DNA of 61,364 bases, taken from positions 1 to 61,364 of the forward strand of contig PXYT01000018.1 of assembly GCA_003023725.1 (NCBI GenBank). Reading direction: 5' to 3'. The stretch comes from Sulfobacillus benefaciens. GTDB taxonomy: Bacteria; Bacillota; Sulfobacillia; Sulfobacillales; Sulfobacillaceae. Made by a program: the position numbers and the translations under genes. Position 1 is the stretch's first letter. Each line of letters begins with the position of its first letter. This document shows, in pieces, positions 1-61,364 of this stretch. Below the pieces are notes generated by a model. That model ran no database searches. It had not been told where the DNA came from and was given only the letters and a program-made list of their open reading frames with translations.

Positions 1-15
1 GTCTCGGCGCAGCGA

Positions 16-582
16 TCAAGGAGCCAGGAAGCTGTGGGGGCGACCCCGAAACCCCCACCTCAACCCCATCGGGGTTAGGTGGCGGGAGAGTTCATTGTAC
101 TCATCCTCCTCCCGCTTGAAGAGATATTCTTCAACCGCCACTCCGAGGAGTGCACGCAACTCGTCGGCACTGTCCTTCAACAGAAAATCTTGCAAGCCCT
201 CGATAACCAGAATTTCATGCTCCCACACGAAGGGCAAAATCGCAACCGTTATCCCGTCCACTCTTGAACCCATTCTGCCATCCTTTCGCAAGACGGCTAC
301 AGCACGGCTCAATACCCACAGTCTCTCCCCAGCGGAAAGGTAGCCCAACTCGCGTCGTATCAAGCGATGCAGCCACAATTCGCAATTGTTTTCGATAAAT
401 TCAGCAACTGCACGAGCCAAAGGATAGATGCATTCATCGGCCTGGTTTTGAGGCACCTCGCACCGTATCCAGTACAACCCGCATTGAGCATAACGTGTCA
501 TGGTCATTGCAGGATTGATCCAGGGTATTCGGGGAGCGGACAGGTAGCTTCCAATCATCCACCGCACTTTTATCCATCCCAT
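16..582 (-). CDS. YtxC-like sporulation-associated protein (putative)
   Basis: Protein of 188 residues. The C-terminal half, roughly residues 95-170, reads like the YtxC family of Firmicutes: an EGLQDF(L) segment followed by an acidic helix ending AVEEYLFKREEDEY, close to the family's charged tail. The function of YtxC proteins is unknown; they are named from Bacillus and are common in spore formers. No membrane segment or signal peptide is visible. GTG at 585 and ATG at 582 are adjacent start choices; I took the ATG, and neither has a strong ribosome site. It is divergent from the methyltransferase gene. The family call rests on motif shape only. Confidence is high that this is a gene and moderate for the name. 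Confidence 0.6.
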   Translation of the reverse strand: MGWIKVRWMIGSYLSAPRIPWINPAMTMTRYAQCGLYWIRCEVPQNQADECIYPLARAVAEFIENNCELWLHRLIRRELGYLSAGERLWVLSRAVAVLRKDGRMGSRVDGITVAILPFVWEHEILVIEGLQDFLLKDSADELRALLGVAVEEYLFKREEDEYNELSRHLTPMGLRWGFRGRPHSFLAP

Positions 583-763
583 CACTCGTTTTGTTTATGC
601 TACTATTTAGTATATTCACTATTCTGGTTTTCTATTCTTTCGTGGTCGCTTCCTATTTCCTTATGAGCTTTGGAGTGTATGGAACCTCAGGAGACAATGC
701 TCAAAACGATCGGATTCACCAACAAGTTGCCACGAGTCACAATCTAGGAGGGAGAGGAAAAAT

Positions 764-1513
764 TTGGAAACAGGTGATTCGCACCAAGATAGCGTGCAGA
801 AGTACTTCACCAAATATCATGGGGCTTACCGCACCAGTTCAAGTCATGCCACGGGAGAGGATTTGCACATCCTAATCGACAGCCTTTCTCTTCCCCCCAG
901 AAGTAAGGTACTGGACACCGCGTGCGGAACTGGTCACACTGCTGTAGCTCTGGCTGCTCTGGGTCATGACGTTGTCGGGATGGATTTGACCGACGCAATG
1001 CTCCAAGATGCCCGGGAACTGGCACGAAACCGTCACTTGACCGTCGAGTGGGTTCAAGGCGACGTGCACAATCTGCCATGGCCTTCTGATACTTTTCAGG
1101 CTGTCACATGTCGGCGGGCTGCACATCATTTTACCTCGCCAGCTCAATTTGTCAGGGAGTCTTTCCGGGTTCTCAAACATGGCGGTAAAATCGGTATTGC
1201 CGACATGACCGCACCCACTGAGGCCATCGATGCCCTCAATACTGTGGAAAGGTTACGGGATCCGTCCCATCAAAGAACTATGAGCGCCAATGAGTGGACC
1301 TCGCTTATGGTGGCGGGAGGATATGATATCGAATATCTCCAAGTTTGGACGGAATGTCTCGATCCTCACGATTGGCTCTACCCTGTTTCTTGGGATTCAA
1401 TAGAAGGTCGAGCCGTGATGAAAAATTTGTATGCAGAGACAATTTCACAAAAACTTTTGTATGAAGGGCACTTCGTCAAATATCGCATAGTGTTGGTTGC
1501 TAACAAGCCCTGA
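764..1513 (+). CDS. Class I SAM-dependent methyltransferase (UbiE-like)
   Basis: A 249-residue Rossmann-fold methyltransferase. SAM motif I (VLDTACGTGHTAVALA) lies near residues 46-61, the acidic end of strand 2 (GMDLTDAML) follows, and the post-motif segment RRAAHHF plus RVLKHGGKIGIAD are typical of the UbiE/Methyltransf_11 group. The substrate cannot be read from sequence. UbiE/MenG-type quinone methylation is possible because a menaquinone operon lies further along the window, but the protein lacks an obvious UbiE signature and could equally be a small-molecule methylase. The start is TTG at 764, chosen because an AGGAGGGAGAGG ribosome site sits just upstream (747-758). It is a single-gene unit ahead of the tRNA cluster. 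Confidence 0.8.
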   Translation: METGDSHQDSVQKYFTKYHGAYRTSSSHATGEDLHILIDSLSLPPRSKVLDTACGTGHTAVALAALGHDVVGMDLTDAMLQDARELARNRHLTVEWVQGDVHNLPWPSDTFQAVTCRRAAHHFTSPAQFVRESFRVLKHGGKIGIADMTAPTEAIDALNTVERLRDPSHQRTMSANEWTSLMVAGGYDIEYLQVWTECLDPHDWLYPVSWDSIEGRAVMKNLYAETISQKLLYEGHFVKYRIVLVANKP

Positions 1514-1540
1514 ACACACAGAACATGAATGGAAAATTAA

Positions 1541-1556
1541 AAAAGCCCTAAGGCAT
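1541..1556 (-). terminator. Weak terminator-like hairpin below tRNA cluster
   Basis: On the minus strand a short GCC-TTAG-GGC hairpin is followed by a run of six T. The stem is only 3 bp, so this is a tentative end for the Val-Cys-Gly tRNA transcript. Confidence 0.3.
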
Positions 1557-1560
1557 AACT

Positions 1561-1638
1561 TGGTGGGCGGTACAGGACTCGAACCTGTGAACCTCTCGCA
1601 TGTCAAGCGAGCGCTCTAACCAACTGAGCTAACCACCC
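1561..1638 (-). tRNA. tRNA-Val (anticodon GAC)
   Basis: Cloverleaf with a 7-bp acceptor stem (GGGTGGT paired with ACCGCCC), anticodon loop TTGACAT giving GAC, T-loop GGTTCGAGTCC, discriminator A and an encoded CCA. It is the last gene of a three-tRNA cluster. Its acceptor and anticodon sequence differ from the second valine tRNA at 6054-6128, which reads TAC. Confidence 0.95.
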
Positions 1639-1645
1639 ATGTTAA

Positions 1646-1720
<75 letters not shown>

Positions 1721-1739
1721 TTATCGCTAAGGCGGCAGA

Positions 1740-1814
1740 TGGAGCGGAAGACGGGATTTGAACCCGCGACCCTTGCCTTGGCAAGGCAATGCTCTACCAC
1801 TGAGCTACTTCCGC
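1740..1814 (-). tRNA. tRNA-Gly (anticodon GCC)
   Basis: Acceptor GCGGAAG pairs with CTTCCGC, anticodon loop TTGCCAA gives GCC, T-arm GGTTCAAATCC, discriminator U, CCA encoded. It is the first gene of the cluster downstream of the promoter at 1828-1856. Confidence 0.95.
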
Positions 1815-1827
1815 ATCACGCTCTGCT

Positions 1828-1856
1828 ATTATACCAAGGGTCACTTTCGTTTGCAA
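1828..1856 (-). promoter_or_regulatory. Sigma-A promoter of Gly-Cys-Val tRNA cluster
   Basis: Minus-strand TTGCAA, 17-bp spacer, TATAAT; the -10 box ends about 13 bp before the tRNA-Gly 5' end. It sits in the 44-bp gap between the tRNAs and the stop codon of the preceding dehydrogenase gene, so the tRNAs have their own promoter. Confidence 0.8.
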
Positions 1857-1858
1857 GC

Positions 1859-2719
1859 CTATTTGGGAGCGTAGTGATAAAAACCGCGACCGCTCTTCTT
1901 TCCCACATGCCCAGCCCTAACTAAGCGGCGCAATACCTGCGGGGCAGCAAAACGGTCGTCGTGAAATTCATTATAAAGATAATCCATTACCTCCAAATCA
2001 ACGTCAAGACCTGTAAAATCGGCCAATGTTAACGGTCCCATCGGGTGGTTGAGACCAAGCTTTACCGCTTTGTCGATGTCTTCCTGAGTCGCCACTCCCT
2101 CTTCCAGGATGCGCATAGCTTCGATAAATAATGGCATCAAAATACGGTTCACAATGAACCCTGGGGTGTCTTTCCGTACCACCACCGTCTCCTTGTTCAT
2201 TTGAGCGGCTAAGTGCTGTGCAAATTCCACTGTACGGTCGGCCGTATCTTCTCCTCGAACTAGTTCCACGAGTTTCATGACAGGAGCCGGATTGAAAAAA
2301 TGCATGCCAATCACAGACTCCGGCCGCTGGGTGACGCCAGCAAGTTCCGTAATAGAGAAGGATGAAGTATTCGTCGCTAAAATGGTCGATGGTGCAACAA
2401 GATCGCTTAACTGCCGGAAGACGGACTTTTTCACTTCCATAACTTCAACAACGGCTTCAATTACGACCTCCGCATCCCTAAATTTCTCGAGGGAACTTTC
2501 CTCGATATTATCCATAGTCCGCTCCATGTCACTTCGACTGATTTGCTCACGGTCAAGAGCCCTAGTCAGTCGTTGTCGAATCTTCGCGAGTCCCGATTTA
2601 ACGGCATCCGTTTGATTGTCATAGAGCAAGACATGAATATTATTCCGGGCTGCTAATTGGGCAATCCCGGCACCCATCGTACCCGCTCCGACTACACCTA
2701 GTGTTTTTACTGTTTCCAT
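1859..2719 (-). CDS. hbd: 3-hydroxybutyryl-CoA dehydrogenase
   Basis: A 286-residue enzyme of usual family length that oxidises (S)-3-hydroxyacyl-CoA with NAD, or reduces the reverse substrate. The N-terminal NAD site GVVGAGTMGAGIAQ is at residues 8-21. The segment NTSSFSITELA and catalytic GMHFFNPAPVMKLVE (His and Glu of the dyad) follow, and the C-terminal domain carries PGFIVNRI and a final GRGFY(H)Y. Homologues are called Hbd, PaaH or MmgB. The stop is next to a tRNA promoter and the start is 30 bp after fabI. With etfAB and the FeS quinone reductase elsewhere in the window it fits fatty-acid or polyhydroxybutyrate-type acyl-CoA turnover; direction of flux cannot be told. Confidence 0.92.
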   Translation of the reverse strand: METVKTLGVVGAGTMGAGIAQLAARNNIHVLLYDNQTDAVKSGLAKIRQRLTRALDREQISRSDMERTMDNIEESSLEKFRDAEVVIEAVVEVMEVKKSVFRQLSDLVAPSTILATNTSSFSITELAGVTQRPESVIGMHFFNPAPVMKLVELVRGEDTADRTVEFAQHLAAQMNKETVVVRKDTPGFIVNRILMPLFIEAMRILEEGVATQEDIDKAVKLGLNHPMGPLTLADFTGLDVDLEVMDYLYNEFHDDRFAAPQVLRRLVRAGHVGKKSGRGFYHYAPK

Positions 2720-2749
2720 TAAATAATCCTTCCTCCCCCAAATTAAAAG

Positions 2750-3526
2750 TCACCCCATGATGTGTGAACCGCTGTCCACAAACAAAATATGACCCGTAAT
2801 ATGACGGGCCCAGTCTGATGATAAAAATACCGCGGCATTTCCCACATCATCCGTCGAAATGTTCTCAGGTATTGGCGCCCTTTCCTCTGTACTGTGCAAG
2901 GCTTGCGAGATTCCCTTGACTCCGGCCGCTGCCAATGTTTTCACAGGTCCCGCCGAAATGGCGTTCACGCGAATATGTTCCTTTCCTAAATCAAACGCCA
3001 AATACCGAATGGATGATTCCAAGGCGGCCTTGGCAACACCCATAACGTTGTAATTCGGCATCACACGGGTAGAACCCTGATAGGTCATCGCCACAATACT
3101 GCCTCCTCCGGCCTTTGTCATCGAAGGATATACAGCGCGGGTCAGTTCAGTCAGGGAATACGCACTCACTGTTAGTGCCATTACAAACCCGTCTCGCTTG
3201 GTATCTAAAAATCGGCCTTCCAAGTCAGTACGATCGGCATAGGCTATAGAATGAACCAGAATATCAATACCCTTAGGGGCCATGGCCTCCAAGTCGTTTG
3301 CAAATGCTGTCATTGACTCATCGTTGCTCACATCCAATAATAACGACTTTACCGGCGCATCGACATCATCCAATAACTTGTCCAAATTTTCTTTAAACCG
3401 TTCGTTCTGATAGGTGACAATCAAGCTCGCCCCTTCACGCAAATACGCACGAGCAATACCCCATGCAATACTTCTCTTATTGGCAATGCCCGTGACCACT
3501 GCCACTTTTCCTTCTAATAAACCCAA
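2750..3526 (-). CDS. fabI: Enoyl-[acyl-carrier-protein] reductase (NADH), FabI
   Basis: A 258-residue short-chain dehydrogenase of the FabI subtype, which reduces trans-2-enoyl-ACP in the last step of each fatty-acid elongation cycle. FabI hallmarks are GIANKRSIAWGIA in the nucleotide site near residue 13, VHSIAYA near residue 92, and the spaced catalytic Tyr-Tyr-Lys in TYQGSTRVMPNYNVMGVAKA. The final GHILFVDSGSHIMG is typical. The start is TTG at 3526 behind a weak AGGGG site. It probably forms a two-gene unit with the hydroxyacyl-CoA dehydrogenase 30 bp downstream. Being a FabI, it predicts triclosan/isoniazid-type inhibitor binding known for the family. Confidence 0.95.
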   Translation of the reverse strand: MGLLEGKVAVVTGIANKRSIAWGIARAYLREGASLIVTYQNERFKENLDKLLDDVDAPVKSLLLDVSNDESMTAFANDLEAMAPKGIDILVHSIAYADRTDLEGRFLDTKRDGFVMALTVSAYSLTELTRAVYPSMTKAGGGSIVAMTYQGSTRVMPNYNVMGVAKAALESSIRYLAFDLGKEHIRVNAISAGPVKTLAAAGVKGISQALHSTEERAPIPENISTDDVGNAAVFLSSDWARHITGHILFVDSGSHIMG

Positions 3527-3620
3527 AGGTTACCCCTGCCTTTCATAGTCTTTCAGTTTGGTGAAATTACGCTTCTTTACGGATCACAGAGATCCCGAAT
3601 TTTGCCATTATCATACCCCA

Positions 3621-4601
3621 TCATTGTGGTTCCGGCCATAACTCCGGAATAAGCAGGTCCAAAGGTTTTTTCCCATCGAGAAAGGCTGCAATATTCCGCC
3701 AGGCCCGTTCAGCCATGGCCGTTCTCGTTTCAACGGTGGCTGAGCCAATGTGCGGTAACAGTGTGACTTGCGGCAACATCCGTAATTCTGATGCGGCAGA
3801 TAAAGGTTCCTTTTCAAAAACGTCTAGTCCTGCACCTGCCAGCTTCCCTGCTTTTAGTGCTCGAATCACAGCGTTCTCATCAACCACGGCACCCCGTGCT
3901 GTGTTGATCAGAACCGCCGTCGAACGCATTTGGGATAGAGCTTTATCGTCAATCAGGTGAAAGCTCTCCGCGTTCAACGGGACATGGAGTGAAACAATAT
4001 CAGAAGTGGTTAAGAGTTCCTCCCACGATACCTGCCGCACACCGCCAGGCAGTGTATTGAGCCTTCGCCGCGTAAATACGACAACATTCATACCAAACAC
4101 TACCGCACGGCGCATGACCGCTTGGGCAATCCGTCCAAATCCCACAAGTCCCAAGGTTTTTCCCACGCACTCAGATCCCAAAAATGCATCCGGTTCCCAG
4201 CCTTTCCACTGATTATGACGTAATGCATCCTCCGCGAAACGAAGACGACGCATGACCATGAGCATTAGAGCCACAGTCAATTCGGCAGTGGATTCAGTAA
4301 GAACATCCGGTGTATTGGTCGCCAGCACTTTCCTCCGTTTTAACTCTTCCAGGTCGAAATTGTCATAACCCACTGCCATATTGCTGACAATCTTGAGACG
4401 CAGAGCCCTATCCAATACTTCTCGGTCCACCGTCTCCGTCAACATTGTGATCATGGCATCGGCATCTGTTGCCCAATCAAGGAACTGGCGTCGGGAAATG
4501 GTTCCGGGTTCGCTCCAATACTTCACGGTCAAGTCTGGACGTTCCCGGAGTATGTGATCAATTACCCGTGGATTAATCCGCCCTGTAACCGCCAATTGCA
4601 T
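3621..4601 (-). CDS. D-2-hydroxyacid dehydrogenase (glyoxylate/hydroxypyruvate reductase-like)
   Basis: A 326-residue NAD(P)-dependent enzyme of the D-isomer-specific 2-hydroxyacid dehydrogenase family. The nucleotide site GLVGFGRIAQAV lies near residues 150-161. The three catalytic residues are present: Arg in NTARGAVVDE, the following Glu in FEKEP, and His in LPHIGSAT. The best match by shape is GyaR/GhrB glyoxylate or hydroxypyruvate reductase. Phosphoglycerate dehydrogenase is less likely because there is no C-terminal ACT domain. The ATG start has a GGGGAGAG ribosome site a few bases upstream. It is separated from fabI by 94 bp and may be transcribed alone. Confidence 0.85.
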   Translation of the reverse strand: MQLAVTGRINPRVIDHILRERPDLTVKYWSEPGTISRRQFLDWATDADAMITMLTETVDREVLDRALRLKIVSNMAVGYDNFDLEELKRRKVLATNTPDVLTESTAELTVALMLMVMRRLRFAEDALRHNQWKGWEPDAFLGSECVGKTLGLVGFGRIAQAVMRRAVVFGMNVVVFTRRRLNTLPGGVRQVSWEELLTTSDIVSLHVPLNAESFHLIDDKALSQMRSTAVLINTARGAVVDENAVIRALKAGKLAGAGLDVFEKEPLSAASELRMLPQVTLLPHIGSATVETRTAMAERAWRNIAAFLDGKKPLDLLIPELWPEPQ

Positions 4602-5843
4602 GTCTCTCCCCCTCTCGCCAACCCCAATTCACTCAATTAGTGATTTGAAACCCTAAGGGTCTCGCTTCAACGAACCCATCGCACAATGCATAACCATCAT
4701 AAAAATCACAGCGAAACTTGTCACCATAACTTTTTAAGTTATATTCATGTCCTCAGGTACGATTCAGTCGACAATATCAATGCTACCAGATGGAGTCAGC
4801 CATCGCCGGAAAACTTCTAGCGGAAAACAGATGAGTTTTGGGATTGAGAGAATAGCCACAGCAGCGTCTCCGGGAAACAACGCCGGAATCAATTTTTCCG
4901 AGGCCAAGTGATGTCGGACTTCCGACCGTCCTGTTTCCACAATAGACGCACCCATCAACCGTTCCTCTTCATAAAATTCCAAGAAACCTCTGTGCTCTCG
5001 TTAAAGCCCACCGCATGTTCGTCGCGCAAATACGATATGTTCCTGATACTAATTCCTAGCGACAAGACAGACAAAGAACAACAACAAACCGTTTCATTAC
5101 CCCAAGTACCGGCTCCTGGCCAAGAAGAAACTCGGTAGCCAGAAGGCATACGGCACCCTTTGAGTGGAGTGAACACTATTAGGGTCCTCACCTACAGCAC
5201 AGTGAAAGACATGCTGAAGATGGTCTAGTCGCTAGACAAGTCTGTCGACCGTTTCTATTGTTTCTGGAGCAAAACCTCAAAGAAGGGTTGGCACTTCTCT
5301 CGCTCTATATTTGAGTGCGCTGAACAAACGACGATGTCTTTCCTGGGAGCGTCCCTGGACCTCCGGCAGAATGGGGTAAACCCCATCTCCCAATACCCTG
5401 ATAGCGGCGTTTCTACAACAAGAGCTGTCTGGCCATCCATATCGCGCGGGGTTGCAGAAGTTTGGCATACCGCGGTACGGACGTATTGGGAGGTGTACCG
5501 AAATCAATGATCAACACCGCGACGGCATGAGTATGCCCGATACTGTGTCCGCGCGGGTGCCATAACCGCATCGCTTGTGGCACAATGGGCAGTTAGCGTT
5601 CACGAAAGAAATGAGAACTTGCGGACCTCTTTTCGGACGTCTTCCAAGACTCTAACGCGACGGTAGAGGAATTCGACGACGACAGGAGGCATGTGCTTTT
5701 GCTGATCACTTATCCGCACAAAGTCGCGATTTCCCGAGAATAGCTCCGCTGTGCATCGTTCGACCATACATTGAGCGACCGAAGACCTCCGATTGACTTC
5801 CCACAAGGTGAGCGCCAATCAACGGGTAAACAAATTGATAGCA
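4602..5843 (-). other. Gene-poor 1.2-kb stretch, possible decayed coding DNA
   Basis: I find no convincing gene here. Short open frames occur on both strands in several phases. The best is a TTG-started 72-codon frame at 4764-4982 (minus) with a fair amino-acid mixture (ends LTPSGSIDIVD) and no recognisable family. A second open segment lies at about 5277-5510. The pattern of short, overlapping, unrecognisable frames suggests remnants of lost genes or a decayed insertion, but no terminal repeats or transposase motifs are seen. Confidence 0.4.
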
Positions 5844-5868
5844 CAAAAAAACCTGCAATCGTTGCAGG
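5844..5868 (-). terminator. Rho-independent terminator of Val-Asp-Phe tRNA cluster
   Basis: On the minus strand CCTGCAA-CGA-TTGCAGG forms a 7-bp stem with a 3-nt loop, directly followed by a run of T. It lies 12 bp past the CCA end of tRNA-Phe. Confidence 0.85.
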
Positions 5869-5880
5869 GGTCCAGCTCAA

Positions 5881-5956
<76 letters not shown>

Positions 5957-5963
5957 GATTTGA

Positions 5964-6041
5964 TGGCGGAGGCGACGGGATTCGAACCCGCGATCTCATA
6001 CGTGACAGGCATGCGTGTTAGGCCAGCTACACCACGCCTCC
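5964..6041 (-). tRNA. tRNA-Asp (anticodon GTC)
   Basis: Acceptor GGAGGCG pairs with CGCCTCC, the anticodon arm is CATGC-CTGTCAC-GTATG with anticodon GTC, discriminator G as expected for aspartate, CCA encoded. One G-T pair is in the anticodon stem. Confidence 0.94.
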
Positions 6042-6053
6042 GTTTTTTCAAAA

Positions 6054-6128
6054 TGGTGGGCGGAACAGGTTTCGAACCTGTGACCCCCTGCGTGTAAGGC
6101 AGGTGCTCTACCGCTGAGCTATCCGCCC
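6054..6128 (-). tRNA. tRNA-Val (anticodon TAC)
   Basis: Acceptor GGGCGGA pairs with TTCCGCCC, anticodon loop CTTACAC giving TAC, discriminator A, CCA encoded. Together with tRNA-Val(GAC) at 1561-1638 it covers all valine codons. Confidence 0.95.
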
Positions 6129-6149
6129 TCTCTAGGAGATGCGGGTTTT

Positions 6150-6178
6150 ATTATACTCTCTTTTTTGGCTTTACGCAA
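6150..6178 (-). promoter_or_regulatory. Sigma-A promoter of Val-Asp-Phe tRNA cluster
   Basis: Minus-strand TTGCGT, 17-bp spacer, TATAAT, with the -10 box about 20 bp before tRNA-Val. The layout matches the promoter of the first tRNA cluster (TTGCAA-N17-TATAAT). Confidence 0.8.
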
Positions 6179-6225
6179 CGAGAACAGATGAAAATCCCTC
6201 ATTACGGGAACAACAGAGTATGTCG

Positions 6226-7251
6226 TCACAGATTAACCCACCAGGCATAGGTTCCGCGGTGACTACCTTCCGGGATCGTGACCAAAATCCAATGATCTCC
6301 CATAAAGCCCAGTAAGTGGTACTCACTCACCTGAGAAAACGGCATACGCACTTCTAGGAATTGCCGATTCCCATACATCAAAAGGCTCCACGTTCCTTGT
6401 AAATTTTGGGCTAGAGTGGCTGATATGGTGCCTCCTTTGGAAAAACGTGGAACCCCCACCCATTTTAGGTGGGAAGAAACAGGATAATGGTGAACTTTTC
6501 CTCCGCTCCAAAAAAATGCCTGGTTAGAATTCCGGCCCAGAGCAGCAAAATAATGGCTGGAGACGCGAAGCTGGTCCAAACGCGGCAGCCGTATTCTGCC
6601 CCGCCCTTGCACCATCAGCTGTCCGTTCTTCAATGCAGTGGTTACAGTTTGGTTACGGATAATTCCGAAATTGTCAATCTGTTGCCCGCGTGAAGGAATA
6701 AAAGCAGGGTCAATGTGATTCGCTCGGGTCCACACATAAATTCCCCATCCTTGTTCGCCCTGGCCCAAAATAGCAGCGCTTTCGGCATCTTGTGCCCACA
6801 CAATTTTCTTGACTTGGGTCAAATTTGTACTTAGTGAGTGTCTGTCAGAGAGAGCGGGTTGTGAAAAATACAGTTGACGGTTACCTGGATCAATCCACAG
6901 AGCACTATCGGCGTTAGGAGAAGGGTAAACAGGCCCGCCGATGCCGAGCAAAGGGATATTTCCGGTTGTTAGCGCCACCTGCCACACTCCTGCCCCGGAT
7001 GGCTCGGGAACGTCAACCCAATTTAACGGGCGTTCATGACTGCTAATACCGATGCCCGTTGACCGCAATTGTATTGCGGCATCCGGAGTCACCAAGTAAT
7101 AGTTTCCATTACGGCACACCAGTCCGCCTGGCTGGCGGGTAACAGCCAGCCAGCTGGTTGTCTGCACTTGATGAGCTTCGGGAACTTTAGCCACGTAGAG
7201 CTGGGTCAGCACAAAAGCGAATAGTAACAACAAAGAAACGGGACGTCTCAT
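6226..7251 (-). CDS. Exported protein of unknown function, downstream of etfA
   Basis: I do not recognise this 341-residue protein. It begins with a clear signal peptide or membrane anchor (MRRPVSLLLLFAFVLTQL). The mature part is rich in Trp, Gly and short beta-like repeats such as AAILGQGEQGWGIYVW and FAALGRNSNQAFFW, as in beta-propeller or WD-like secreted proteins; this is only an impression. I chose ATG 7251 because AAGGAGG lies 9 bases upstream and the hydrophobic stretch then starts at once; the longer frame to 7302 adds an unlikely N-terminus. It follows etfA by 72 bp and may be cotranscribed with it, but a link to electron transfer is not shown. Confidence 0.75.
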   Translation of the reverse strand: MRRPVSLLLLFAFVLTQLYVAKVPEAHQVQTTSWLAVTRQPGGLVCRNGNYYLVTPDAAIQLRSTGIGISSHERPLNWVDVPEPSGAGVWQVALTTGNIPLLGIGGPVYPSPNADSALWIDPGNRQLYFSQPALSDRHSLSTNLTQVKKIVWAQDAESAAILGQGEQGWGIYVWTRANHIDPAFIPSRGQQIDNFGIIRNQTVTTALKNGQLMVQGRGRIRLPRLDQLRVSSHYFAALGRNSNQAFFWSGGKVHHYPVSSHLKWVGVPRFSKGGTISATLAQNLQGTWSLLMYGNRQFLEVRMPFSQVSEYHLLGFMGDHWILVTIPEGSHRGTYAWWVNL

Positions 7252-7323
7252 AGGGATATGCCTCCTTACTACGCTTATCCATATCCCTATGCCTGTCCTC
7301 AACGTTTCATGATGAAGAGGTGG

Positions 7324-8301
7324 TCAACTGATGGCCTTGATCTTGCGAACTTCTTCCGTCAGGAGCGGAATCACTTGAAATAAATCACCAACCACTCCAT
7401 AATTCGCCACCTTAAAAATTGGCGCTTCCGGATCATTATTGATGGCCACAATGTACTTCGAACCTGAAATACCCGCCAAATGCTGTATAGCTCCGGAAAT
7501 CCCCACCGCAAAATAGACTGTCGGGCTCACCACTTTCCCTGTTTGACCGATGTGGTAGGAGTGCGGGACCCAGCCATCATCAGCAACGGGTCGCGAGGAA
7601 CCCACCGCCGCCCCTAAAACTTCGGCCAATTGATCGAGTAATTTAAAGTTTTCAGGAGCTTTCAGCCCACGGCCTCCGGACACGATGATATCAGCCTCAG
7701 TCAGTTCTTTTACGCCACTTTGAACTTCTCTACGCTCAACAACCACGGCTCGAAAAGAATTGTCCGCAATGTGAGGAGGCCAGTCCAATACCTTGGGTTT
7801 TTTGGGATCAGGTATAGCCTTGTTGATATTGGGGCGCACAGAAAAGATTTGAATGGGGGTTTCAACAGCCACTTCGGCCAGTGCCTTACCTGCATATACA
7901 GGGCGGGTCGCGATCACGTGGTGGCTTGTGTCAGTTCGTAATGTTAGACAGTCGGTAGCCAACCCGGCTCCCAACAATTCAGCAACTCGCGGAGAAAGGT
8001 CTTTACCCCAGGCTGAGGCCGGGAACAAAATAACCGAGGGATCAATTTGCGGGACCAACGCCGCAATGGCGTCAGCAAAACCGTCCGAACTGTAGCGGGT
8101 GAAGGGTTCCTGTTCCCAAAACAAGACCTGATCCGCACCATACTCACCTAAGGTATCCAATGTTTCTGATGCACCAGTTCCAAATGTCAGCGCGGTAACG
8201 GTTCCCTGGTCCAATTCCCGGGCCACACTCAAAATTTCCGGGACCACGTGACGAACCTGACCTTGATTTTGATCAAAGATGACGAGTACCCCTTCAGACA
8301 T
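7324..8301 (-). CDS. etfA: Electron transfer flavoprotein alpha subunit
   Basis: The 325-residue alpha subunit of the FAD-containing heterodimer that collects electrons from acyl-CoA dehydrogenases. The N-terminal nucleotide-like domain begins [16 protein letters not shown]. The C-terminal FAD domain has the signature run from GRGLK near residue 205 through [33 protein letters not shown] and [13 protein letters not shown] 8301 is chosen over an upstream ATG because GAGAGGAG lies 8 bases before it. etfB ends 16 bp upstream, so the pair is an operon. The probable electron acceptor is the membrane FeS protein at 26333-28375. Confidence 0.96.
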
Positions 8302-8317
8302 TATGTATGCTCCTCTC

Positions 8318-9085
8318 TCAAATAACCTTTGCTTGTTCATGTAACAATTCGGCAAGCTTCTTCGCTGTTTCTGCTGGTTCCCCAGTCAACACAGTCGGTT
8401 GGGGCCTGTCAGGCGGCGGACTTAACTGAATAAGCCGGATCCGAGGAGACGGATCAATGCTCAGAGAGTCCAAAGGAATCCGTTTCACTTCTTTTTTCTT
8501 GGCTTTCATTATGTTAGGCAAGGTGGGATAACGCGGTTCGTTCAGTCCCCGTTGAGCCGTAATGACAGAGGGAAACGGCAGTTCGACCACCTCGGTAGCA
8601 CCTTCCAGTTCCCGTTCCACACGCAGCTTGTTTTGGCTGTCATCTATATCGAGCTTAATAACAATACTCGCGTGTGGCAGCCCCAGGCGTGCTGCAAGCA
8701 TAGGCCCCACTTGAGCCGAATCGTCGTCGACCGCCTGTTTCCCCGTAATAATTAAGTCAAATCCTTCCTCCTTCACGACCTTTGCCAGGGCTTGAACAAC
8801 GAGCGACGGCTCCAGCATGTCCGCGCTCTCGATGATGACAGCCCTATCCGCTCCCATAGCCAATGACTGACGAACCGCTTCTTCAACACGTTTGGGACCT
8901 AAGGCAACTACGACGGTCTCCCCTCCAAATTTTTCCCGTATGCGCAAGGATTCCTCGACAGCGAATTCATCATAGGGATTAATAACCCATTTGATTCCAT
9001 CTTCCACAATTCCTTGCCCATCCGGCCGGATTTTAATCCGAGTTTCTGTATCTGGCACCTGCTTCACCATTACTAAGACCTTCAT
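8318..9085 (-). CDS. etfB: Electron transfer flavoprotein beta subunit
   Basis: The 255-residue beta subunit, partner of EtfA. It starts MKVLVMVKQVPDTETRIKI and contains NPYDEFAVEESLRI, the segment LGPKRVEEAVRQSLAMGADRAV and DLIITGKQAVDDDSAQVGP, all standard for the family; the AMP-binding residues lie in these parts. The start at 9085 is preceded by a GGGAGGG ribosome site; the longer frame adds 18 residues with no homology-like character. selA stops 37 bp upstream. Whether this is a bifurcating or a classical Etf cannot be decided; no partner acyl-CoA dehydrogenase is in the window. Confidence 0.96.
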   Translation of the reverse strand: MKVLVMVKQVPDTETRIKIRPDGQGIVEDGIKWVINPYDEFAVEESLRIREKFGGETVVVALGPKRVEEAVRQSLAMGADRAVIIESADMLEPSLVVQALAKVVKEEGFDLIITGKQAVDDDSAQVGPMLAARLGLPHASIVIKLDIDDSQNKLRVERELEGATEVVELPFPSVITAQRGLNEPRYPTLPNIMKAKKKEVKRIPLDSLSIDPSPRIRLIQLSPPPDRPQPTVLTGEPAETAKKLAELLHEQAKVI

Positions 9086-9122
9086 TGATGTTTTGCCCTC
9101 CCTGTTCTGAGAAAGTCCTGGT

Positions 9123-10520
9123 CTAGTCTCTTCTTTCAAGCTGGTTCAGAGCCATCACTATAGTATCAAGCAACAGAGATTCTTGACTAGGGAAAATTGT
9201 GCGCAAATCAAAAATTACGGTTCCGCGACTAATACGGACGATGACGGGAGGATTGCCTGCACGCAAGAGTTGATCCAATATCCTCGCATCTTTCTCCTGA
9301 GATGGAGTGAGCCGAACCACAGTGGTGGGAATGCGGGTTCCCGGCATCGATCCTCCTCCAATTTGAGAATAGTCCGACTGCATGTCGATCATGATCGACG
9401 AAGGCACCCTAGGGGTGAGCGCATCCACAAAGGCGGCAGCGCGGCGCCCCACATCCTTAGCCGTTTGATTCATCATCTGCCACAAAGGCAGTTCCTGGAC
9501 CCGTTCTTCCAAATACCACCGGATGGTATGTTCCAAGGCAGTTAGAGTCATCTTGTCCACCCGTATGGCACGAGCTAACGGATATTTCTTCAATTGTTCA
9601 ATAATATCCTTTTTTCCGGCTATGATTCCTGCTTGGGGTCCCCCGAGCAGTTTATCTCCGCTAAAAGTAACAATGTCAACTCCTGCCTTCACCACTTCTC
9701 TCACGCTGGGTTCGGATACATCGTCAACCCGCAAGGAATTAATCACCCCGCTTCCTAAATCCTCCATCACCGGAAGACCATAGCGATGTCCGACTTCCAC
9801 GAGTTCCTTTGTCGTCACCTCCTGGGTGAAACCAATCACCCGGAAATTGGACTGATGTACTTTTAACAACAAGGCAGTATTATCGTTGATGGCCGAAACA
9901 TAATCCCGCACGTGGGTTTTGTTCGTCGCCCCGACTTCCCGCAATAAGGCTCCGGACAACGCCATGACCTCTGGAATGCGGAAAGAGCCGCCAATCTCGA
10001 CGAGCTCGCCGCGAGACACAATCACCTCTCTTTCATGGGCCATAGCCGACAAGGCGATCAACACTGCCGCCGCATTATTATTCACCACCATAGCCGCTTC
10101 CGCCTCAACCAATTCCGCCAGAACACGAGACACATGATCGTGCCGGGAACCTCTTTGGCCGGCTTCCAAATCATACTCTAACGTCGAATAGCCAATCGCG
10201 ACATCCTTTACGGCATCCATGATTTCCTCCGGTAGAGGTGAACGTCCCAAATTGGTGTGAATCATGACCCCTGTGGCATTCAAAACCGGGCGCAAATGGG
10301 GTTGCGCCCAACGCTGGGCTTCTTCGAGAACCTGGGCGCACACCTCATCAATGGCCGGCGGCTCCACGCCCATTTTTGCCTGCTCCCTCATGCGGGTCAA
10401 GACCTGTTCAATGGCGCGGTTTACCCAGAAATCTGCAATAGGTAAAGGATTCGGAAGCCCCCGCCAAATTGTTTGCACTGCAGGCAGCCTGCGTCTCTTA
10501 TCAAAGTTGTTGTCTTTCAC
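9123..10520 (-). CDS. selA: L-seryl-tRNA(Sec) selenium transferase
   Basis: A PLP enzyme that converts seryl-tRNA(Sec) to selenocysteinyl-tRNA using selenophosphate. Family marks are NATGVMIHTNLGRSPLP near residue 85, YDLEAGQRGSRHDHV, VNNNAAAVLI, ATNKTHVRDY and the PLP lysine in TFSGDKLLGGPQAG. With the GTG start at 10520 the length is 465 residues, about that of Escherichia coli SelA. A longer TTG start at 10577 lacks a ribosome site, whereas GGGAG sits 8 bases before the chosen GTG. It lies between the hem genes and etfBA. selB, selC and selD are not in the window, so a working Sec pathway needs partners elsewhere. Confidence 0.93.
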   Translation of the reverse strand: MKDNNFDKRRRLPAVQTIWRGLPNPLPIADFWVNRAIEQVLTRMREQAKMGVEPPAIDEVCAQVLEEAQRWAQPHLRPVLNATGVMIHTNLGRSPLPEEIMDAVKDVAIGYSTLEYDLEAGQRGSRHDHVSRVLAELVEAEAAMVVNNNAAAVLIALSAMAHEREVIVSRGELVEIGGSFRIPEVMALSGALLREVGATNKTHVRDYVSAINDNTALLLKVHQSNFRVIGFTQEVTTKELVEVGHRYGLPVMEDLGSGVINSLRVDDVSEPSVREVVKAGVDIVTFSGDKLLGGPQAGIIAGKKDIIEQLKKYPLARAIRVDKMTLTALEHTIRWYLEERVQELPLWQMMNQTAKDVGRRAAAFVDALTPRVPSSIMIDMQSDYSQIGGGSMPGTRIPTTVVRLTPSQEKDARILDQLLRAGNPPVIVRISRGTVIFDLRTIFPSQESLLLDTIVMALNQLERRD

Positions 10521-10604
10521 CACACACACTCCCAAGTAATGGCCACGCGTCGTATCCGCGTGGCCAGAGACAATCAATGGAATCTCACTATCCAGGGTTC
10601 AATG

Positions 10605-10805
10605 TCAATGCACCGGTTTGGTTGATGGTGAGGGCCTCGCCTCAGCTCCGGCCATTCCTGCTCGCGGGGCAACAAGACCAAGGGATGAATCGATGACAAC
10701 ATATCCCAGACTCAGAAAAACATCGTCAGCATCCATATCATAGAGAAAGATGGCTTCATTTGGGACTCGTTTAAACTTGGCACCCGACGCAACCACGTCT
10801 TCCAT
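10605..10805 (-). CDS. Small hypothetical protein between hemB and selA
   Basis: A 66-codon frame with a strong AAGGAGGGGG ribosome site 5 bases before its ATG, which makes it a believable gene. The product starts MEDVVASGAKFKRVPNEAIF and carries acidic and hydrophobic stretches (LYDMDADDVFLSLGYVVID). The tail is rich in Pro, Ala and Ser. I do not recognise it. It is in line with the hem genes (86 bp after hemB) and 84 bp before selA, so it is probably part of the same transcript. Confidence 0.55.
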   Translation of the reverse strand: MEDVVASGAKFKRVPNEAIFLYDMDADDVFLSLGYVVIDSSLGLVAPRAGMAGAEARPSPSTKPVH

Positions 10806-10891
10806 GAAGACCCCCTCCTTATGGCCCCTCTTCTCCTCAGACCTCCAACTCCCTCAACTTATTGTGCCCACTTACAAGAGAGAGCTTGCGC

Positions 10892-11866
10892 TTAGTTTCC
10901 CAAACACCACGTGGCATATTCCGGGGCAAAATATGTTATAACCATATCAGCGCCCGCCCGTTTAATGCCGATTAATGATTCTTCAACAACGCGCCGTTCT
11001 TCGATCCAACCCATCTGTCCCGCTGCCTTAATCATAGCGTATTCGCCAGAAACCTGATATGCGGCAACCGGCACCCGCACCAACTTTTTTATCTCCGACA
11101 ATATATCCAAATACGGCATCGCCGGTTTTACAATCACCATATCAGCACCCTCTTCAAGATCGAGGAAGACTTCCTTGATCGCTTCGTTACGGTTGGCTGG
11201 GTCCATCTGATAAGTTCGACGGTCGCCGAATGCCGGCGTGTTTTCTGCGGCATCCCGGAACGGTCCATAAAATCCGGAGGCATATTTTGATGAATAAGAC
11301 ATGATAGGCACATGTTCAAACCCAGATTGATCCAAAGCCTGCCGGATACGTCCGACACGGCCGTCCATCATATCGGATGGTGCAATAATCGTTGCCCCAG
11401 CTCGAGCCTGCACGACTGCTGTCCGGGCCAGCACGTCAATCGTCATGTCATTATCGACGTTATTGTCGCGTAAAATGCCGCAGTGGCCGTGGTCGGTATA
11501 TTCGCACAAACATAGATCGGCAATCAGCACGGCGTCAGGGAGTCGGTCTTTCACGGATTGCAAGGCAACTTGTACAATGCCGTCAGAGCTATAGGCTTCA
11601 GACCCCTGTGAATCCTTCTGAGATGGGATACCAAAAAAAAGAAAACTGTGCACACCTAAAGAAAATACCTCTGCCAAATGATCAGTCAAAGTATCAACAG
11701 ACCACTGAAAAATCCCTGGCATGGACTTCACCGGTTCCCTCACTCCCTCCCCAGGGCGGACAAATACGGGATAAATAAGTTGATCGACAGCAAGACGAGT
11801 CTCGCGAACCAGGCCCCGGAGCGTTTCATTTTGCCGTAAACGACGGGGACGTTGAATAGGAAACAT
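10892..11866 (-). CDS. hemB: Delta-aminolevulinic acid dehydratase (porphobilinogen synthase)
   Basis: A 324-residue enzyme that condenses two 5-aminolevulinate molecules to porphobilinogen. Family segments in order are RLRQNETLRGLVRET, YPVFVRPG, the metal-binding cysteine-containing DLCLCEYTDHGHCG near residue 118, the APSDMMDGRVGRIR segment, the Schiff-base lysine region MSYSSKYASGFYGPFRDA, and the second catalytic lysine in MVIVKPAMPYLDI. The cysteines predict a zinc-type HemB. hemD stops 8 bp upstream, so this is the last of the hemAXCDB genes. Confidence 0.97.
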   Translation of the reverse strand: MFPIQRPRRLRQNETLRGLVRETRLAVDQLIYPVFVRPGEGVREPVKSMPGIFQWSVDTLTDHLAEVFSLGVHSFLFFGIPSQKDSQGSEAYSSDGIVQVALQSVKDRLPDAVLIADLCLCEYTDHGHCGILRDNNVDNDMTIDVLARTAVVQARAGATIIAPSDMMDGRVGRIRQALDQSGFEHVPIMSYSSKYASGFYGPFRDAAENTPAFGDRRTYQMDPANRNEAIKEVFLDLEEGADMVIVKPAMPYLDILSEIKKLVRVPVAAYQVSGEYAMIKAAGQMGWIEERRVVEESLIGIKRAGADMVITYFAPEYATWCLGN

Positions 11867-11873
11867 AAATTTC

Positions 11874-13208
11874 TCACTCCTCGGTAAAGTAATCCACTAA
11901 TTTGTCAATCATGGCATCAAGCGACGAATGTTCCGGCTCGGCCGTCACCGGAATTCCGTAATGCCGCAATGTGCGGCTTGTTATGGAACCGATACTTATT
12001 GCCGGAATTGTTTGGAGACTCTGCAGCAAATGGGAATGCTGTTCAATTAAATGCTCGACCGACGACGACGCCGTATAGAGAACGGCGTCAATCATCCGGC
12101 GTTCCACCATATCTGCAATGCGTGAAGAAATAGGAACTGCTGTGTTTTGATACATCGTCAGCGGTGTGATCAAGGCTCCTTGTTGCCTCAGGTATTCTTG
12201 AAGATAACTCCGGTTCAGATTTCCCTGAGGCATTAAAACGTTTGTCCCCAAAAGCGCGTAAGGCGATAAAGCCTCAGCCAACCCTTCCTGGGTGAATTGG
12301 CGATCTGGCATGAGAGCCGGATATAATCCGTAATCCCGCACCAATGCGGCAGTTTGAGGACCCACTACGGCAATTTGAGCCCGTAGTCGGCGAAGGTCTA
12401 CATTTAACCGCCGTAAGGCCCGAAAGAATCGCATGACGGCTTCCTGGCTCGTAAATATGACCCAGTCGTACCGCTCGATATGACTCAGCGTGTGTTCGAT
12501 ATGTGCCGATTCCTCGGGACCCACGATCTTACTCACCGGTGCCCAAAAAATCGTGGCTCCCAGTTCCTGAAGGCGTAAGCCGGCTTTCATGGTGGCATTC
12601 CCAGCGTGTAACAGGAGAATTTTTCGTTGGTACAGAGGCAAATGTGCCAACCAAAAATGGGGACGGGGAACGGCATCCACCGTTTTTATGGTGAGAATCG
12701 ACGCGGTTCCCGAATTGCCGTCGTCTAGCTCCCACTTTCCCGATGGCAGCAGATGCCAAACTTGGCTCGGTGTAAACGACTCCTTTCCTCCCGTGAACCG
12801 AAAGAAACCACTGGTGTTACTGCTAACCTCCAACGATCCGCGTACATAGAAACCATTGGTATCCAAAGCGGCCATCATATCCCACAGTCCCGGAACGATG
12901 CTTCCCATCACATTGTGATCGATTGCCCAATTAACCCAGCTGGACACTGCCCGGTGGTGAGACGGTGACTGGGCCAACATGACTGCAATTTTCCGGTCTT
13001 GAGAAGACAGATACACCAAACGATCTAGTACTTCTTCTTCCGACACATATTCTCTTTCTGACGCCCATGGCCAAATCGCCCCCGGCAACCAAGCATCGTC
13101 TACAATAAGAGCCTTATCCACACGGTTCAGTACATCCCACGCTTCTTTGATTAACCATTCCGGCCGCATGGCTGGCCCGGTTCCGACAAAATAAATACGC
13201 GATTGCAT
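11874..13208 (-). CDS. hemD: Uroporphyrinogen-III synthase with eroded N-terminal methylase-like domain
   Basis: The C-terminal half (about residues 200-444) is HemD: RKILLLHAGNATMKAGLRLQ, DWVIFTSQEAVMRFF, AVVGPQTAALVRDYG, DAVLYTASSSVEHLI and IPAISIGSITSRTLRHYG are standard. It closes hydroxymethylbilane to uroporphyrinogen III with ring D inversion. The N-terminal half starts IYFVGTGPAMRPEWLIKEAW, which resembles the start of CobA-type uroporphyrinogen methylases (V-G-x-G-P-G-D), but the Gly/Asp loop is changed and the domain is shorter (about 190 residues instead of 240). The middle of the protein contains a Gly/Ser-rich segment unlike any methylase. It is probably a decayed CobA-HemD fusion that keeps only synthase activity. 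It sits 12 bp after hemC. Confidence 0.85.
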   Translation of the reverse strand: MQSRIYFVGTGPAMRPEWLIKEAWDVLNRVDKALIVDDAWLPGAIWPWASEREYVSEEEVLDRLVYLSSQDRKIAVMLAQSPSHHRAVSSWVNWAIDHNVMGSIVPGLWDMMAALDTNGFYVRGSLEVSSNTSGFFRFTGGKESFTPSQVWHLLPSGKWELDDGNSGTASILTIKTVDAVPRPHFWLAHLPLYQRKILLLHAGNATMKAGLRLQELGATIFWAPVSKIVGPEESAHIEHTLSHIERYDWVIFTSQEAVMRFFRALRRLNVDLRRLRAQIAVVGPQTAALVRDYGLYPALMPDRQFTQEGLAEALSPYALLGTNVLMPQGNLNRSYLQEYLRQQGALITPLTMYQNTAVPISSRIADMVERRMIDAVLYTASSSVEHLIEQHSHLLQSLQTIPAISIGSITSRTLRHYGIPVTAEPEHSSLDAMIDKLVDYFTEE

Positions 13209-13220
13209 CTGACCCTCACC

Positions 13221-14162
13221 TCACAACAGCTGTAATGCACCCAGGGCAATCAACTCTTGAGCCAACTTCCGGCCCAGATGCAAAAAATCCTTTCCCAACC
13301 CCTCAATATCGCGGGTAATGTTTCGCTTTCCGTTCACATCAGCAACTTTCGCACGTATGTGAATCTTGTCTTCGTTGATCCACTCTGCATATGTGCCAAA
13401 TGGCACTTGACACCCTCCGCCCAATTCGGCCAAAACAGCACGGCCCGCCATAGCGGTGACAGCGGCTCGGCGGTCATTAAACGGCTCTAGGAGATTTTTG
13501 AGGGATTCCCGGTCATCGCGTATTTGAACGGCGAGAATGCCCTGTCCGGGGCTTGGTACACACACCCATGGATCCAGATAGCTGGAGACGAGATGATGCC
13601 AGCCCAGTCTATGTACTCCGGCAGCCGCGAGAACAAGGGCGTCCCATCCATTTTCTTCCCACTTTCGAAGTCGCGTTTGGAGATTCCCGCGCACCGGAAT
13701 TATTTCCAGGTCAGGACGAAGCACCTTGAGAAACGCCTTGCGTCGCAAACTCGACGTGGCCACGCGCGCACATTGTGGCAAAGAATCCCACACGACATCT
13801 TTATGGGCAATAAGTACGTCGCGAGGATCCTCAGGCAAAACATAGGCACCAATCGTCAGATGCGGTGCCTGTGTCGTGGGCAAATCTTTCAGGGAATGGA
13901 TGGCGATATCAATGGTGCCCTTCGCCAACGCACGTTCCAGTTCGGTGGTAAACAGCCCTTTGTCACCGATCGCATTCAACGCACGATCGAGAATTTTATC
14001 TCCTTTGGTTTCAAACAAAATCAACTCGCTGTCAATTCCCCGAGTCCGAAGCAGATCGCTGACAGCTTTTGCTTGTGCCTGCGCCAATTGACTAGACCTG
14101 GTACCAATTTTCAGCACTTCCCGTCCTTCTTCCGTCGCGATTTCCTCCGCCGCCTCCTTCAT
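13221..14162 (-). CDS. hemC: Hydroxymethylbilane synthase (porphobilinogen deaminase)
   Basis: A 313-residue enzyme that polymerises four porphobilinogens. LKIGTRSSQLAQAQA opens the catalytic part, followed by IAIHSLKDLPT, ATSSLRRKAFL, PVRGNLQTRLRKW and the cofactor-binding cysteine in GGGCQVPFGTYA near residue 250. The start ATG overlaps the stop of hemX by four bases (ATGA), so translation is coupled. The first 15 residues are an acidic extension; a start closer to LKIGT cannot be excluded. Confidence 0.97.
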   Translation of the reverse strand: MKEAAEEIATEEGREVLKIGTRSSQLAQAQAKAVSDLLRTRGIDSELILFETKGDKILDRALNAIGDKGLFTTELERALAKGTIDIAIHSLKDLPTTQAPHLTIGAYVLPEDPRDVLIAHKDVVWDSLPQCARVATSSLRRKAFLKVLRPDLEIIPVRGNLQTRLRKWEENGWDALVLAAAGVHRLGWHHLVSSYLDPWVCVPSPGQGILAVQIRDDRESLKNLLEPFNDRRAAVTAMAGRAVLAELGGGCQVPFGTYAEWINEDKIHIRAKVADVNGKRNITRDIEGLGKDFLHLGRKLAQELIALGALQLL

Positions 14163-14965
14163 ACATTGTAAAAATGAAAGCCGTGAAAAAATACGCCGAC
14201 TACAAACAAATTAATGACCACCAACAAGAACGCTGACATAGCATAAATAGCGGCTTTATGGCCTCTCCATCCGGCGGCGCGCAGAACAAGATAGGCAATG
14301 TAGGCTAGCCACACCACGGCACTCCAAACGTCCTTAGCCGACCACAACCAATAAACGTTGAATACCTGTTTAGCCCATAAGATTCCGCTCACCAATGTTA
14401 CGGTAAAAAAAACCATACCAGCAAGAATCAAACGAGCACTCATCGCGTCCATAGTTTCCAGGGAAGGCAACTGATAATAAAAAAGCCGGACCCTTTTCCG
14501 CTTCAGCTCGCGTTCCTTCTCTGTATACATAATACTAAAGACCGAGGCCAGTAAAAAAGCCACGTATGCAAAAATCGCTGTGCCAATATGGATTTTTAAC
14601 AATGTGCCGTGAAGGTGGGGCGGAACGACGAGTCGCCGGGACAGAGACTGACTTCCCAGCCAAATCATCGTGGTTATAGGTAACAGAAACCCCCCCACCG
14701 GTAACCCCGGACGAAAAAGTTGAATAAGGAAAAAAATAATGACGGACAGCCACGTAAACGTGGCTATCCAATCATATAATGTCCCGTCCGGAAAAGTCCC
14801 CAGCAGCACCGCCTTTTGAATCATCCACCCACTTTGGGCGATTAACCCCACAACGACGCTACCAAAACCCCATTTTCGCCACCGGTCTTCATACAAAGCG
14901 GCAATGTATGCAATGGACGCCGAAAAATACCCTAAAAATGTAACTGCCACCAGTAATGCTCCCAC
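14159..14965 (-). CDS. hemX: HemX/CcsA-like membrane protein
   Basis: A 268-residue polytopic protein with about eight hydrophobic segments. The family segments are HIGTAIFAYVAFLLASVFSI and, near the C-terminus, NVYWLWSAKDVWSAVVWLAY, which resembles the CcsA/ResC-type WWAWD heme-handling motif. In Bacillus the gene between hemA and hemC is hemX, reported to lower the amount of HemA; the same place here supports the name. A role in cytochrome c assembly is the alternative. It starts 14 bp after hemA and overlaps hemC. Confidence 0.88.
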   Translation of the reverse strand: MGALLVAVTFLGYFSASIAYIAALYEDRWRKWGFGSVVVGLIAQSGWMIQKAVLLGTFPDGTLYDWIATFTWLSVIIFFLIQLFRPGLPVGGFLLPITTMIWLGSQSLSRRLVVPPHLHGTLLKIHIGTAIFAYVAFLLASVFSIMYTEKERELKRKRVRLFYYQLPSLETMDAMSARLILAGMVFFTVTLVSGILWAKQVFNVYWLWSAKDVWSAVVWLAYIAYLVLRAAGWRGHKAAIYAMSAFLLVVINLFVVGVFFHGFHFYNV

Positions 14966-14979
14966 ACCATCGCCTCAGT

Positions 14980-16293
14980 TCACTGCTCAGGTTGCACTGC
15001 CTGTGCTACAGGAGGTGTACTGGTGCGCTCCTTAACCTCATCCAATTGAAAAAGTTCTCGCACAGCTTGAATGTACTCTTCTTTGTCCTTGTCGCCCGCC
15101 CAGGCCCGCATTCCCACCATCGCGTCGTTGAGAAACTTGTTAAGAATCAGTCGTGTCGTTTCCGCCACAATTTGCTTGTCGGCGTCCGACAAATGAGCCA
15201 AACGATTCAACGCCTTTTCCACTTCAGTCTGACGGATGGATTCGGCCTTGTCTCTGAGTTGTCGAATAACGGGCCCAACCTCTGATGCCGCCAAATCTTT
15301 CTTTAATGATTCGATCTCTTCCTGAATGATCTTTTCAACTTTGCCAGCCTCTTTTTGCCGTTGGCGCAAATTCGCGTTAACAACGTCATTCACATCATCA
15401 ATGTCATACAAGAAAATTCCACTCCCTAACCGGACAATATCCGGATCCAAATTCCGTGGAACAGACAAATCGAAGAGAAAACGTAAGCGCTCCGTCCTTC
15501 CCTTGATGGCTTTTTTCATGAGTTGCTTGGTCACCAATAAATGAGACGCATGTGTCGCCGCAACAACAATATCAGCTGATACTAGGGCTTCAGGAAGTCG
15601 ATCCCAGGAAACGTAAGAACCATGAACCTCCTCAGCCAATAGTTGACCGCGTGTTTGTGTACGATTGATAATACTCAGGGATCCCACATTGGCAGATGCC
15701 AGATGGCGTGCCACCAACTTACCCATTTCCCCGGCTCCTATCACAACAGCGCTGGTCCGTGACAAGTCACCAAAAACCTTTCGGGCGAGTTCCGCCACCG
15801 CATGTCCCATCGACAACGCGTTATGGCTAATCGCTGTTTCGGCATGTGCACGCTTGCCAGCACTTAACGCAGACCGAAACAAACGGTGAAGTGCCCCAGT
15901 GGCACCATGGTCTTGCGACAGTTCGTACGCATCCTTAACCTGACCCAAAATCTGGGTTTCTCCCAGAACCATCGAATCCAGTCCACATGCCACTCGAAAT
16001 AAATGATCAAAAGCTTTCACGTCAGAGTACCAAAAGAGCGAGTCGGAAAACTCTCTACGTCCAACACCCACGATACTTCCCCACCAGTTCACAATGGCCG
16101 AATATCCGACATTACCGGCAACATAAAGTTCGGTGCGGTTGCACGTAGACAATATTACGATGCCCTGTTGGCCTTGAAGCTCATTCACCCGTTGATAGGC
16201 GCTGACAATTTGATCCGGAGTCAATCCCACTTGCGTTCGAATCTTGAGGGATGCCGTCTTATGATTGATGCCTACAACCTGAAATAACATCAC
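14980..16293 (-). CDS. hemA: Glutamyl-tRNA reductase
   Basis: A 437-residue enzyme that makes glutamate-1-semialdehyde, the first step of C5 tetrapyrrole synthesis. The start MLFQVVGINHKTASLKIR, nucleophilic Cys in STCNRTELYV near residue 50, GLDSMVLGETQILGQVK near residue 105, the NADPH site VIGAGEMGKLVARHL near residue 188, and the C-terminal dimerisation helices from EIESLKKD are all present. It is the first gene of the hemAXCDB run. hemL is not in the window. A TTGACA box at about 16432-16444 on the minus strand is a possible promoter element but no good -10 box is found. Confidence 0.97.
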   Translation of the reverse strand: MMLFQVVGINHKTASLKIRTQVGLTPDQIVSAYQRVNELQGQQGIVILSTCNRTELYVAGNVGYSAIVNWWGSIVGVGRREFSDSLFWYSDVKAFDHLFRVACGLDSMVLGETQILGQVKDAYELSQDHGATGALHRLFRSALSAGKRAHAETAISHNALSMGHAVAELARKVFGDLSRTSAVVIGAGEMGKLVARHLASANVGSLSIINRTQTRGQLLAEEVHGSYVSWDRLPEALVSADIVVAATHASHLLVTKQLMKKAIKGRTERLRFLFDLSVPRNLDPDIVRLGSGIFLYDIDDVNDVVNANLRQRQKEAGKVEKIIQEEIESLKKDLAASEVGPVIRQLRDKAESIRQTEVEKALNRLAHLSDADKQIVAETTRLILNKFLNDAMVGMRAWAGDKDKEEYIQAVRELFQLDEVKERTSTPPVAQAVQPEQ

Positions 16294-17155
16294 GCCACCT
16301 CTTTAGGTCTAGGGTGACCGCCTCGCATGTTTCTTATGCCGTCACTCTCTTGTTCTCATGATAACATGACATCGTAAAAAAGATCCCTCCCCGAAATTAT
16401 TTTCTAAATGGAAGTAAAATTTTATGATACACTACAGGTGTCAAATTTAACTTAAAGCTTTTTAGCGTCTTTTTGTTAACAACAGTAACAAATTTATTGT
16501 TTTATGGTAAAAACTTCTTCAATGATGAGCCCCAAGTCGCAGGGTCCCGGTGACAAATTTAGACCCCTATCTCCTTTTCCCTCCCAAACCCCTGTTCACA
16601 TAGGAATAAGGCAGATCCATGTGCGCAGCCCATTCCCGTTCCGCACAGTCGCGTTACTCCATAAACCGTCTCAATACGACAGCGTTAACTTCCAAAGTAG
16701 CCAAAAAATCCCTTCTGAATCTTTTCGAAAACATGATAGCGGATACTTGCCATTTTTACAATTCACCACAACAGAAGTTACCTAGGAAACCGTTGCGATA
16801 GAATTATCTAGACAGATCACAACTGTTCTAGGCGGACGCACATACGGCAATTGGAGCAATTTCTCCGTAAATAGCATCAGGCGAACACGTCGGTCGCTGA
16901 TTGTCCGGTTAAAAGAGGCGTAACGAGTTCGTCCAATTGGTCCCGAATTCACTGTCGGCTCAAGCATCTTCCTCAAGTCCTGCCGTCTTGCAGAGTTTGG
17001 CACAAGCGCTGGGAATTTGATATGAACTATTCGCGGCTTATACGGAATATATTCAACCACACTCTACATGGAGAACCAGCACTTATAGAGGAACACTCAT
17101 CGGAAATGCGAGGAAGCAAAGCTCGGAAGAAGACCGGACCGGCTGGGCTGTAATT
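16294..17155 (-). other. Gene-poor 0.86-kb stretch upstream of hemA
   Basis: This spacer between the hem and suc units holds only unrecognised short frames, such as 93 codons on plus (16504-16785) and 92 codons on minus (16782-17060). Neither has a good ribosome site. The part next to hemA (16294-16500) is AT-rich and is expected to hold the hem promoter. I see no repeat, tRNA or riboswitch. Confidence 0.4.
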
Positions 17156-17189
17156 TAAAACAAAGTGGCCCGCTATAAACGGAGCCACT
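17156..17189 (-). terminator. Rho-independent terminator of sucCD
   Basis: On the minus strand AGTGGC-(T bulge)-CCG, a 7-nt loop and CGG-GCCACT form a hairpin followed by TTGTTTT. It begins 24 bp after the sucD stop. Confidence 0.8.
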
Positions 17190-17212
17190 CATCATAAAGC
17201 CTATGCAAACTA

Positions 17213-18091
17213 TCAACTTAAGCGGGATAATGCTTCCTGAACAGCCCGGGAAATTTGCCACGGCATCGTAACGACTTCGGCGCCGTGCACTTTGAGAGCC
17301 TTTTCCTTACTGTCCAGCGTACCCTTACCTCGTTCAATAATCGCCCCCGCATGGCCCATCCGTTTTCCTGGGGGCGCGGCACGCCCTGCCAAGTAGGCGA
17401 CCACCGGTTTCCCTAGTGTGGACAAATATTCCGCAGCTTCTTCCTCCGCACTGCCGCCAATTTCTCCGACCATGACCACACACCGGGTTTGTGGGTCCTG
17501 GCGAAATTGCTCCAGTACCGTAATAAAGGTTTGCCCGACCACCGGATCTCCCCCCATGCCGATAACGGTTGTTTGTCCCAAATCACTTTGAGTCAAACTA
17601 AAAGCGATTTCATAACTCAAAGTGCCGGAACGCGCAACGACACCCACCGGTCCCGGTTTGTAAATGTGATTCGGCATTATTCCCATCTTGGTCCGTTCCT
17701 GGGGAGAAATAATTCCAAAGGTATTTGGCCCGATCACTGTGACATTCAGCATTTTGGCCCGATTGACAATGTCAATAGAATCTTGAACCGGAATGTGTTC
17801 GGGAATCATTACGACCAACCGGATACCATTTTCCATCGCCTCGAATGCTGCATCCTTCGCAAAGGGTGCGGGTACAAAAACAATCGATGCCGTCGCATGA
17901 GTCATCTCTATTGCTTCCCTAACAGTGTCAAATACCGGAACACCCTCGACGTATGTTCCACCTTTAGTCGGGGAGACTCCTCCGACAACCGGCGTCCCAT
18001 AACTCAACATTTGCCGGGTGTGAAAACGCCCTTGATTACCTGTGATCCCTTGAACGATCACACGGTCCTGTTGTGTTAATAAAATAGCCAT
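17213..18091 (-). CDS. sucD: Succinyl-CoA synthetase alpha subunit (ADP-forming)
   Basis: A 292-residue subunit. The CoA-binding Rossmann start VIVQGITGNQGRFHTRQM, PVVGGVSPTKGG, RSGTLSYEIAFSLTQ, GMGGDPVVGQTF and the phospho-histidine loop GHAGAIIERGKGT near residue 248 are all standard. With SucC it links succinyl-CoA hydrolysis to nucleotide triphosphate formation in the TCA cycle. Its ATG overlaps the sucC stop by one base (TAATG), and a terminator follows the gene. Confidence 0.97.
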   Translation of the reverse strand: MAILLTQQDRVIVQGITGNQGRFHTRQMLSYGTPVVGGVSPTKGGTYVEGVPVFDTVREAIEMTHATASIVFVPAPFAKDAAFEAMENGIRLVVMIPEHIPVQDSIDIVNRAKMLNVTVIGPNTFGIISPQERTKMGIMPNHIYKPGPVGVVARSGTLSYEIAFSLTQSDLGQTTVIGMGGDPVVGQTFITVLEQFRQDPQTRCVVMVGEIGGSAEEEAAEYLSTLGKPVVAYLAGRAAPPGKRMGHAGAIIERGKGTLDSKEKALKVHGAEVVTMPWQISRAVQEALSRLS

Positions 18092-19209
18092 TATCGGGCC
18101 TCCTTTGCCAGGTGGACAGCCTGTTCAGCGGCGTCGGCCATAACCGAATAGGCCTGGATACCCTCTCGATTTAGCAACGCCACACCTTCTTCTTCGTTGG
18201 TTCCGACAAGGCGCACCACTAACGGCACCGGAATTCCTTCCCCATTTTTTACTTGTAGAATAGCCCGGGCCACATCATCGCACCGCGTGATCCCGCCGAA
18301 GATGTTGACCAGAATAGCTTTGGGTTTCATCGACACCAAAACGCGAAGGGCTTCCGCGGTGGGCTCTACTGACGCGCCGCCCCCCGCATCCAGGAAGTTT
18401 GCAGGTTTTCCCCCAAAATATTCAATGGCGTCAATCGTGGCCATAGCCATGCCTGCGCCATTTGCCATAATGGCGATATCCCCGTCCAATTCCACATAGG
18501 CCAAACCAATCTCGTGCACGCGCTGTTCCAGCTTCGAACCTTCTTCCACCATGGGCAACTCCTTATGGCGGTACAGTGCGCTATCGTCGATATTTAAACG
18601 GGCGTCGGCGGCTACCAAATGACCGTTGACCACGGCCAAGGGATTAATTTCTACGAGTTCGGCGTCTTTTTCACGGTAAATCTGATATAGCCGCACCACC
18701 AGATCAGAAAACTCCTTAAATAAGGAACTCTGCAATCCCAAAGCTTGTGCCATTTCGCGTCCAAAATAGGGCAAAACTCCCACCAGTGGATCGACATAGT
18801 GTTTAATGATTTTGTCATCCGGCACGTCCTCAATTTCCACACCGCCAGATGCCGACGCCATGACCAAGGGACGTTTCGTGTTACGGTCCGTCGTCACAGA
18901 GATATACAATTCTTTTTCGATGGGAAGTTTCTGTTCGGCGTACAATTTCTCGACGCGGTATCCCTTTAAGAACATGCCTAGCATATCCCCTGCCACTTTA
19001 GCCCCTTCTTCGGGGGTGGCGGCAAATCGAATTCCTCCCGCCTTTCCCCGGCCTCCCACCAGCACCTGGGCCTTTAACGCCACAGCTCCCAAATCGGTAA
19101 CCGCTTTAAACGCACTCTGTGGGGAATCGACAAGCCTCCCTGGCGCTATCGGAATGCCGTGTTCAGCTAAAACAGCCTTGGCCATATATTCGTATTGCTT
19201 CAAGCGCAT
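18091..19209 (-). CDS. sucC: Succinyl-CoA synthetase beta subunit
   Basis: The 372-residue ATP-grasp subunit. MRLKQYEYMAKAVLAEHG opens the grasp domain; QVLVGGRGKAGGI, DAELVEINPLAV, ADARLNIDDSA, MANGAGMAMATIDAIEYFGG, LDAGGGASVE and NIFGGITRCDDVA follow in the normal order. I took ATG 19209 because AAGGAG lies just before it and homologues start here; the open frame runs to 19278 without a ribosome site. The gene opens the sucCD operon. Confidence 0.95.
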   Translation of the reverse strand: MRLKQYEYMAKAVLAEHGIPIAPGRLVDSPQSAFKAVTDLGAVALKAQVLVGGRGKAGGIRFAATPEEGAKVAGDMLGMFLKGYRVEKLYAEQKLPIEKELYISVTTDRNTKRPLVMASASGGVEIEDVPDDKIIKHYVDPLVGVLPYFGREMAQALGLQSSLFKEFSDLVVRLYQIYREKDAELVEINPLAVVNGHLVAADARLNIDDSALYRHKELPMVEEGSKLEQRVHEIGLAYVELDGDIAIMANGAGMAMATIDAIEYFGGKPANFLDAGGGASVEPTAEALRVLVSMKPKAILVNIFGGITRCDDVARAILQVKNGEGIPVPLVVRLVGTNEEEGVALLNREGIQAYSVMADAAEQAVHLAKEAR

Positions 19210-20158
19210 CGTCTCCTTCCAGGATTCTTTAATTCTCACTACCTGATCTGGTGGCGTCGACAATTGCCAAAGATGCACAGCGTTTGGTCCGACCTTATTC
19301 TCACTCCGAAGAGTGCAGCCGTGCTCTCTTGGCAGACCGCCGCATCCGGCAAGTCGGCATCCTCATGGCCGGCCTTCAACATCGCCCGCCCACACCGGGA
19401 CACTCGCAAGGCGTCGGTGACTCCATGCGACAGTTACATGATATCCGCAACAGACCCGGGCAGGCTTTGGTTCATCCTTGTTTTTCGAAGAATGCCTGAG
19501 TGTCCCCACCCATTGGCGATACAGGCTCATCATGCTTACAAAAAGTGCACCGGCAACATACCCCGAGTGATTCAGAGTTCTCTACTTGTCTGGACCCACC
19601 CACATCCTTCCTCGCCGCATGCCAGTGCGTCTCACGATTATTAGTAGGACATCTCGCACGGAAACAACATTGAGCAAACACGGAATATCAGACCGCGGCC
19701 CATGGGGGCTGCACCCTTTTATTCGCTATCGTGCCGGAATTCCCGACCTGCATGAATCGGTTCCGGCTTGGCATCTGGCTTTTGTGACAAAGCATCGATC
19801 CGGCACCCCCCGCCAAGCCGAAGGAGATGGGGATGTTTTATTCCCTCACATCCCGATTGTACACTACTCCCCTCCAAGCTATGGAAGTTACCTGTCATGC
19901 TTTGGTTAACACTCGCAAGAAGTGTTGCAAGTCGCCAACAATGAGGTTTCCCCAAGACGGTGCAAGACGTTCATTCCTACCGTTAATGATCCCTTGAAGG
20001 GAATTACAGTTCGGCGGAATAGGAATGGCCGATTCGTCAAAGATCCCGCCATTCCCAAAAAAGACTTTTTATCGACCCGAAAAACATACAGGAGAGAACG
20101 CACTGGTTCCGGCGCCGAATGTTCCGGTATCCGGGCCTCACACGCTCCCTCCTTTTAA
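19210..20158 (-). other. Gene-poor 0.95-kb stretch between sucC and mdh
   Basis: There is no recognisable gene. Several frames of 60-149 codons overlap one another on both strands, including a plus-strand stretch open from about 19586 to 19909, but none has a good ribosome site or family resemblance. The right end contains the ribosome site and short frame described separately (20037-20141). The region is probably decayed sequence plus the sucCD promoter, which I could not place. Confidence 0.4.
20037..20141 (-). CDS. Candidate 34-codon ORF or gene remnant after mdh
   Basis: Directly after the mdh stop the minus strand reads AAAAGGAGGGAGCGT followed by GTG, an ideal ribosome site and start. 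The frame codes for only 34 residues (start MRPGYRNIRRRNQ, end LFWEWRDL). A longer frame in another phase (19906-20103) overlaps it, which is what a frameshifted gene would look like. It may be a small protein or the relic of a third gene of the icd-mdh operon. Confidence 0.3.
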   Translation of the reverse strand: MRPGYRNIRRRNQCVLSCMFFGSIKSLFWEWRDL

Positions 20159-21088
20159 CTAATAATTTAATAAAGACAAGGGTTTCCTGACAGATTCAAC
20201 GGATTTGGCAAACGCCGCCCGCTCGTCGTCCGTAAAGTCCACTTCGAGAACTTTCTCAATTCCGTTTCCGCCCACTATGGCCGGTACACCCACAAAAATG
20301 TCAAATTCACCATATTCTCCGTTAAGATGGCTAATTACGGGAAGCACACGACGTTCATCTTTCACAATAGCCTCAACCATTTCCGCCAGCGACGATGCGG
20401 GTGCATAATACGCCGACACCTTCATTAAGTTGAGAACCTCACCACCGCCTGTCCGCGTTCGCTGCACGATTTCAGCCAGCGTGTCCTGGGACAACAGCCT
20501 TTCCACAGGTATCCCTCCAACTGAAGAGTAGCGAACCAAGGGTACCATGTCGTCTCCATGTCCTCCCATCACGAAGGCGGTGACATCTTTGGGCGACACT
20601 TGCAATGCATCGGCAAGAAAGGTTCGGAACCGTGCAGAATCGAGTACTCCGGCCTGTCCAATCACTCGGTGATAAGGGAACCCGCACGCCTTCTGCGCAA
20701 CGTAAGCCATGACGTCGGCCGGGTTGCTGAGGATGACCAAAATGGCATTCGGCGAAAGTTTGCTGGCCTGGGAAACCGACTGATGCACAATGTCCGCGTT
20801 GATCTTCAGGAGGTCATCCCGACTCATTCCGGGTTTACGCGGCATCCCGGCTGTAACCACGATCACATCGGAATCACGCGTCATTTCATAGTCCGTGGTA
20901 CCAACCACCTTAAAACTAAAACGCTCAATCGGACCAGATTCCCAGATATCCAAAGCCTTGCCGCTCGGCACGTCGGGAATCACGTCCAGCAGCACAATGT
21001 CTCCCATTTGCTTCAGAGCCATCACATGGGCCGTAGTGGCGCCTGTGGCTCCGGCACCGATAATGGTAATCTTGTTTCGTTTAAACAT
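20159..21088 (-). CDS. mdh: Malate dehydrogenase (LDH-like type)
   Basis: A 309-residue NAD-dependent enzyme of the tetrameric LDH-like malate dehydrogenase group. KITIIGAGATGATTAHVMA binds NAD, the active-site loop TAGMPRKPGMSRDDLLKIN carries the arginines that select malate, VLSNPADVMAYVA follows, and the catalytic His is in VMGGHGDDMVPL. It interconverts malate and oxaloacetate. It lies 31 bp after icd, in one TCA operon. Confidence 0.96.
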   Translation of the reverse strand: MFKRNKITIIGAGATGATTAHVMALKQMGDIVLLDVIPDVPSGKALDIWESGPIERFSFKVVGTTDYEMTRDSDVIVVTAGMPRKPGMSRDDLLKINADIVHQSVSQASKLSPNAILVILSNPADVMAYVAQKACGFPYHRVIGQAGVLDSARFRTFLADALQVSPKDVTAFVMGGHGDDMVPLVRYSSVGGIPVERLLSQDTLAEIVQRTRTGGGEVLNLMKVSAYYAPASSLAEMVEAIVKDERRVLPVISHLNGEYGEFDIFVGVPAIVGGNGIEKVLEVDFTDDERAAFAKSVESVRKPLSLLNY

Positions 21089-21119
21089 CTTCCGTCACCC
21101 CTTCTGTAAGTAGCCGATA

Positions 21120-22334
21120 TTACAATCGGCTAATAATGGCATCAGCAAATTCCGAGGTTTTGACTTCTTTTGCCCCATCCAGTTGACGGGCCAAATCATA
21201 CGTGACGATTTTAGCCTGAATGGTTTCCTCCAAGGCCTTGACCATTTGCTGGGCAGCTTCATTCCATCCCAGATGTTCGAGCATCATGACGCCGGACAAA
21301 ATTAAGGAACCCGGGTTTACTTTGTCGAGATTGGAATATTTAGGCGCCGTGCCATGGGTCGCTTCAAACACGGCAATCTCATTGGACATGTTGTTGCCCG
21401 GAGCCATGCCCACGCCGCCGACCTGCGCAGCTAAAGCATCCGATAAGTAATCTCCGTTTAAATTGGGAGTTGCTATCACATCATATTCTTTGGGACGCAA
21501 TAGCACTTGCTGAAACGTAATATCGGCAATGCGGTCCTTAAGCACGATGACATCGTTTGGCTGACGGCCGTCGTATTTGTCCCACAGCACCGCTTCGGTA
21601 ATGACCTGGTCCGGGAATTCTCGCGCAGCCAACTCGTACCCGTAGTCGCGAAATGCACCCTCCGTGAATTTCATAATATTTCCCTTGTGCATCATGGTAA
21701 CGGACCGCCGTTTATGCTGCATCGCATATTGAATCGCACTGCGGATCAGCCGCTCACTGCCTGCACGCGTGATCGGTTTAATGCCGATTCCTGCCGACAA
21801 ATCAATATGTTTATTGGTTTCGCGGTTGATAAACTCGATGATTTTTTTCGCTTCCTCGGAATTCGCGGGCCACTCGATGCCCGCGTAGACATCCTCCGTA
21901 TTTTCCCGGAAAATTACCATATCCACAAACTCCGGATGCAACATAGGAGAAGGCACTCCGGGGATGTAACGCACAGGGCGCACGCAGGCAAACAAATCCA
22001 ATTCCTGGCGCAGCGTCACATTAAGGCTTCGGATACCACCACCTACCGGAGTCGTCAATGGCCCTTTAATACCGACTTTGTATTCCCGAAAAAAATCCAG
22101 AGTTCGTTGCGGTAGCCACTCACCGCTCGAGTTATGAGCCTTTTCTCCAGCCAATACTTCTACCCAGTTGATTCGCCGCTTCCCTTGATAGACGGTATGA
22201 ACAGCAGCATCTATGACCCGTTTGGTGGCACGCCAAATATCCGGTCCTATTCCATCTCCTTCAATGAACGGGATGATGGGATCCGGGGGAACAACAATTT
22301 TACCGTTTTGATAGGTAATCTTATGACCATCCAT
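21120..22334 (-). CDS. icd: Isocitrate dehydrogenase (NADP-dependent)
   Basis: A 404-residue homodimeric enzyme that oxidises isocitrate to 2-oxoglutarate. [16 protein letters not shown] opens the domain. The substrate loop is [20 protein letters not shown], with the serine that Icd kinases phosphorylate in enteric bacteria; [14 protein letters not shown] follows. The segment [19 protein letters not shown] contains the Lys-Tyr pair that marks NADP use. I chose ATG 22334 because homologues start near this point; a longer frame to 22373 exists without a ribosome site. mdh follows. Confidence 0.95.
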
Positions 22335-22454
22335 GACAACGAGCCTCACTTTCCTGCTTAAATGCATCTCCATGATGGCACAACAATGATCAGGCTCTCA
22401 AGCATCGCTTAATATATTTCACAAATCCCACTTTTTCGACAGTTTTACAAAGAG

Positions 22455-22478
22455 CGCCTCAACCTAATGGTTGAGGCG
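22455..22478 (-). terminator. 10-bp perfect hairpin at the end of the zinc-ribbon gene
   Basis: CGCCTCAACC and GGTTGAGGCG are perfect inverted arms around a TAAT loop. The stop codon of the small zinc-ribbon gene overlaps the arm and loop. The T-run is better on the plus strand (TTTT) than on the minus strand, so it may end transcription in either direction between this gene and icd. Confidence 0.55.
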
Positions 22479-22667
22479 TTTTCTCTGTTGTTCCCTCCGA
22501 TTGTGTTTGTCTTTTTCCTGGAAAATGGAGCCGCAAGCATTTTGGTTCGCGCAGATCGTGCAGGACTCTCCCATCAAGAGGCCGATTAAATCCACGCCAC
22601 ATCTGGGACAACGCCCTAATACCCGTGAGAGCGGCAAATGGCAAGACGGGCAAAATCTCCTCCTCAT
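22464..22667 (-). CDS. Small zinc-ribbon protein
   Basis: A 67-residue protein with a clear metal-binding pattern: CPSC at residues 6-9, CPRC at 20-23, then CTIC at 36-39 and a further Cys at 45. Paired CxxC knuckles of this spacing are typical of zinc ribbons in small RNA- or DNA-binding proteins. The tail (KDKHNRREQQRKR) is strongly basic, which supports nucleic-acid contact. An in-frame TAG lies two codons before the ATG, so this is the only start; AGGAA is next to it but is too close to be an ideal ribosome site. The gene ends inside a hairpin upstream of icd. I do not recognise the family. Confidence 0.55.
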   Translation of the reverse strand: MRRRFCPSCHLPLSRVLGRCPRCGVDLIGLLMGESCTICANQNACGSIFQEKDKHNRREQQRKRLNH

Positions 22668-22934
22668 TTCCTATTCTCACCCCCTAGGGATAATCTATGT
22701 CCGCTGGCCGCTATTGCGCCTTCGCAATCCTCAAATTTTCGACCTTTCCGCCCCCTTCTCCCACACGATTCACAGCCGTCGAATCCTCGCTCCGCTACCC
22801 TCCCGGACATGGCTACACATTGGAACCACCCACAATTCAACAGGGTTTGAATTGCTTAAAAGTGGGATGAAGCACCGCTGGGATTTCACGTTATGCAACT
22901 CATGGTCCACATTGTCTACGAACCTACGACGTCT

Positions 22935-24734
22935 TTAAGCCGGCCCCAGACGTGCCACGAATCCTCCTACAATCAGCGCCAGGGCAGTGGACCCTATCCA
23001 GATTAAGAACCCGTCCCGCCACCCTCGCTCTTTGAAAATGACCAGCGTTGAAGCCATACACGGCACAAAAAGAGTCAGGGTAACGGCACCGGTAACAACT
23101 TGGTGAGCAGTCAATCCCAGTTCGTAAAATCCAGCGGCACCAAAATCACGGCGAAGAAAGCCAAGAACAAAGGACTGAGTCGAAGCGGGAGGCAGCCCCA
23201 GCCAGTATTGCAGAAACGGCCCCAACACATGGTCCAATGCAGGCAAAATACCCGTCAAGTCCCCTAATTCGATTAATAACGACCCCACGATAAACAACGG
23301 CCAGGCCTCCCGAAGAAATTCCAACATTTTTGTCCGCGTTTTCCACAGCACGTTGGACCATTTCGGAAACCTAAGGCTGGGTAAATCCAACAATAAGGGA
23401 GTCGGTCGGCCAGGAAGGGTTTTATCCAGAACAGTGCCAATTCCGATAAAGAGCCCAAGGATCGTCAAAGCATAGGTTAGCGCATACTTTGCCCCCAGAC
23501 CCGACAACAGTCCAACAATTATTCCCAGCTGTGCAGAACAGGGAATGGTCCATGCCAGCAATATTGTGGAAATTGTGCGTTCGCGCTGTGTTTCCAAGGC
23601 TCTTGTTGTCAGGGTGGCCATCGTCACACATCCAAATCCGAGAACAAGGGGAATCACGGCCCGTCCGTTCAGTCCGATCAGAAGAAACCACCTATCAAGC
23701 CACGTTGCCAGGCGAGGCAAATATCCTGTGTCTTCCAACACGGCCAACAGCAAATAAAATGCCGTAACAAGAGGCAAGAGCAAGGCAATAATGTACACAA
23801 AACTCGCCGAAATCACCCCGTATTGTCCGATCAGCAGGCGAAACGGCCAGGAATGAGAAGGAATAATGGAGGAGACGAATTCCGTGATCAGTGGCAACAC
23901 CAACCGGGTGACCGACTGTTCCAGCCAGTTCACCACCGTACCTGCCACGACACGGCCAACAAAGTAATATATGGCGCTCATGACAGTAATAGCAGCTAGC
24001 GCCCCCCCTACCGGACTCAACAGAAACTTGTCCAGCCGGGGATAGCGTGCGGGTGAACCGGCAGGTTCGCGCCATACTCTCGAAGCAATATGATCAGCCC
24101 GCATTCGGCGGTCGATATAATGACTCTCACGCATACCTTTTTCCGTTCTATGACCGACTTTCCGGCTTGTCCTCTCATCTTCTTCGTGCCACAGGACCGA
24201 CTGTAAGCCTGTCAAATGCCAGGCTTCAGGAGTTTGCCACTCGTTTTCCGGTGTCTTGGACTCGACTTCAGCATCAATGAACGAACGCAACACGCTCAGA
24301 TTGTAGCCCGTGGCTGCAGATATCCCCACCACAGGAATATTGAGGAGTTCCTCAAACAAGGCGGTATCTATTCCAAATCCCTGTTTTTCCACCTCGTCCA
24401 TCATGTTAACCACCAGCACCACTGGTAATCCGGCATCCAGCAGTTGCAATGTCAAGAACAGATCACGGGACAGGTGGGTTCCGTCAACGACATTGACAAT
24501 CAAATCTGCGTTCTCCAAAGCGTCAACGGTCATCTTCTCTTCATCGGTTAGACGGCTTAATCCATAAACTCCCGGTGTATCGATAATCCGGTCGGCTCCA
24601 TAATCTCCTTCAAATACCTGCACCGTCGTTCCAGGAAAATTGGAGACCTCCACGTAGCGGCCTGTCAGCCGTTGAAAAACAAAAGACTTACCCACGTTGG
24701 GATTCCCTACCAACACAATCCTTCGTCGCAACAT
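22935..24734 (-). CDS. feoB: Ferrous iron transporter FeoB
   Basis: A 599-residue inner-membrane Fe(II) transporter with an N-terminal G domain: P-loop GNPNVGKS near residue 10, PGTTVQ (G2), DTPG (G3) and NMMDE (G4). About eight membrane segments follow a linker. The first gate motif reads GFGCVTMATLTTRALE instead of the usual GCNVPAI form, and the later motif IPCSAQLG replaces the CGA form; VPCMAST is the second gate. The protein is shorter than the typical 700 residues, mainly in the linker. The ATG has a GGAGGG site 8 bases upstream. FeoA is not adjacent but lies 3.7 kb away. Confidence 0.93.
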   Translation of the reverse strand: MLRRRIVLVGNPNVGKSFVFQRLTGRYVEVSNFPGTTVQVFEGDYGADRIIDTPGVYGLSRLTDEEKMTVDALENADLIVNVVDGTHLSRDLFLTLQLLDAGLPVVLVVNMMDEVEKQGFGIDTALFEELLNIPVVGISAATGYNLSVLRSFIDAEVESKTPENEWQTPEAWHLTGLQSVLWHEEDERTSRKVGHRTEKGMRESHYIDRRMRADHIASRVWREPAGSPARYPRLDKFLLSPVGGALAAITVMSAIYYFVGRVVAGTVVNWLEQSVTRLVLPLITEFVSSIIPSHSWPFRLLIGQYGVISASFVYIIALLLPLVTAFYLLLAVLEDTGYLPRLATWLDRWFLLIGLNGRAVIPLVLGFGCVTMATLTTRALETQRERTISTILLAWTIPCSAQLGIIVGLLSGLGAKYALTYALTILGLFIGIGTVLDKTLPGRPTPLLLDLPSLRFPKWSNVLWKTRTKMLEFLREAWPLFIVGSLLIELGDLTGILPALDHVLGPFLQYWLGLPPASTQSFVLGFLRRDFGAAGFYELGLTAHQVVTGAVTLTLFVPCMASTLVIFKERGWRDGFLIWIGSTALALIVGGFVARLGPA

Positions 24735-25023
24735 AGCCCCATCCCTCCCCAGGACAAGCTATGCCTCCAACCGCGACTTAAGAACAAGCGGATCGTTCAC
24801 TTCTGGAAGACAGGACCGGAAAGGAGAACATTCCCTTTTCAGCCCTCCCGCGAGAACCCATTCAAAGCAAAACCGTCGCGGCCCCATTTTGGATTCCGCT
24901 GTCCGTGTTCGGACACAATACTAGACAAACAAATATACAAAAATTATTTTCGCGAGAAACATTGAATTCCCATCATCCGTACTATAATAAGTTGATCATC
25001 AAAGGAACAGGACTGACTCATTC
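24735..25023 (+). promoter_or_regulatory. Divergent feoB / MFS intergenic region with TATAAT box
   Basis: A 289-bp gap between two divergent genes. A plus-strand TATAAT lies at 24983-24988 with TTGAAT at 24962-24967 (15-bp spacer, a little short), serving the MFS gene. A strongly AT-rich segment (24915-24965) could hold the feoB promoter and a Fur-type site, but I cannot identify a clear Fur box. Confidence 0.45.
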
Positions 25024-26262
25024 ATGCAAGCCACGACGTTGCGGCATAATTTGCGGTATTCCCTCTGGCACGGTGCATATTTCACCGCGTCGACCACGAT
25101 AATCACCACGTTCTTTCCGCTCTATTTTATTGACGGGTTGCATGCTAACCCGCAGCAAGTGGGCTTACTCAACGCCTTGCCCGCTCTGGGAGCACTGTTG
25201 GCCTCTCTCGTGCTCGCTGTTCGTTTACCCCAGCTACCCACTGTCCTTCTGGGAACAACCCGGTCTTTTTTGGTCACGCGCCTGTCTTATGCCTTACTGG
25301 CTTTCGCGCCCTTATTAAGCCCGGAACACGCTGCAGAGTTTGCCCTCATCGTCTTTACGTTGTCCAATATCCCCCAAACATGGGGGCTAATGGGCTGGCA
25401 AGCCCTCATTGGACATTTGGTGCCGCCTTTTCTTCGGGAAGGATTTTTCAGTCAACGAAATGTCGTGACGACGGTTGTGGCACTGGGCGCAAGCCTCGTG
25501 ACCGGCATTATCGCCCAGATTTTCTCCCACGGCTCCTTACACATTCTTCAGGTATTTATCCTGCTTGCTATGATACTAGGAATTTTTGAGGTGGCAGCCT
25601 TGGCTCGTCACCATTTGCCAGCACCGTCTGTTATCTCGGGGAAATCCGCGCCATTACCATGGAAATCCATTTTGCATAATCCCGTCTTTCTCCGTTACAC
25701 CCTGTTATCGGCCTTCTTTAATTTTGGTTTGCAAATGGCGTGGCCCTTGTTCAATCTTTATCAAATTGGTCAGGCCCATGCCACCGCGCTCTGGCTCGGC
25801 GTCTTTAGCGTCATGTCCTTGATTAGCCAAGCCGTAAGTTTTCCATGGTGGCGGAAGTTTGCTAGAGAAAAGGGTGGGATGGTCGCCCTGGGATATGCTT
25901 CACTGGGTCTTTCCACCGTGCCTTGGCTCACAGTTCTTTCGAAAAATCTTGTGGTTCTCAGTCTCGTCAATCTGGAATCAGGACTCTTTTTGAGCGGCGT
26001 GACTCTTCTACTGTTCACCGAATTACTGTCGCATGTTCCAGCCCAAACGCGAAGTGAGTATATCGTCGTCTATAACATTGTCATCGGCGCTATAGCCTTC
26101 GTCGCCCCGGAATTCGGCATCTGGGTCCTGTCACACACTACTCTTGCCGAAGCCATGCGCCTATCGGCCTTCTGGCGAGCATTAGGAGGCTCGGCATTCC
26201 TAATGACAGGAATGACTATTCAAAAATCGTGGTTCAAAAGAACTCGCCAACTGACTCGCTGA
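25024..26262 (+). CDS. MFS transporter
   Basis: A 412-residue protein with about 12 hydrophobic segments and the short loops expected of the major facilitator superfamily. The N-terminal half has FFPLYFIDGLHANPQQVGLL, a common start for MFS helix 2, and the second half repeats the pattern from residue 215. No substrate-specific motif can be read. It is a lone plus-strand gene between feoB and the FeS reductase, both on minus. The start ATG lacks a close ribosome site; AAAGGA is 18 bases away. Confidence 0.75.
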   Translation: MQATTLRHNLRYSLWHGAYFTASTTIITTFFPLYFIDGLHANPQQVGLLNALPALGALLASLVLAVRLPQLPTVLLGTTRSFLVTRLSYALLAFAPLLSPEHAAEFALIVFTLSNIPQTWGLMGWQALIGHLVPPFLREGFFSQRNVVTTVVALGASLVTGIIAQIFSHGSLHILQVFILLAMILGIFEVAALARHHLPAPSVISGKSAPLPWKSILHNPVFLRYTLLSAFFNFGLQMAWPLFNLYQIGQAHATALWLGVFSVMSLISQAVSFPWWRKFAREKGGMVALGYASLGLSTVPWLTVLSKNLVVLSLVNLESGLFLSGVTLLLFTELLSHVPAQTRSEYIVVYNIVIGAIAFVAPEFGIWVLSHTTLAEAMRLSAFWRALGGSAFLMTGMTIQKSWFKRTRQLTR

Positions 26263-26332
26263 CACGATCAGAGAACACATCCTGATCAGCGGCAGAAGCA
26301 TAAGAGCAACAGCCGCTGACCGTTTGTCATGC

Positions 26333-28375
26333 TCAGACCTCAGAGGGTGACGGTTTCATATTTAATGGCAATGCCGATTCAGCCAGAACCTCCGAAAAGT
26401 CCCGGATTTGTATATTGTCCTCCTGGCCAAGGGATTGAATTCCATCCTTCATCATCGTCAAACAGAACGGACACGCTGTCGCAATGGTTGTCGCCCCCGT
26501 ATTCACTGCTTGCTGAGCACGGTTCTGGTTAATACGCTGTCCCTGGCGTTCCTCTAGCCACATTCTACCTCCGCCTGCCCCGCAACAAAAACTTCTTTCG
26601 CGTGAGCGTTCCATTTCCGTCAACTCGATGCCAGGAATGGATTGTAAGACATCGCGCGGAGCATCATACATTCCGTTATAACGTCCCAAGTAACAGGAAT
26701 CGTGATAGGTGAGCGTTTCAGCCAACCCTTTAGCCGGAGTCAGCCGACCCTGAGCGACCAATTCTGCCAGAAACTCGGCATGGTGCTTTACCGTATAGCG
26801 CCCTCCGAAATCGGGATATTCATTTTTTATCGTATTGAAACAATGGGGACATGTCGTCAAAATCAGATCGGGGCCGGCGGCATTTAGCGTTTCCACGTTT
26901 TCCGTGGCTAAACTCTGGTATAAGTATTCATTTCCCAATCGCCTGGCGGGATCCCCCGTGCACCGCTCCAAAGAGCCCAGTACACCGACGTCCACCCCTG
27001 CCTGTTTTAACAAACTCACCGTGGCTTCCGCCACTTTTCTGGCCCGATCGTCGAAGGTCGCGGCACACCCCATCCAGTACAAAATCTTCGGATGGTCCCC
27101 CTGGCTCACATCCTTAATTCCCCACTCTTGGGCAAATTGCCGACGGGCATCACCCCCCAGCCCCCAAGGATTACCCTGATTTTCCATGTTGCGAAATGCC
27201 GTTTGAGCCTCCGTGGGCATTTCTCCTTGAGTCAGCACCAAATGGCGGCGCATACCGACGATTTTAACGACATGCTCGTCATAAACGGGGCATACCTCAA
27301 CACAAGCACCACAAGTGGTACAAGCCCACAAATCGTCTTCGGGAATGACACCCCCGGCCAATGGCGTGTCAACCAATTCTTGCTGCTGAATGGTTCTGGC
27401 AGCCGCCGTTTCTTCGAGAGCTGGTCCCACTGCTTCCAAGTGATGGCGAATTGACACAATAATATTTTTCGGAGAAAGACTTTTCCCGGTTTGATTGGCG
27501 GGACAGACAGCCGTGCACCTGCCGCACTGCACGCAGGCATAGGCATCAAGAAGGTCTTTCCATGTCAAATCAGAAATTTGGCCAATACCGTAACTCTCTA
27601 CGGTTTCGTCTTCAAAACTCAGCGAAGGCAGATGTCCTTTGTTCTCGAGGTTACGGAGGTACACATTAAATGGCGCGACAAATAAGTGAAAATGCTTGGA
27701 ATACGGCAAATAGACCAAAAACGTCAACAATCCCAGCGCGTTGACCCAATTGGAAATCTCCAGTCCCATGCGATCTTGGACTGGACCAAAATGGTGAAGC
27801 CAGGAGCCCAGCAGGTTGCCTAATGGCGCGAATACCACTCCTGGCGTGAGGGCCAGTTGAAAACTCTCTATGCTTAGTTGGGCCACCACGATAATCGCAA
27901 TCAACAGGAGAACCAGACCCGCATCCCAGTTGCGCACGAGGCGAGGAGTTTTGGCCACATATCGTTTGTATGCGGCCATGATAACAGCGATAATCACGAA
28001 CACCGCGGTTATGTCAAAGGCGGTATCAATAATACTGCCGAAAATTCCTGTGGGATTAGGAATGACCGGAATCAGACCCCGAAGAAAGAAGATCGCCGTT
28101 TGGATGGAAACGATAAAAAATCCCCAAAACATCATTGCATGCATAATGCCGGAAAACCGTTCCTGAAGCACACGGTGTTGCCCAAAAACTTCACGCCACA
28201 CGCCCTGCCATCTAAGAGACGGGTTGTCCAACCGCTCAACTGGCTGTCCAAGACTCACCAGTTTCCACTTTTCCATAACTAAAAGCCCAAACCACATGAT
28301 AGCTAACACGACAACAGTAATAAAAGCCAGGTAGTTTATTGACAAAATAACCCCCCCTAACGCCTGGGTACTCAT
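26333..28375 (-). CDS. Membrane FeS protein, probable EtfAB:menaquinone oxidoreductase (FadF/HdrD-like)
   Basis: A 680-residue fusion. The N-terminal third has about six membrane helices of the NarI/DUF224 type. Two 4Fe4S sites follow ([18 protein letters not shown] and [16 protein letters not shown], near residues 280 and 350). Two CCG/heterodisulfide-reductase-like domains come last: [12 protein letters not shown] with TCPHC, and [11 protein letters not shown] with ACPFC. This layout matches FadF/YwjF and EMO proteins that pass electrons from EtfAB to quinone; the job is inferred from family and from etfAB and men genes in the window. ATG 28375 is chosen; a TTG at 28414 directly after the feoA stop is the alternative. 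Neither has a clear ribosome site. Confidence 0.82.
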
Positions 28376-28414
28376 AGGGTATTTTACCACGATATCAAAT
28401 ATTGTTGTATACAA

Positions 28415-28648
28415 CTATTTCGGACCGTGAGGCTCCACAACGATGTGGCGTGCAAGATCATAGCCAATAGCTAAATTCCGGCCTTTTTGCATCACCACCA
28501 CCGGTCCGTGCAGCAGTTTTTGCACGACTTGGACCGTGGCCCCCGGTACCAAACCCAGACGAATCGCCTGCATGCGGCTTGGGGCAAGAGAAATCTGTTC
28601 AATACGCACAGTCGTGTCGATTTCCGCGTCCAGCAATGTCACACTCAT
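28415..28648 (-). CDS. FeoA-family protein
   Basis: A 77-residue SH3-like protein. MSVTLLDAEIDTTVRIEQI starts the fold, and MQAIRLGLVPGATVQVV is the typical FeoA core; the C-terminal VMQKGRNLAIGYDLARHI completes the barrel. FeoA proteins assist FeoB at its cytosolic side. It is unusual that this one sits with the FeS reductase and tatC and not with feoB. It stops immediately before the reductase reading frame, so the two are probably cotranscribed. Confidence 0.85.
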   Translation of the reverse strand: MSVTLLDAEIDTTVRIEQISLAPSRMQAIRLGLVPGATVQVVQKLLHGPVVVMQKGRNLAIGYDLARHIVVEPHGPK

Positions 28649-28657
28649 CCCTCCGCC

Positions 28658-29410
28658 TTATCCAATGTCGTGCGGGTCAGATGTGGCCGATGGCTCATCG
28701 GTCACATCTGGGGCCTTGTAGGTAAAGCGAGCCACCAACGCCGAAATCTCATAGACCAGGTAAATGGGTAACGCCATCAAAGTCATGGACAAGGCATCGG
28801 GAGGTGCCAAAATAGCGGCAATAAAAAACGACAATAAAATAGCATAGCGCCGATACCGGGAAAACATCGTCGGGTGAACCAACCCAAGATGAGATAAGAC
28901 TCCGGAAATTAACGGCAATTCGGCGACAATCCCAAACGGAACGGATAAATCGATTATGAAACTTAACAGGCTTCCGAGCCTCCACATCGGTTCAATGCCG
29001 TGTCCCGTAAAAGAGAGCATCACGCGCAAAACAATTGGGATAAAGACAAAATAACCTACAGCCGTTCCGATGAGAAACAAGCCGAGTCCCGGACCAGCAA
29101 TTACCCCCACCACACGGCGTTCGACCTGAGTCAATCCCGGCAACACAAACGCAGAAAGTTGATACAAAATTAAGGGAGAAGCCAGAATTAAGGACATTGC
29201 CAAATCCAACTTGATTAGCGCAAAAAACGCTTCGGTGACACCCGTGACAATGACATGATGCACCGGCGTGTGACTAATAATCCAGTGTAAAACCGGTCTG
29301 GTATAAAAAAAACCGACCAAAAAGATCACCGCAACCGCTCCTAAAATGATAAAGAGACGGTTGCGCAATTCAGTCAAATGTTCGGTCACAGTCATTCGCT
29401 TCTCGTTCAT
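28658..29410 (-). CDS. tatC: Sec-independent protein translocase TatC
   Basis: A 250-residue inner-membrane protein with six hydrophobic helices. MTVTEHLTELRNRLF is the conserved cytosolic N-terminus that binds twin-arginine signal peptides, and the pattern F(I)IDLSVPFGIVAELPLISG and FFIAAILAPPDALSM is standard for helices 4-6. ATG 29410 is taken because AGGGGAG lies 5 bases upstream. tatA is not in the window. FeoA follows at 10 bp, and the response regulator ends 25 bp upstream, so all five genes 26333-30965 may form one transcript. Confidence 0.94.
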   Translation of the reverse strand: MNEKRMTVTEHLTELRNRLFIILGAVAVIFLVGFFYTRPVLHWIISHTPVHHVIVTGVTEAFFALIKLDLAMSLILASPLILYQLSAFVLPGLTQVERRVVGVIAGPGLGLFLIGTAVGYFVFIPIVLRVMLSFTGHGIEPMWRLGSLLSFIIDLSVPFGIVAELPLISGVLSHLGLVHPTMFSRYRRYAILLSFFIAAILAPPDALSMTLMALPIYLVYEISALVARFTYKAPDVTDEPSATSDPHDIG

Positions 29411-29434
29411 AGACACTCCCCTAAAGCAACCCTA

Positions 29435-30088
29435 TCAACTCTTATGTGGATCCACGATTCCTCGGCGTATCGCATAGGCAGCTGCCTGGACGCGATTTTC
29501 AAAGTGAAGTTTTTGCAAAATGTTGCGTAGGTGGTTTTTTACCGTATTTTCGGATATAAACAAGCGGCTAGCAATGTCACGATTGGAATATCCTTCTCCA
29601 ACCAGTTTCAATACCTCAAGCTCCCGTCCTGTCAGTTGGGTCTGCTGGCGTTCCACATCCTGGGTGGAAAATGCCCGGATGATCTTGAGGGCCACATCTC
29701 CCGATATAGAGGCTTCACCCCGAATTTGCGCCGAAAGTTCTTCCAAAAACTGTTCCGGGTCCAAATGTTTGAGGAGATAACCCTGGGCACCAGCTTTAAC
29801 GGCCTCAAACAACAAGTCGTTTTCGTCGCTCGCGGTCAATACCACGATTCTTACGTAGGGCATCTGCTCTTTGATAATCCGGGTTGCTTCCAGCCCTCCA
29901 TCACCCGGCATATTAATATCCATCAAAATCAGATCGGGCATCAACTCTTCGGCTAACCTCACGGCTTCTTCGCCCGTTTGGGCCTCTCCGACCACTTCCA
30001 TGTCTGGACGACCGGCCAATAATGAAGCCATTCCCGATCGAAACAAAGCGTGGTCATCCACTAACATAACTCTTGCTTTTTCCAACAA
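29435..30088 (-). CDS. NarL/LuxR-family response regulator
   Basis: A 217-residue regulator. The receiver domain has VDDHALFRSG at residues 10-19, the phospho-Asp at about residue 57 in LILMDINMPGDGG, Thr in VVLTASDEND and Lys in YLLKHLD. The C-terminal LuxR helix-turn-helix is LTGRELEVLKLVGEGYSNRDIA to SENTVKNHLRNIL. It overlaps the kinase gene by 35 bp, so the two are translated together. The order matches DegSU-like or NreBC-like systems; the target genes are unknown, with tatC and feoA downstream as candidates. Confidence 0.92.
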   Translation of the reverse strand: MLEKARVMLVDDHALFRSGMASLLAGRPDMEVVGEAQTGEEAVRLAEELMPDLILMDINMPGDGGLEATRIIKEQMPYVRIVVLTASDENDLLFEAVKAGAQGYLLKHLDPEQFLEELSAQIRGEASISGDVALKIIRAFSTQDVERQQTQLTGRELEVLKLVGEGYSNRDIASRLFISENTVKNHLRNILQKLHFENRVQAAAYAIRRGIVDPHKS

Positions 30089-30965
30089 CGTCTCCCCCTT
30101 TATCCCCGTCGACTTGACAGGTGATGGTCACGACTGTCCCCACTCCCGGCTCGGACTGAATCGATACCCGACCCCCAAACGTTTGGGCCCGTTCTTGCAT
30201 TATGCCCAGACCAAAATGGTGATTAAGTGGTCCCGATCCCATCACAAACCCCTTGCCATCGTCAATCACCTTTAATTGTACGACTTCATCCAGAAATGCA
30301 GCGGTTATTTGAACATGTTTTGCTTCCGCATGCTTTCTGACATTGGCTAGTGACTCCTGGATAATCCGCAAAATCTGCACGGACGCCATCTCATTCCACG
30401 GAACCGCGTCATTGGGCAGTGGCGCCACTTCAACATCGACCTTCGTGCCCTCTTGAAAATCCATGGCTAGGGTCCGAACCGCCGTCCAAAAGCCCTCTTC
30501 CAAACGCTTCCCTGCGCGTAAATCATATAACGATTGACGTACTTCGGAATAGGACTTATTTACGGCGGATCGGATATCGTCCAGCTCTCGTCGCAGTTCA
30601 TCCAGCCGGTGTCCTTCGAGCAACGTTTTGGCTTGATAAACTTTGAGATTGATGACCGCCAGGGTTTGTGCGAGTCCATCATGCATTTCCCGCGCAAGAC
30701 GTTCCCGTTCTTGAAGAGCCAGCATCGCATTTTGGAATGTGCGGCGTTCATTCTCCATTTTTTCTATGACATCAAAAACATACGAGGAAAACCCCGCTGC
30801 CCCCACCAATGTCACTGCGATGGCCACTAAGCTGACACTGGCTGGCGGCAGCATACGTCTTAAATAATAAAATCGTACGGTTTCAGCCACTGCGACAAAG
30901 AGGGTGGGACCAATAGTCGTCAACAACTTAAGCCGACGGTACCGTCGGCGGTCATCGTATTCCAT
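30054..30965 (-). CDS. Sensor histidine kinase (HisKA_3 type)
   Basis: A 303-residue kinase. Two hydrophobic segments span residues 16-32 and 42-63 with almost no external loop. A coiled region then leads to the phospho-His in AREMHDGLAQTLAVI at residue 95. The ATPase domain shows the N-box ESLANVRKHAEAKHVQ, the G1 box DDGKGF and the G2 box FGLGIMQERAQTFGG. ATG 30965 is chosen for its GGAGGGAG site; a longer start at 31007 has none. The short sensor region suggests a signal inside the membrane. Partner is the response regulator overlapping its 3' end. Confidence 0.92.
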   Translation of the reverse strand: MEYDDRRRYRRLKLLTTIGPTLFVAVAETVRFYYLRRMLPPASVSLVAIAVTLVGAAGFSSYVFDVIEKMENERRTFQNAMLALQERERLAREMHDGLAQTLAVINLKVYQAKTLLEGHRLDELRRELDDIRSAVNKSYSEVRQSLYDLRAGKRLEEGFWTAVRTLAMDFQEGTKVDVEVAPLPNDAVPWNEMASVQILRIIQESLANVRKHAEAKHVQITAAFLDEVVQLKVIDDGKGFVMGSGPLNHHFGLGIMQERAQTFGGRVSIQSEPGVGTVVTITCQVDGDKGGDVVGKSKSYVSG

Positions 30966-31091
30966 TTTGTCTCCCTCCAGTCGCTTATAACGGAACCAAT
31001 TCTTCATAAGCTTATTGTACCTGCCCGTTCCGAGTGGGGTAAAGACACAATCGTTCTCCTAGACAATCATCACACATCATTTCTGTTATCC

Positions 31092-31865
31092 TTAGTCATC
31101 TGCCATTCGCCCATGCACCCAAAAATATTTACACTCGTGAATAACGCGTTGAGGCTGATCGAGAACGGCCAAATGTCCGCAGCGAGGTAGGGCTTTTAGT
31201 TCGCTGCCGTCAATCAGTTTTTGAACTTCGTCCGCTTCTTCAGGCGGTGTTCGGACATCTTCCACCCCCACCATAATCAATGTCGGCACTTTCACTTGAC
31301 GAAAAACTTCTTCATTACGCACCGCATAAAATGCCTGCATAGCTTGCAAATACTTTTCTTTGTCAACTTGTCCCATTTCCAGGATCAAGTTTTCCTTCAC
31401 TTCAGGCAGCGCATACTTCGTTAGAGTGAGTTCCGCATAATTTCGTGCAAACTCCATCATACTCATATTTTGAAGCTGGAGACGCCTGGACCGCAATTCC
31501 TCTTCCGCGTTGTCAAATCCTCGGGTTGTCCCGATAAGAGTCAAGGAACGAACCAGACCTCCTGGGTTCAAGGCAGCAACACGGCTCATCACCCAGCTCC
31601 CCAATGACACACCCATCAAGTGCACGGGCTTGTCCGTCTCACGCAAAATGTCTATGGTATCACCAACCCAGTCGTCCAAGGTCGGGAACACGTGTCCATT
31701 GTCACCCACCCCCCGGGGGTCCCACAAAACCACACTATATTCACGGGAGAGCGCCGGACGAATCCGGTGAAACAAAAACTGTCCCAGTCCCAGACTTGGA
31801 TGTGCCAGGACGGCGAATTCCCCGTTCCCAAACGCATGGTAGGTAATTCCTCGGACCGTTTGCAC
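31092..31865 (-). CDS. Alpha/beta-hydrolase
   Basis: A 257-residue alpha/beta-hydrolase. The oxyanion strand is AVLAHPSLGLGQF, the nucleophile elbow GVSLGSWV near residue 91, the acid is in VGVEDVRTPPEEAD near residue 205 and the His in PRCGHLAVLDQPQRV. This resembles 3-oxoadipate enol-lactonase and related esterases. The true substrate is unknown. The start is GTG with GGAGGATGG ahead. Upstream is the MocA/CoxG pair 25 bp away, so it could belong to that unit; the two-component system is downstream. Confidence 0.8.
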   Translation of the reverse strand: MQTVRGITYHAFGNGEFAVLAHPSLGLGQFLFHRIRPALSREYSVVLWDPRGVGDNGHVFPTLDDWVGDTIDILRETDKPVHLMGVSLGSWVMSRVAALNPGGLVRSLTLIGTTRGFDNAEEELRSRRLQLQNMSMMEFARNYAELTLTKYALPEVKENLILEMGQVDKEKYLQAMQAFYAVRNEEVFRQVKVPTLIMVGVEDVRTPPEEADEVQKLIDGSELKALPRCGHLAVLDQPQRVIHECKYFWVHGRMADD

Positions 31866-31889
31866 TTCTCACCATCCTCCGTCCTATAT

Positions 31890-32579
31890 TTACCGTTCCA
31901 TTTCCGCGGCTAATCGGCAAGCCGTTCGGTAATCCTCTGGCGTGTCGATGTCTTTAGCCGGATTCGGGCGACCACTCACGCCATAGTCGACATAACAGAC
32001 CGCACTGGCATGTTGAGCCCACAACGCTCCAAATCCCCGGTCCCCTCGTAATTGCCCGGTCCACCTCAACGCCTCACAATCAAAAATCACAGGGTGACCG
32101 GGAATTTGATTGTACCGGGGCCGTACGACATGACAGTTCGCGGACCTGCGGTCAAAATCACCGATCACTCTGCGGATGTCCGTCCCCAACACGAAAGGTT
32201 CGTCCCCCAGCAATATTGCCGCAGAAGCGCCAGGCCATTTTGCTTGCATGAAGGACACCGCCAGTTGGATCGAATGCGATATACCACGCTCTGGGCTGTT
32301 GTTCAGAACAAAATGCAGTCGGCTGTTATGAATAGCGAGGGGTAGGTCGGGACGGCACACCACCACCAACGGGTGAGGTGTTTCTTGCAAAACACGCATA
32401 ACCAACGCGTCCAGAAGTGTTCCAGACGACCAAGGCAAAAGCATTTTGGACTGACCCATCCGAACCGATAATCCAGCCGCCAGCAAAAGCACCACAGTCA
32501 AATGAGAGAAATCACCGTGCCGCTCTGTTGTCTCATTGAGCGGGTTTGACGATATGAATTGCGTGGGGGGAGACACCAT
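31890..32579 (-). CDS. MobA/MocA-like nucleotidyltransferase
   Basis: A 229-residue enzyme with the NTP-transferase motif LLLAAGLSVRMGQSK followed by MLLPW, a middle ILLGDEPFV with the metal-binding Asp and a C-terminal KDIDTPEDYR. This is the MocA-like type that makes molybdopterin cytosine dinucleotide for molybdenum hydroxylases; MobA or IspD-like activities are less likely. The start could also be the GTG at 32588; I chose ATG 32579 because GAGG lies 8 bases upstream. It follows coxG by 32 bp. Both genes normally accompany CO dehydrogenase-type or xanthine dehydrogenase-type operons, but no structural subunit is present here. Confidence 0.83.
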   Translation of the reverse strand: MVSPPTQFISSNPLNETTERHGDFSHLTVVLLLAAGLSVRMGQSKMLLPWSSGTLLDALVMRVLQETPHPLVVVCRPDLPLAIHNSRLHFVLNNSPERGISHSIQLAVSFMQAKWPGASAAILLGDEPFVLGTDIRRVIGDFDRRSANCHVVRPRYNQIPGHPVIFDCEALRWTGQLRGDRGFGALWAQHASAVCYVDYGVSGRPNPAKDIDTPEDYRTACRLAAEMER

Positions 32580-32611
32580 TTCCCACACCTCAACTTTCTC
32601 TCATTGTCACA

Positions 32612-33058
32612 TCAAAGCCGTCGGCGGGCGCGCTTGGATATGGCACTAAAAAACTGGCCGATAAGAACGTTTCCGGCTCCCGATAAAACTTTCTGGCCGA
32701 CGAAATGGGACTGTTCACCAAAACCCCCCTCTCCTTTATAGTGTAAATCTGTTTGTGCATCATTACTACTAGTCAGCGCCACATCGAGAGACATAAAGAA
32801 GGGGCCGTTGGAACCCTGTCCCTCTAACGACAGATGATAGTGACTGGGAGGCACAACGTCTTCGATGCGTAACTCTCCGCGGTATTGTCCTTTAAGGCCG
32901 GGAATTCCCAGCTCCATTTCCACCGCGTAAACCCCGGGTTCCTTTTCGTTCATGGTTTTCAGCCCCGGCATCGTTTCAATGAGCACGTTCGGATCCATAA
33001 GCAACTCAAACACCACACGCTGCGGTGCATCGACAACTTTGTGTGTGTCCACTTCCAC
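32612..33058 (-). CDS. CoxG-like SRPBCC protein
   Basis: A 148-residue START/SRPBCC-fold protein: VVDAPQRVVFELLMDPNVL leads to LKTMNEKEPGVYAVEMEL and the C-terminal basic FFSAISKRARRRL. This is the CoxG family, which helps recruit and mature CO dehydrogenase and other molybdenum hydroxylases at the membrane. The start is GTG, since an in-frame TGA lies four codons upstream. It forms a pair with the MocA-like gene. The plus-strand gene at 33284 is divergent from it. Confidence 0.82.
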   Translation of the reverse strand: MEVDTHKVVDAPQRVVFELLMDPNVLIETMPGLKTMNEKEPGVYAVEMELGIPGLKGQYRGELRIEDVVPPSHYHLSLEGQGSNGPFFMSLDVALTSSNDAQTDLHYKGEGGFGEQSHFVGQKVLSGAGNVLIGQFFSAISKRARRRL

Positions 33059-33283
33059 GACTTGTCGTCAGCTCCTCGTAATGGACTCGTCAGCCCGGTC
33101 ACTGAAATGGCTGATCGTATATATATGTATATTGCGTTGTCGTCCCGATAGTTCTCAAATTTTTTCGCGCCCGGCCAGTCCTATCCCTGAGGCATCATGA
33201 CATGTTAGCATATCAAGGAATAAGATAAGTCGCGTTATGTTGCAAGACCATACAACCAGCTCGGAGAAAAGGGGAATCGTAAT

Positions 33284-33565
33284 ATGAGGATTCAATCATT
33301 GGAACAAATAATCGAACAACGCTTTGAGTCGTTCCTTGAGCCGCGTCTTGAGCATTGGTTCCGCAGGTACTTGGAATCTCCTAGCGGTGAGGCGATCATC
33401 TCCACTATTTTGGCGGATGTCATGGTTTCATGGATGCGGCCCGGATCCGGGGAGGGCCACAACTACCTCGAAACGATTGTTCTGGACTTGGTCAGCCGTT
33501 TGAAAGATAATCCCGGATTCAGAGAGCGGCTCTTAGCCACGATGTCGCGCAAAAGCGCGGACTGA
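33284..33565 (+). CDS. Hypothetical protein, 93 residues
   Basis: A convincing small gene: GGAG and AAGGGGAAT ribosome-like sequences precede the ATG. The product is acidic-basic and mostly helical (RIQSLEQIIEQRFESFLEPR at the start, NPGFRERLLATMSRKSAD at the end). There is no Cys cluster or membrane segment. I do not recognise it. Its stop touches the stop of the deacetylase gene, with no gap. Confidence 0.6.
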   Translation: MRIQSLEQIIEQRFESFLEPRLEHWFRRYLESPSGEAIISTILADVMVSWMRPGSGEGHNYLETIVLDLVSRLKDNPGFRERLLATMSRKSAD

Positions 33566-34819
33566 CTAGGCGCGCCGGGGATTTGACGATCGCAGGTAGC
33601 GCTCCATCAATGTCTCGCGGTCCATAAGCAGCAATACCGGCTTAAGCCGCAAAAAGCGTTTTAGTGCATGCCAACCGTCTGCATGATAAATGGCCATAAG
33701 CACTATAAGATAGATCCACATCGACCACTTACGGGATCCAGAAACGCTCATTCGTTCAAATCCCAGCTTTTCGATGGCGCTCGACGCGTCCAGTAAGGTA
33801 ATCCCTCCCACCACAACAATATCCTGATACTTTTCACTCCTGGCTACAAAACCGGCCAGATCCGATAAACTGCGCAAAACAGCATGGAAAGCTCTGAGCC
33901 CTCCTGCACGGCTGGAACTCAACTGCGAAAGGGCGGGGTTGCCAAAATGAATTTCACCCATAGGTTGAGAACGGGTCACTTTTTTCCCCGTCGAAAGCAC
34001 AACCGTTTTAAACGGATATTTGATGTGGCCCAGGCGAAGGACGGGGTCCCCGCCCAGCGAGGACGGAATCGTATCAATATCCCATTGGCGCGTAAATCGC
34101 GTCTCCCACCATGTCCACCACCGCCGAAACTCAGAATGGTCGTTTTCCAACTCTGAGGTGCTCACAGGATGCAAACCCAGCTCACGAACCTTGTCGATAA
34201 TAGGTCCCAGGGCTTGAACCGTGTTTCGGCGATCACCTCCTCCATCATGCATCACGACAATACTGCCCGGATGGGACAACTGCACCACATAGTGTTCAAT
34301 CATCTCAGGCGTTTTGCCGCTTTTCCAGTCATCCGGTGCAATGGACCAAAGAACGCGTCTTAACCCCAGACGGTGTGCCATCATGCCCGTCATCACATTG
34401 TGATGCCCCCAGGGCGGTCGGTAGGACACCGGTCTCGTCCCGGTAATGGCTTCAATCGTATCCAGTCCACGGCGGATTTCCCGGGCCGCAGACCATGGCC
34501 AAAACAAATACATGGACCGGTGCTGGTAGCCATGTAATCCAATCTCATGGCCACCAGCCACCATTTCCTTGAGCATTTCAGGGTAGTGCTGGGCGCGTTC
34601 GGCCACAACAAAAAATGTCGCGCGAGCATTGTGTTCCCGAAGAACTCGAAGAATGTCGGGAGTATCCGGTCCCGGCCCATCATCAAAAGTTAAAGCAATT
34701 TGATGATGCTCACGAGAACCAAAGACGGCACCCCACTGCAGGTGGTGCCAAACCAGATCGGGAATAAGATAGACAGTCATCCACGCCGCAACAATTCCGG
34801 CAACGACAATCCCAAACAT
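33566..34819 (-). CDS. Polysaccharide deacetylase with C-terminal YkoP-like domain
   Basis: A 417-residue protein with an N-terminal hydrophobic anchor (residues 4-20). Then comes a NodB domain: metal Asp-Asp in ALTFDDGPGPDTP, His pair in EIGLHGYQHRSMYLF, PPWGHHN and the late VVMHDGGGDR motif. The C-terminal half from about residue 250 has a GEIHFGNPAL segment that resembles the YkoP-type domain found in Bacillus; I am unsure of that name. It probably deacetylates or modifies a cell-surface glycan. The ATG follows AAAGGAG. It is the last of three genes with the MFS and glycosyltransferase genes. Confidence 0.85.
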   Translation of the reverse strand: MFGIVVAGIVAAWMTVYLIPDLVWHHLQWGAVFGSREHHQIALTFDDGPGPDTPDILRVLREHNARATFFVVAERAQHYPEMLKEMVAGGHEIGLHGYQHRSMYLFWPWSAAREIRRGLDTIEAITGTRPVSYRPPWGHHNVMTGMMAHRLGLRRVLWSIAPDDWKSGKTPEMIEHYVVQLSHPGSIVVMHDGGGDRRNTVQALGPIIDKVRELGLHPVSTSELENDHSEFRRWWTWWETRFTRQWDIDTIPSSLGGDPVLRLGHIKYPFKTVVLSTGKKVTRSQPMGEIHFGNPALSQLSSSRAGGLRAFHAVLRSLSDLAGFVARSEKYQDIVVVGGITLLDASSAIEKLGFERMSVSGSRKWSMWIYLIVLMAIYHADGWHALKRFLRLKPVLLLMDRETLMERYLRSSNPRRA

Positions 34820-34843
34820 ACTTTTCTCCTTTACTAACCAATC

Positions 34844-36013
34844 TCAGTTTTGTATTTTTTCTTTTAATGGAAATGAAGCATAAAAGGCTCCCATCACCAA
34901 GAGGATAAAAGACGACGCCACGAAAGGCAGCCAAATCCGAATCGTGAACAGCCTTGTTCCCAAAATCGGTCCCACTGACATTCCCAGTCCTTCCACGGTC
35001 ATAAATACACCCCATAGCCATCCTTCAATTTCCTTGGGGATCAAGCCTGCCAAAAACGCGTTCCATGATGGCAAAATCATGGCATAGGACAAACCCAGTA
35101 TGCCCCCGGAAATGATCAATTCGAAAAAGTGCCGGAAGAAAGCAATGCCCAACAGGGCACCCCCCGCTATGAAGAATCCGCCAACCAAAGGAAAATGCAG
35201 CCCGAAACGGTCGGTAATTCGCCCCATGGGAACTAGCAGAAGAACTGTAAAGGCCCCGCTTCCGAGCATCAGTTCGGCAAACTGAACATGGTCCAGATGT
35301 AGAACATGCGTCGTAAACGGTTGCAAAATTGGTAACATCAGCCCCAATGTCATATTTTGCACAAATGTGCCAGGAAGCACCCAGCGAAAGCGCCACAAAG
35401 TTCGCCCTAAATGCCTGGACTTCGGCTGGTGTGGATGAACTTGCGTCAATCTCGGATCCGCGATCCAGATTGTCACGGCAAAAGCCAGCACATCCGCGGC
35501 AATCAGGAGCGAAAACGCAATGCGGTCATGGCCCCCCAATACGAAGTTAATCAACACGGGCCCCAGGCCCGATCCCGTTAACCAGGCAGCAAAAACCAGC
35601 CCCATCATCGATGCGCGCCTTTCAGGCTCGGTAAGCCGATTGGTTCCAGTAACCACTGCCGGCCAGTGAGTGGCCGTTCCCACTCCGAGTAATGCCACAA
35701 ACACAATAATCATGGCCGGATGTCTCGTATTCATGGCCCCTATCAGCGACAGGCACTCGATCGCAAGTCCCATTGTGAGCACACGGGGAACCCCGATACG
35801 GTCAACCAGCCACCCCGCGGGTCCGCGAAAAACTGTATCTAAAAAATAGTGACTGGACAAAGCCCATCCCACGATAGTCAGGGAAGCGCCTAACGGTCCT
35901 GTCACATATGCCGGCAGCAGAGTAATAATCAAAGCACCGCGTGCAAATTCGGCGAATCCCAGAGCCACCAATAACAACGACTGAGGAAGTGACAGCTCAT
36001 TACGCAGGCGCAT
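34844..36013 (-). CDS. MFS transporter (SMR/YqgE-like group)
   Basis: A 389-residue protein with 12 hydrophobic segments. Internal features include GWLVDRIGVPRVLTMG after helix 3 (the MFS loop motif A pattern) and GRITDRFGLHFPLVGG in the second half, so both halves of the fold are present. The substrate is unknown. Its start overlaps the end of the glycosyltransferase gene by 14 bp and the deacetylase begins 24 bp downstream; such tight packing suggests lipid or glycan export in this operon, but this is inference. Confidence 0.8.
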   Translation of the reverse strand: MRLRNELSLPQSLLLVALGFAEFARGALIITLLPAYVTGPLGASLTIVGWALSSHYFLDTVFRGPAGWLVDRIGVPRVLTMGLAIECLSLIGAMNTRHPAMIIVFVALLGVGTATHWPAVVTGTNRLTEPERRASMMGLVFAAWLTGSGLGPVLINFVLGGHDRIAFSLLIAADVLAFAVTIWIADPRLTQVHPHQPKSRHLGRTLWRFRWVLPGTFVQNMTLGLMLPILQPFTTHVLHLDHVQFAELMLGSGAFTVLLLVPMGRITDRFGLHFPLVGGFFIAGGALLGIAFFRHFFELIISGGILGLSYAMILPSWNAFLAGLIPKEIEGWLWGVFMTVEGLGMSVGPILGTRLFTIRIWLPFVASSFILLVMGAFYASFPLKEKIQN

Positions 36014-37235
36014 TGGCTTCCTCGGTTTGAAGGGCTAAGTCAATATTTGTCGCAACTATTCGCGCAGCTTCCGGGTGTCCTAGACTTTTCGCTTGATGAG
36101 CCATGGCCTTTAACTCCCAAGGATGTTCTAATAAGTGCGTCACAATCTCCCCCAAATCTTCTTCCGTGTGCGCTCGGCGCCCTGCTCCGTTTCGAACCAA
36201 AAATTCCGCATTGGCATCTTCCTGTCCGGGAATAGGTCGGTATATCACGGTGGGTAGCCCCCGACACAACGATTCTGTGGTGGTCAAACCTCCCGCTTTG
36301 CTGATTAACAAAGATGACACCGCCATGAGTTCGTGCACATTATTGACATAACCTAAAACGGCCATGGGATTTTTCGCTTTTTCTTCGTATTCTTTCGCCA
36401 GATTAAAACGCCACTCTTCGTGTCCAGCAATTACGATCGTCGTGTGTCTGGCGGGAACACGGTCCAGGATTCTCAATACTTGCACGTACTCGGAAATTGG
36501 CATATAGGCTCCACCCATGAACAGAATGACCGGCGAGTCCGCCTCGATACCCAGCCGCCGGCGAACCTCCTCTTCATCAACGGCTCCCTGAAATCGTTCA
36601 TCAACCGGAATACCGGATACAATAACCTTATCCGGGTTAATATGCCGATCTATTAATTCCTGCCGCATGTCCTCACTACCGACGAAATACATGTCTACCG
36701 CAGGGTGAATCCACTGGGTATGAACACTGTAGTCCGTCATGACCACAAAATTAATTACATCGAGTTTTCCAAGCTGCTTAAGAGTCGAAACAACCCCCGC
36801 GGCGGTGGGATAGGTCGAGACGATTAACTTGGGAGGCATATTTTTTATAGCCCCATAAAATCGTTTGAGACCAATGTGATTAATCATACGCTGAGTTCGC
36901 GATAAGGGATCAATGTTCTGTGTCGAGGTGTAAAACCATCGCCATACCGATGGCGCCCGTCTTACACTGGTTAAATAACCCCACCTAATCAGATTATCCA
37001 ATCCCGGATTCACAAAGCGATAATAATCTACAATACCCAGCCGCAACTGATTGTTTTTAATTAATAATTGCAATGCAATAGCTTTTGCCGCACGTAAATG
37101 ACCATCACCATACCGGGCTGCAAGAATCATAACCTCGGGGTGGAGGCTTAAAGCAGCTTCATGGTGGGTCGACAACCAGTCGACCCACTCCGCAGACTGT
37201 CTAACATCTGTGCCAGATACGGGCACCATGTCCAT
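36000..37235 (-). CDS. Glycosyltransferase of the MGDG synthase / UgtP family
   Basis: A 411-residue GT28-type enzyme. EVMILAARYGDGHLRAAKA is the family N-terminal acceptor-binding segment, and the C-terminal donor site has SSLLISKAGGLTTTESLCRGLP near residue 320, with PGQEDANAEFLVRNGA following. In Bacillus such proteins add glucose to diacylglycerol (UgtP) or belong to the YkoN group. The ATG has GGAGGTGG 5 bases upstream. It is the first gene of the three-gene unit with the MFS and deacetylase genes, so glycolipid or surface polymer synthesis is likely. Confidence 0.87.
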   Translation of the reverse strand: MDMVPVSGTDVRQSAEWVDWLSTHHEAALSLHPEVMILAARYGDGHLRAAKAIALQLLIKNNQLRLGIVDYYRFVNPGLDNLIRWGYLTSVRRAPSVWRWFYTSTQNIDPLSRTQRMINHIGLKRFYGAIKNMPPKLIVSTYPTAAGVVSTLKQLGKLDVINFVVMTDYSVHTQWIHPAVDMYFVGSEDMRQELIDRHINPDKVIVSGIPVDERFQGAVDEEEVRRRLGIEADSPVILFMGGAYMPISEYVQVLRILDRVPARHTTIVIAGHEEWRFNLAKEYEEKAKNPMAVLGYVNNVHELMAVSSLLISKAGGLTTTESLCRGLPTVIYRPIPGQEDANAEFLVRNGAGRRAHTEEDLGEIVTHLLEHPWELKAMAHQAKSLGHPEAARIVATNIDLALQTEEANAPA

Positions 37236-37711
37236 TTATTCCACCTCCAGCCTGCATTTACGATCGGCAACTAGCGTTTCCCTAACCTCAAATGTACGAT
37301 ACCATGGACGCCAAAAAGTGGCTAGTGCGAACGGTGAAGTGCGTCTCTGCCATGGTGTATTTCTATGTCATCCTGTTAAGGCGATTGTCAATGAATTCGC
37401 TCCGGGAATCATTAGTTCCCAAAACTATCTTCCAGCGAACTCCTCGTTATTCCATGCTGGAAATTTCCCTCCTTCGCCCAAAACACGACAAACAAGGGCA
37501 AGCTTTGCCTGGAGACTAGGCCGTATGACGGGAATGGACAAGTTCGTATATAATCTAGAGTAGATTTTATCCTAATCACCCATGCGACTTATCAAGTCCG
37601 GACCGATGACGCCCTAGGCACAATGTTAACAAACAAGGCCGGACGCCCGTACGTGATAGCATTCATCATGCCATCTGGTGTCACTTAACATGGAGATGGG
37701 GAAAGGAATGT
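37236..37711 (+). promoter_or_regulatory. Divergent intergenic region with TATAAT box for yigZ
   Basis: A 476-bp gap between the glycosyltransferase unit (minus) and yigZ (plus). A plus-strand TATAAT lies at 37549-37554, within TATATAAT, but the -35 region is poor. A 75-codon frame at 37292-37519 has no ribosome site and is not supported. Nothing else is seen. Confidence 0.4.
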
Positions 37712-38341
37712 ATGATGATTCCGGGGCTAACTGTGTCACACGGAACATGGTCCGAATTAAGCATTCGTCATTCTCGCTTTATCAGTTGTGCTTTTCATAT
37801 CGAAAACAACACTCAATTTACCGAGATTCTACAGCAGGTTGTAAACACGTGGCCCAAAGCCAGCCACTATGTCTGGGCTTATGTTCTGACAACCGGTCAG
37901 GAACGCATGAGCGACGACGGCGAACCCCAGGGAACAGCCGGAATTCCCACACTTTTCCTCATTCAAAAGCGGCATCTGGTATATACGGCTATCGTCACAG
38001 TCCGGTATTTCGGCGGAACAAAACTGGGAAGCGGAGGACTTGTGCGAGCATACAGGCAGGCATGTGAGAACGCCCTGTCCCATGCCCAGTTCGGGCGTCA
38101 GGTGGATATCGTCGAAGCCACTGTGACATTGCCCTACTCTTCATGGCAACAGACACATAATTTTCTGGTTAACAAAAACATTTCTTTCACTCCTGTTTTC
38201 CTTCATCATGTTGAAATTCACTGCGAAGTTCCGGAAGACGACTGGCCGACCTTTTGTGATGCGTTGCAGACAACCCTGGCTCCTGATGCTAGCATAGTGG
38301 AATCCCACCCTGCTACCGCCATATCTCCCTGGGTTCCCTAA
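37712..38341 (+). CDS. yigZ: YigZ/IMPACT family protein
   Basis: A 209-residue member of the UPF0029/IMPACT family. Family marks are FISCAFHIENNTQF, ASHYVWAYVLTTGQERMSDDGEPQGTAG near residue 50-75, TVRYFGGTKLGSGGLVRAY, and the C-terminal YigZ_II domain from about residue 140. The role in bacteria is not settled; the fold resembles ribosome-linked factors. The ATG at 37712 is 4 bases after AAAGGA. It is a single plus-strand gene. Confidence 0.93.
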   Translation: MMIPGLTVSHGTWSELSIRHSRFISCAFHIENNTQFTEILQQVVNTWPKASHYVWAYVLTTGQERMSDDGEPQGTAGIPTLFLIQKRHLVYTAIVTVRYFGGTKLGSGGLVRAYRQACENALSHAQFGRQVDIVEATVTLPYSSWQQTHNFLVNKNISFTPVFLHHVEIHCEVPEDDWPTFCDALQTTLAPDASIVESHPATAISPWVP

Positions 38342-38420
38342 AGATCTCCCTTTCCAAACGAAAAACATTAATCTCTTGACCCATAACGTCGCCATAATTT
38401 GTCCTCCAGTCTTGAAGAAC

Positions 38421-38656
38421 GTCAACGACCCCGGCCTCAAGGCCGGAGCTTGCGACTCCCCGGAAGTGCAGGCGACAGCCACAGCCATCGCCTCCCTTCG
38501 GATGGGGTCGCATCGTAGGGGGGTGACAACACCCTCACGATCACGGGCTTGCCGCGATCGCACCTGTCACCCGGTACTCAATTCCCTGGCGGTGCCGGCT
38601 TTTCCACCTCCTAATGAAGTCGGAACAATCGAGGACCTTACCTAAGGAGTTGTTCC
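38421..38656. repeat. Hairpin-rich island, possible IS200/IS605-type or ncRNA relic
   Basis: Three inverted repeats lie in 236 bp between converging genes. (1) CCGGCC-TCAA-GGCCGG at 38431-38446, flanked by TCAACGACC and AGCTTGCG, a form often seen at ends of IS200/IS605 or TnpB elements. (2) A nested pair, outer GGGTGACA/TGTCACCC at 38521-38572 with inner CGATC/GATCG. (3) GGAACAA/TTGTTCC at 38622-38656 with inner CCTTA/TAAGG. No transposase or TnpB frame is present. This suggests a degraded palindrome-ended element, a structured RNA, or bidirectional terminators. The element name is a guess. Confidence 0.45.
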
Positions 38657-38671
38657 GATCCTGGGGCAGCA

Positions 38672-39304
38672 TCATCCGAGGCCGGCTAATCCCCTTGCCG
38701 CCAACAACCTGAGGCACTGGGTTCGCTTGTCGGACGCGTTCATGACAGCTGAAATGACTGCCACCCCATCCACTCCGCTCTTCCATGCTTGGGCCGCATT
38801 CTCCGGATTTATACCGCCAATCGCCACCACCGGCGCAATGGCCGCAGCCCTTTTTACCAGTCTAACCGTTTTTTCGGTGCCTAACGGCATCCCCGCGTCA
38901 TCTTTGCTCAAAGTGGCAAAAACAGGACCCAGTCCGAAGTAATCGGGAGGACAGTCCGCCGCGCATTCTATCTCTTGAAGAGACCCGGCAGATAATCCCA
39001 CCGTCAGCGACGGGGCAAGTTTTCTGACAATAGACACTGGCATATCGTCTTGCCCCACATGTACGCCGTCAGCTTCCAGTGCCAGGGCTACGTCTAAACG
39101 GTCATTCACAATAAATGCCAAGTGATTTTGCAAGCACAATTCTCGTACCACACGCCCATAGTCCAGTAACTGCCGTGTCGTAGCGGACTTTCCCCGCAAC
39201 TGGATCACACTGGCTCCCCCCTGAGCCATATTTCCGATTTCGCGGGGAAGATCACCCGGAGAGATGGTGACGGTATCCATTAACACATGTAGTCGCAGAT
39301 TCAT
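38672..39304 (-). CDS. thiE: Thiamine-phosphate synthase
   Basis: A 210-residue TIM-barrel enzyme that joins HMP-pyrophosphate and thiazole phosphate. GGASVIQLRGKSATTRQLL carries the pyrophosphate site, FIVNDRLDVALALEADGVHVGQDD the Asp/metal and substrate site, and AIGGINPENAAQAWKSGVDGVAVISA the phosphate-binding end. It overlaps thiD by four bases (ATGA). No TPP riboswitch is visible upstream of the operon. Confidence 0.95.
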   Translation of the reverse strand: MNLRLHVLMDTVTISPGDLPREIGNMAQGGASVIQLRGKSATTRQLLDYGRVVRELCLQNHLAFIVNDRLDVALALEADGVHVGQDDMPVSIVRKLAPSLTVGLSAGSLQEIECAADCPPDYFGLGPVFATLSKDDAGMPLGTEKTVRLVKRAAAIAPVVAIGGINPENAAQAWKSGVDGVAVISAVMNASDKRTQCLRLLAARGLAGLG

Positions 39305-40095
39305 GGCATATCACCCGGAAAATGCCATAAGGGACCATGGCCATGTCCAAATCTTGGAGCTTCTAAAATGGCGCGGGATACATAGTGTTTGGCTCTGGTG
39401 ACAGATTCCACCATATCGTGTCCTTGTGCGAGTCCCGCAGCTATAGCACTAGATAATGTACACCCTGTTCCATGCGTATGAACGCTTTGAATCCGTTCAC
39501 CCTTTAGCCACAATTCCTCTTGACTCGAGCATAGCAGATCATCTGAAGGATAGCCTTCCAAATGCCCGCCCTTTACGAGAACGTATGGAATCCCCTGCTG
39601 GACGAGAGCGCGTCCTGCCCGGAGCATGTCCTCCGGGCAATTAATCTCTTTCTGAGACAGAGCCTCTGCCTCAGGCAGGTTCGGCGTAATCAGAGTGGCC
39701 AGTGGCAGCAGGTGTTCTCGCATTCTATTTTCGGCACCAGGACTTAATAACGCAGCACCTCCCTTAGCACGCATAACCGGGTCGACTATGACGGGTATCA
39801 TTTTGGCATAACGGCGCAGTCTGTCCGCCACCGCGATAATAATCTCGTCCGAAAAGAGCATGCCAATTTTAATAACATCAACGCCGATGTCCTCAATCAC
39901 GACATCAATCTGTTCTGCAACCACCTCTGCATCCACGGCCACAATCTTGTAGACTCCTTGCGTGTTCTGTACAGTGATGGCGGTAATTGCCGACATTCCG
40001 TATACCCTAAAAGCCGAGAAGGTTTTTAAGTCCGCTTGAATTCCGGCTCCGCCGCCAGAGTCGGATCCCGCAATCGTCAAGGCCCGGGGAATCAT
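39301..40095 (-). CDS. thiD: Hydroxymethylpyrimidine/phosphomethylpyrimidine kinase
   Basis: A 264-residue ribokinase-fold enzyme that phosphorylates HMP twice. RALTIAGSDSGGGAGIQADLKTFSAF near the start binds the substrate, and TPNLPEAEALS plus HTHGTGCTLSSAIAAGLAQGHD contain the anion hole and the catalytic base. ATG 40095 follows AGGAGGG and overlaps the stop of the PurM-like gene (ATGA); the longer frame to 40137 is rejected. It is the middle gene of a three-gene unit. Confidence 0.95.
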   Translation of the reverse strand: MIPRALTIAGSDSGGGAGIQADLKTFSAFRVYGMSAITAITVQNTQGVYKIVAVDAEVVAEQIDVVIEDIGVDVIKIGMLFSDEIIIAVADRLRRYAKMIPVIVDPVMRAKGGAALLSPGAENRMREHLLPLATLITPNLPEAEALSQKEINCPEDMLRAGRALVQQGIPYVLVKGGHLEGYPSDDLLCSSQEELWLKGERIQSVHTHGTGCTLSSAIAAGLAQGHDMVESVTRAKHYVSRAILEAPRFGHGHGPLWHFPGDMP

Positions 40096-41162
40096 CTGTT
40101 TCCGCCCTCCTGTGCTAAACGCCCAAACGCTGCCCAAAATGGATCAATTCGAGGATGCTGCAGAAGTGTCCGTTTCCCCTTGCTCTCTCGCCACATGCCT
40201 TGCGACGAATCCAACATTTCTCCGATAATCGCCGCTTCTATCCCCCGCGACTTCAAGGCAGATACCACCCTATCCACCGCGTGGGGTTTAACCGCCGCCA
40301 ACAAAGTTCCTTCACTGATAGATATGAGAGGATCAATTCCAGTCAAATTACATATGGCACGCGTTTCCTCTTTCACCGGAATCTGGTCGTCGCGCAAAAT
40401 CACGCCGAGCCGGGAAGATTCGGCCATTTCATAAACACCGCCCACGACTCCGCATTCGGTCGCATCGTGCATGGCGGTGACACCCTGACCCCGCACACCT
40501 TGTGCAGCCGCCACTCCAGCGTCTTCCACCACAGTCATTTTTTCAAACAGGGCATCCGCCCGGCTTAAAATGTCATGTCCCAAATGTTTTTGAACATAAT
40601 CGGGAAATGTGGCGGCAAATAGTCCGGTCGCTTCAATGGCGGCCCCTTTGGTACACAGGATGATATCACCTCTTTCTGCCATGGCAGTTGTAATATATCT
40701 CTCTTCAGAACCAATGCTCATCACGGTTGCTCCTCCCACCATGGGGAATTCGCACCCCTCATACCTGGCGGTATGCCCTGAGATCACCGCGATTCCCAGC
40801 TGCTTGCACGTTCTCGAAAAAGCTGTCCACAGACTGTGAAATTGCTCGGTGGTGATACTGAGTGGCAAATTTAAATCCACCGTCATCAACGAAGGTGGCA
40901 ATCCGGAAGTAGCAGCATCAGAAGCCAAAATATGTACCGCGAACCATGCCGCACGATCCCAGCCATAGGCTGGAACGATAAAGACGGGATCAGTGGTGGT
41001 CGCCATAACCGTACCGGGAGCAACACGGGTGATGGCAATGTCGACACCGGATTGTGGTCCAACAAGCACTTCAGGTCTACTGTCGCCCAAATTTGGGTAA
41101 ATGTAATCACGAAAAGCCTCCGGAGATATCTTTCCGATAGCGGGCAATTCCGTTTGAGGCAT
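40092..41162 (-). CDS. PurM/AIR-synthase-like protein (HypE/ThiL-related), start of thi operon
   Basis: A 356-residue protein of the PurM superfamily. Conserved parts are TTTDPVFIVPAYGWDRAAWF, AVHILASDAATSGLPPSLM and CKQLGIAVISGHTARYEG, with a second half MHDATECGVVGGVYEMAE as in HypE and other AIR-synthase-related proteins. The fold binds ATP and includes ThiL (thiamine-phosphate kinase), HypE, SelD and PurL. Overlapping thiD (ATGA) and followed by thiE, it may be a ThiL-like kinase, but the sequence looks closer to HypE and no hydrogenase genes are near. ATG 41162 has GGGGGAGG 7 bases upstream. Confidence 0.75.
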   Translation of the reverse strand: MPQTELPAIGKISPEAFRDYIYPNLGDSRPEVLVGPQSGVDIAITRVAPGTVMATTTDPVFIVPAYGWDRAAWFAVHILASDAATSGLPPSLMTVDLNLPLSITTEQFHSLWTAFSRTCKQLGIAVISGHTARYEGCEFPMVGGATVMSIGSEERYITTAMAERGDIILCTKGAAIEATGLFAATFPDYVQKHLGHDILSRADALFEKMTVVEDAGVAAAQGVRGQGVTAMHDATECGVVGGVYEMAESSRLGVILRDDQIPVKEETRAICNLTGIDPLISISEGTLLAAVKPHAVDRVVSALKSRGIEAAIIGEMLDSSQGMWRESKGKRTLLQHPRIDPFWAAFGRLAQEGGNR

Positions 41163-41187
41163 ATTCATTCCTCCCCCGTGCGCGAAA

Positions 41188-41225
41188 ATAAGACATTCTC
41201 TCATCACACACGAAGAATGTCTTAT
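41188..41225 (-). terminator. 12-bp inverted repeat with T-rich tail between pheA and thi operon
   Basis: ATAAGACATTCT and AGAATGTCTTAT are perfect 12-bp arms around a 14-nt loop, followed on the minus strand by TTTTC. It ends the ilv-leu-pheA transcript or acts as an attenuator in the 5' leader of the thi genes. The AT-rich stem also permits an operator. Confidence 0.6.
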
Positions 41226-41285
41226 GGCAGCATCTTTATACGCTCATCATATCACGATCCCCGGAGGGCGGAACCATCGTTCCCA

Positions 41286-42113
41286 TCATTCGCTCAGAAC
41301 CGGATAAGTCCCCAGCCGCTTTCCCCATTCCAGCGAAGGCAGTCCGTTTTCCCATGCCTGATCGACGCGTTCGGCATCTCCCACCACATCAATCCAGAAC
41401 CGGTAGGCAAACGGTGACCCTGGTCGGGGACGCGATTCGACCTTGGATAGATTCAACCCCAGTTTCTTATACCACATTAAATAGTCCACCAGAGCACCTG
41501 GCTTATCGGGCAAGTCAAACACCATGCTTGTCTTGGTCCGGTGCAGCGGAGACAGTAACGAGATGGGACGGCGGCTTAACAACCAAAAGCGGGTACGGTT
41601 GTCCGGATGGTCCTGAATGCCTCGACGCACGACATTGAGACCATAGATTTCCGCGGCTCTCGGGCTGGCTATGGCTCCAATATCGTCGCGCTCCAGTTCC
41701 GCGACTTCCCGGGCACTGCCCGCCGTGTCCAAGGCCACTTCAGCGGCCAATCCATGTTGCCGGCAAAATACCTGGCTTTGCATCAGCGCCTGGGGGTGGG
41801 ACCGAACCTTTCGTATGCGGGCGAGATCCGAGTGCCCGTGAGCCATCAGGACCAACTCGACGGGCTGAACCGCCTCGGCCCAAATTGATAGGGGCGAGGC
41901 GGTCAGAAGATCCAGCACATCGTAAACGGGGCCGCGGTAGGCGTTTTCAATAGGCAAAAGCCCAATGCCATCCGGCTTTTCGAGTATAGCCTGAAATGTC
42001 TCAGCAAAGCTCGCGCACCCTGTGGGGTGCGCGTAAGGCCAGTGTGAGAGAATAGCAGCCTCACTAAAGGCTCCGGGAGCACCTTGATAATAAATGACCG
42101 CATCCTCAATCAT
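41286..42113 (-). CDS. pheA: Prephenate dehydratase
   Basis: A 275-residue enzyme that makes phenylpyruvate from prephenate. GAPGAFSEAA is the N-terminal substrate site, LLPIENAYRGPVYDVLDLL follows, the catalytic Thr is in the NRTRFWLLSR segment, and a regulatory ACT domain begins at SMVFDLPDKPGALVDYL with the phenylalanine-binding ESRPRPGSPFAYRFW. Feedback inhibition by phenylalanine is expected. It overlaps ilvE by four bases (ATGA) and is the last gene of the branched-chain operon. A PheA inside an ilv/leu unit is unusual. Confidence 0.95.
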   Translation of the reverse strand: MIEDAVIYYQGAPGAFSEAAILSHWPYAHPTGCASFAETFQAILEKPDGIGLLPIENAYRGPVYDVLDLLTASPLSIWAEAVQPVELVLMAHGHSDLARIRKVRSHPQALMQSQVFCRQHGLAAEVALDTAGSAREVAELERDDIGAIASPRAAEIYGLNVVRRGIQDHPDNRTRFWLLSRRPISLLSPLHRTKTSMVFDLPDKPGALVDYLMWYKKLGLNLSKVESRPRPGSPFAYRFWIDVVGDAERVDQAWENGLPSLEWGKRLGTYPVLSE

Positions 42114-43012
42114 GCTGTGGCCACACCCGTCTTGTATGCCGCCACACCCGAAGACCGGGAATATTCCCGAAACGCCTTTAAAATTCGCAAGGTTACAGGG
42201 CCAACGTTACCGTTTCCGATAATGCGTCCGTCGCACACCACAGCTGGTATCACCTCGGTCGCCGTGCCGGTTAGGAAACACTCGTCAGCCGTATATAAAT
42301 CATGAAGGGTTATATTTTCCTCCAAGCATGTCAAGCCAAGTTGTTCCCTGGCCAATTCCATTACGACTTGCCGGGTAATCCCATTCAAAATGCCGGCATT
42401 CGTTGGAGGAGTCACCAATTCTCCCTCACGAACAATGAAAATGTTGTCCGCCGTACCTTCAGTGACGTAGCCCCGATGGTTAAGCAAAACGACCTCCGGG
42501 AGCCCCCGGAGATTGGCTTCAATCTTAGCTAAAATGTTGTTGAGATAATTCAGCGACTTAATCGCCGGATTCAGAACATCGGCAGCAGGACGACGGGTTG
42601 AAACCGCAGCTAATTCCAGTCCATGTTGGTAGGCCTCCTGGGGATATAAGGCAATCCGGTCTGCGATAATAATCACACTGGGATTAGAACACCTGGTGGG
42701 ATCGAGTCCCAAATCTCCCGGTCCCCGCGATATGACCAATCGGATATAGGCGTCCATCAACTCGTTTTCACGGACCGTGCGGCACACTGCCTCCACCAAT
42801 TCTTCCCGCGTATAGGGGATATCCAACAGAATGCTTTTGGCAGAATCAAATAACCGGTCTAAATGCTCATCCAGCTTGAATACCCGTCCGGAATAGGCTC
42901 TAATTCCCTCGAAAATTCCGTCACCATATAGGAATCCATGATCGAATACCGAGACGCGTGCTTCACTGGCTGGCACCATAGCCCCATTGAAGAAGATTTT
43001 CAGTTCACTCAT
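42110..43012 (-). CDS. ilvE: Branched-chain amino-acid aminotransferase
   Basis: A 300-residue fold-type IV PLP enzyme that makes Val, Leu and Ile from their keto acids. SVFDHGFLYGDGIFEGIRAY carries the phosphate loop and dimer contacts, the PLP lysine is in PAIKSLNYLNNILAK near residue 155, and EGTADNIFIVREGEL and FLTGTATEVIPA are typical. ATG 43012 is chosen for its GGAGG site 8 bases ahead (a GTG at 43015 is adjacent). It lies between ilvB (45 bp) and pheA (overlap). Confidence 0.95.
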   Translation of the reverse strand: MSELKIFFNGAMVPASEARVSVFDHGFLYGDGIFEGIRAYSGRVFKLDEHLDRLFDSAKSILLDIPYTREELVEAVCRTVRENELMDAYIRLVISRGPGDLGLDPTRCSNPSVIIIADRIALYPQEAYQHGLELAAVSTRRPAADVLNPAIKSLNYLNNILAKIEANLRGLPEVVLLNHRGYVTEGTADNIFIVREGELVTPPTNAGILNGITRQVVMELAREQLGLTCLEENITLHDLYTADECFLTGTATEVIPAVVCDGRIIGNGNVGPVTLRILKAFREYSRSSGVAAYKTGVATA

Positions 43013-43059
43013 CACATGTTCCTCCTACCGTATATACCGCATCTCTCACGCCCGTAGCC

Positions 43060-44724
43060 CTACCCCTCCAAAACGGTTGACAAGGGTTGACCGGCAGGCA
43101 CCATGGGAAACACGTGTTCATCTTTGGGAATCATAACCTCTAACAGTACCGGCGCATTAATCGATTCCATAGTGGTCAGTGCCTCATCCAGCGCCTCCTT
43201 CGAATTCACGCTGAATCCGCGAATGCCAAAAGACTCCGCCAACCGAACAAAATCAGGGTTGAGAAGGTCCACGCCCAGGCGCCGCTTTCCATGGAACAGA
43301 TCCTGCCACTGTCGAACCATGCCGTGACCGCCGTTGTTCAACACAATAATCCAGAGGGGAATTTGATATTGCGCAACAGTTCCCATCTCTTGCAGATTCA
43401 TTTGGAAACTGCCATCCCCAGCCAGCAAAACAACCCGGTGCTCACCTGCCGCGAATTGAGCACCCATGGCCGCAGGAAAGCCATATCCCATCGTCCCTGC
43501 TCCTCCCGAGCTCAGGAATGTCCGCGGTTTTTCCCGGTGCAAAAAGAGAGCTGCCCACATTTGATGCTGACCCACTTCAGTCACGACGACATCATCAGGA
43601 TTCAAATGATTGTTAATCACTTGCATCACCGTGGCGGACGCTACCGTTCCCTCAATGGCGGCAGGAATCTTTAATGGATGGGACGATTTCCACTCCCGAA
43701 TGGTGCCCCACCACTCGTCGTGATTCGCCTTTGGCACCGCTTTGAGCAGTTTGGGAAACATGGTGCGCAAATCCCCGTGAATTGCTACATGCGGACGCAC
43801 CAGCTTGCTCAATTCTGCCGCATCAACGTCCACATGAATGATTCGTGCATTAGGGGCAAATTCGTCCAGCTTCCCCGTCACTCTGTCATCGAACCGGGCA
43901 CCCAGCGCAATAACCAAATCAGCATGCTGCATCGCATTATTAGCGTACCAAGTCCCATGCATCCCTAACATTCCAAGACTCCGTGGATGAGAAGACGGGC
44001 ACACGCCAATCCCCATCAGCGTATGAGCTACAGGACAGTCATAATCTTCCGCAAATTGCATGACGTAGTCCTGGGTGTTGCTGGAGACCACCCCTCCGCC
44101 CACATACAGCAAGGGTCTTTTTGCAGAACGCAGATACGCCTTAATCCGGGACCACACCATAGGCTTCTCTTCCCAGACCTCTTCCTCTAGCAGGCTTGTC
44201 GGCAAGCCTCTTTGAGGACATTCCATAAACTGAATATTTTTGGGGAACTCTACGACAACGGGCCCCGGGCGACCGCTGCCCGCCGTTTGGTAAGCCTGAA
44301 ATAAGACGTCGGCTACTTCCCCAGGGTCAGTTATGCGCCAACTGTGCTTGACGGCCGGCATAGTCATACTGAATAAGTCCGCTTCTTGAAAGGCATCCGT
44401 GCCAATAAGCGTGGTAGGAACCTGCCCAATAATCAAAACCAACGGTACAGAATCAGTCATCGCCGTTACAAGCCCTGTAATCACATTGGTGCCACCCGGG
44501 CCGGATGTCACCAAAACCACGGCGGGTCTCCCGGTAACCCGGGCATATCCATTCCCTGCATGGACGGACGCGGACTCGTGTCTCGACACGATAAACTCAA
44601 TGGGGATTTCACGGCGCGTTGCCAAAGCATCGACGAGGGGTAATATGGCACCACCAGGAACCCCAAAAACGACAGTGGTACCGAGTTGTGACAACACCTC
44701 CCATGTTAGTTCCGCCCCAGTCAT
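43060..44724 (-). CDS. ilvB: Acetolactate synthase large (catalytic) subunit
   Basis: A 554-residue thiamine-diphosphate enzyme forming acetolactate or acetohydroxybutyrate. The catalytic Glu is in FIVSRHESASVHAGNGYAR near residue 48; TSGPGGTNVITGL, AHTLMGIGVCPSSHPRSLGMLGMHG, the FAD region, LSSGGAGTMGYGFPAAMGA and the ThDP motif GDGSFQMN with NNGGHGMVRQWQ follow. ATG 44724 overlaps the leuB stop by four bases and has an AAAGGAGG site. Its regulatory partner IlvN is three genes upstream. Its length is slightly below the usual 560-590. Confidence 0.96.
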   Translation of the reverse strand: MTGAELTWEVLSQLGTTVVFGVPGGAILPLVDALATRREIPIEFIVSRHESASVHAGNGYARVTGRPAVVLVTSGPGGTNVITGLVTAMTDSVPLVLIIGQVPTTLIGTDAFQEADLFSMTMPAVKHSWRITDPGEVADVLFQAYQTAGSGRPGPVVVEFPKNIQFMECPQRGLPTSLLEEEVWEEKPMVWSRIKAYLRSAKRPLLYVGGGVVSSNTQDYVMQFAEDYDCPVAHTLMGIGVCPSSHPRSLGMLGMHGTWYANNAMQHADLVIALGARFDDRVTGKLDEFAPNARIIHVDVDAAELSKLVRPHVAIHGDLRTMFPKLLKAVPKANHDEWWGTIREWKSSHPLKIPAAIEGTVASATVMQVINNHLNPDDVVVTEVGQHQMWAALFLHREKPRTFLSSGGAGTMGYGFPAAMGAQFAAGEHRVVLLAGDGSFQMNLQEMGTVAQYQIPLWIIVLNNGGHGMVRQWQDLFHGKRRLGVDLLNPDFVRLAESFGIRGFSVNSKEALDEALTTMESINAPVLLEVMIPKDEHVFPMVPAGQPLSTVLEG

Positions 44725-45803
44725 GAGATTTTCCTCCTTTGGACAATGTTCTTAACACGCTGAATCACCGTCTGAGTAAATTCCTCGGTGCTTGCCGTCC
44801 CCCCCAAATCTGGCGTATGAGGGCCCTCGGCCAAGCTTTCCGCAACAGCCTCCTCGATCAGATGCTGAGCTTCCGGTTGCGACCAACTCCATCCGATAAG
44901 ATAAGCCGCGGATAGCATTGCGCCTGTAGGATTGGCTATTCCTTTGCCTGCAATGTCCGGTGCGGATCCGTGTACCGGCTCAAACAATCCCCGAGTCCCC
45001 GGAGTTCCGGCGACAGAAGAAGAACCAAGCAATCCAAGAGACCCCACAAGTCCTCCTGTCAAATCACTGAGTATATCTCCGAACAAATTTTCCGTCACTA
45101 TCACTTGGTATCTTTCAGGATTCAATACCAGCTCCATTGCCGCCGCGTCAACATATCGGTGCGTCAGTGGCACATCGGGAAATTGCTGCGCCAATTCGTT
45201 CGCGACTTCCCGCCACACTCGGGAACTCTCGAGCACGTTCGCCTTGTCCACCGAAGTCAAAGTCAAATGATTGTCACGGGCATACTGAAAAGCCAATTCG
45301 ATGATGCGCCGGATTTCAGATTGCCGATAACGCAAGGTATCCACGACTTCCAGATCACCCGGCAGAAAACGGCGCCCCCGTGGTTCGCCGAAATAGAGAC
45401 CGCCGGTTAACTCACGGAACACGATTCCCGAAGCCGCGGCATTTTTCAATGGGGAAAGATGTTCCAAGCCGGGAAAAACGCGAAATGGCCGTAAATTGGC
45501 CCATAACCCCATGTATTGACGCATCGCCAACAAACCGGCCTCGGGCCTTTTGGGAGCCTGGTCCCAACGGGGTCCTCCAACAGCTCCCAACATCACCGCT
45601 TCGGCTTTGTCGATCTTGCGCCGCGTGTCGGATGGAAAAGGGTCACCGGACTGGTCTATCGCACGACCTCCTATATCGGCTTCGTCTTTTTCCACCGCCC
45701 ATCCGCCGAATTCGGCCACAACATCCAGAACTCGCATGGCCGCCTCGGTAACCTCCGGCCCAATGCCGTCGCCCGGTAGCACTAACAGTTGGTGAGTCGC
45801 CAT
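44721..45803 (-). CDS. leuB: 3-isopropylmalate dehydrogenase
   Basis: A 360-residue enzyme of the leucine pathway. LLVLPGDGIGPEVTEAAMR is the N-terminal signature, AVMLGAVGGPRWD and the arginines in LRPFRVFP bind substrate, VDKANVLESSRVWREV and the metal-binding Asp in NLFGDILSDLTGGL follow, and EPVHGSAPDIAGKGIANP ends the site. It starts 28 bp after leuA. leuC and leuD are not in the window. Confidence 0.96.
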   Translation of the reverse strand: MATHQLLVLPGDGIGPEVTEAAMRVLDVVAEFGGWAVEKDEADIGGRAIDQSGDPFPSDTRRKIDKAEAVMLGAVGGPRWDQAPKRPEAGLLAMRQYMGLWANLRPFRVFPGLEHLSPLKNAAASGIVFRELTGGLYFGEPRGRRFLPGDLEVVDTLRYRQSEIRRIIELAFQYARDNHLTLTSVDKANVLESSRVWREVANELAQQFPDVPLTHRYVDAAAMELVLNPERYQVIVTENLFGDILSDLTGGLVGSLGLLGSSSVAGTPGTRGLFEPVHGSAPDIAGKGIANPTGAMLSAAYLIGWSWSQPEAQHLIEEAVAESLAEGPHTPDLGGTASTEEFTQTVIQRVKNIVQRRKIS

Positions 45804-45831
45804 AATATCCTCCTAGATACATCAAATTGCT

Positions 45832-47358
45832 CTACGCGACATGATTTTGGACACGGTCGAAGAGATAGGATAATGCTTCATGAAGAGCCACCGCTGTCGC
45901 CTTCATGACATCGCTGTCAGCCGCCTGCCCGCGGCTTTCGCAGTCGTAGCCCTGGATTTCGACCCGTACCGCCGCCAACCCCGCTTCTCCGGGAGAAATA
46001 GGATCTAAATGATAGGACGTCAATTGCACAGGTTCAAGGGACAATGCACGGGCAAAAGCCTGAAAAAGAGCATGAACCGGACCATCCCCGCTACCCGAGT
46101 CTTCCTTCGTTTCCTGGCCCACGCGAACAGCCACAAAAGCCACGGGGCGGTTATCACTGCCCGTACTGACCTGCCAGCGAATCAACTCGGTCGAGCGGGA
46201 GCGGCGAACTTGACCGACCTCTTCTTGCCAAATAGCTTCCAAATCCTGATCGTTAATATCGTTTTTGAGTTCTCCCAAGGCTTTCACCTGCTGTTGAATC
46301 TGGTCGATTTGGCTGGGCGTCGCATAAAGCCCCAAATCCTCCAACCGCTGCCTTAGGGCATGGCGTCCGGAATGCTTACCCAAAACCAGTTTAGTCACAC
46401 CCCAGCCCACATCCTCCGGTGTCAAAATCTCATAGGTAGACCGATCTTTTAGCATGCCATCCTGATGAATACCCGATTCGTGCCGAAAGGCGTTTTTTCC
46501 GACAATGGCCTTGTTGGGCTGCACGGTCATCCCACTTAACTGGCTAACGAGTTGGCTGGCGCGGTAAATTTCATGGGTATTAATGTGGTGCTGAACTTGA
46601 TATTGGTCCTGCCTTGCCGTGAGTGTCATCACAACTTCCTCTAGAGACGCGTTTCCTGCCCTCTCACCAATGCCGTTGATGGCCACTTCAACCTGTCGAC
46701 AGCCTGCTTCGATTCCCGCCAGTGAATTGGCGACAGCCAGCCCCAAGTCGTCGTGGCAGTGTACGGAGAGTGTCACTCCAGAGTCGGGAATGTTTTCCCG
46801 CAACATGGTGATCAGCCGGTGATATTCTCTTGGCGTCGTGTAGCCGACTGTGTCCGGAAAATTCAACGTCGTGGCTCCGGCTTCAACGGCCAGTCTTCCT
46901 ACTCGAATCAAGAATTCGGGTTCCGATCTGGTAGCATCCTCGCAGGAAAATTCCACATCACCCGCGTAAGTGCGGGCTAGACGAACCATTGCATCGATTT
47001 TTTCGAGCACTTCATCCGGTGTCATACGCAATTTGGCCTTCATGTGAATCGGAGATGTTGCCATAAAAACGTGAATCCGGGCTTTATCGGCCTTCTCAAG
47101 CGCCCTGGCTGCCTGTTCCACATCCTGGCGATTGCACCGGGCCAAAGCGGTAATTACTGGTCCTTTAATACTTTGAGCAATCCGGGAAACCGCATCGAAA
47201 TCCCCAGGTGAGGCCTGAGGAAATCCCGCCTCCAGATAATCCACACCCAAACGTGCCAATTGCTCCGCGATAGCCAGTTTTTCCTGAGTGGTTAATGCCA
47301 CTCCGGGAGACTGCTCTCCGTCCCGGAGTGTGGTATCAAAGATTCGCACAGTATCCAT
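45832..47358 (-). CDS. leuA: 2-isopropylmalate synthase
   Basis: A 508-residue enzyme of the first leucine step. The Claisen-type TIM barrel starts with [19 protein letters not shown], with metal-binding His pair in [17 protein letters not shown] and the following GAGNASLEE-type segment [17 protein letters not shown]. The C-terminal LeuA regulatory domain from about residue 390 would bind leucine for feedback inhibition. ATG 47358 has an AAAGGAGG site and overlaps the ilvC stop by one base. A longer frame to 47418 is rejected. Confidence 0.96.
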
Positions 47359-48395
47359 CACGACTTTCCCTCCTTTGATGAAACCCCGTCCTCCTCTTCC
47401 ACTGATGGTTTCAACCACGACATCATCGAACGCAATTCCCGCCCGATTCCTTCCACAGGATGTTGGCGCGCCTCTTCTCGCAGACGATTGAATTCCGGGC
47501 GTCCTTTAGCATTTTCTGTCATCCACTTTTTCGCAAACGTTCCATCTTGGATCTCCTTGAGTACTCGTGCCATTTCTTTCTTCGTTTCTTCCGTTACAAT
47601 CCGTTTCCCGACGGTCAGTCCGCCAAATTCCGCCGTATCGGACACGGAATACCACATCGCACTCATGCCGCCTTCGTAGATCAAATCCACGATGAGCTTC
47701 ATTTCATGAAGAGTTTCAAAATAGGCTATTTCAGGCTGATATCCGGCTTCCACTAACGTTTCAAAGCCTGACTGAATCAATTGAGTCACTCCGCCGCACA
47801 AAACCGTTTGTTCGCCAAAAAGATCGGTTTCCGTTTCTTCGGCAAAGGTCGTTTGAAGCACTCCGGCACGGGTCGCTCCTATCCCTTTGGCATAGGCCAG
47901 AGCCACATCAAGGGCATGGCCCGTCGCATCTTGATCCACTGCCACCAGCGCCGGAGTTCCCTGACCTTCCACATACAGCCGGCGTACTAGGTGCCCCGGA
48001 GCCTTAGGTGCCACCATGAACACATCCACATCGTCCGGCGGCACAATCTGCTTGTAGCGAATCGCGAATCCATGGGCGAAGGCTATCGCGTTGCCCGGCT
48101 TTAATCCCGGCTTTATGCTTTCTTCATACAAAGAACCCTGCAAATGGTCCGGAGTTAAAATCTGAACAACGTCAGCAGCTTCCGCCGCCTCTTTAACATC
48201 CATCGTCTGAAATCCCTGTTCCTCGGCCCTGTCACGTGAATGACCTGGGCGGATACCGATAATGACATGAACACCTGATTCCCGCAGATTCAGTGCATGA
48301 GCGTGACCTTGGCTCCCATACCCGATTATGGCCACGGTTTTACCGGCTAACCACCTCAGATCGGCGTTGTCGTCGTAGTATAATTTTGCGTTCAT
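47358..48395 (-). CDS. ilvC: Ketol-acid reductoisomerase
   Basis: A 345-residue class I enzyme that isomerises and reduces acetolactate. The NADPH site is [19 protein letters not shown]. The second half has the metal site [16 protein letters not shown], and the fourth helix segment [17 protein letters not shown]. Start [13 protein letters not shown] is standard, with GAGGAGGA ribosome site ahead. The 3' end of ilvN overlaps the first 56 bases. Confidence 0.96.
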
Positions 48396-48876
48396 TATTC
48401 CATCCTCCTCGAGCGTGGTATACGGATTTTCTGGGTACCTGGTCGCTGAACTTTAGTGTTAAGCAACTGGGAAACAGCGCAAACACGCGGGCGTGATTGG
48501 CCTCAATCCACTCTTCTATTGCATGTCTTGGTCCCGCAACCGTGTAATATCCAATGTGTGAATCAATCGGAGTGGCAGATATCAGCGGCACGTGAACCGG
48601 TTTTTGTGTGGGGATCGCCGCAACCAAAACCGTGTGGTAGCTGTTCTTTACAATAAAGGTGTGAATAACATCTTTATGGCGCGTAATTTGACGGCGAATC
48701 CACTGAGCTCGTTCGGGAGTGCCGCTCACCCCAATCATGACCGTCAGCCGTGCCGTATCGCGGTCTTTTTTGACCGTCATTTGTTCAATATCCACATTTC
48801 GCTGGCCAAGCATCAACAGCAATCGTTGAATCGCGCCCGGCTTATCATGCAATTCCACGCCTATGAATGGATTCAT
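48340..48876 (-). CDS. ilvN: Acetolactate synthase small (regulatory) subunit
   Basis: A 178-residue ACT-domain protein that binds valine and activates Ilv[32 protein letters not shown] opens the ACT domain (only its first part is conserved closely), and [17 protein letters not shown] continues. The C-terminal basic stretch ([17 protein letters not shown]) is read in a frame overlapping ilvC by 56 bp. The gene is the first after the T-box leader. Its separation from ilvB by three genes is unusual. Confidence 0.85.
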
Positions 48877-48903
48877 GAGTGCAATCCTCCTTGCTTCTCA
48901 AAT

Positions 48904-49160
48904 AAAAAAGCCCTTTCGCCGAATTGGCTGAAAGGGACGCGGTCGCGTGGTACCACCCTTACTTCTCCTCTTTAGTGCTAGAGGACTCGTTGGAATGATA
49001 ACGGAACTCCTCCGGCTTCGTCTACCTCCGGTTAACCCGGTCTCGGGAAGCAGGCTCAAGGGTGAGACAATAATTCGGCCAAAGCCCGAGCTTCCACCAT
49101 CCTCGGTTCGCTGTCAATGGTTTACGAACTACAATTCCCCATCATTGCCCATAACCTTGC
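48904..49160 (-). ncRNA. T-box leader riboswitch upstream of ilvN
   Basis: On the minus strand the leader runs from about 49160 to 48904. The T-box AGGGTGGTACCACGCG is at 48944-48959. A terminator (CCCTTTC / GAAAGGG, T-run at 48903-48909) follows it. The stem I tip CCGAG-GATGGTGGAAG-CTCGG is at about 49087-49107. The T-box base pairing to a tRNA 3' end is read as UGGU, fitting an A73 tRNA (Leu, Ile, Val). A CTC triplet followed by A at 49064-49066 is my best guess for the specifier, which would mean a leucine sensor as in Bacillus ilv-leu. The antitermination mechanism is known for the family. Confidence 0.82.
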
Positions 49161-49164
49161 ATGG

Positions 49165-49193
49165 GTATAGAAACAGACCCAGTGCAAGTTCAA
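49165..49193 (-). promoter_or_regulatory. Sigma-A promoter of ilvN-ilvC-leuA-leuB-ilvB-ilvE-pheA
   Basis: Minus-strand TTGAAC, 17-bp spacer, CTATAC, 5 to 8 bp above the first helix of the T-box leader. Its position is consistent with a transcription start near 49160. Confidence 0.65.
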
Positions 49194-49235
49194 CAACTGC
49201 CGAACCTGCCACGGGTCTTTTATCCCCATGGTGTA

Positions 49236-49253
49236 GTTCCTACTTCTAGGAAC
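49236..49253. promoter_or_regulatory. 7-bp palindrome upstream of ilv promoter
   Basis: GTTCCTA-CTTC-TAGGAAC is a perfect inverted repeat about 43 bp upstream of the -35 box. It may be an operator; no regulator is known. About 220 bp of otherwise empty sequence follow to the APH-like gene. Confidence 0.3.
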
Positions 49254-49474
49254 CTGTACCGCTTGGTCCTTCCCTATTTGGGCGGATCCCTAGGTACACT
49301 CCGACGAAAACGCTATACATGCACTATAACATTCGTGACAAAAATAACAAGTGTTAGCTGTCCAATTTTCCTCAATTATTTTTCGACCCGATTCGTCATA
49401 CTTGACGATCATTTTTCCTGTATCATCACCTTACTTCATGATTGCCGCTAAAGTCAGGCATCTTTGTTAGTTAC

Positions 49475-50320
49475 TTAACTACCCTTTCGAAATTTTTCTA
49501 GGGCTTGTTCGACACTCTCAACGTTTCCCTCATCCAATCCGTATAAAATATCATGAAGTGGTGCTGCCCAGCGGTATAAATGTCGTCGTCCCCAAGGATC
49601 CAGGCGAGTAGCATAGTCTTCCAGTCGTCCTTTTTCCCACCGAGGGGAAATGCCTGATAAATCATATGCCGGATCACCCGCGCTCATGTCACCGAAATCG
49701 ATCACTCCCGCAATTTCACCCTGGTCAATTAGAATGTGTTCAAGACTAAGGTCTCCATGTATCAGTGTGCAAGACCAGGGCACCGAATCCAAGGCGTGAA
49801 ACAAATCCTGAAAACGTTGCCGACAACGGCGTTGCTCTTTAACGCGAAGGAGGGGATACACCTTATCTGCCACTTCATCATGAAGCCGGCGAAAACGCTT
49901 TAGCCATCTTTTCGGTCCCCGGATGGTGCGGGTTTGGGGTGACAAATGCGTTTCCCTGTGCAAAGCCTCTAAAAATTGTGCCAGACGTGCCACCATATCG
50001 TCTCCGGGAATCCTTCCCAAGTCGGCGGATTCTCCGGGAATGACAGGATAGATTCCCACCCGTCCAAAGGTCCGAATATAACGGGGCACGGTGAGAGGTA
50101 GCGTGAGCAAAGGCAGTTTGGCCATCTCAAACTGCAAATGGGTTTGCGCCCGTGGATTTTTTGGCACGCGTATCACGTAGTTTGACTCGCTCAAATACGA
50201 CCAGTAATCCCAACCCTCGGCCAAAAGATGGATCTTCCCGATGAAAATATCCCCGAACATATTGTTGATGTAGTGTTCCACCATCGACATGGTCCGTAGT
50301 CCCCACAATTCCTGCTTCAC
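49475..50320 (-). CDS. Aminoglycoside-phosphotransferase-like kinase
   Basis: A 281-residue APH-fold kinase. The catalytic loop is LIHGDLSLEHILID near residue 190, and GVIDFGDMSAGDPAYDL is the metal-binding motif. The N-terminal lobe has LAEGWDYWSYLSESNYVIRVPK, as in macrolide or homoserine-like kinases. The substrate is not predictable; sugar, antibiotic or small-molecule phosphorylation are all possible. GTG 50320 is chosen because GGAGGG lies 7 bases ahead. It is divergent from menF and downstream of the ilv leader region. Confidence 0.8.
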   Translation of the reverse strand: MKQELWGLRTMSMVEHYINNMFGDIFIGKIHLLAEGWDYWSYLSESNYVIRVPKNPRAQTHLQFEMAKLPLLTLPLTVPRYIRTFGRVGIYPVIPGESADLGRIPGDDMVARLAQFLEALHRETHLSPQTRTIRGPKRWLKRFRRLHDEVADKVYPLLRVKEQRRCRQRFQDLFHALDSVPWSCTLIHGDLSLEHILIDQGEIAGVIDFGDMSAGDPAYDLSGISPRWEKGRLEDYATRLDPWGRRHLYRWAAPLHDILYGLDEGNVESVEQALEKFRKGS

Positions 50321-50369
50321 TCGAACTCCCTCCACCCCTTATGGCTTTGACACGTATGATAATCATTGA

Positions 50370-50398
50370 TTGATTTCTTTTCTATCCCGTCCTATTAT
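50370..50398 (+). promoter_or_regulatory. Sigma-A promoter of the men operon
   Basis: TTGATT at 50370-50375, 17-bp spacer, TATTAT at 50393-50398. The start of transcription would be near 50405, which supports the ATG at 50438 for menF. Confidence 0.7.
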
Positions 50399-50437
50399 GA
50401 CAATATGAACACGCATTCAGTGAGCCGGGAAGTAAAT

Positions 50438-51763
50438 ATGGAACTTTTACTGGGTGACTTGGAACGACAATGTCAGTCGTCTCACCATTCCATGTTTTGC
50501 CAGAGAGAACTTGCACTCCATATCGATGATCTACCCGTTGGATTGGAAGGAGTCCGTGATGGGTGGTACATTCATACAGGCGCCGAGGAAATTCTTGGCC
50601 TGGGCATCGCCAAACGGTGGCGTTTATCATCTTCGTCCTCTTTGGATTCCATGGATGCCGAAAGAAAACAATTACTCGACAGAGGCTTGTGGCCGAATAG
50701 CATTATCGCAGGAGGCTGGGCTTTTGACCCGTCCGGTGTTCAGGATCATTTATGGGACTCTTTCGGCCCGTCGCAATGGATCTTGCCGGCTCTCTTCATC
50801 CGCAAGACAGCCGAAGACACCCGGGCAATCCTCACACTGCCGGTCAGCAACTCCCACTCGGTACATGATAGCGGCGATACGTATGCCAACCTATTGCGAT
50901 TCCTTGATCGGCCTCCCGTTGTGCAGCCAACGCCTCAGTTAGTATCGGCTTCATCGAGACCTTCGTCGCGGGAATGGATCCGTCGAGTCGAACAAGCCAT
51001 CGAAGTGCTTAAAGCCGGGAACATGAAAAAACTGGTTTTGGCGCGCCGCGTCGATGCGCGTTTTGCTATGGCACCCCGTGTGGCCGATATTCTTAAACAA
51101 CTGCGGAAGTTTAATCCTTCCACTACCGTTTTTGCCATCAAATCACACGGGCACACTTTCCTGGGTGCCACCCCAGAGCAATTGCTGCAACTCCAGGACA
51201 AGCAATTGCGAACCATGGCTCTGGCCGGCACGGCGCCCCGGGGGACAAGCCCGGATGAAGACCACAACCAAATTCAGTCCCTCTTATCGAGTCAAAAAGA
51301 CCGGCGGGAACATGCCACCGTTGTCGATCGGATTGGCAAAGTGTTAAGACCCTATGCGGACCTAAGAGTGCCCGTGTCACCGCAGATTCTGTCGCTTTCC
51401 AATGTCCACCATTTATGGACACCCATCGAGGGCACATTGAGGGTTCCGGCCAGTCTTTTATCCCTTTCGGCCTTATTGCATCCGACTCCTGCGGTGGGCG
51501 GAGAACCCCGTGAAGCCGCTCTGCAATGGCTGAAGAAACACGAAGGGCTCGACAGGGGATGGTATGCCGGCGGTATCGGGTTCATGGATTTGGCAGGCAA
51601 TGGCAGCATATGGGTTTCCCTGCGATCCGCTTTAGTGCGAGGCTTTACAGCTCATTGCTACGCGGGTTGCGGAATTATGCGCGACTCGTTTCCTGCCAAG
51701 GAGCTAGTGGAATCCGAATGGAAATTACAGGCCATGTTGAAAGCTCTGGGAGTGAACAATTAA
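50438..51763 (+). CDS. menF: Isochorismate synthase
   Basis: A 441-residue chorismate-utilising enzyme that starts menaquinone synthesis. Conserved parts are FLGATPEQLLQL with TMALAGTAPRG, HATVVDRIGKVLRPYADL, LSNVHHLWTPIEGTL, LHPTPAVGGEPREAALQWL, GWYAGGIGFMDLAGNG and the C-terminal CYAGCGIMRDSFPAKELVESE. ATG 50438 is taken from the promoter position; the frame is open to 50366. The TAATG junction links it to menD. Confidence 0.93.
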   Translation: MELLLGDLERQCQSSHHSMFCQRELALHIDDLPVGLEGVRDGWYIHTGAEEILGLGIAKRWRLSSSSSLDSMDAERKQLLDRGLWPNSIIAGGWAFDPSGVQDHLWDSFGPSQWILPALFIRKTAEDTRAILTLPVSNSHSVHDSGDTYANLLRFLDRPPVVQPTPQLVSASSRPSSREWIRRVEQAIEVLKAGNMKKLVLARRVDARFAMAPRVADILKQLRKFNPSTTVFAIKSHGHTFLGATPEQLLQLQDKQLRTMALAGTAPRGTSPDEDHNQIQSLLSSQKDRREHATVVDRIGKVLRPYADLRVPVSPQILSLSNVHHLWTPIEGTLRVPASLLSLSALLHPTPAVGGEPREAALQWLKKHEGLDRGWYAGGIGFMDLAGNGSIWVSLRSALVRGFTAHCYAGCGIMRDSFPAKELVESEWKLQAMLKALGVNN

Positions 51764-53472
51764 TGTCTCAATCACAACCAACTGATGTCGCACGGTATTT
51801 ATCAGTTTTCGTGGACGCCCTATACCATCATGGGGTCGAAAATGCTGTCATATGCCCGGGTTCACGGTCGACCCCCTTAGCTCTGGCAATAAAACGATGT
51901 GGAGCCATACGGTCCTATGTCTTAATGGATGAACGATCGGCCGCATTTTTCGCGCTCGGTATAGCCAAGGCAAGCAATCGGCCCACGATTCTCCTTTCCA
52001 CTTCGGGAACCGCTGCGGCCAACTTTCTGCCGGCCGTGGTGGAATCGTTTTGGGGACATGTTCCACTCATTGTTTTGACTGCCGACCGCCCTCCCGAACT
52101 GCGGGACTCCGGAGCCAGCCAAACCATCGATCAGGTTGGTCTCTTCGGAAGCCACAGTAAATGGTTTCAAGATATGCCCATAACTGACGGAAGCGAACAA
52201 CTCAACCGATTTGCCGCGATAACGGGCGGACGCGCCGTACACTATGCTTCAAACGACCCCAAAGGGCCCGTTCATCTGAACTTTCCCTTTCGGGAACCGT
52301 TAATAATTGATCCACTGCCGAAGCTCCCCCAATTCCCAGCAATCAAACGCATCACGGCCAGCATACCCCGGGTCGACTCAGACGAAATTGCCGGCATTGC
52401 CCAATCGCTGTCCGTATTTCGTCATGGCTTAATTCTGGCTGGCCCTGGGCCCTTACGCCTGGTTCTCGATCAAATCGTAGATCTCTCACAGAAACTGGGA
52501 TGGCCGATTTTTGCCGATCCGCTCTCCAATATCCGGGGACTGGATAGCCGTGTCATGGGAACATACGACGCTTTTCTGCGCGTCAACAGACAGATGTTGC
52601 CCCACGTAGAATGTGTGATTCGTTTGGGGGCTCCCATGACGTCAAAAACTCTCAATCTTTACACGGCAGACAGTTACATCTACACTATCGACGGAGAAAA
52701 CAGCTACCGTGAGCCTCAAATGCAGACGGGACGTATTATTGAAGGCCGCATCGAGGACGTTCTGACGGGATTGTCCGAAGCCTTGAACCCACTTCCAACT
52801 GAATCCGACCCCGATTGGTATCCGTTTTGGTTTCGCCAACATGAGACAATCATGAACCTTCTTCGAGAAAGGCTGACAGAACCGGGTGAAGCATCCGAAC
52901 CGTACCTTTATTACCATCTGTGCGATTGGCTTAGAAATGCGGGTTCTGCCGAGGTATTTGTCAGTAATAGTATGCCCGTCCGAGATCTGGACACTTTTAC
53001 TCAAGACCCTGACGACTCACTCCGCTTTTGGGGCAACCGAGGAGCTAACGGCATAGATGGGATCGTGTCAACCGCAATGGGAATTGCCGTGAGCACGGAC
53101 CGGAAACAGACGATCCTGATCACGGGCGATTTGGCATTCTATCATGACATGAATGGCCTGTTCGCTGCTATGAAGTACCGGTTGAACGTGCTGATAATTG
53201 TCGTCAACAATGACGGTGGCGGCATCTTTTCTTTTCTTCCGCAGGGACAGCTCGAAGAACAAGAATTTGAGTCTCTGTTCGGCACACCGCATGGGCTGAA
53301 TTTTGAGCATGCTGCCCTCTTATACCAGGCAGCCTATAGGAGAGCATCGACACTGGGAGAATTGCGCCGAGGCATGGAGGAGTTGCTGTCAACAAGGGGA
53401 TTACGAATTTTGGAATGGCGAACACCCAGCCGAAAGCAAAACGTAGCCCTTCACAACAGTTTTTGGATTTAG
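51763..53472 (+). CDS. menD: SEPHCHC synthase (2-succinyl-5-enolpyruvyl-6-hydroxy-3-cyclohexene-1-carboxylate synthase)
   Basis: A 569-residue ThDP enzyme that adds the succinyl group from 2-oxoglutarate to isochorismate. CPGSRSTPLALAI and the catalytic Glu in DERSAAFFALGIAKAS near residue 55 are standard. TSGTAAANFLPAVVES, DRPPELRDSGASQTIDQVGLF and the ThDP motif ITGDLAFYHDMNGLF with NNDGGGIFSFLP follow. The ATG is formed at the menF stop (TAATG); the longer frame to 51526 lies inside menF and is rejected. Confidence 0.96.
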   Translation: MSQSQPTDVARYLSVFVDALYHHGVENAVICPGSRSTPLALAIKRCGAIRSYVLMDERSAAFFALGIAKASNRPTILLSTSGTAAANFLPAVVESFWGHVPLIVLTADRPPELRDSGASQTIDQVGLFGSHSKWFQDMPITDGSEQLNRFAAITGGRAVHYASNDPKGPVHLNFPFREPLIIDPLPKLPQFPAIKRITASIPRVDSDEIAGIAQSLSVFRHGLILAGPGPLRLVLDQIVDLSQKLGWPIFADPLSNIRGLDSRVMGTYDAFLRVNRQMLPHVECVIRLGAPMTSKTLNLYTADSYIYTIDGENSYREPQMQTGRIIEGRIEDVLTGLSEALNPLPTESDPDWYPFWFRQHETIMNLLRERLTEPGEASEPYLYYHLCDWLRNAGSAEVFVSNSMPVRDLDTFTQDPDDSLRFWGNRGANGIDGIVSTAMGIAVSTDRKQTILITGDLAFYHDMNGLFAAMKYRLNVLIIVVNNDGGGIFSFLPQGQLEEQEFESLFGTPHGLNFEHAALLYQAAYRRASTLGELRRGMEELLSTRGLRILEWRTPSRKQNVALHNSFWI

Positions 53473-53549
53473 CCCCCTCGTTTGTTAAATAGATTTTAGG
53501 CCGTAAATAAGAGCAAACAAGAGGTATTTTAAAGAAGGGTTCGTGCAGA

Positions 53550-54395
53550 ATGGTCGCAATAACATCCAAAAAGATCGTTGTCGGTAATGACCGCATCTAT
53601 CACATTGATCTCGCGGGAGACCCGGCCCGGCCCCCGATCATGCTGCTTCATGGCTTCACGGGGAGTCGTTCTTCATGGACGCCTTTTCTTCCCGCACTGG
53701 CCACGAAATACCATGTCGTTATTCCCGATCTGCCGGGCCACGGGGAAAGCTTTGTATCGCCTAACATCTACAACATGACGATGAATGTCACGGCACAGGA
53801 CTTGAAAGAGATTCTTCAACGTCTAGGCATCAAGCATACAGGTATATTAGGCTATTCCATGGGTGGGCGTCTGGCTTTGCATATGCAATTGTATGCGGCC
53901 GAGTTGGTGGACTTTCTGATTTTGGAAAGTTCAACTGCCGGCATAGCGAATTTTGGAGAACGAATCGAAAGACGGCAGAAAGACGATTCGTTGGCTGGCA
54001 AGATTGAATCACGCGGCCTGACATGGTTCGTGGATTACTGGAGCAACATTCCCTTATTTTCTGCCCACAGCCGATTGCCTTCCGCCGTCAAAGAACGCGA
54101 ACGACAAATCCGCCTTAGCCACAATCCTTATGGCCTGGCGCAATCTCTCAGGGCCGCCGGCACCGGGAGGCAAGCATCCTTGTGGCCCGTTCTTCCCTAT
54201 TACCGCGCCCCCACCCTCATCATAGCGGGGGAAGACGATGAGAAATTTCAGGCAATTGGTCGCCATCTGCACCGTCAACTGTCCCGCAGCCAATTTATCG
54301 TCATCGACGGTGCGGGCCATACGACGCACTTGGAACAACCTGAGCGGTTTTCAACCGCTGTCACAGATTTTTTACAAACACTACACGTGAGGTGA
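53550..54395 (+). CDS. menH: SHCHC synthase MenH
   Basis: A 281-residue alpha/beta-hydrolase that removes pyruvate from SEPHCHC. MLLHGFTGSRSSW is the oxyanion strand, GYSMGGRLALHM near residue 100 holds the catalytic Ser, GEDDEKFQ the Asp region, and AGHTTHLEQPERF the His. The position between menD and menB supports the identity. The ATG is 10 bases after GAAGGG. The gap from menD is 77 bp. Confidence 0.93.
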   Translation: MVAITSKKIVVGNDRIYHIDLAGDPARPPIMLLHGFTGSRSSWTPFLPALATKYHVVIPDLPGHGESFVSPNIYNMTMNVTAQDLKEILQRLGIKHTGILGYSMGGRLALHMQLYAAELVDFLILESSTAGIANFGERIERRQKDDSLAGKIESRGLTWFVDYWSNIPLFSAHSRLPSAVKERERQIRLSHNPYGLAQSLRAAGTGRQASLWPVLPYYRAPTLIIAGEDDEKFQAIGRHLHRQLSRSQFIVIDGAGHTTHLEQPERFSTAVTDFLQTLHVR

Positions 54396-54401
54396 TCATT
54401 C

Positions 54402-55220
54402 ATGTCTATTGAGTGGACATTGCGCAAGAAGTATTCGGATGTGCTCTTGGAAGAACACGAAGGAATCGCTAAAATCACCATTAACCGCCCCGAAGTACGA
54501 AATGCCTTCCGTCCCCAAACTCTGTTCGAGTTGTCCGATGCTTTTAATATTGTGAGAGACGATCCACACATTGGTGTCGCAATTCTCACCGGTCAAGGGG
54601 ACAAGGCGTTTTGTTCGGGAGGCGACCAGCGAATCCGCGGAGAAGGCGGGTACGTGGATAATGAAGGAGTTGCCCGTCTTAATGTTTTGGACTTGCAAAA
54701 ACAAATCCGTGCTTTGCCCAAACCGGTTATTGCCATGATTAAAGGCTACGCCATAGGGGGAGGCCATGTTCTTCATATTGTGTGTGATTTGAGCATTGCT
54801 GCCGACAATGCCGTATTCGGACAGACCGGACCCAAAGTGGGAAGTTTTGACGCCGGGTACGGGGCCACCCTTTTAGCACGCATCGTCGGACATAAGAAAG
54901 CCCGGGAAATTTGGTACCTCTGCCGCCAGTATTCGGCTCAGGAAGCCCTGGATATGGGCTTGGTCAACACCGTAGTCCCATTGAACCGTGTTGAAGAGGA
55001 AACGGTCCAATGGGCCAAAGAAATATTGTCAAAGAGCCCCATCGCCATTCGGTTTCTTAAATCGGCATTCAATGCAGACACGGACGGATTAGCCGGATTG
55101 CAGGAATTGGCTGGCAACGCGACAATGCTCTATTACATGACGGAGGAGGCAAAGGAAGGGAAAAACGCATTTTTGGAAAAGCGAATCCCCGACTTTTCTA
55201 AATTTCCGCGTTTACCCTGA
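54402..55220 (+). CDS. menB: 1,4-dihydroxy-2-naphthoyl-CoA synthase
   Basis: A 272-residue crotonase-fold enzyme. [53 protein letters not shown] (the oxyanion glycines) and the MenB-specific [14 protein letters not shown] and [17 protein letters not shown] are present. The last piece distinguishes MenB from other crotonases. The gap from menH is 6 bp and its stop overlaps the menE start. Confidence 0.97.
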
Positions 55221-56689
55221 TGACCGTGATGAGTCAAATGCCAAACTGGTTATCAGCCCGATCCAAACTCTCTGCTGACCGTTTGGCCTTAACCAATGGT
55301 CAGCAGACATGGTCGTTCGGTCAATTGGATCGGTATGTGAGTCAACTGGCTACCCGGATGTTCCACATGGGAGTCCGGGCAGGCCAGCGTATCGCCGTAT
55401 TGGCGGAATCGAATATGAAAATCGTGGCAATTATTCACGCTCTCATCCAGCTAGGGGCAGTACTCGTTCCGGTTAACCCCCGGTTGTCGTCCGAAGACAC
55501 GAACACCATATTGCTGGACGCCGACCCTTGGCTCGTGATTGGGACATTGCCACGCGAAACGCCATTTTCCCGCTCAATCACCCCCGAGGTCTTGTGGCAT
55601 GATTTGGAACAAGAACCGTTATATCGTTCCCAGCCTATCAACTTGAGCGACATTCAGTGCTTGATGTACACCTCAGGAACCACAGGACGTCCTAAAGGCG
55701 CCTTAATATCGTACGGCAACATTTATTACAGCGCCGTATCGAGTGCTATTCACAACGGGACTACCTCTTCGGACTTGTGGCTGCATGTTATGCCCTTATT
55801 TCACATTGGCGGATTATCCATTTTGTTTCGCAGTGTGATTACGGGCAATGGCATTGTCCTTCTTCCGCGGTTTGACCCGGAACACATTCAGGATACCTGG
55901 TCACGATATCCGGTTTCACTCGTGTCTCTCGTACCGACGATGCTGTTTCGACTGCTGAAAAGTTCTTTAAACTTCCCCGCTTCCCTGCGGCTCATATTGC
56001 TAGGAGGAGCCCCACCTTCCGCATCTTTTGTCCGTCAGGCACGTGCTGCGCGTCTCCCCGTTGTCCTGACCTACGGCCTCACCGAAACGAGTTCTCAAAT
56101 CGCGACCCAACTGCTCCAAGACAAGGAAAGCGACACAAGCGCGGGACATCCAATTTATCCAACGGAAATCGCGATTTTGTCGGAAAATGGGATCATTTGC
56201 GAACCCGGAAAGACTGGCGAGATAGTAGTCAAAGGGCCCACTGTATTCAAAGGGTATTGGAAACAACCCCAAAAGACCCAAGAGATCTTCTGGGAGGGAT
56301 GGCTGAGAACAGGTGACGTCGGTCATCTCAACGACAACGGCAGCATTACCGTAATTGATCGTCAAAAGGATCTAATCATTCGCGGCGGGGAAAATATCTC
56401 ACCAGTCGAAATCGAACGGGTCTTTACAGCTCATCCCTTAATCAGCGACGCCGGAGTGCTTCCCATCAACGATGAGGAATGGGGACAAGTGCCCGTAATT
56501 ATCCTGGTCACAGACCCGCAACTGACCCGGCAACAATGTTCCGAATGGGCGAACGCTCATTTGTCTTCGATTAAAAGGCCAGTCGCCTATTATCACGCCG
56601 ATTCATTGCCTCGAACCGCGAGTGGCAAATTACGGCGCACCGAGTTGCTAAAAATTTGGCAAAGCGGAGCCTATTATGAACTATTATGA
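55220..56689 (+). CDS. menE: o-Succinylbenzoate-CoA ligase
   Basis: A 489-residue adenylate-forming ligase. Core motifs are LMYTSGTTGRPKGALISYGN near residue 150, TYGLTETSSQIAT near residue 280, GWLRTGDVGHL, RQKDLIIRGGENISPVEIE and the C-terminal lysine in RTASGKLRRTEL. The order after menB supports an OSB substrate. Start ATG at 55220 overlaps the menB stop (TGATG). menC (OSB synthase) is not present in this operon. Confidence 0.94.
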   Translation: MTVMSQMPNWLSARSKLSADRLALTNGQQTWSFGQLDRYVSQLATRMFHMGVRAGQRIAVLAESNMKIVAIIHALIQLGAVLVPVNPRLSSEDTNTILLDADPWLVIGTLPRETPFSRSITPEVLWHDLEQEPLYRSQPINLSDIQCLMYTSGTTGRPKGALISYGNIYYSAVSSAIHNGTTSSDLWLHVMPLFHIGGLSILFRSVITGNGIVLLPRFDPEHIQDTWSRYPVSLVSLVPTMLFRLLKSSLNFPASLRLILLGGAPPSASFVRQARAARLPVVLTYGLTETSSQIATQLLQDKESDTSAGHPIYPTEIAILSENGIICEPGKTGEIVVKGPTVFKGYWKQPQKTQEIFWEGWLRTGDVGHLNDNGSITVIDRQKDLIIRGGENISPVEIERVFTAHPLISDAGVLPINDEEWGQVPVIILVTDPQLTRQQCSEWANAHLSSIKRPVAYYHADSLPRTASGKLRRTELLKIWQSGAYYELL

Positions 56690-56722
56690 TGGTGATTATC
56701 GAATTAAGCGAGGTAGTGACCC

Positions 56723-57589
56723 ATGACATGGAATAGCTTTTTAAAAGTCAGCCGCCCCCCCACGCTTATGGCGACGGTGGTTCCGTTGCTGGTAGGTGGA
56801 GCTTTGGCTATCAAATCCGGGCACTTTTCGGTATGGGCATGGGTCGATATCTTGCTCATTGCCTTTTTAATGCAAATTGGTGCCAATATGCTCAACGAAT
56901 ACTTTGATTACACCCGCGGTCTCGATGACGAAGAATCGCTAGGCATCGGGGGCATTATCGTCACGGGGGAAGTGCCGGCCAGGACCGTTTGGCTTTACGC
57001 TCTTATAACCTACGGCGTGGCCTTTATACTGGGCCTGATTCTGGTGGCTTTCCGGGGACCGTTACTATTCGCTATGGGGTTAGTGGGCATACTCGCCGGC
57101 TTTATTTACACCGGAACGTCCCATCCGGTATCGTCTACACCGTTCGGAGAGTTTTTAGTGGCCATCATCATGGGACCGATTGAGGTGCTTTCCACCCAGT
57201 TTGCAGCGGGCAGGGTGATGACACTCCAGGGACTCTTACTTTCCATTCCCGTAGGTCTTTCGGTTGCTACCATTTTGCTGGCCAACAACCTTCGGGACTG
57301 CACCAAAGACCGCAAGCACGGCCGACGTACCCTCCCCATCGTTCTGGGACGAAAGAGAGGCTACATCGCCTTAAATATTCTGGTTGGCTTAGTGCTGTTA
57401 TGGATTACTGTCATGGCGTTTTTGCGGATGCTTCCCATGACGGTGCTGCTAGTCTGGGTGGTTATTCCTGTGGCTGTCAAGAACCTGGCTACGTTACGCC
57501 ATACGGAAATGTTGCCTAAAGCGGTGCCCCTGGCGGGCCGGATTCATGTTCTCATTGGCATTTTACTGACAATTGGGCTATTGTGGTGA
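56723..57589 (+). CDS. menA: 1,4-dihydroxy-2-naphthoate polyprenyltransferase
   Basis: A 288-residue membrane protein of the UbiA superfamily, with eight or nine hydrophobic helices. The two Asp-rich motifs are NEYFDYTRGLDDEE near residue 60 and NNLRDCTKDRKHGRRT near residue 190. It attaches the isoprenoid chain to DHNA. It is the sixth men gene, 33 bp after menE. Confidence 0.94.
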   Translation: MTWNSFLKVSRPPTLMATVVPLLVGGALAIKSGHFSVWAWVDILLIAFLMQIGANMLNEYFDYTRGLDDEESLGIGGIIVTGEVPARTVWLYALITYGVAFILGLILVAFRGPLLFAMGLVGILAGFIYTGTSHPVSSTPFGEFLVAIIMGPIEVLSTQFAAGRVMTLQGLLLSIPVGLSVATILLANNLRDCTKDRKHGRRTLPIVLGRKRGYIALNILVGLVLLWITVMAFLRMLPMTVLLVWVVIPVAVKNLATLRHTEMLPKAVPLAGRIHVLIGILLTIGLLW

Positions 57590-57615
57590 ATAAATCCCTG
57601 ATAAAGGAGCACACA

Positions 57616-57996
57616 ATGGCAGACAGGAACTTCACAGGAACAGCTGGCGTAAAATTCAACATGATGGTCCTGCGGGTGGCGTTTCTCATCGCCCTTTTGC
57701 TGGGGCTAGGCAGCATGCTTCACATTTTTCGCTTTACCATCGTTACTTTGGACCTGCATATCGCGGCTGGTGTCATTGTCGCCGTAGTTATCTGGTTTCT
57801 GGCGATTTCTTTGGGGCGACGGAAACTCAAAGGCACCGGTGCCTTATGGACCGCTGCCATCCTCATGCTTATCGGCGGTATTGTGGGTCTAGTTTTCTCG
57901 ATACATAGCGTCGCCTGGGGCACTGCGCATCTCATCATTATGGTGGTGGCAATGATTTTGGCAGAGATCGGCGCCTCTACCGCCATAAGGTCTTAA
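57616..57996 (+). CDS. Small four-helix membrane protein
   Basis: A 126-residue protein with four hydrophobic segments (about 15-35, 42-65, 72-92, 98-120). I do not recognise it. The ATG at 57616 is preceded by AAAGGAG with a 6-base spacer; a frame open to 57583 is rejected. It follows menA by 26 bp and may share its transcript. No residues that suggest an enzyme are visible. Confidence 0.65.
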   Translation: MADRNFTGTAGVKFNMMVLRVAFLIALLLGLGSMLHIFRFTIVTLDLHIAAGVIVAVVIWFLAISLGRRKLKGTGALWTAAILMLIGGIVGLVFSIHSVAWGTAHLIIMVVAMILAEIGASTAIRS

Positions 57997-58014
57997 CCCG
58001 TCCACTGGCCGTAT

Positions 58015-58614
58015 TTAGCCGTATTTATGCCTCAACATTGTGAGTTCGGGAGGCATTTGCCCGGGCTCACACTGTTTTAAGGTATTGGCATTGGTTAACG
58101 TATCGATCTGAAGAACACCGCCGGTCAGGTGAGACAACGGCACAGAACCCGCCGGAATATCGGGTCCGCCAAATTCCTCCGGATTAATGTGATTTTGGGC
58201 AAGTTTTTTGAGCATTCCCGCGCTATAGGATACGGGGCTCCCGGGGAACGGTGTAAAGGGGGTAAACACATTATTTCGTGTTCCTAAAGCCTGCGCCAGC
58301 AGATGCGGGTCTCTAGCCATCGCCGCGCGCATAGGCAGAGCAGTGTCCAGAGGCGTAAACCAGTTTACACCCTTATGAATGGGAAAGTCCTTCATTGGCA
58401 AAGGATTCATCGGCACAACCACTGTCGTCTGAGGATTCCCTGTCTCCATGCGTAATTTAAAAGCATGAATGTCCCTTTCATATTCGCCTTGCCAACCCGT
58501 CACGTGAGCCTCTGTGATGTTCTGTCCCAAAGACGTGGTTTGGGGCATAAACAACCCGCCCGCTGTCAACAGTGCGGCAACGCCGATGATAAAGCCCATA
58601 CTTTGCGTATTCAT
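58015..58614 (-). CDS. Hypothetical exported protein
   Basis: A 199-residue protein with an N-terminal hydrophobic segment (GFIIGVAALLTAGGLFM), probably a signal or anchor. The remaining part is Pro-rich with no known motif. I do not recognise it. The ATG is close to an AGAGG sequence but the spacing is short. It converges on the small membrane protein from menA. Confidence 0.5.
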   Translation of the reverse strand: MNTQSMGFIIGVAALLTAGGLFMPQTTSLGQNITEAHVTGWQGEYERDIHAFKLRMETGNPQTTVVVPMNPLPMKDFPIHKGVNWFTPLDTALPMRAAMARDPHLLAQALGTRNNVFTPFTPFPGSPVSYSAGMLKKLAQNHINPEEFGGPDIPAGSVPLSHLTGGVLQIDTLTNANTLKQCEPGQMPPELTMLRHKYG

Positions 58615-59408
58615 GTCCTCTTCTCACCCTTATCCAAAAAACTCCAGCACCGGCACCAGAGTGAACACCAGACGAACAGCCCCAACCCAAGAAGCCAACG
58701 CCCACGATTATGCAACATTCTTGGTCAGCCGTTAGAACGATCATAATTTCTAACTCTGCCTCTTAGAACAACATGGCTACTTCTCCGCGGTCAAGTTATA
58801 CATTCACGTCTGTATGTTACCGAGAATTCGATGCTCTTGTCAAATCGACGATCGATCCCCTTTCATGGCTCTTTCAGGCACTTCTCGTCCTTGAACGATG
58901 ATGCCCTTTGATCGGACGAGGAGAGATGGCCCGGCCCCGGCGCCATCGATTCGCGAAAAAATTCCCAGACGTGGCACGTCACTTTCAACCCCAGGTCATG
59001 ATCCTGGCGGGTTCGCGAGCCACCAGACCCAGAAGTCCTTCGATCCCGCCTTGATGTTGATTGAAGTCGCCATCCGCCAGCCCATGCCGTCTGGTATCGG
59101 CACACGAAATACTGCCCGTACTGTACTAGCCATACGCTGTGCTGATTTGATGTCGGACGATAACTCCTCTATTATTATTAGAGAGAAACGCCTACATGAA
59201 AGAGGCAAGCCATCAAAAATGGCGTGAACCTGCGGGGCCAGGCGCGTGATTGATTGTTCTTGTCCGTTTGTTCCGGGAACCACCATTTTTCACAGAGCAA
59301 GAGGGGCCAGGGTATCAAAGCCTCAAGCCCGCACCACACACCACACCCTTTCTACCGGGATACGAGAGGTCGGGATACGAGAGGTATAGAAGAAAGGTGG
59401 AACCCCCG
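58615..59408 (-). other. Gene-poor 0.8-kb stretch before the response regulator
   Basis: The best frame is 96 codons on minus (58996-59286), starting ATGGTGGTTCCC and containing RAVFRVPIPDGMGWRMATS and GSKDFWVWWLANPP. It looks protein-like but has no ribosome site or known family. Other frames overlap it. The region next to 59409 must contain the regulator promoter, which I could not identify. Confidence 0.4.
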
Positions 59409-60092
59409 ATGACAAGCGATAAGGACGCTGTTCTTCGCGTGATTATCGTAGAAGACGAAGATTTGCTTCGGGATTTACTGACGATTTCTTTAGAAAAGGT
59501 GCTCCGAATAGACGTTATCGGTTCGTACCGAGACGGACCCGCAGCTCTCACCAACCTGCAGCATGATCACCCTGACGTCGCTCTTTTGGACATCAATTTG
59601 GGAAAAGGATGGACAGGTGTGGAAACAGCGCTGCATTTTCGCGCTCTCAATCCTTTCATAGGGATTGTGCTCCTGTCCAACTATGCCAGGCCCGAGTTGA
59701 TTAGCAGTCTTCCGCAATCATCTCTCCACGGATGGTCATATCTGCTAAAACGCTCGGTCAGAGACTTGTCCACTTTGATTCGCGGCATTGAAGGCGCGGC
59801 CGCGGGACTGATGGTTCTTGACCCTGAATTGGTGAAAATGAGACAGAGCGAAACCCACCATCTCCTAAAAGCTTTAACCCCCAGACAATCGCAAATTCTG
59901 GCTCTGGTTGCACAAGGATATACGAACCAGGCCATTGCCAAGGCACTGTTCTTGTCCGAAAAATCCGTGGAGAATCATCTCACCGCCATTTACTCCAGAT
60001 TAAATATTCAAAGCACAAATCCTGAGGAGCACGCCAGAGTGAGAGCCGTTCTGGCATTTTTGTCCGATGGACAAAATACAGATTTTCAGTGA
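59409..60092 (+). CDS. LuxR-family response regulator (NarL/DesR type)
   Basis: A 227-residue regulator. The receiver begins VIIVEDEDLLRDLL, phospho-Asp is at about residue 61 in VALLDINLGKG, and the Lys is in YLLKRSVRD. The C-terminal HTH reads LTPRQSQILALVAQGYTNQAIA with KSVENHLTAIYSRLNI. ATG 59409 is chosen for AAAGGTGG upstream; a longer frame to 59250 is rejected. It converges on the kinase gene and their stops overlap by 7 bases. Confidence 0.9.
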   Translation: MTSDKDAVLRVIIVEDEDLLRDLLTISLEKVLRIDVIGSYRDGPAALTNLQHDHPDVALLDINLGKGWTGVETALHFRALNPFIGIVLLSNYARPELISSLPQSSLHGWSYLLKRSVRDLSTLIRGIEGAAAGLMVLDPELVKMRQSETHHLLKALTPRQSQILALVAQGYTNQAIAKALFLSEKSVENHLTAIYSRLNIQSTNPEEHARVRAVLAFLSDGQNTDFQ

Positions 60093-61249
60093 TATTCATA
60101 AGGCGAAACATTCGAGGCATCATCCACCATTTTTGAAGGAATAATGAGGTGCACAGTGGTTCCGTCTGGCGGCTCCGACATGACCATTAAACGCCCTCCC
60201 CATTGTCTGGCACGGGCTTTCATTAACCGGATACCGAGACCTTCGGGATCCCCTCCAGCACTCACAGAAAATCCCGTTCCGTTGTCTCTGACTTTGGCCG
60301 TCAGTGCGGTATTCGGATCGTAATCCAACGACACCCAGAGCTGATGGGCTGCTCCATGCTGTACCGCGTTGGACACGGCTTCTTCGATGATACGGTAAAT
60401 TGCCAGGCGAATCGGTTCGGGAATCCGGTTATGGATAGGAGCATCAATTTTCAGGAATGCCGGACTCATCGCCAGTCCAATCTTTAATGAGGACCGGTAG
60501 GATTGCTGCAAACTCCGCAAGGCCGCAGCCAATCCTACCGCAATCAAGTCCGGGTGCAAACGGTGACTTAACTGACGCACGTCATTTTCTCTCAAGTTTT
60601 CCAGCTGCGCCTCCACGTCAGCCAATTCGGGCAACGGTTCTCCCCACTTGATTTCGTAAAATTGCCTGATGTCCGCCAGTTGCTTCTCCAGTAAGAGTAA
60701 GCGAGTCTGAACAGGGCCGTGCAAAATGTCTGCAATTTCCCTCCGCATGCGTTCCTCCGAACGCCAATATGGCAGAGTCTCCCGATGCAGCCGCATTCGC
60801 TTTGCACGATAATTGTGAGTGAGGGCGCGCGCCAGATTCCCAAAATCGTCAGCCTGTTGCAGTTGAGTCAGGGATAAGGGGCTGCGGCGTTGATAAAAGT
60901 TAAGAATGTAACATCGCCCAAGCCCGACTTCGCGGCTGACCCCCAGGGCGTAAAAGAATCCTTTCGCCTTACTCAAAGCTTCACAGACCGAACCCTGATA
61001 TTGTCCGCCCCGGGTAAACGTCGCGACGAGAGAATTTTCCGGTCCCAGCCACAGTTCCTGGGGACTTTCCGAATACAACTCCACCATGCTAGCCGCCAAT
61101 AAATTCGCTGTCCCCCTACTCGGTGAAAGCTTCCAAAACGACACGTGATCCACATGGGTCGCCTCACGCGCCTCAGTTACCAAACTTTTCCATACGCTCG
61201 CAGACAAGATACCTCCCTCCCTTCGTACAACCTTGGCTGATTTCTCCAT
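60086..61249 (-). CDS. Sensor histidine kinase (GAF-like sensor, HisKA_3-like)
   Basis: A 387-residue soluble kinase with no membrane helix. Residues 15-145 look GAF-like (FYALGVSREVGLGRCYIL, FGNLARAL). The H-box reads IADILHGPVQTRLLLLEKQL, and the ATPase domain shows EEAVSNAVQHGAAHQLW, VRDNGTGFSVSAGG and LGIRLMKARARQWGG. The 5' end is uncertain: ATG 61249 has no clear ribosome site, while a TTG at 61207 has GGGAGG. It is encoded tail-to-tail with the response regulator, which is its likely partner, but separate promoters drive the two. Confidence 0.85.
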   Translation of the reverse strand: MEKSAKVVRREGGILSASVWKSLVTEAREATHVDHVSFWKLSPSRGTANLLAASMVELYSESPQELWLGPENSLVATFTRGGQYQGSVCEALSKAKGFFYALGVSREVGLGRCYILNFYQRRSPLSLTQLQQADDFGNLARALTHNYRAKRMRLHRETLPYWRSEERMRREIADILHGPVQTRLLLLEKQLADIRQFYEIKWGEPLPELADVEAQLENLRENDVRQLSHRLHPDLIAVGLAAALRSLQQSYRSSLKIGLAMSPAFLKIDAPIHNRIPEPIRLAIYRIIEEAVSNAVQHGAAHQLWVSLDYDPNTALTAKVRDNGTGFSVSAGGDPEGLGIRLMKARARQWGGRLMVMSEPPDGTTVHLIIPSKMVDDASNVSPYEYH

Positions 61250-61364
61250 AGAAGACGACAATACCTTATGTATTCTTTCTCTTTTTGTAGGGACCTTTCC
61301 TTCCCGTTTGCAAAATCTTTGGGAATTTCATAAGAAAACCGTTCGACGATTTATTGTCTCAGTC

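Follow-up and report, generated by a model that had tools for sequence, protein, structure and literature searches.

Stand-alone omegaRNAs of IscB exist. For the TnpB system of ISDra2, the accessible parts of two reports describe a guide RNA (reRNA) that spans the tnpB 3' end, the right end of the element and ~16 nt of flank (PMC8612924), and an omegaRNA of four stems, in which the 3' end of the scaffold forms a pseudoknot with stem 1 (PMC10097598). According to the accessible part of PMC7290912, a PATE-like IS605 remnant of Halanaerobium hydrogeniformans measures about 271 nt, of which 28 nt are left end, 58 nt the final part of tnpB and 160 nt right end. In the literature on stand-alone or orphan omegaRNAs no paper was recognised as describing the case presented here, and none was found on Sulfobacillus with TnpB.

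The case concerns a segment at 38421-38656 of a 61,364-nt stretch of Sulfobacillus benefaciens DNA (contig PXYT01000018.1; the whole stretch is referred to as the window), flanked by a gene of the YigZ family (37712-38341, plus strand; 131.5 bits, under the NCBIfam cut-off of 167.95) and by thiE (38672-39304, minus strand; TIGR00693, 178.6 bits, cut-off 145.1). Judging from sequence comparison, the segment is very probably the decaying relic of an IS200/IS605-type TnpB-only element, reduced to a 3' part that comprises the omegaRNA scaffold and the right end. Such a relic is of a known kind, an ordinary mobile-element remnant, and it lies downstream of thiE and on the same strand. Within what the accessible parts of PMC8612924 and PMC10097598 cover, it resembles ISDra2 in its RNA, which covers the end of tnpB together with the right end and combines stems with a 3' pseudoknot, and in the host flank that follows. 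It differs in that TTCAT, rather than the TTGAT given there, precedes the left end in relatives, in that the relatives' 1.36-1.39-kb elements with their ~1.13-kb tnpB leave no space for tnpA, and in that the tnpB of the window is almost gone and its pseudoknot loop one base short. As far as the accessible part of PMC7290912 describes it, the Halanaerobium remnant has nearly the same 3' content as the window relic, whereas no left end can be recognised in the window copy.

A TnpB-only IS200/IS605-type element would thus formerly have stood between yigZ and thiE, oriented as thiE, and deletion and decay would have taken its left end and nearly all of tnpB, while the last ~178 bp stayed. In a working element, the transcript of the 3' part would fold to the scaffold, with the terminal GUUGAC pairing with a stem loop; by analogy, the next ~16 nt of host flank would be the guide, with which TnpB would cut the empty site beside the target motif. 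This reading offers an explanation for an unannotated structured intergenic stretch and supplies ends, a likely target motif and an omegaRNA model for a TnpB family of Sulfobacillus-related bacteria.

Copies of the segment and complete elements

The segment is multi-copy. BLASTN against its own assembly yielded eight matches, namely the segment itself, five copies of 85-90% identity that cover bases 1-178 of the 236, and two shorter stretches matching bases 1-78 and 1-36. Matches occur in 25 of 61 genomes (its own and 60 relatives), in many of them to the first ~32 bases, the end hairpin, alone. The preliminary description had proposed this search, and the single-copy result that it said would speak against it did not occur. 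Past base 1 the host flanks are unrelated, differing flanks sharing at most 13 of 25 letters (26 rows, one copy being entered twice), and base 1 is therefore the end of the element. The terminus, GTTGAC at 38421-38426 (minus strand), accordingly marks the junction between element and host.

The whole conserved relic, 38421-38598 on the minus strand, was delimited by BLASTN and by nhmmer, where it matches positions 1203-1383 of a 1383-position model of six related elements (E 6.2e-56). It includes, at 38541-38594, the last 17 tnpB codons (HRQGIEYRVTGAIAASP) with the stop codon at 38543-38541, as seen in the ORF list and by tblastn, which aligns them to TnpB residues 358-374 (94% identity, E 1.7e-6) and at E <= 0.01 found no further part of TnpB in the window. 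The earlier statement that the segment is without any ORF therefore stands for intact genes, and fails for these minus-strand codons. An 81-aa frame of the window gave no Pfam match.

Complete elements of 1357-1388 bp, running from TTCAT|CAAAA to GTTGAC in the order TTCAT, left end, TnpB and omegaRNA, were found at five loci of relatives. Four of them (L009, L033, L012 and L014) contain a single open TnpB frame of 377-382 codons on the omegaRNA strand, and in the fifth (L010) the TnpB frame is broken across two frames. The domains of a complete IS200/IS605 element, PF07282 (Cas12f1-like TNB domain) and PF01385 (OrfB_IS605), are above cut-off in the frames of L009 and L003 and absent from the window copy; the NCBIfam guided_TnpB model gives these two frames 196.8 and 193.6 bits (cut-off 100). 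For the L009 protein, 18 distinct PDB sequences reach E <= 0.001 (the best 1.1e-20), TnpB and Cas12f chains included. It also returned 19 public loci; the seven full or long matches closest to it (82-100% identity) come from MAGs labelled Sulfobacillus acidophilus, Bacillota bacterium or Clostridiales bacterium. When the plasmid collection was searched with the same protein, only distant TnpB relatives appeared, the best at 64% identity.

Since these complete relatives are closed by the segment, the segment corresponds to tnpB 3' end, omegaRNA and right end. The search for TnpB elsewhere with the same ends, suggested at the outset, thus had a positive outcome, and the complete elements, ending alike, bear out the early impression that the first hairpin and its flank are a TnpB-element end. 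The complete relatives resemble IS1341-type (TnpB-only) elements in that TnpB lies between left and right ends with no space for tnpA inside; the window differs in retaining a 3' remnant only. The own assembly has one full-length TnpB frame, at C124, beside a copy of 89% identity; C124 aligns with the complete elements from about the tnpB start onward, its left end not being covered.

The omegaRNA scaffold

The folding signal is strongest for the minus strand over 38564-38421 (-79.4 kcal/mol, z = -4.05, 0 of 200 shuffles as good), as compared with z = -2.89 for the plus strand of the 236-nt island (again 0 of 200). The hairpin cluster first placed at 38421-38656 is thus real as to its hairpins, whose fold beats shuffles. 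Its left boundary is exact, 38421 being the right end of the element; its right boundary is not, homology ending at 38598.

Overlapping the tnpB 3' end and running to the right end of the element, as a TnpB omegaRNA does, the scaffold (reRNA) occupies 38421-38563 on the minus strand. It is identified by fold z, pair counts and covariance model R1, which scores it at 153.3 bits (E 1.7e-34) and was built from 18 copies with the window copy among them. The end (right-end) hairpin at 38428-38449 (A1 columns 126-147), the first inverted repeat noted earlier, includes one pair of which both bases are changed in 7 of 18 copies. The nested inverted repeats were also correctly seen: TGCGACTCCCC at 38451-38461 pairs with GGGGTCGCA at 38504-38512, with AGGCGAC..ATCGCCT at 38470-38493 inside. 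This long-range stem and its enclosed hairpin (38451-38512, helices 3-5 of A1) show no pair with both sides changed. A further stem at 38517-38535 (A1 columns 30-49) carries the loop partner of the terminal GTTGAC, all on the minus strand.

In the 18-copy alignment, 95.2% of the 734 cells of 41 pairs are paired, where shuffles give 92.5% and none of 500 reaches the observed value; double-changed cells number 24, where shuffles give 8.2 (0 of 500 as many). The structure was derived from the alignment used to test it, which works in its favour. In slid controls the paired cells drop to 39-49%. Five pairs have any double change, a number that 84 of 500 shuffles reach, and there are 25 further pair types, a number that 172 of 500 reach; the covariation therefore rests on few pairs. 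Some covariation is nevertheless present in the copies, its absence in relatives having been the other outcome said beforehand to count against the description.

The 3' terminal GTTGAC (pseudoknot columns 149-154) is complementary to the GTCAAC loop of helix 2, and 96.3% of the pseudoknot cells pair, with no pair changed on both sides. The 18-copy family thus has a conserved multi-stem fold with a 3' pseudoknot. The window copy retains the stems, and its GTCAAC loop is short of one A, a base present in 17 of the 18 aligned copies; by bulging, the weakened pseudoknot might still form. The suggestion of a guide-RNA-like relic was accordingly accurate, an omegaRNA scaffold overlapping the tnpB 3' end with a pseudoknot in the family; what had alternatively been proposed as a novel structured RNA is this same TnpB scaffold.

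A mechanical repeat finder (repeats of at least 12 nt) listed none of the hairpin arms of the island. Against 4227 Rfam families at the gathering cut-off the island was unmatched and tRNAs alone were found in the window; at E <= 10 nothing relevant appeared, the best weak match in the island being ASpks (17.9 bits, cut-off 52). The window carries two clusters of three tRNA genes apiece on its minus strand, at 1564-1814 and 5884-6128.

Decay in the family and the putative guide position

The family was counted as 27 model matches of at least 80 bits in 42 genomes, matches below 80 bits being left out (three of these, L109, L110 and L111, were inspected outside the count). Among the matches listed, seven of the 27 copies adjoin a TnpB that is full or nearly so, though in some cases with stops, eight have TnpB fragments, eight, window included, are without TnpB beyond 17 codons, and four are truncated by contig ends. 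The TnpB-less copies break at approximately -178, -134 (with a further piece to -160), -133, -122, -121, -112, -94 and -86; two pairs of breaks differ by one base, and the 600 nt before the breaks share nothing. As far as sequence can tell, the picture of these eight is one of repeated, separate decay, and similar truncated copies, flanked by unrelated sequence, are frequent among its members. Several breaks fall near -112 to -140; selection for an omegaRNA core is not claimed from this, as copies were detected through the omegaRNA itself and would have escaped the search if too little of it remained.

Two fragments in G000 (C101:40057-40488 and C79:144506-144658) correspond to the TnpB N-terminus, residues 1-144 and 1-51, and among the matches listed neither has a C-terminal part next to it, a reciprocal kind of relic.

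In the window, the 16-nt guide position would be the host flank at 38405-38420 (minus strand), GTTCTTCAAGACTGGA, placed by analogy with the accessible part of PMC8612924. A guide function of this flank is likewise suggested by ISDra2, and TTCAT is the probable target motif, from the left-end junctions of relatives. No TTCAT plus guide site with <= 3 mismatches occurs in the own assembly besides the relic itself.

These data bear on whether the window copy could be a retained stand-alone omegaRNA, still loading as a trans-acting guide into TnpB made elsewhere, which we consider quite unlikely. Its scaffold, at 153.3 bits, approaches the 160.8-172.6 bits of the five copies that adjoin an intact TnpB frame (the model was trained on all six), but the other seven TnpB-less copies, at 81.0-129.8 bits, lie well under those five. 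The full frame on C124 could supply the protein in trans, yet the own assembly holds no TTCAT plus guide target. Finally, although eight of the 27 copies of at least 80 bits lack TnpB beyond 17 codons among the matches listed, both exact pseudoknot strands persist in only two of these eight (compensated changes being scored as loss), and the window loop is itself one base short. The wider proposal, that in Sulfobacillus-related bacteria TnpB elements repeatedly lose the nuclease and keep the omegaRNA, some copies, the window one included, acting in trans with TnpB elsewhere as a dispersed guide set for one nuclease, is very unlikely; stand-alone omegaRNAs active in trans would bear on the spread of TnpB guides. 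As a decaying relic, the window copy is probably inert or nearly so, because it has no adjoining tnpB, misses a pseudoknot-loop base and has no target in its own assembly.

The thiE side of the relic

Left ends were searched for in the window by alignment, nhmmer and local search, and none was detected; in the stretch beside thiE, 38652-38780, 85 of 300 shuffles matched left ends equally well. The palindrome-ended non-autonomous element of the preliminary description, that is, an ends-only (PATE/MITE-like) element still movable in trans by a transposase, is therefore highly improbable here. The own assembly does have eight matches to the Y1 transposase family PF01797, seven of them over cut-off, and two short copies of relatives, L099 and L101, keep both ends and start TTCATCAA. 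In the window, however, no palindromic left end preceded by the target motif, as in complete elements, was detected, so that only one palindromic end is recognisable. A TTCAT lies on the minus strand at 38618-38614, but it is followed by TAGGAGG rather than CAAAA, and the window has about 1.3 such motifs per kb on each strand. Nor do several short copies have the same deletion, the eight TnpB-less copies sharing no sequence before their breaks.

The internally deleted copies L099 (G037:C211, 460 nt) and L101 (G018:C81, 349 nt) are candidates for PATE-like elements carrying an omegaRNA, the right end of L099 being altered.

Beyond the relic proper, 38604-38651 (minus strand), a stretch that includes most of the last hairpin, may represent the decayed start of the tnpB coding sequence, which is suggestive only. 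Its best local alignment, to the start of the L010 element, is unusual, being reached by 4 and 3 of 1000 dinucleotide shuffles and by 2 of 500 and 7 of 1000 segments taken at random from the window; its mean over the 18 references taken together is not, 124 of 1000 shuffles and 182 of 1000 random segments equalling it, and nhmmer with the six related elements left it unreported. Were it true, the copy would have lost an internal part, and the last hairpin would have arisen by chance in decayed coding sequence. This hairpin (38621-38657), tested as a repeat, occurs once in the own assembly.

That the island is a host intergenic structure (a terminator or regulatory RNA of thiE or yigZ) unrelated to TnpB is extremely unlikely, for although it lies between convergent genes and includes the single-copy palindrome at 38621-38657, it is multi-copy elsewhere, has, among the match places listed, none at the yigZ-thiE spacers of seven genus members, and a promoter and terminator scan of 38100-39400 found none.

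No empty site was recognised in the spacers of the seven genus members, which were read by eye, unaligned; in G001 and G005 yigZ and thiE are some 0.7 kb apart. The yigZ-thiE spacer of the genus member G004 (L040:1071-1504) has two stretches that match a different, tnpA plus tnpB IS605-type element of the window's own assembly (L133), one near the tnpB 3' end (292-379, 80% over 88 nt) and one near the tnpA 3' end (1763-1869, 70% over 109 nt, E 0.003), and looks like a separate ends-only relic in that spacer.
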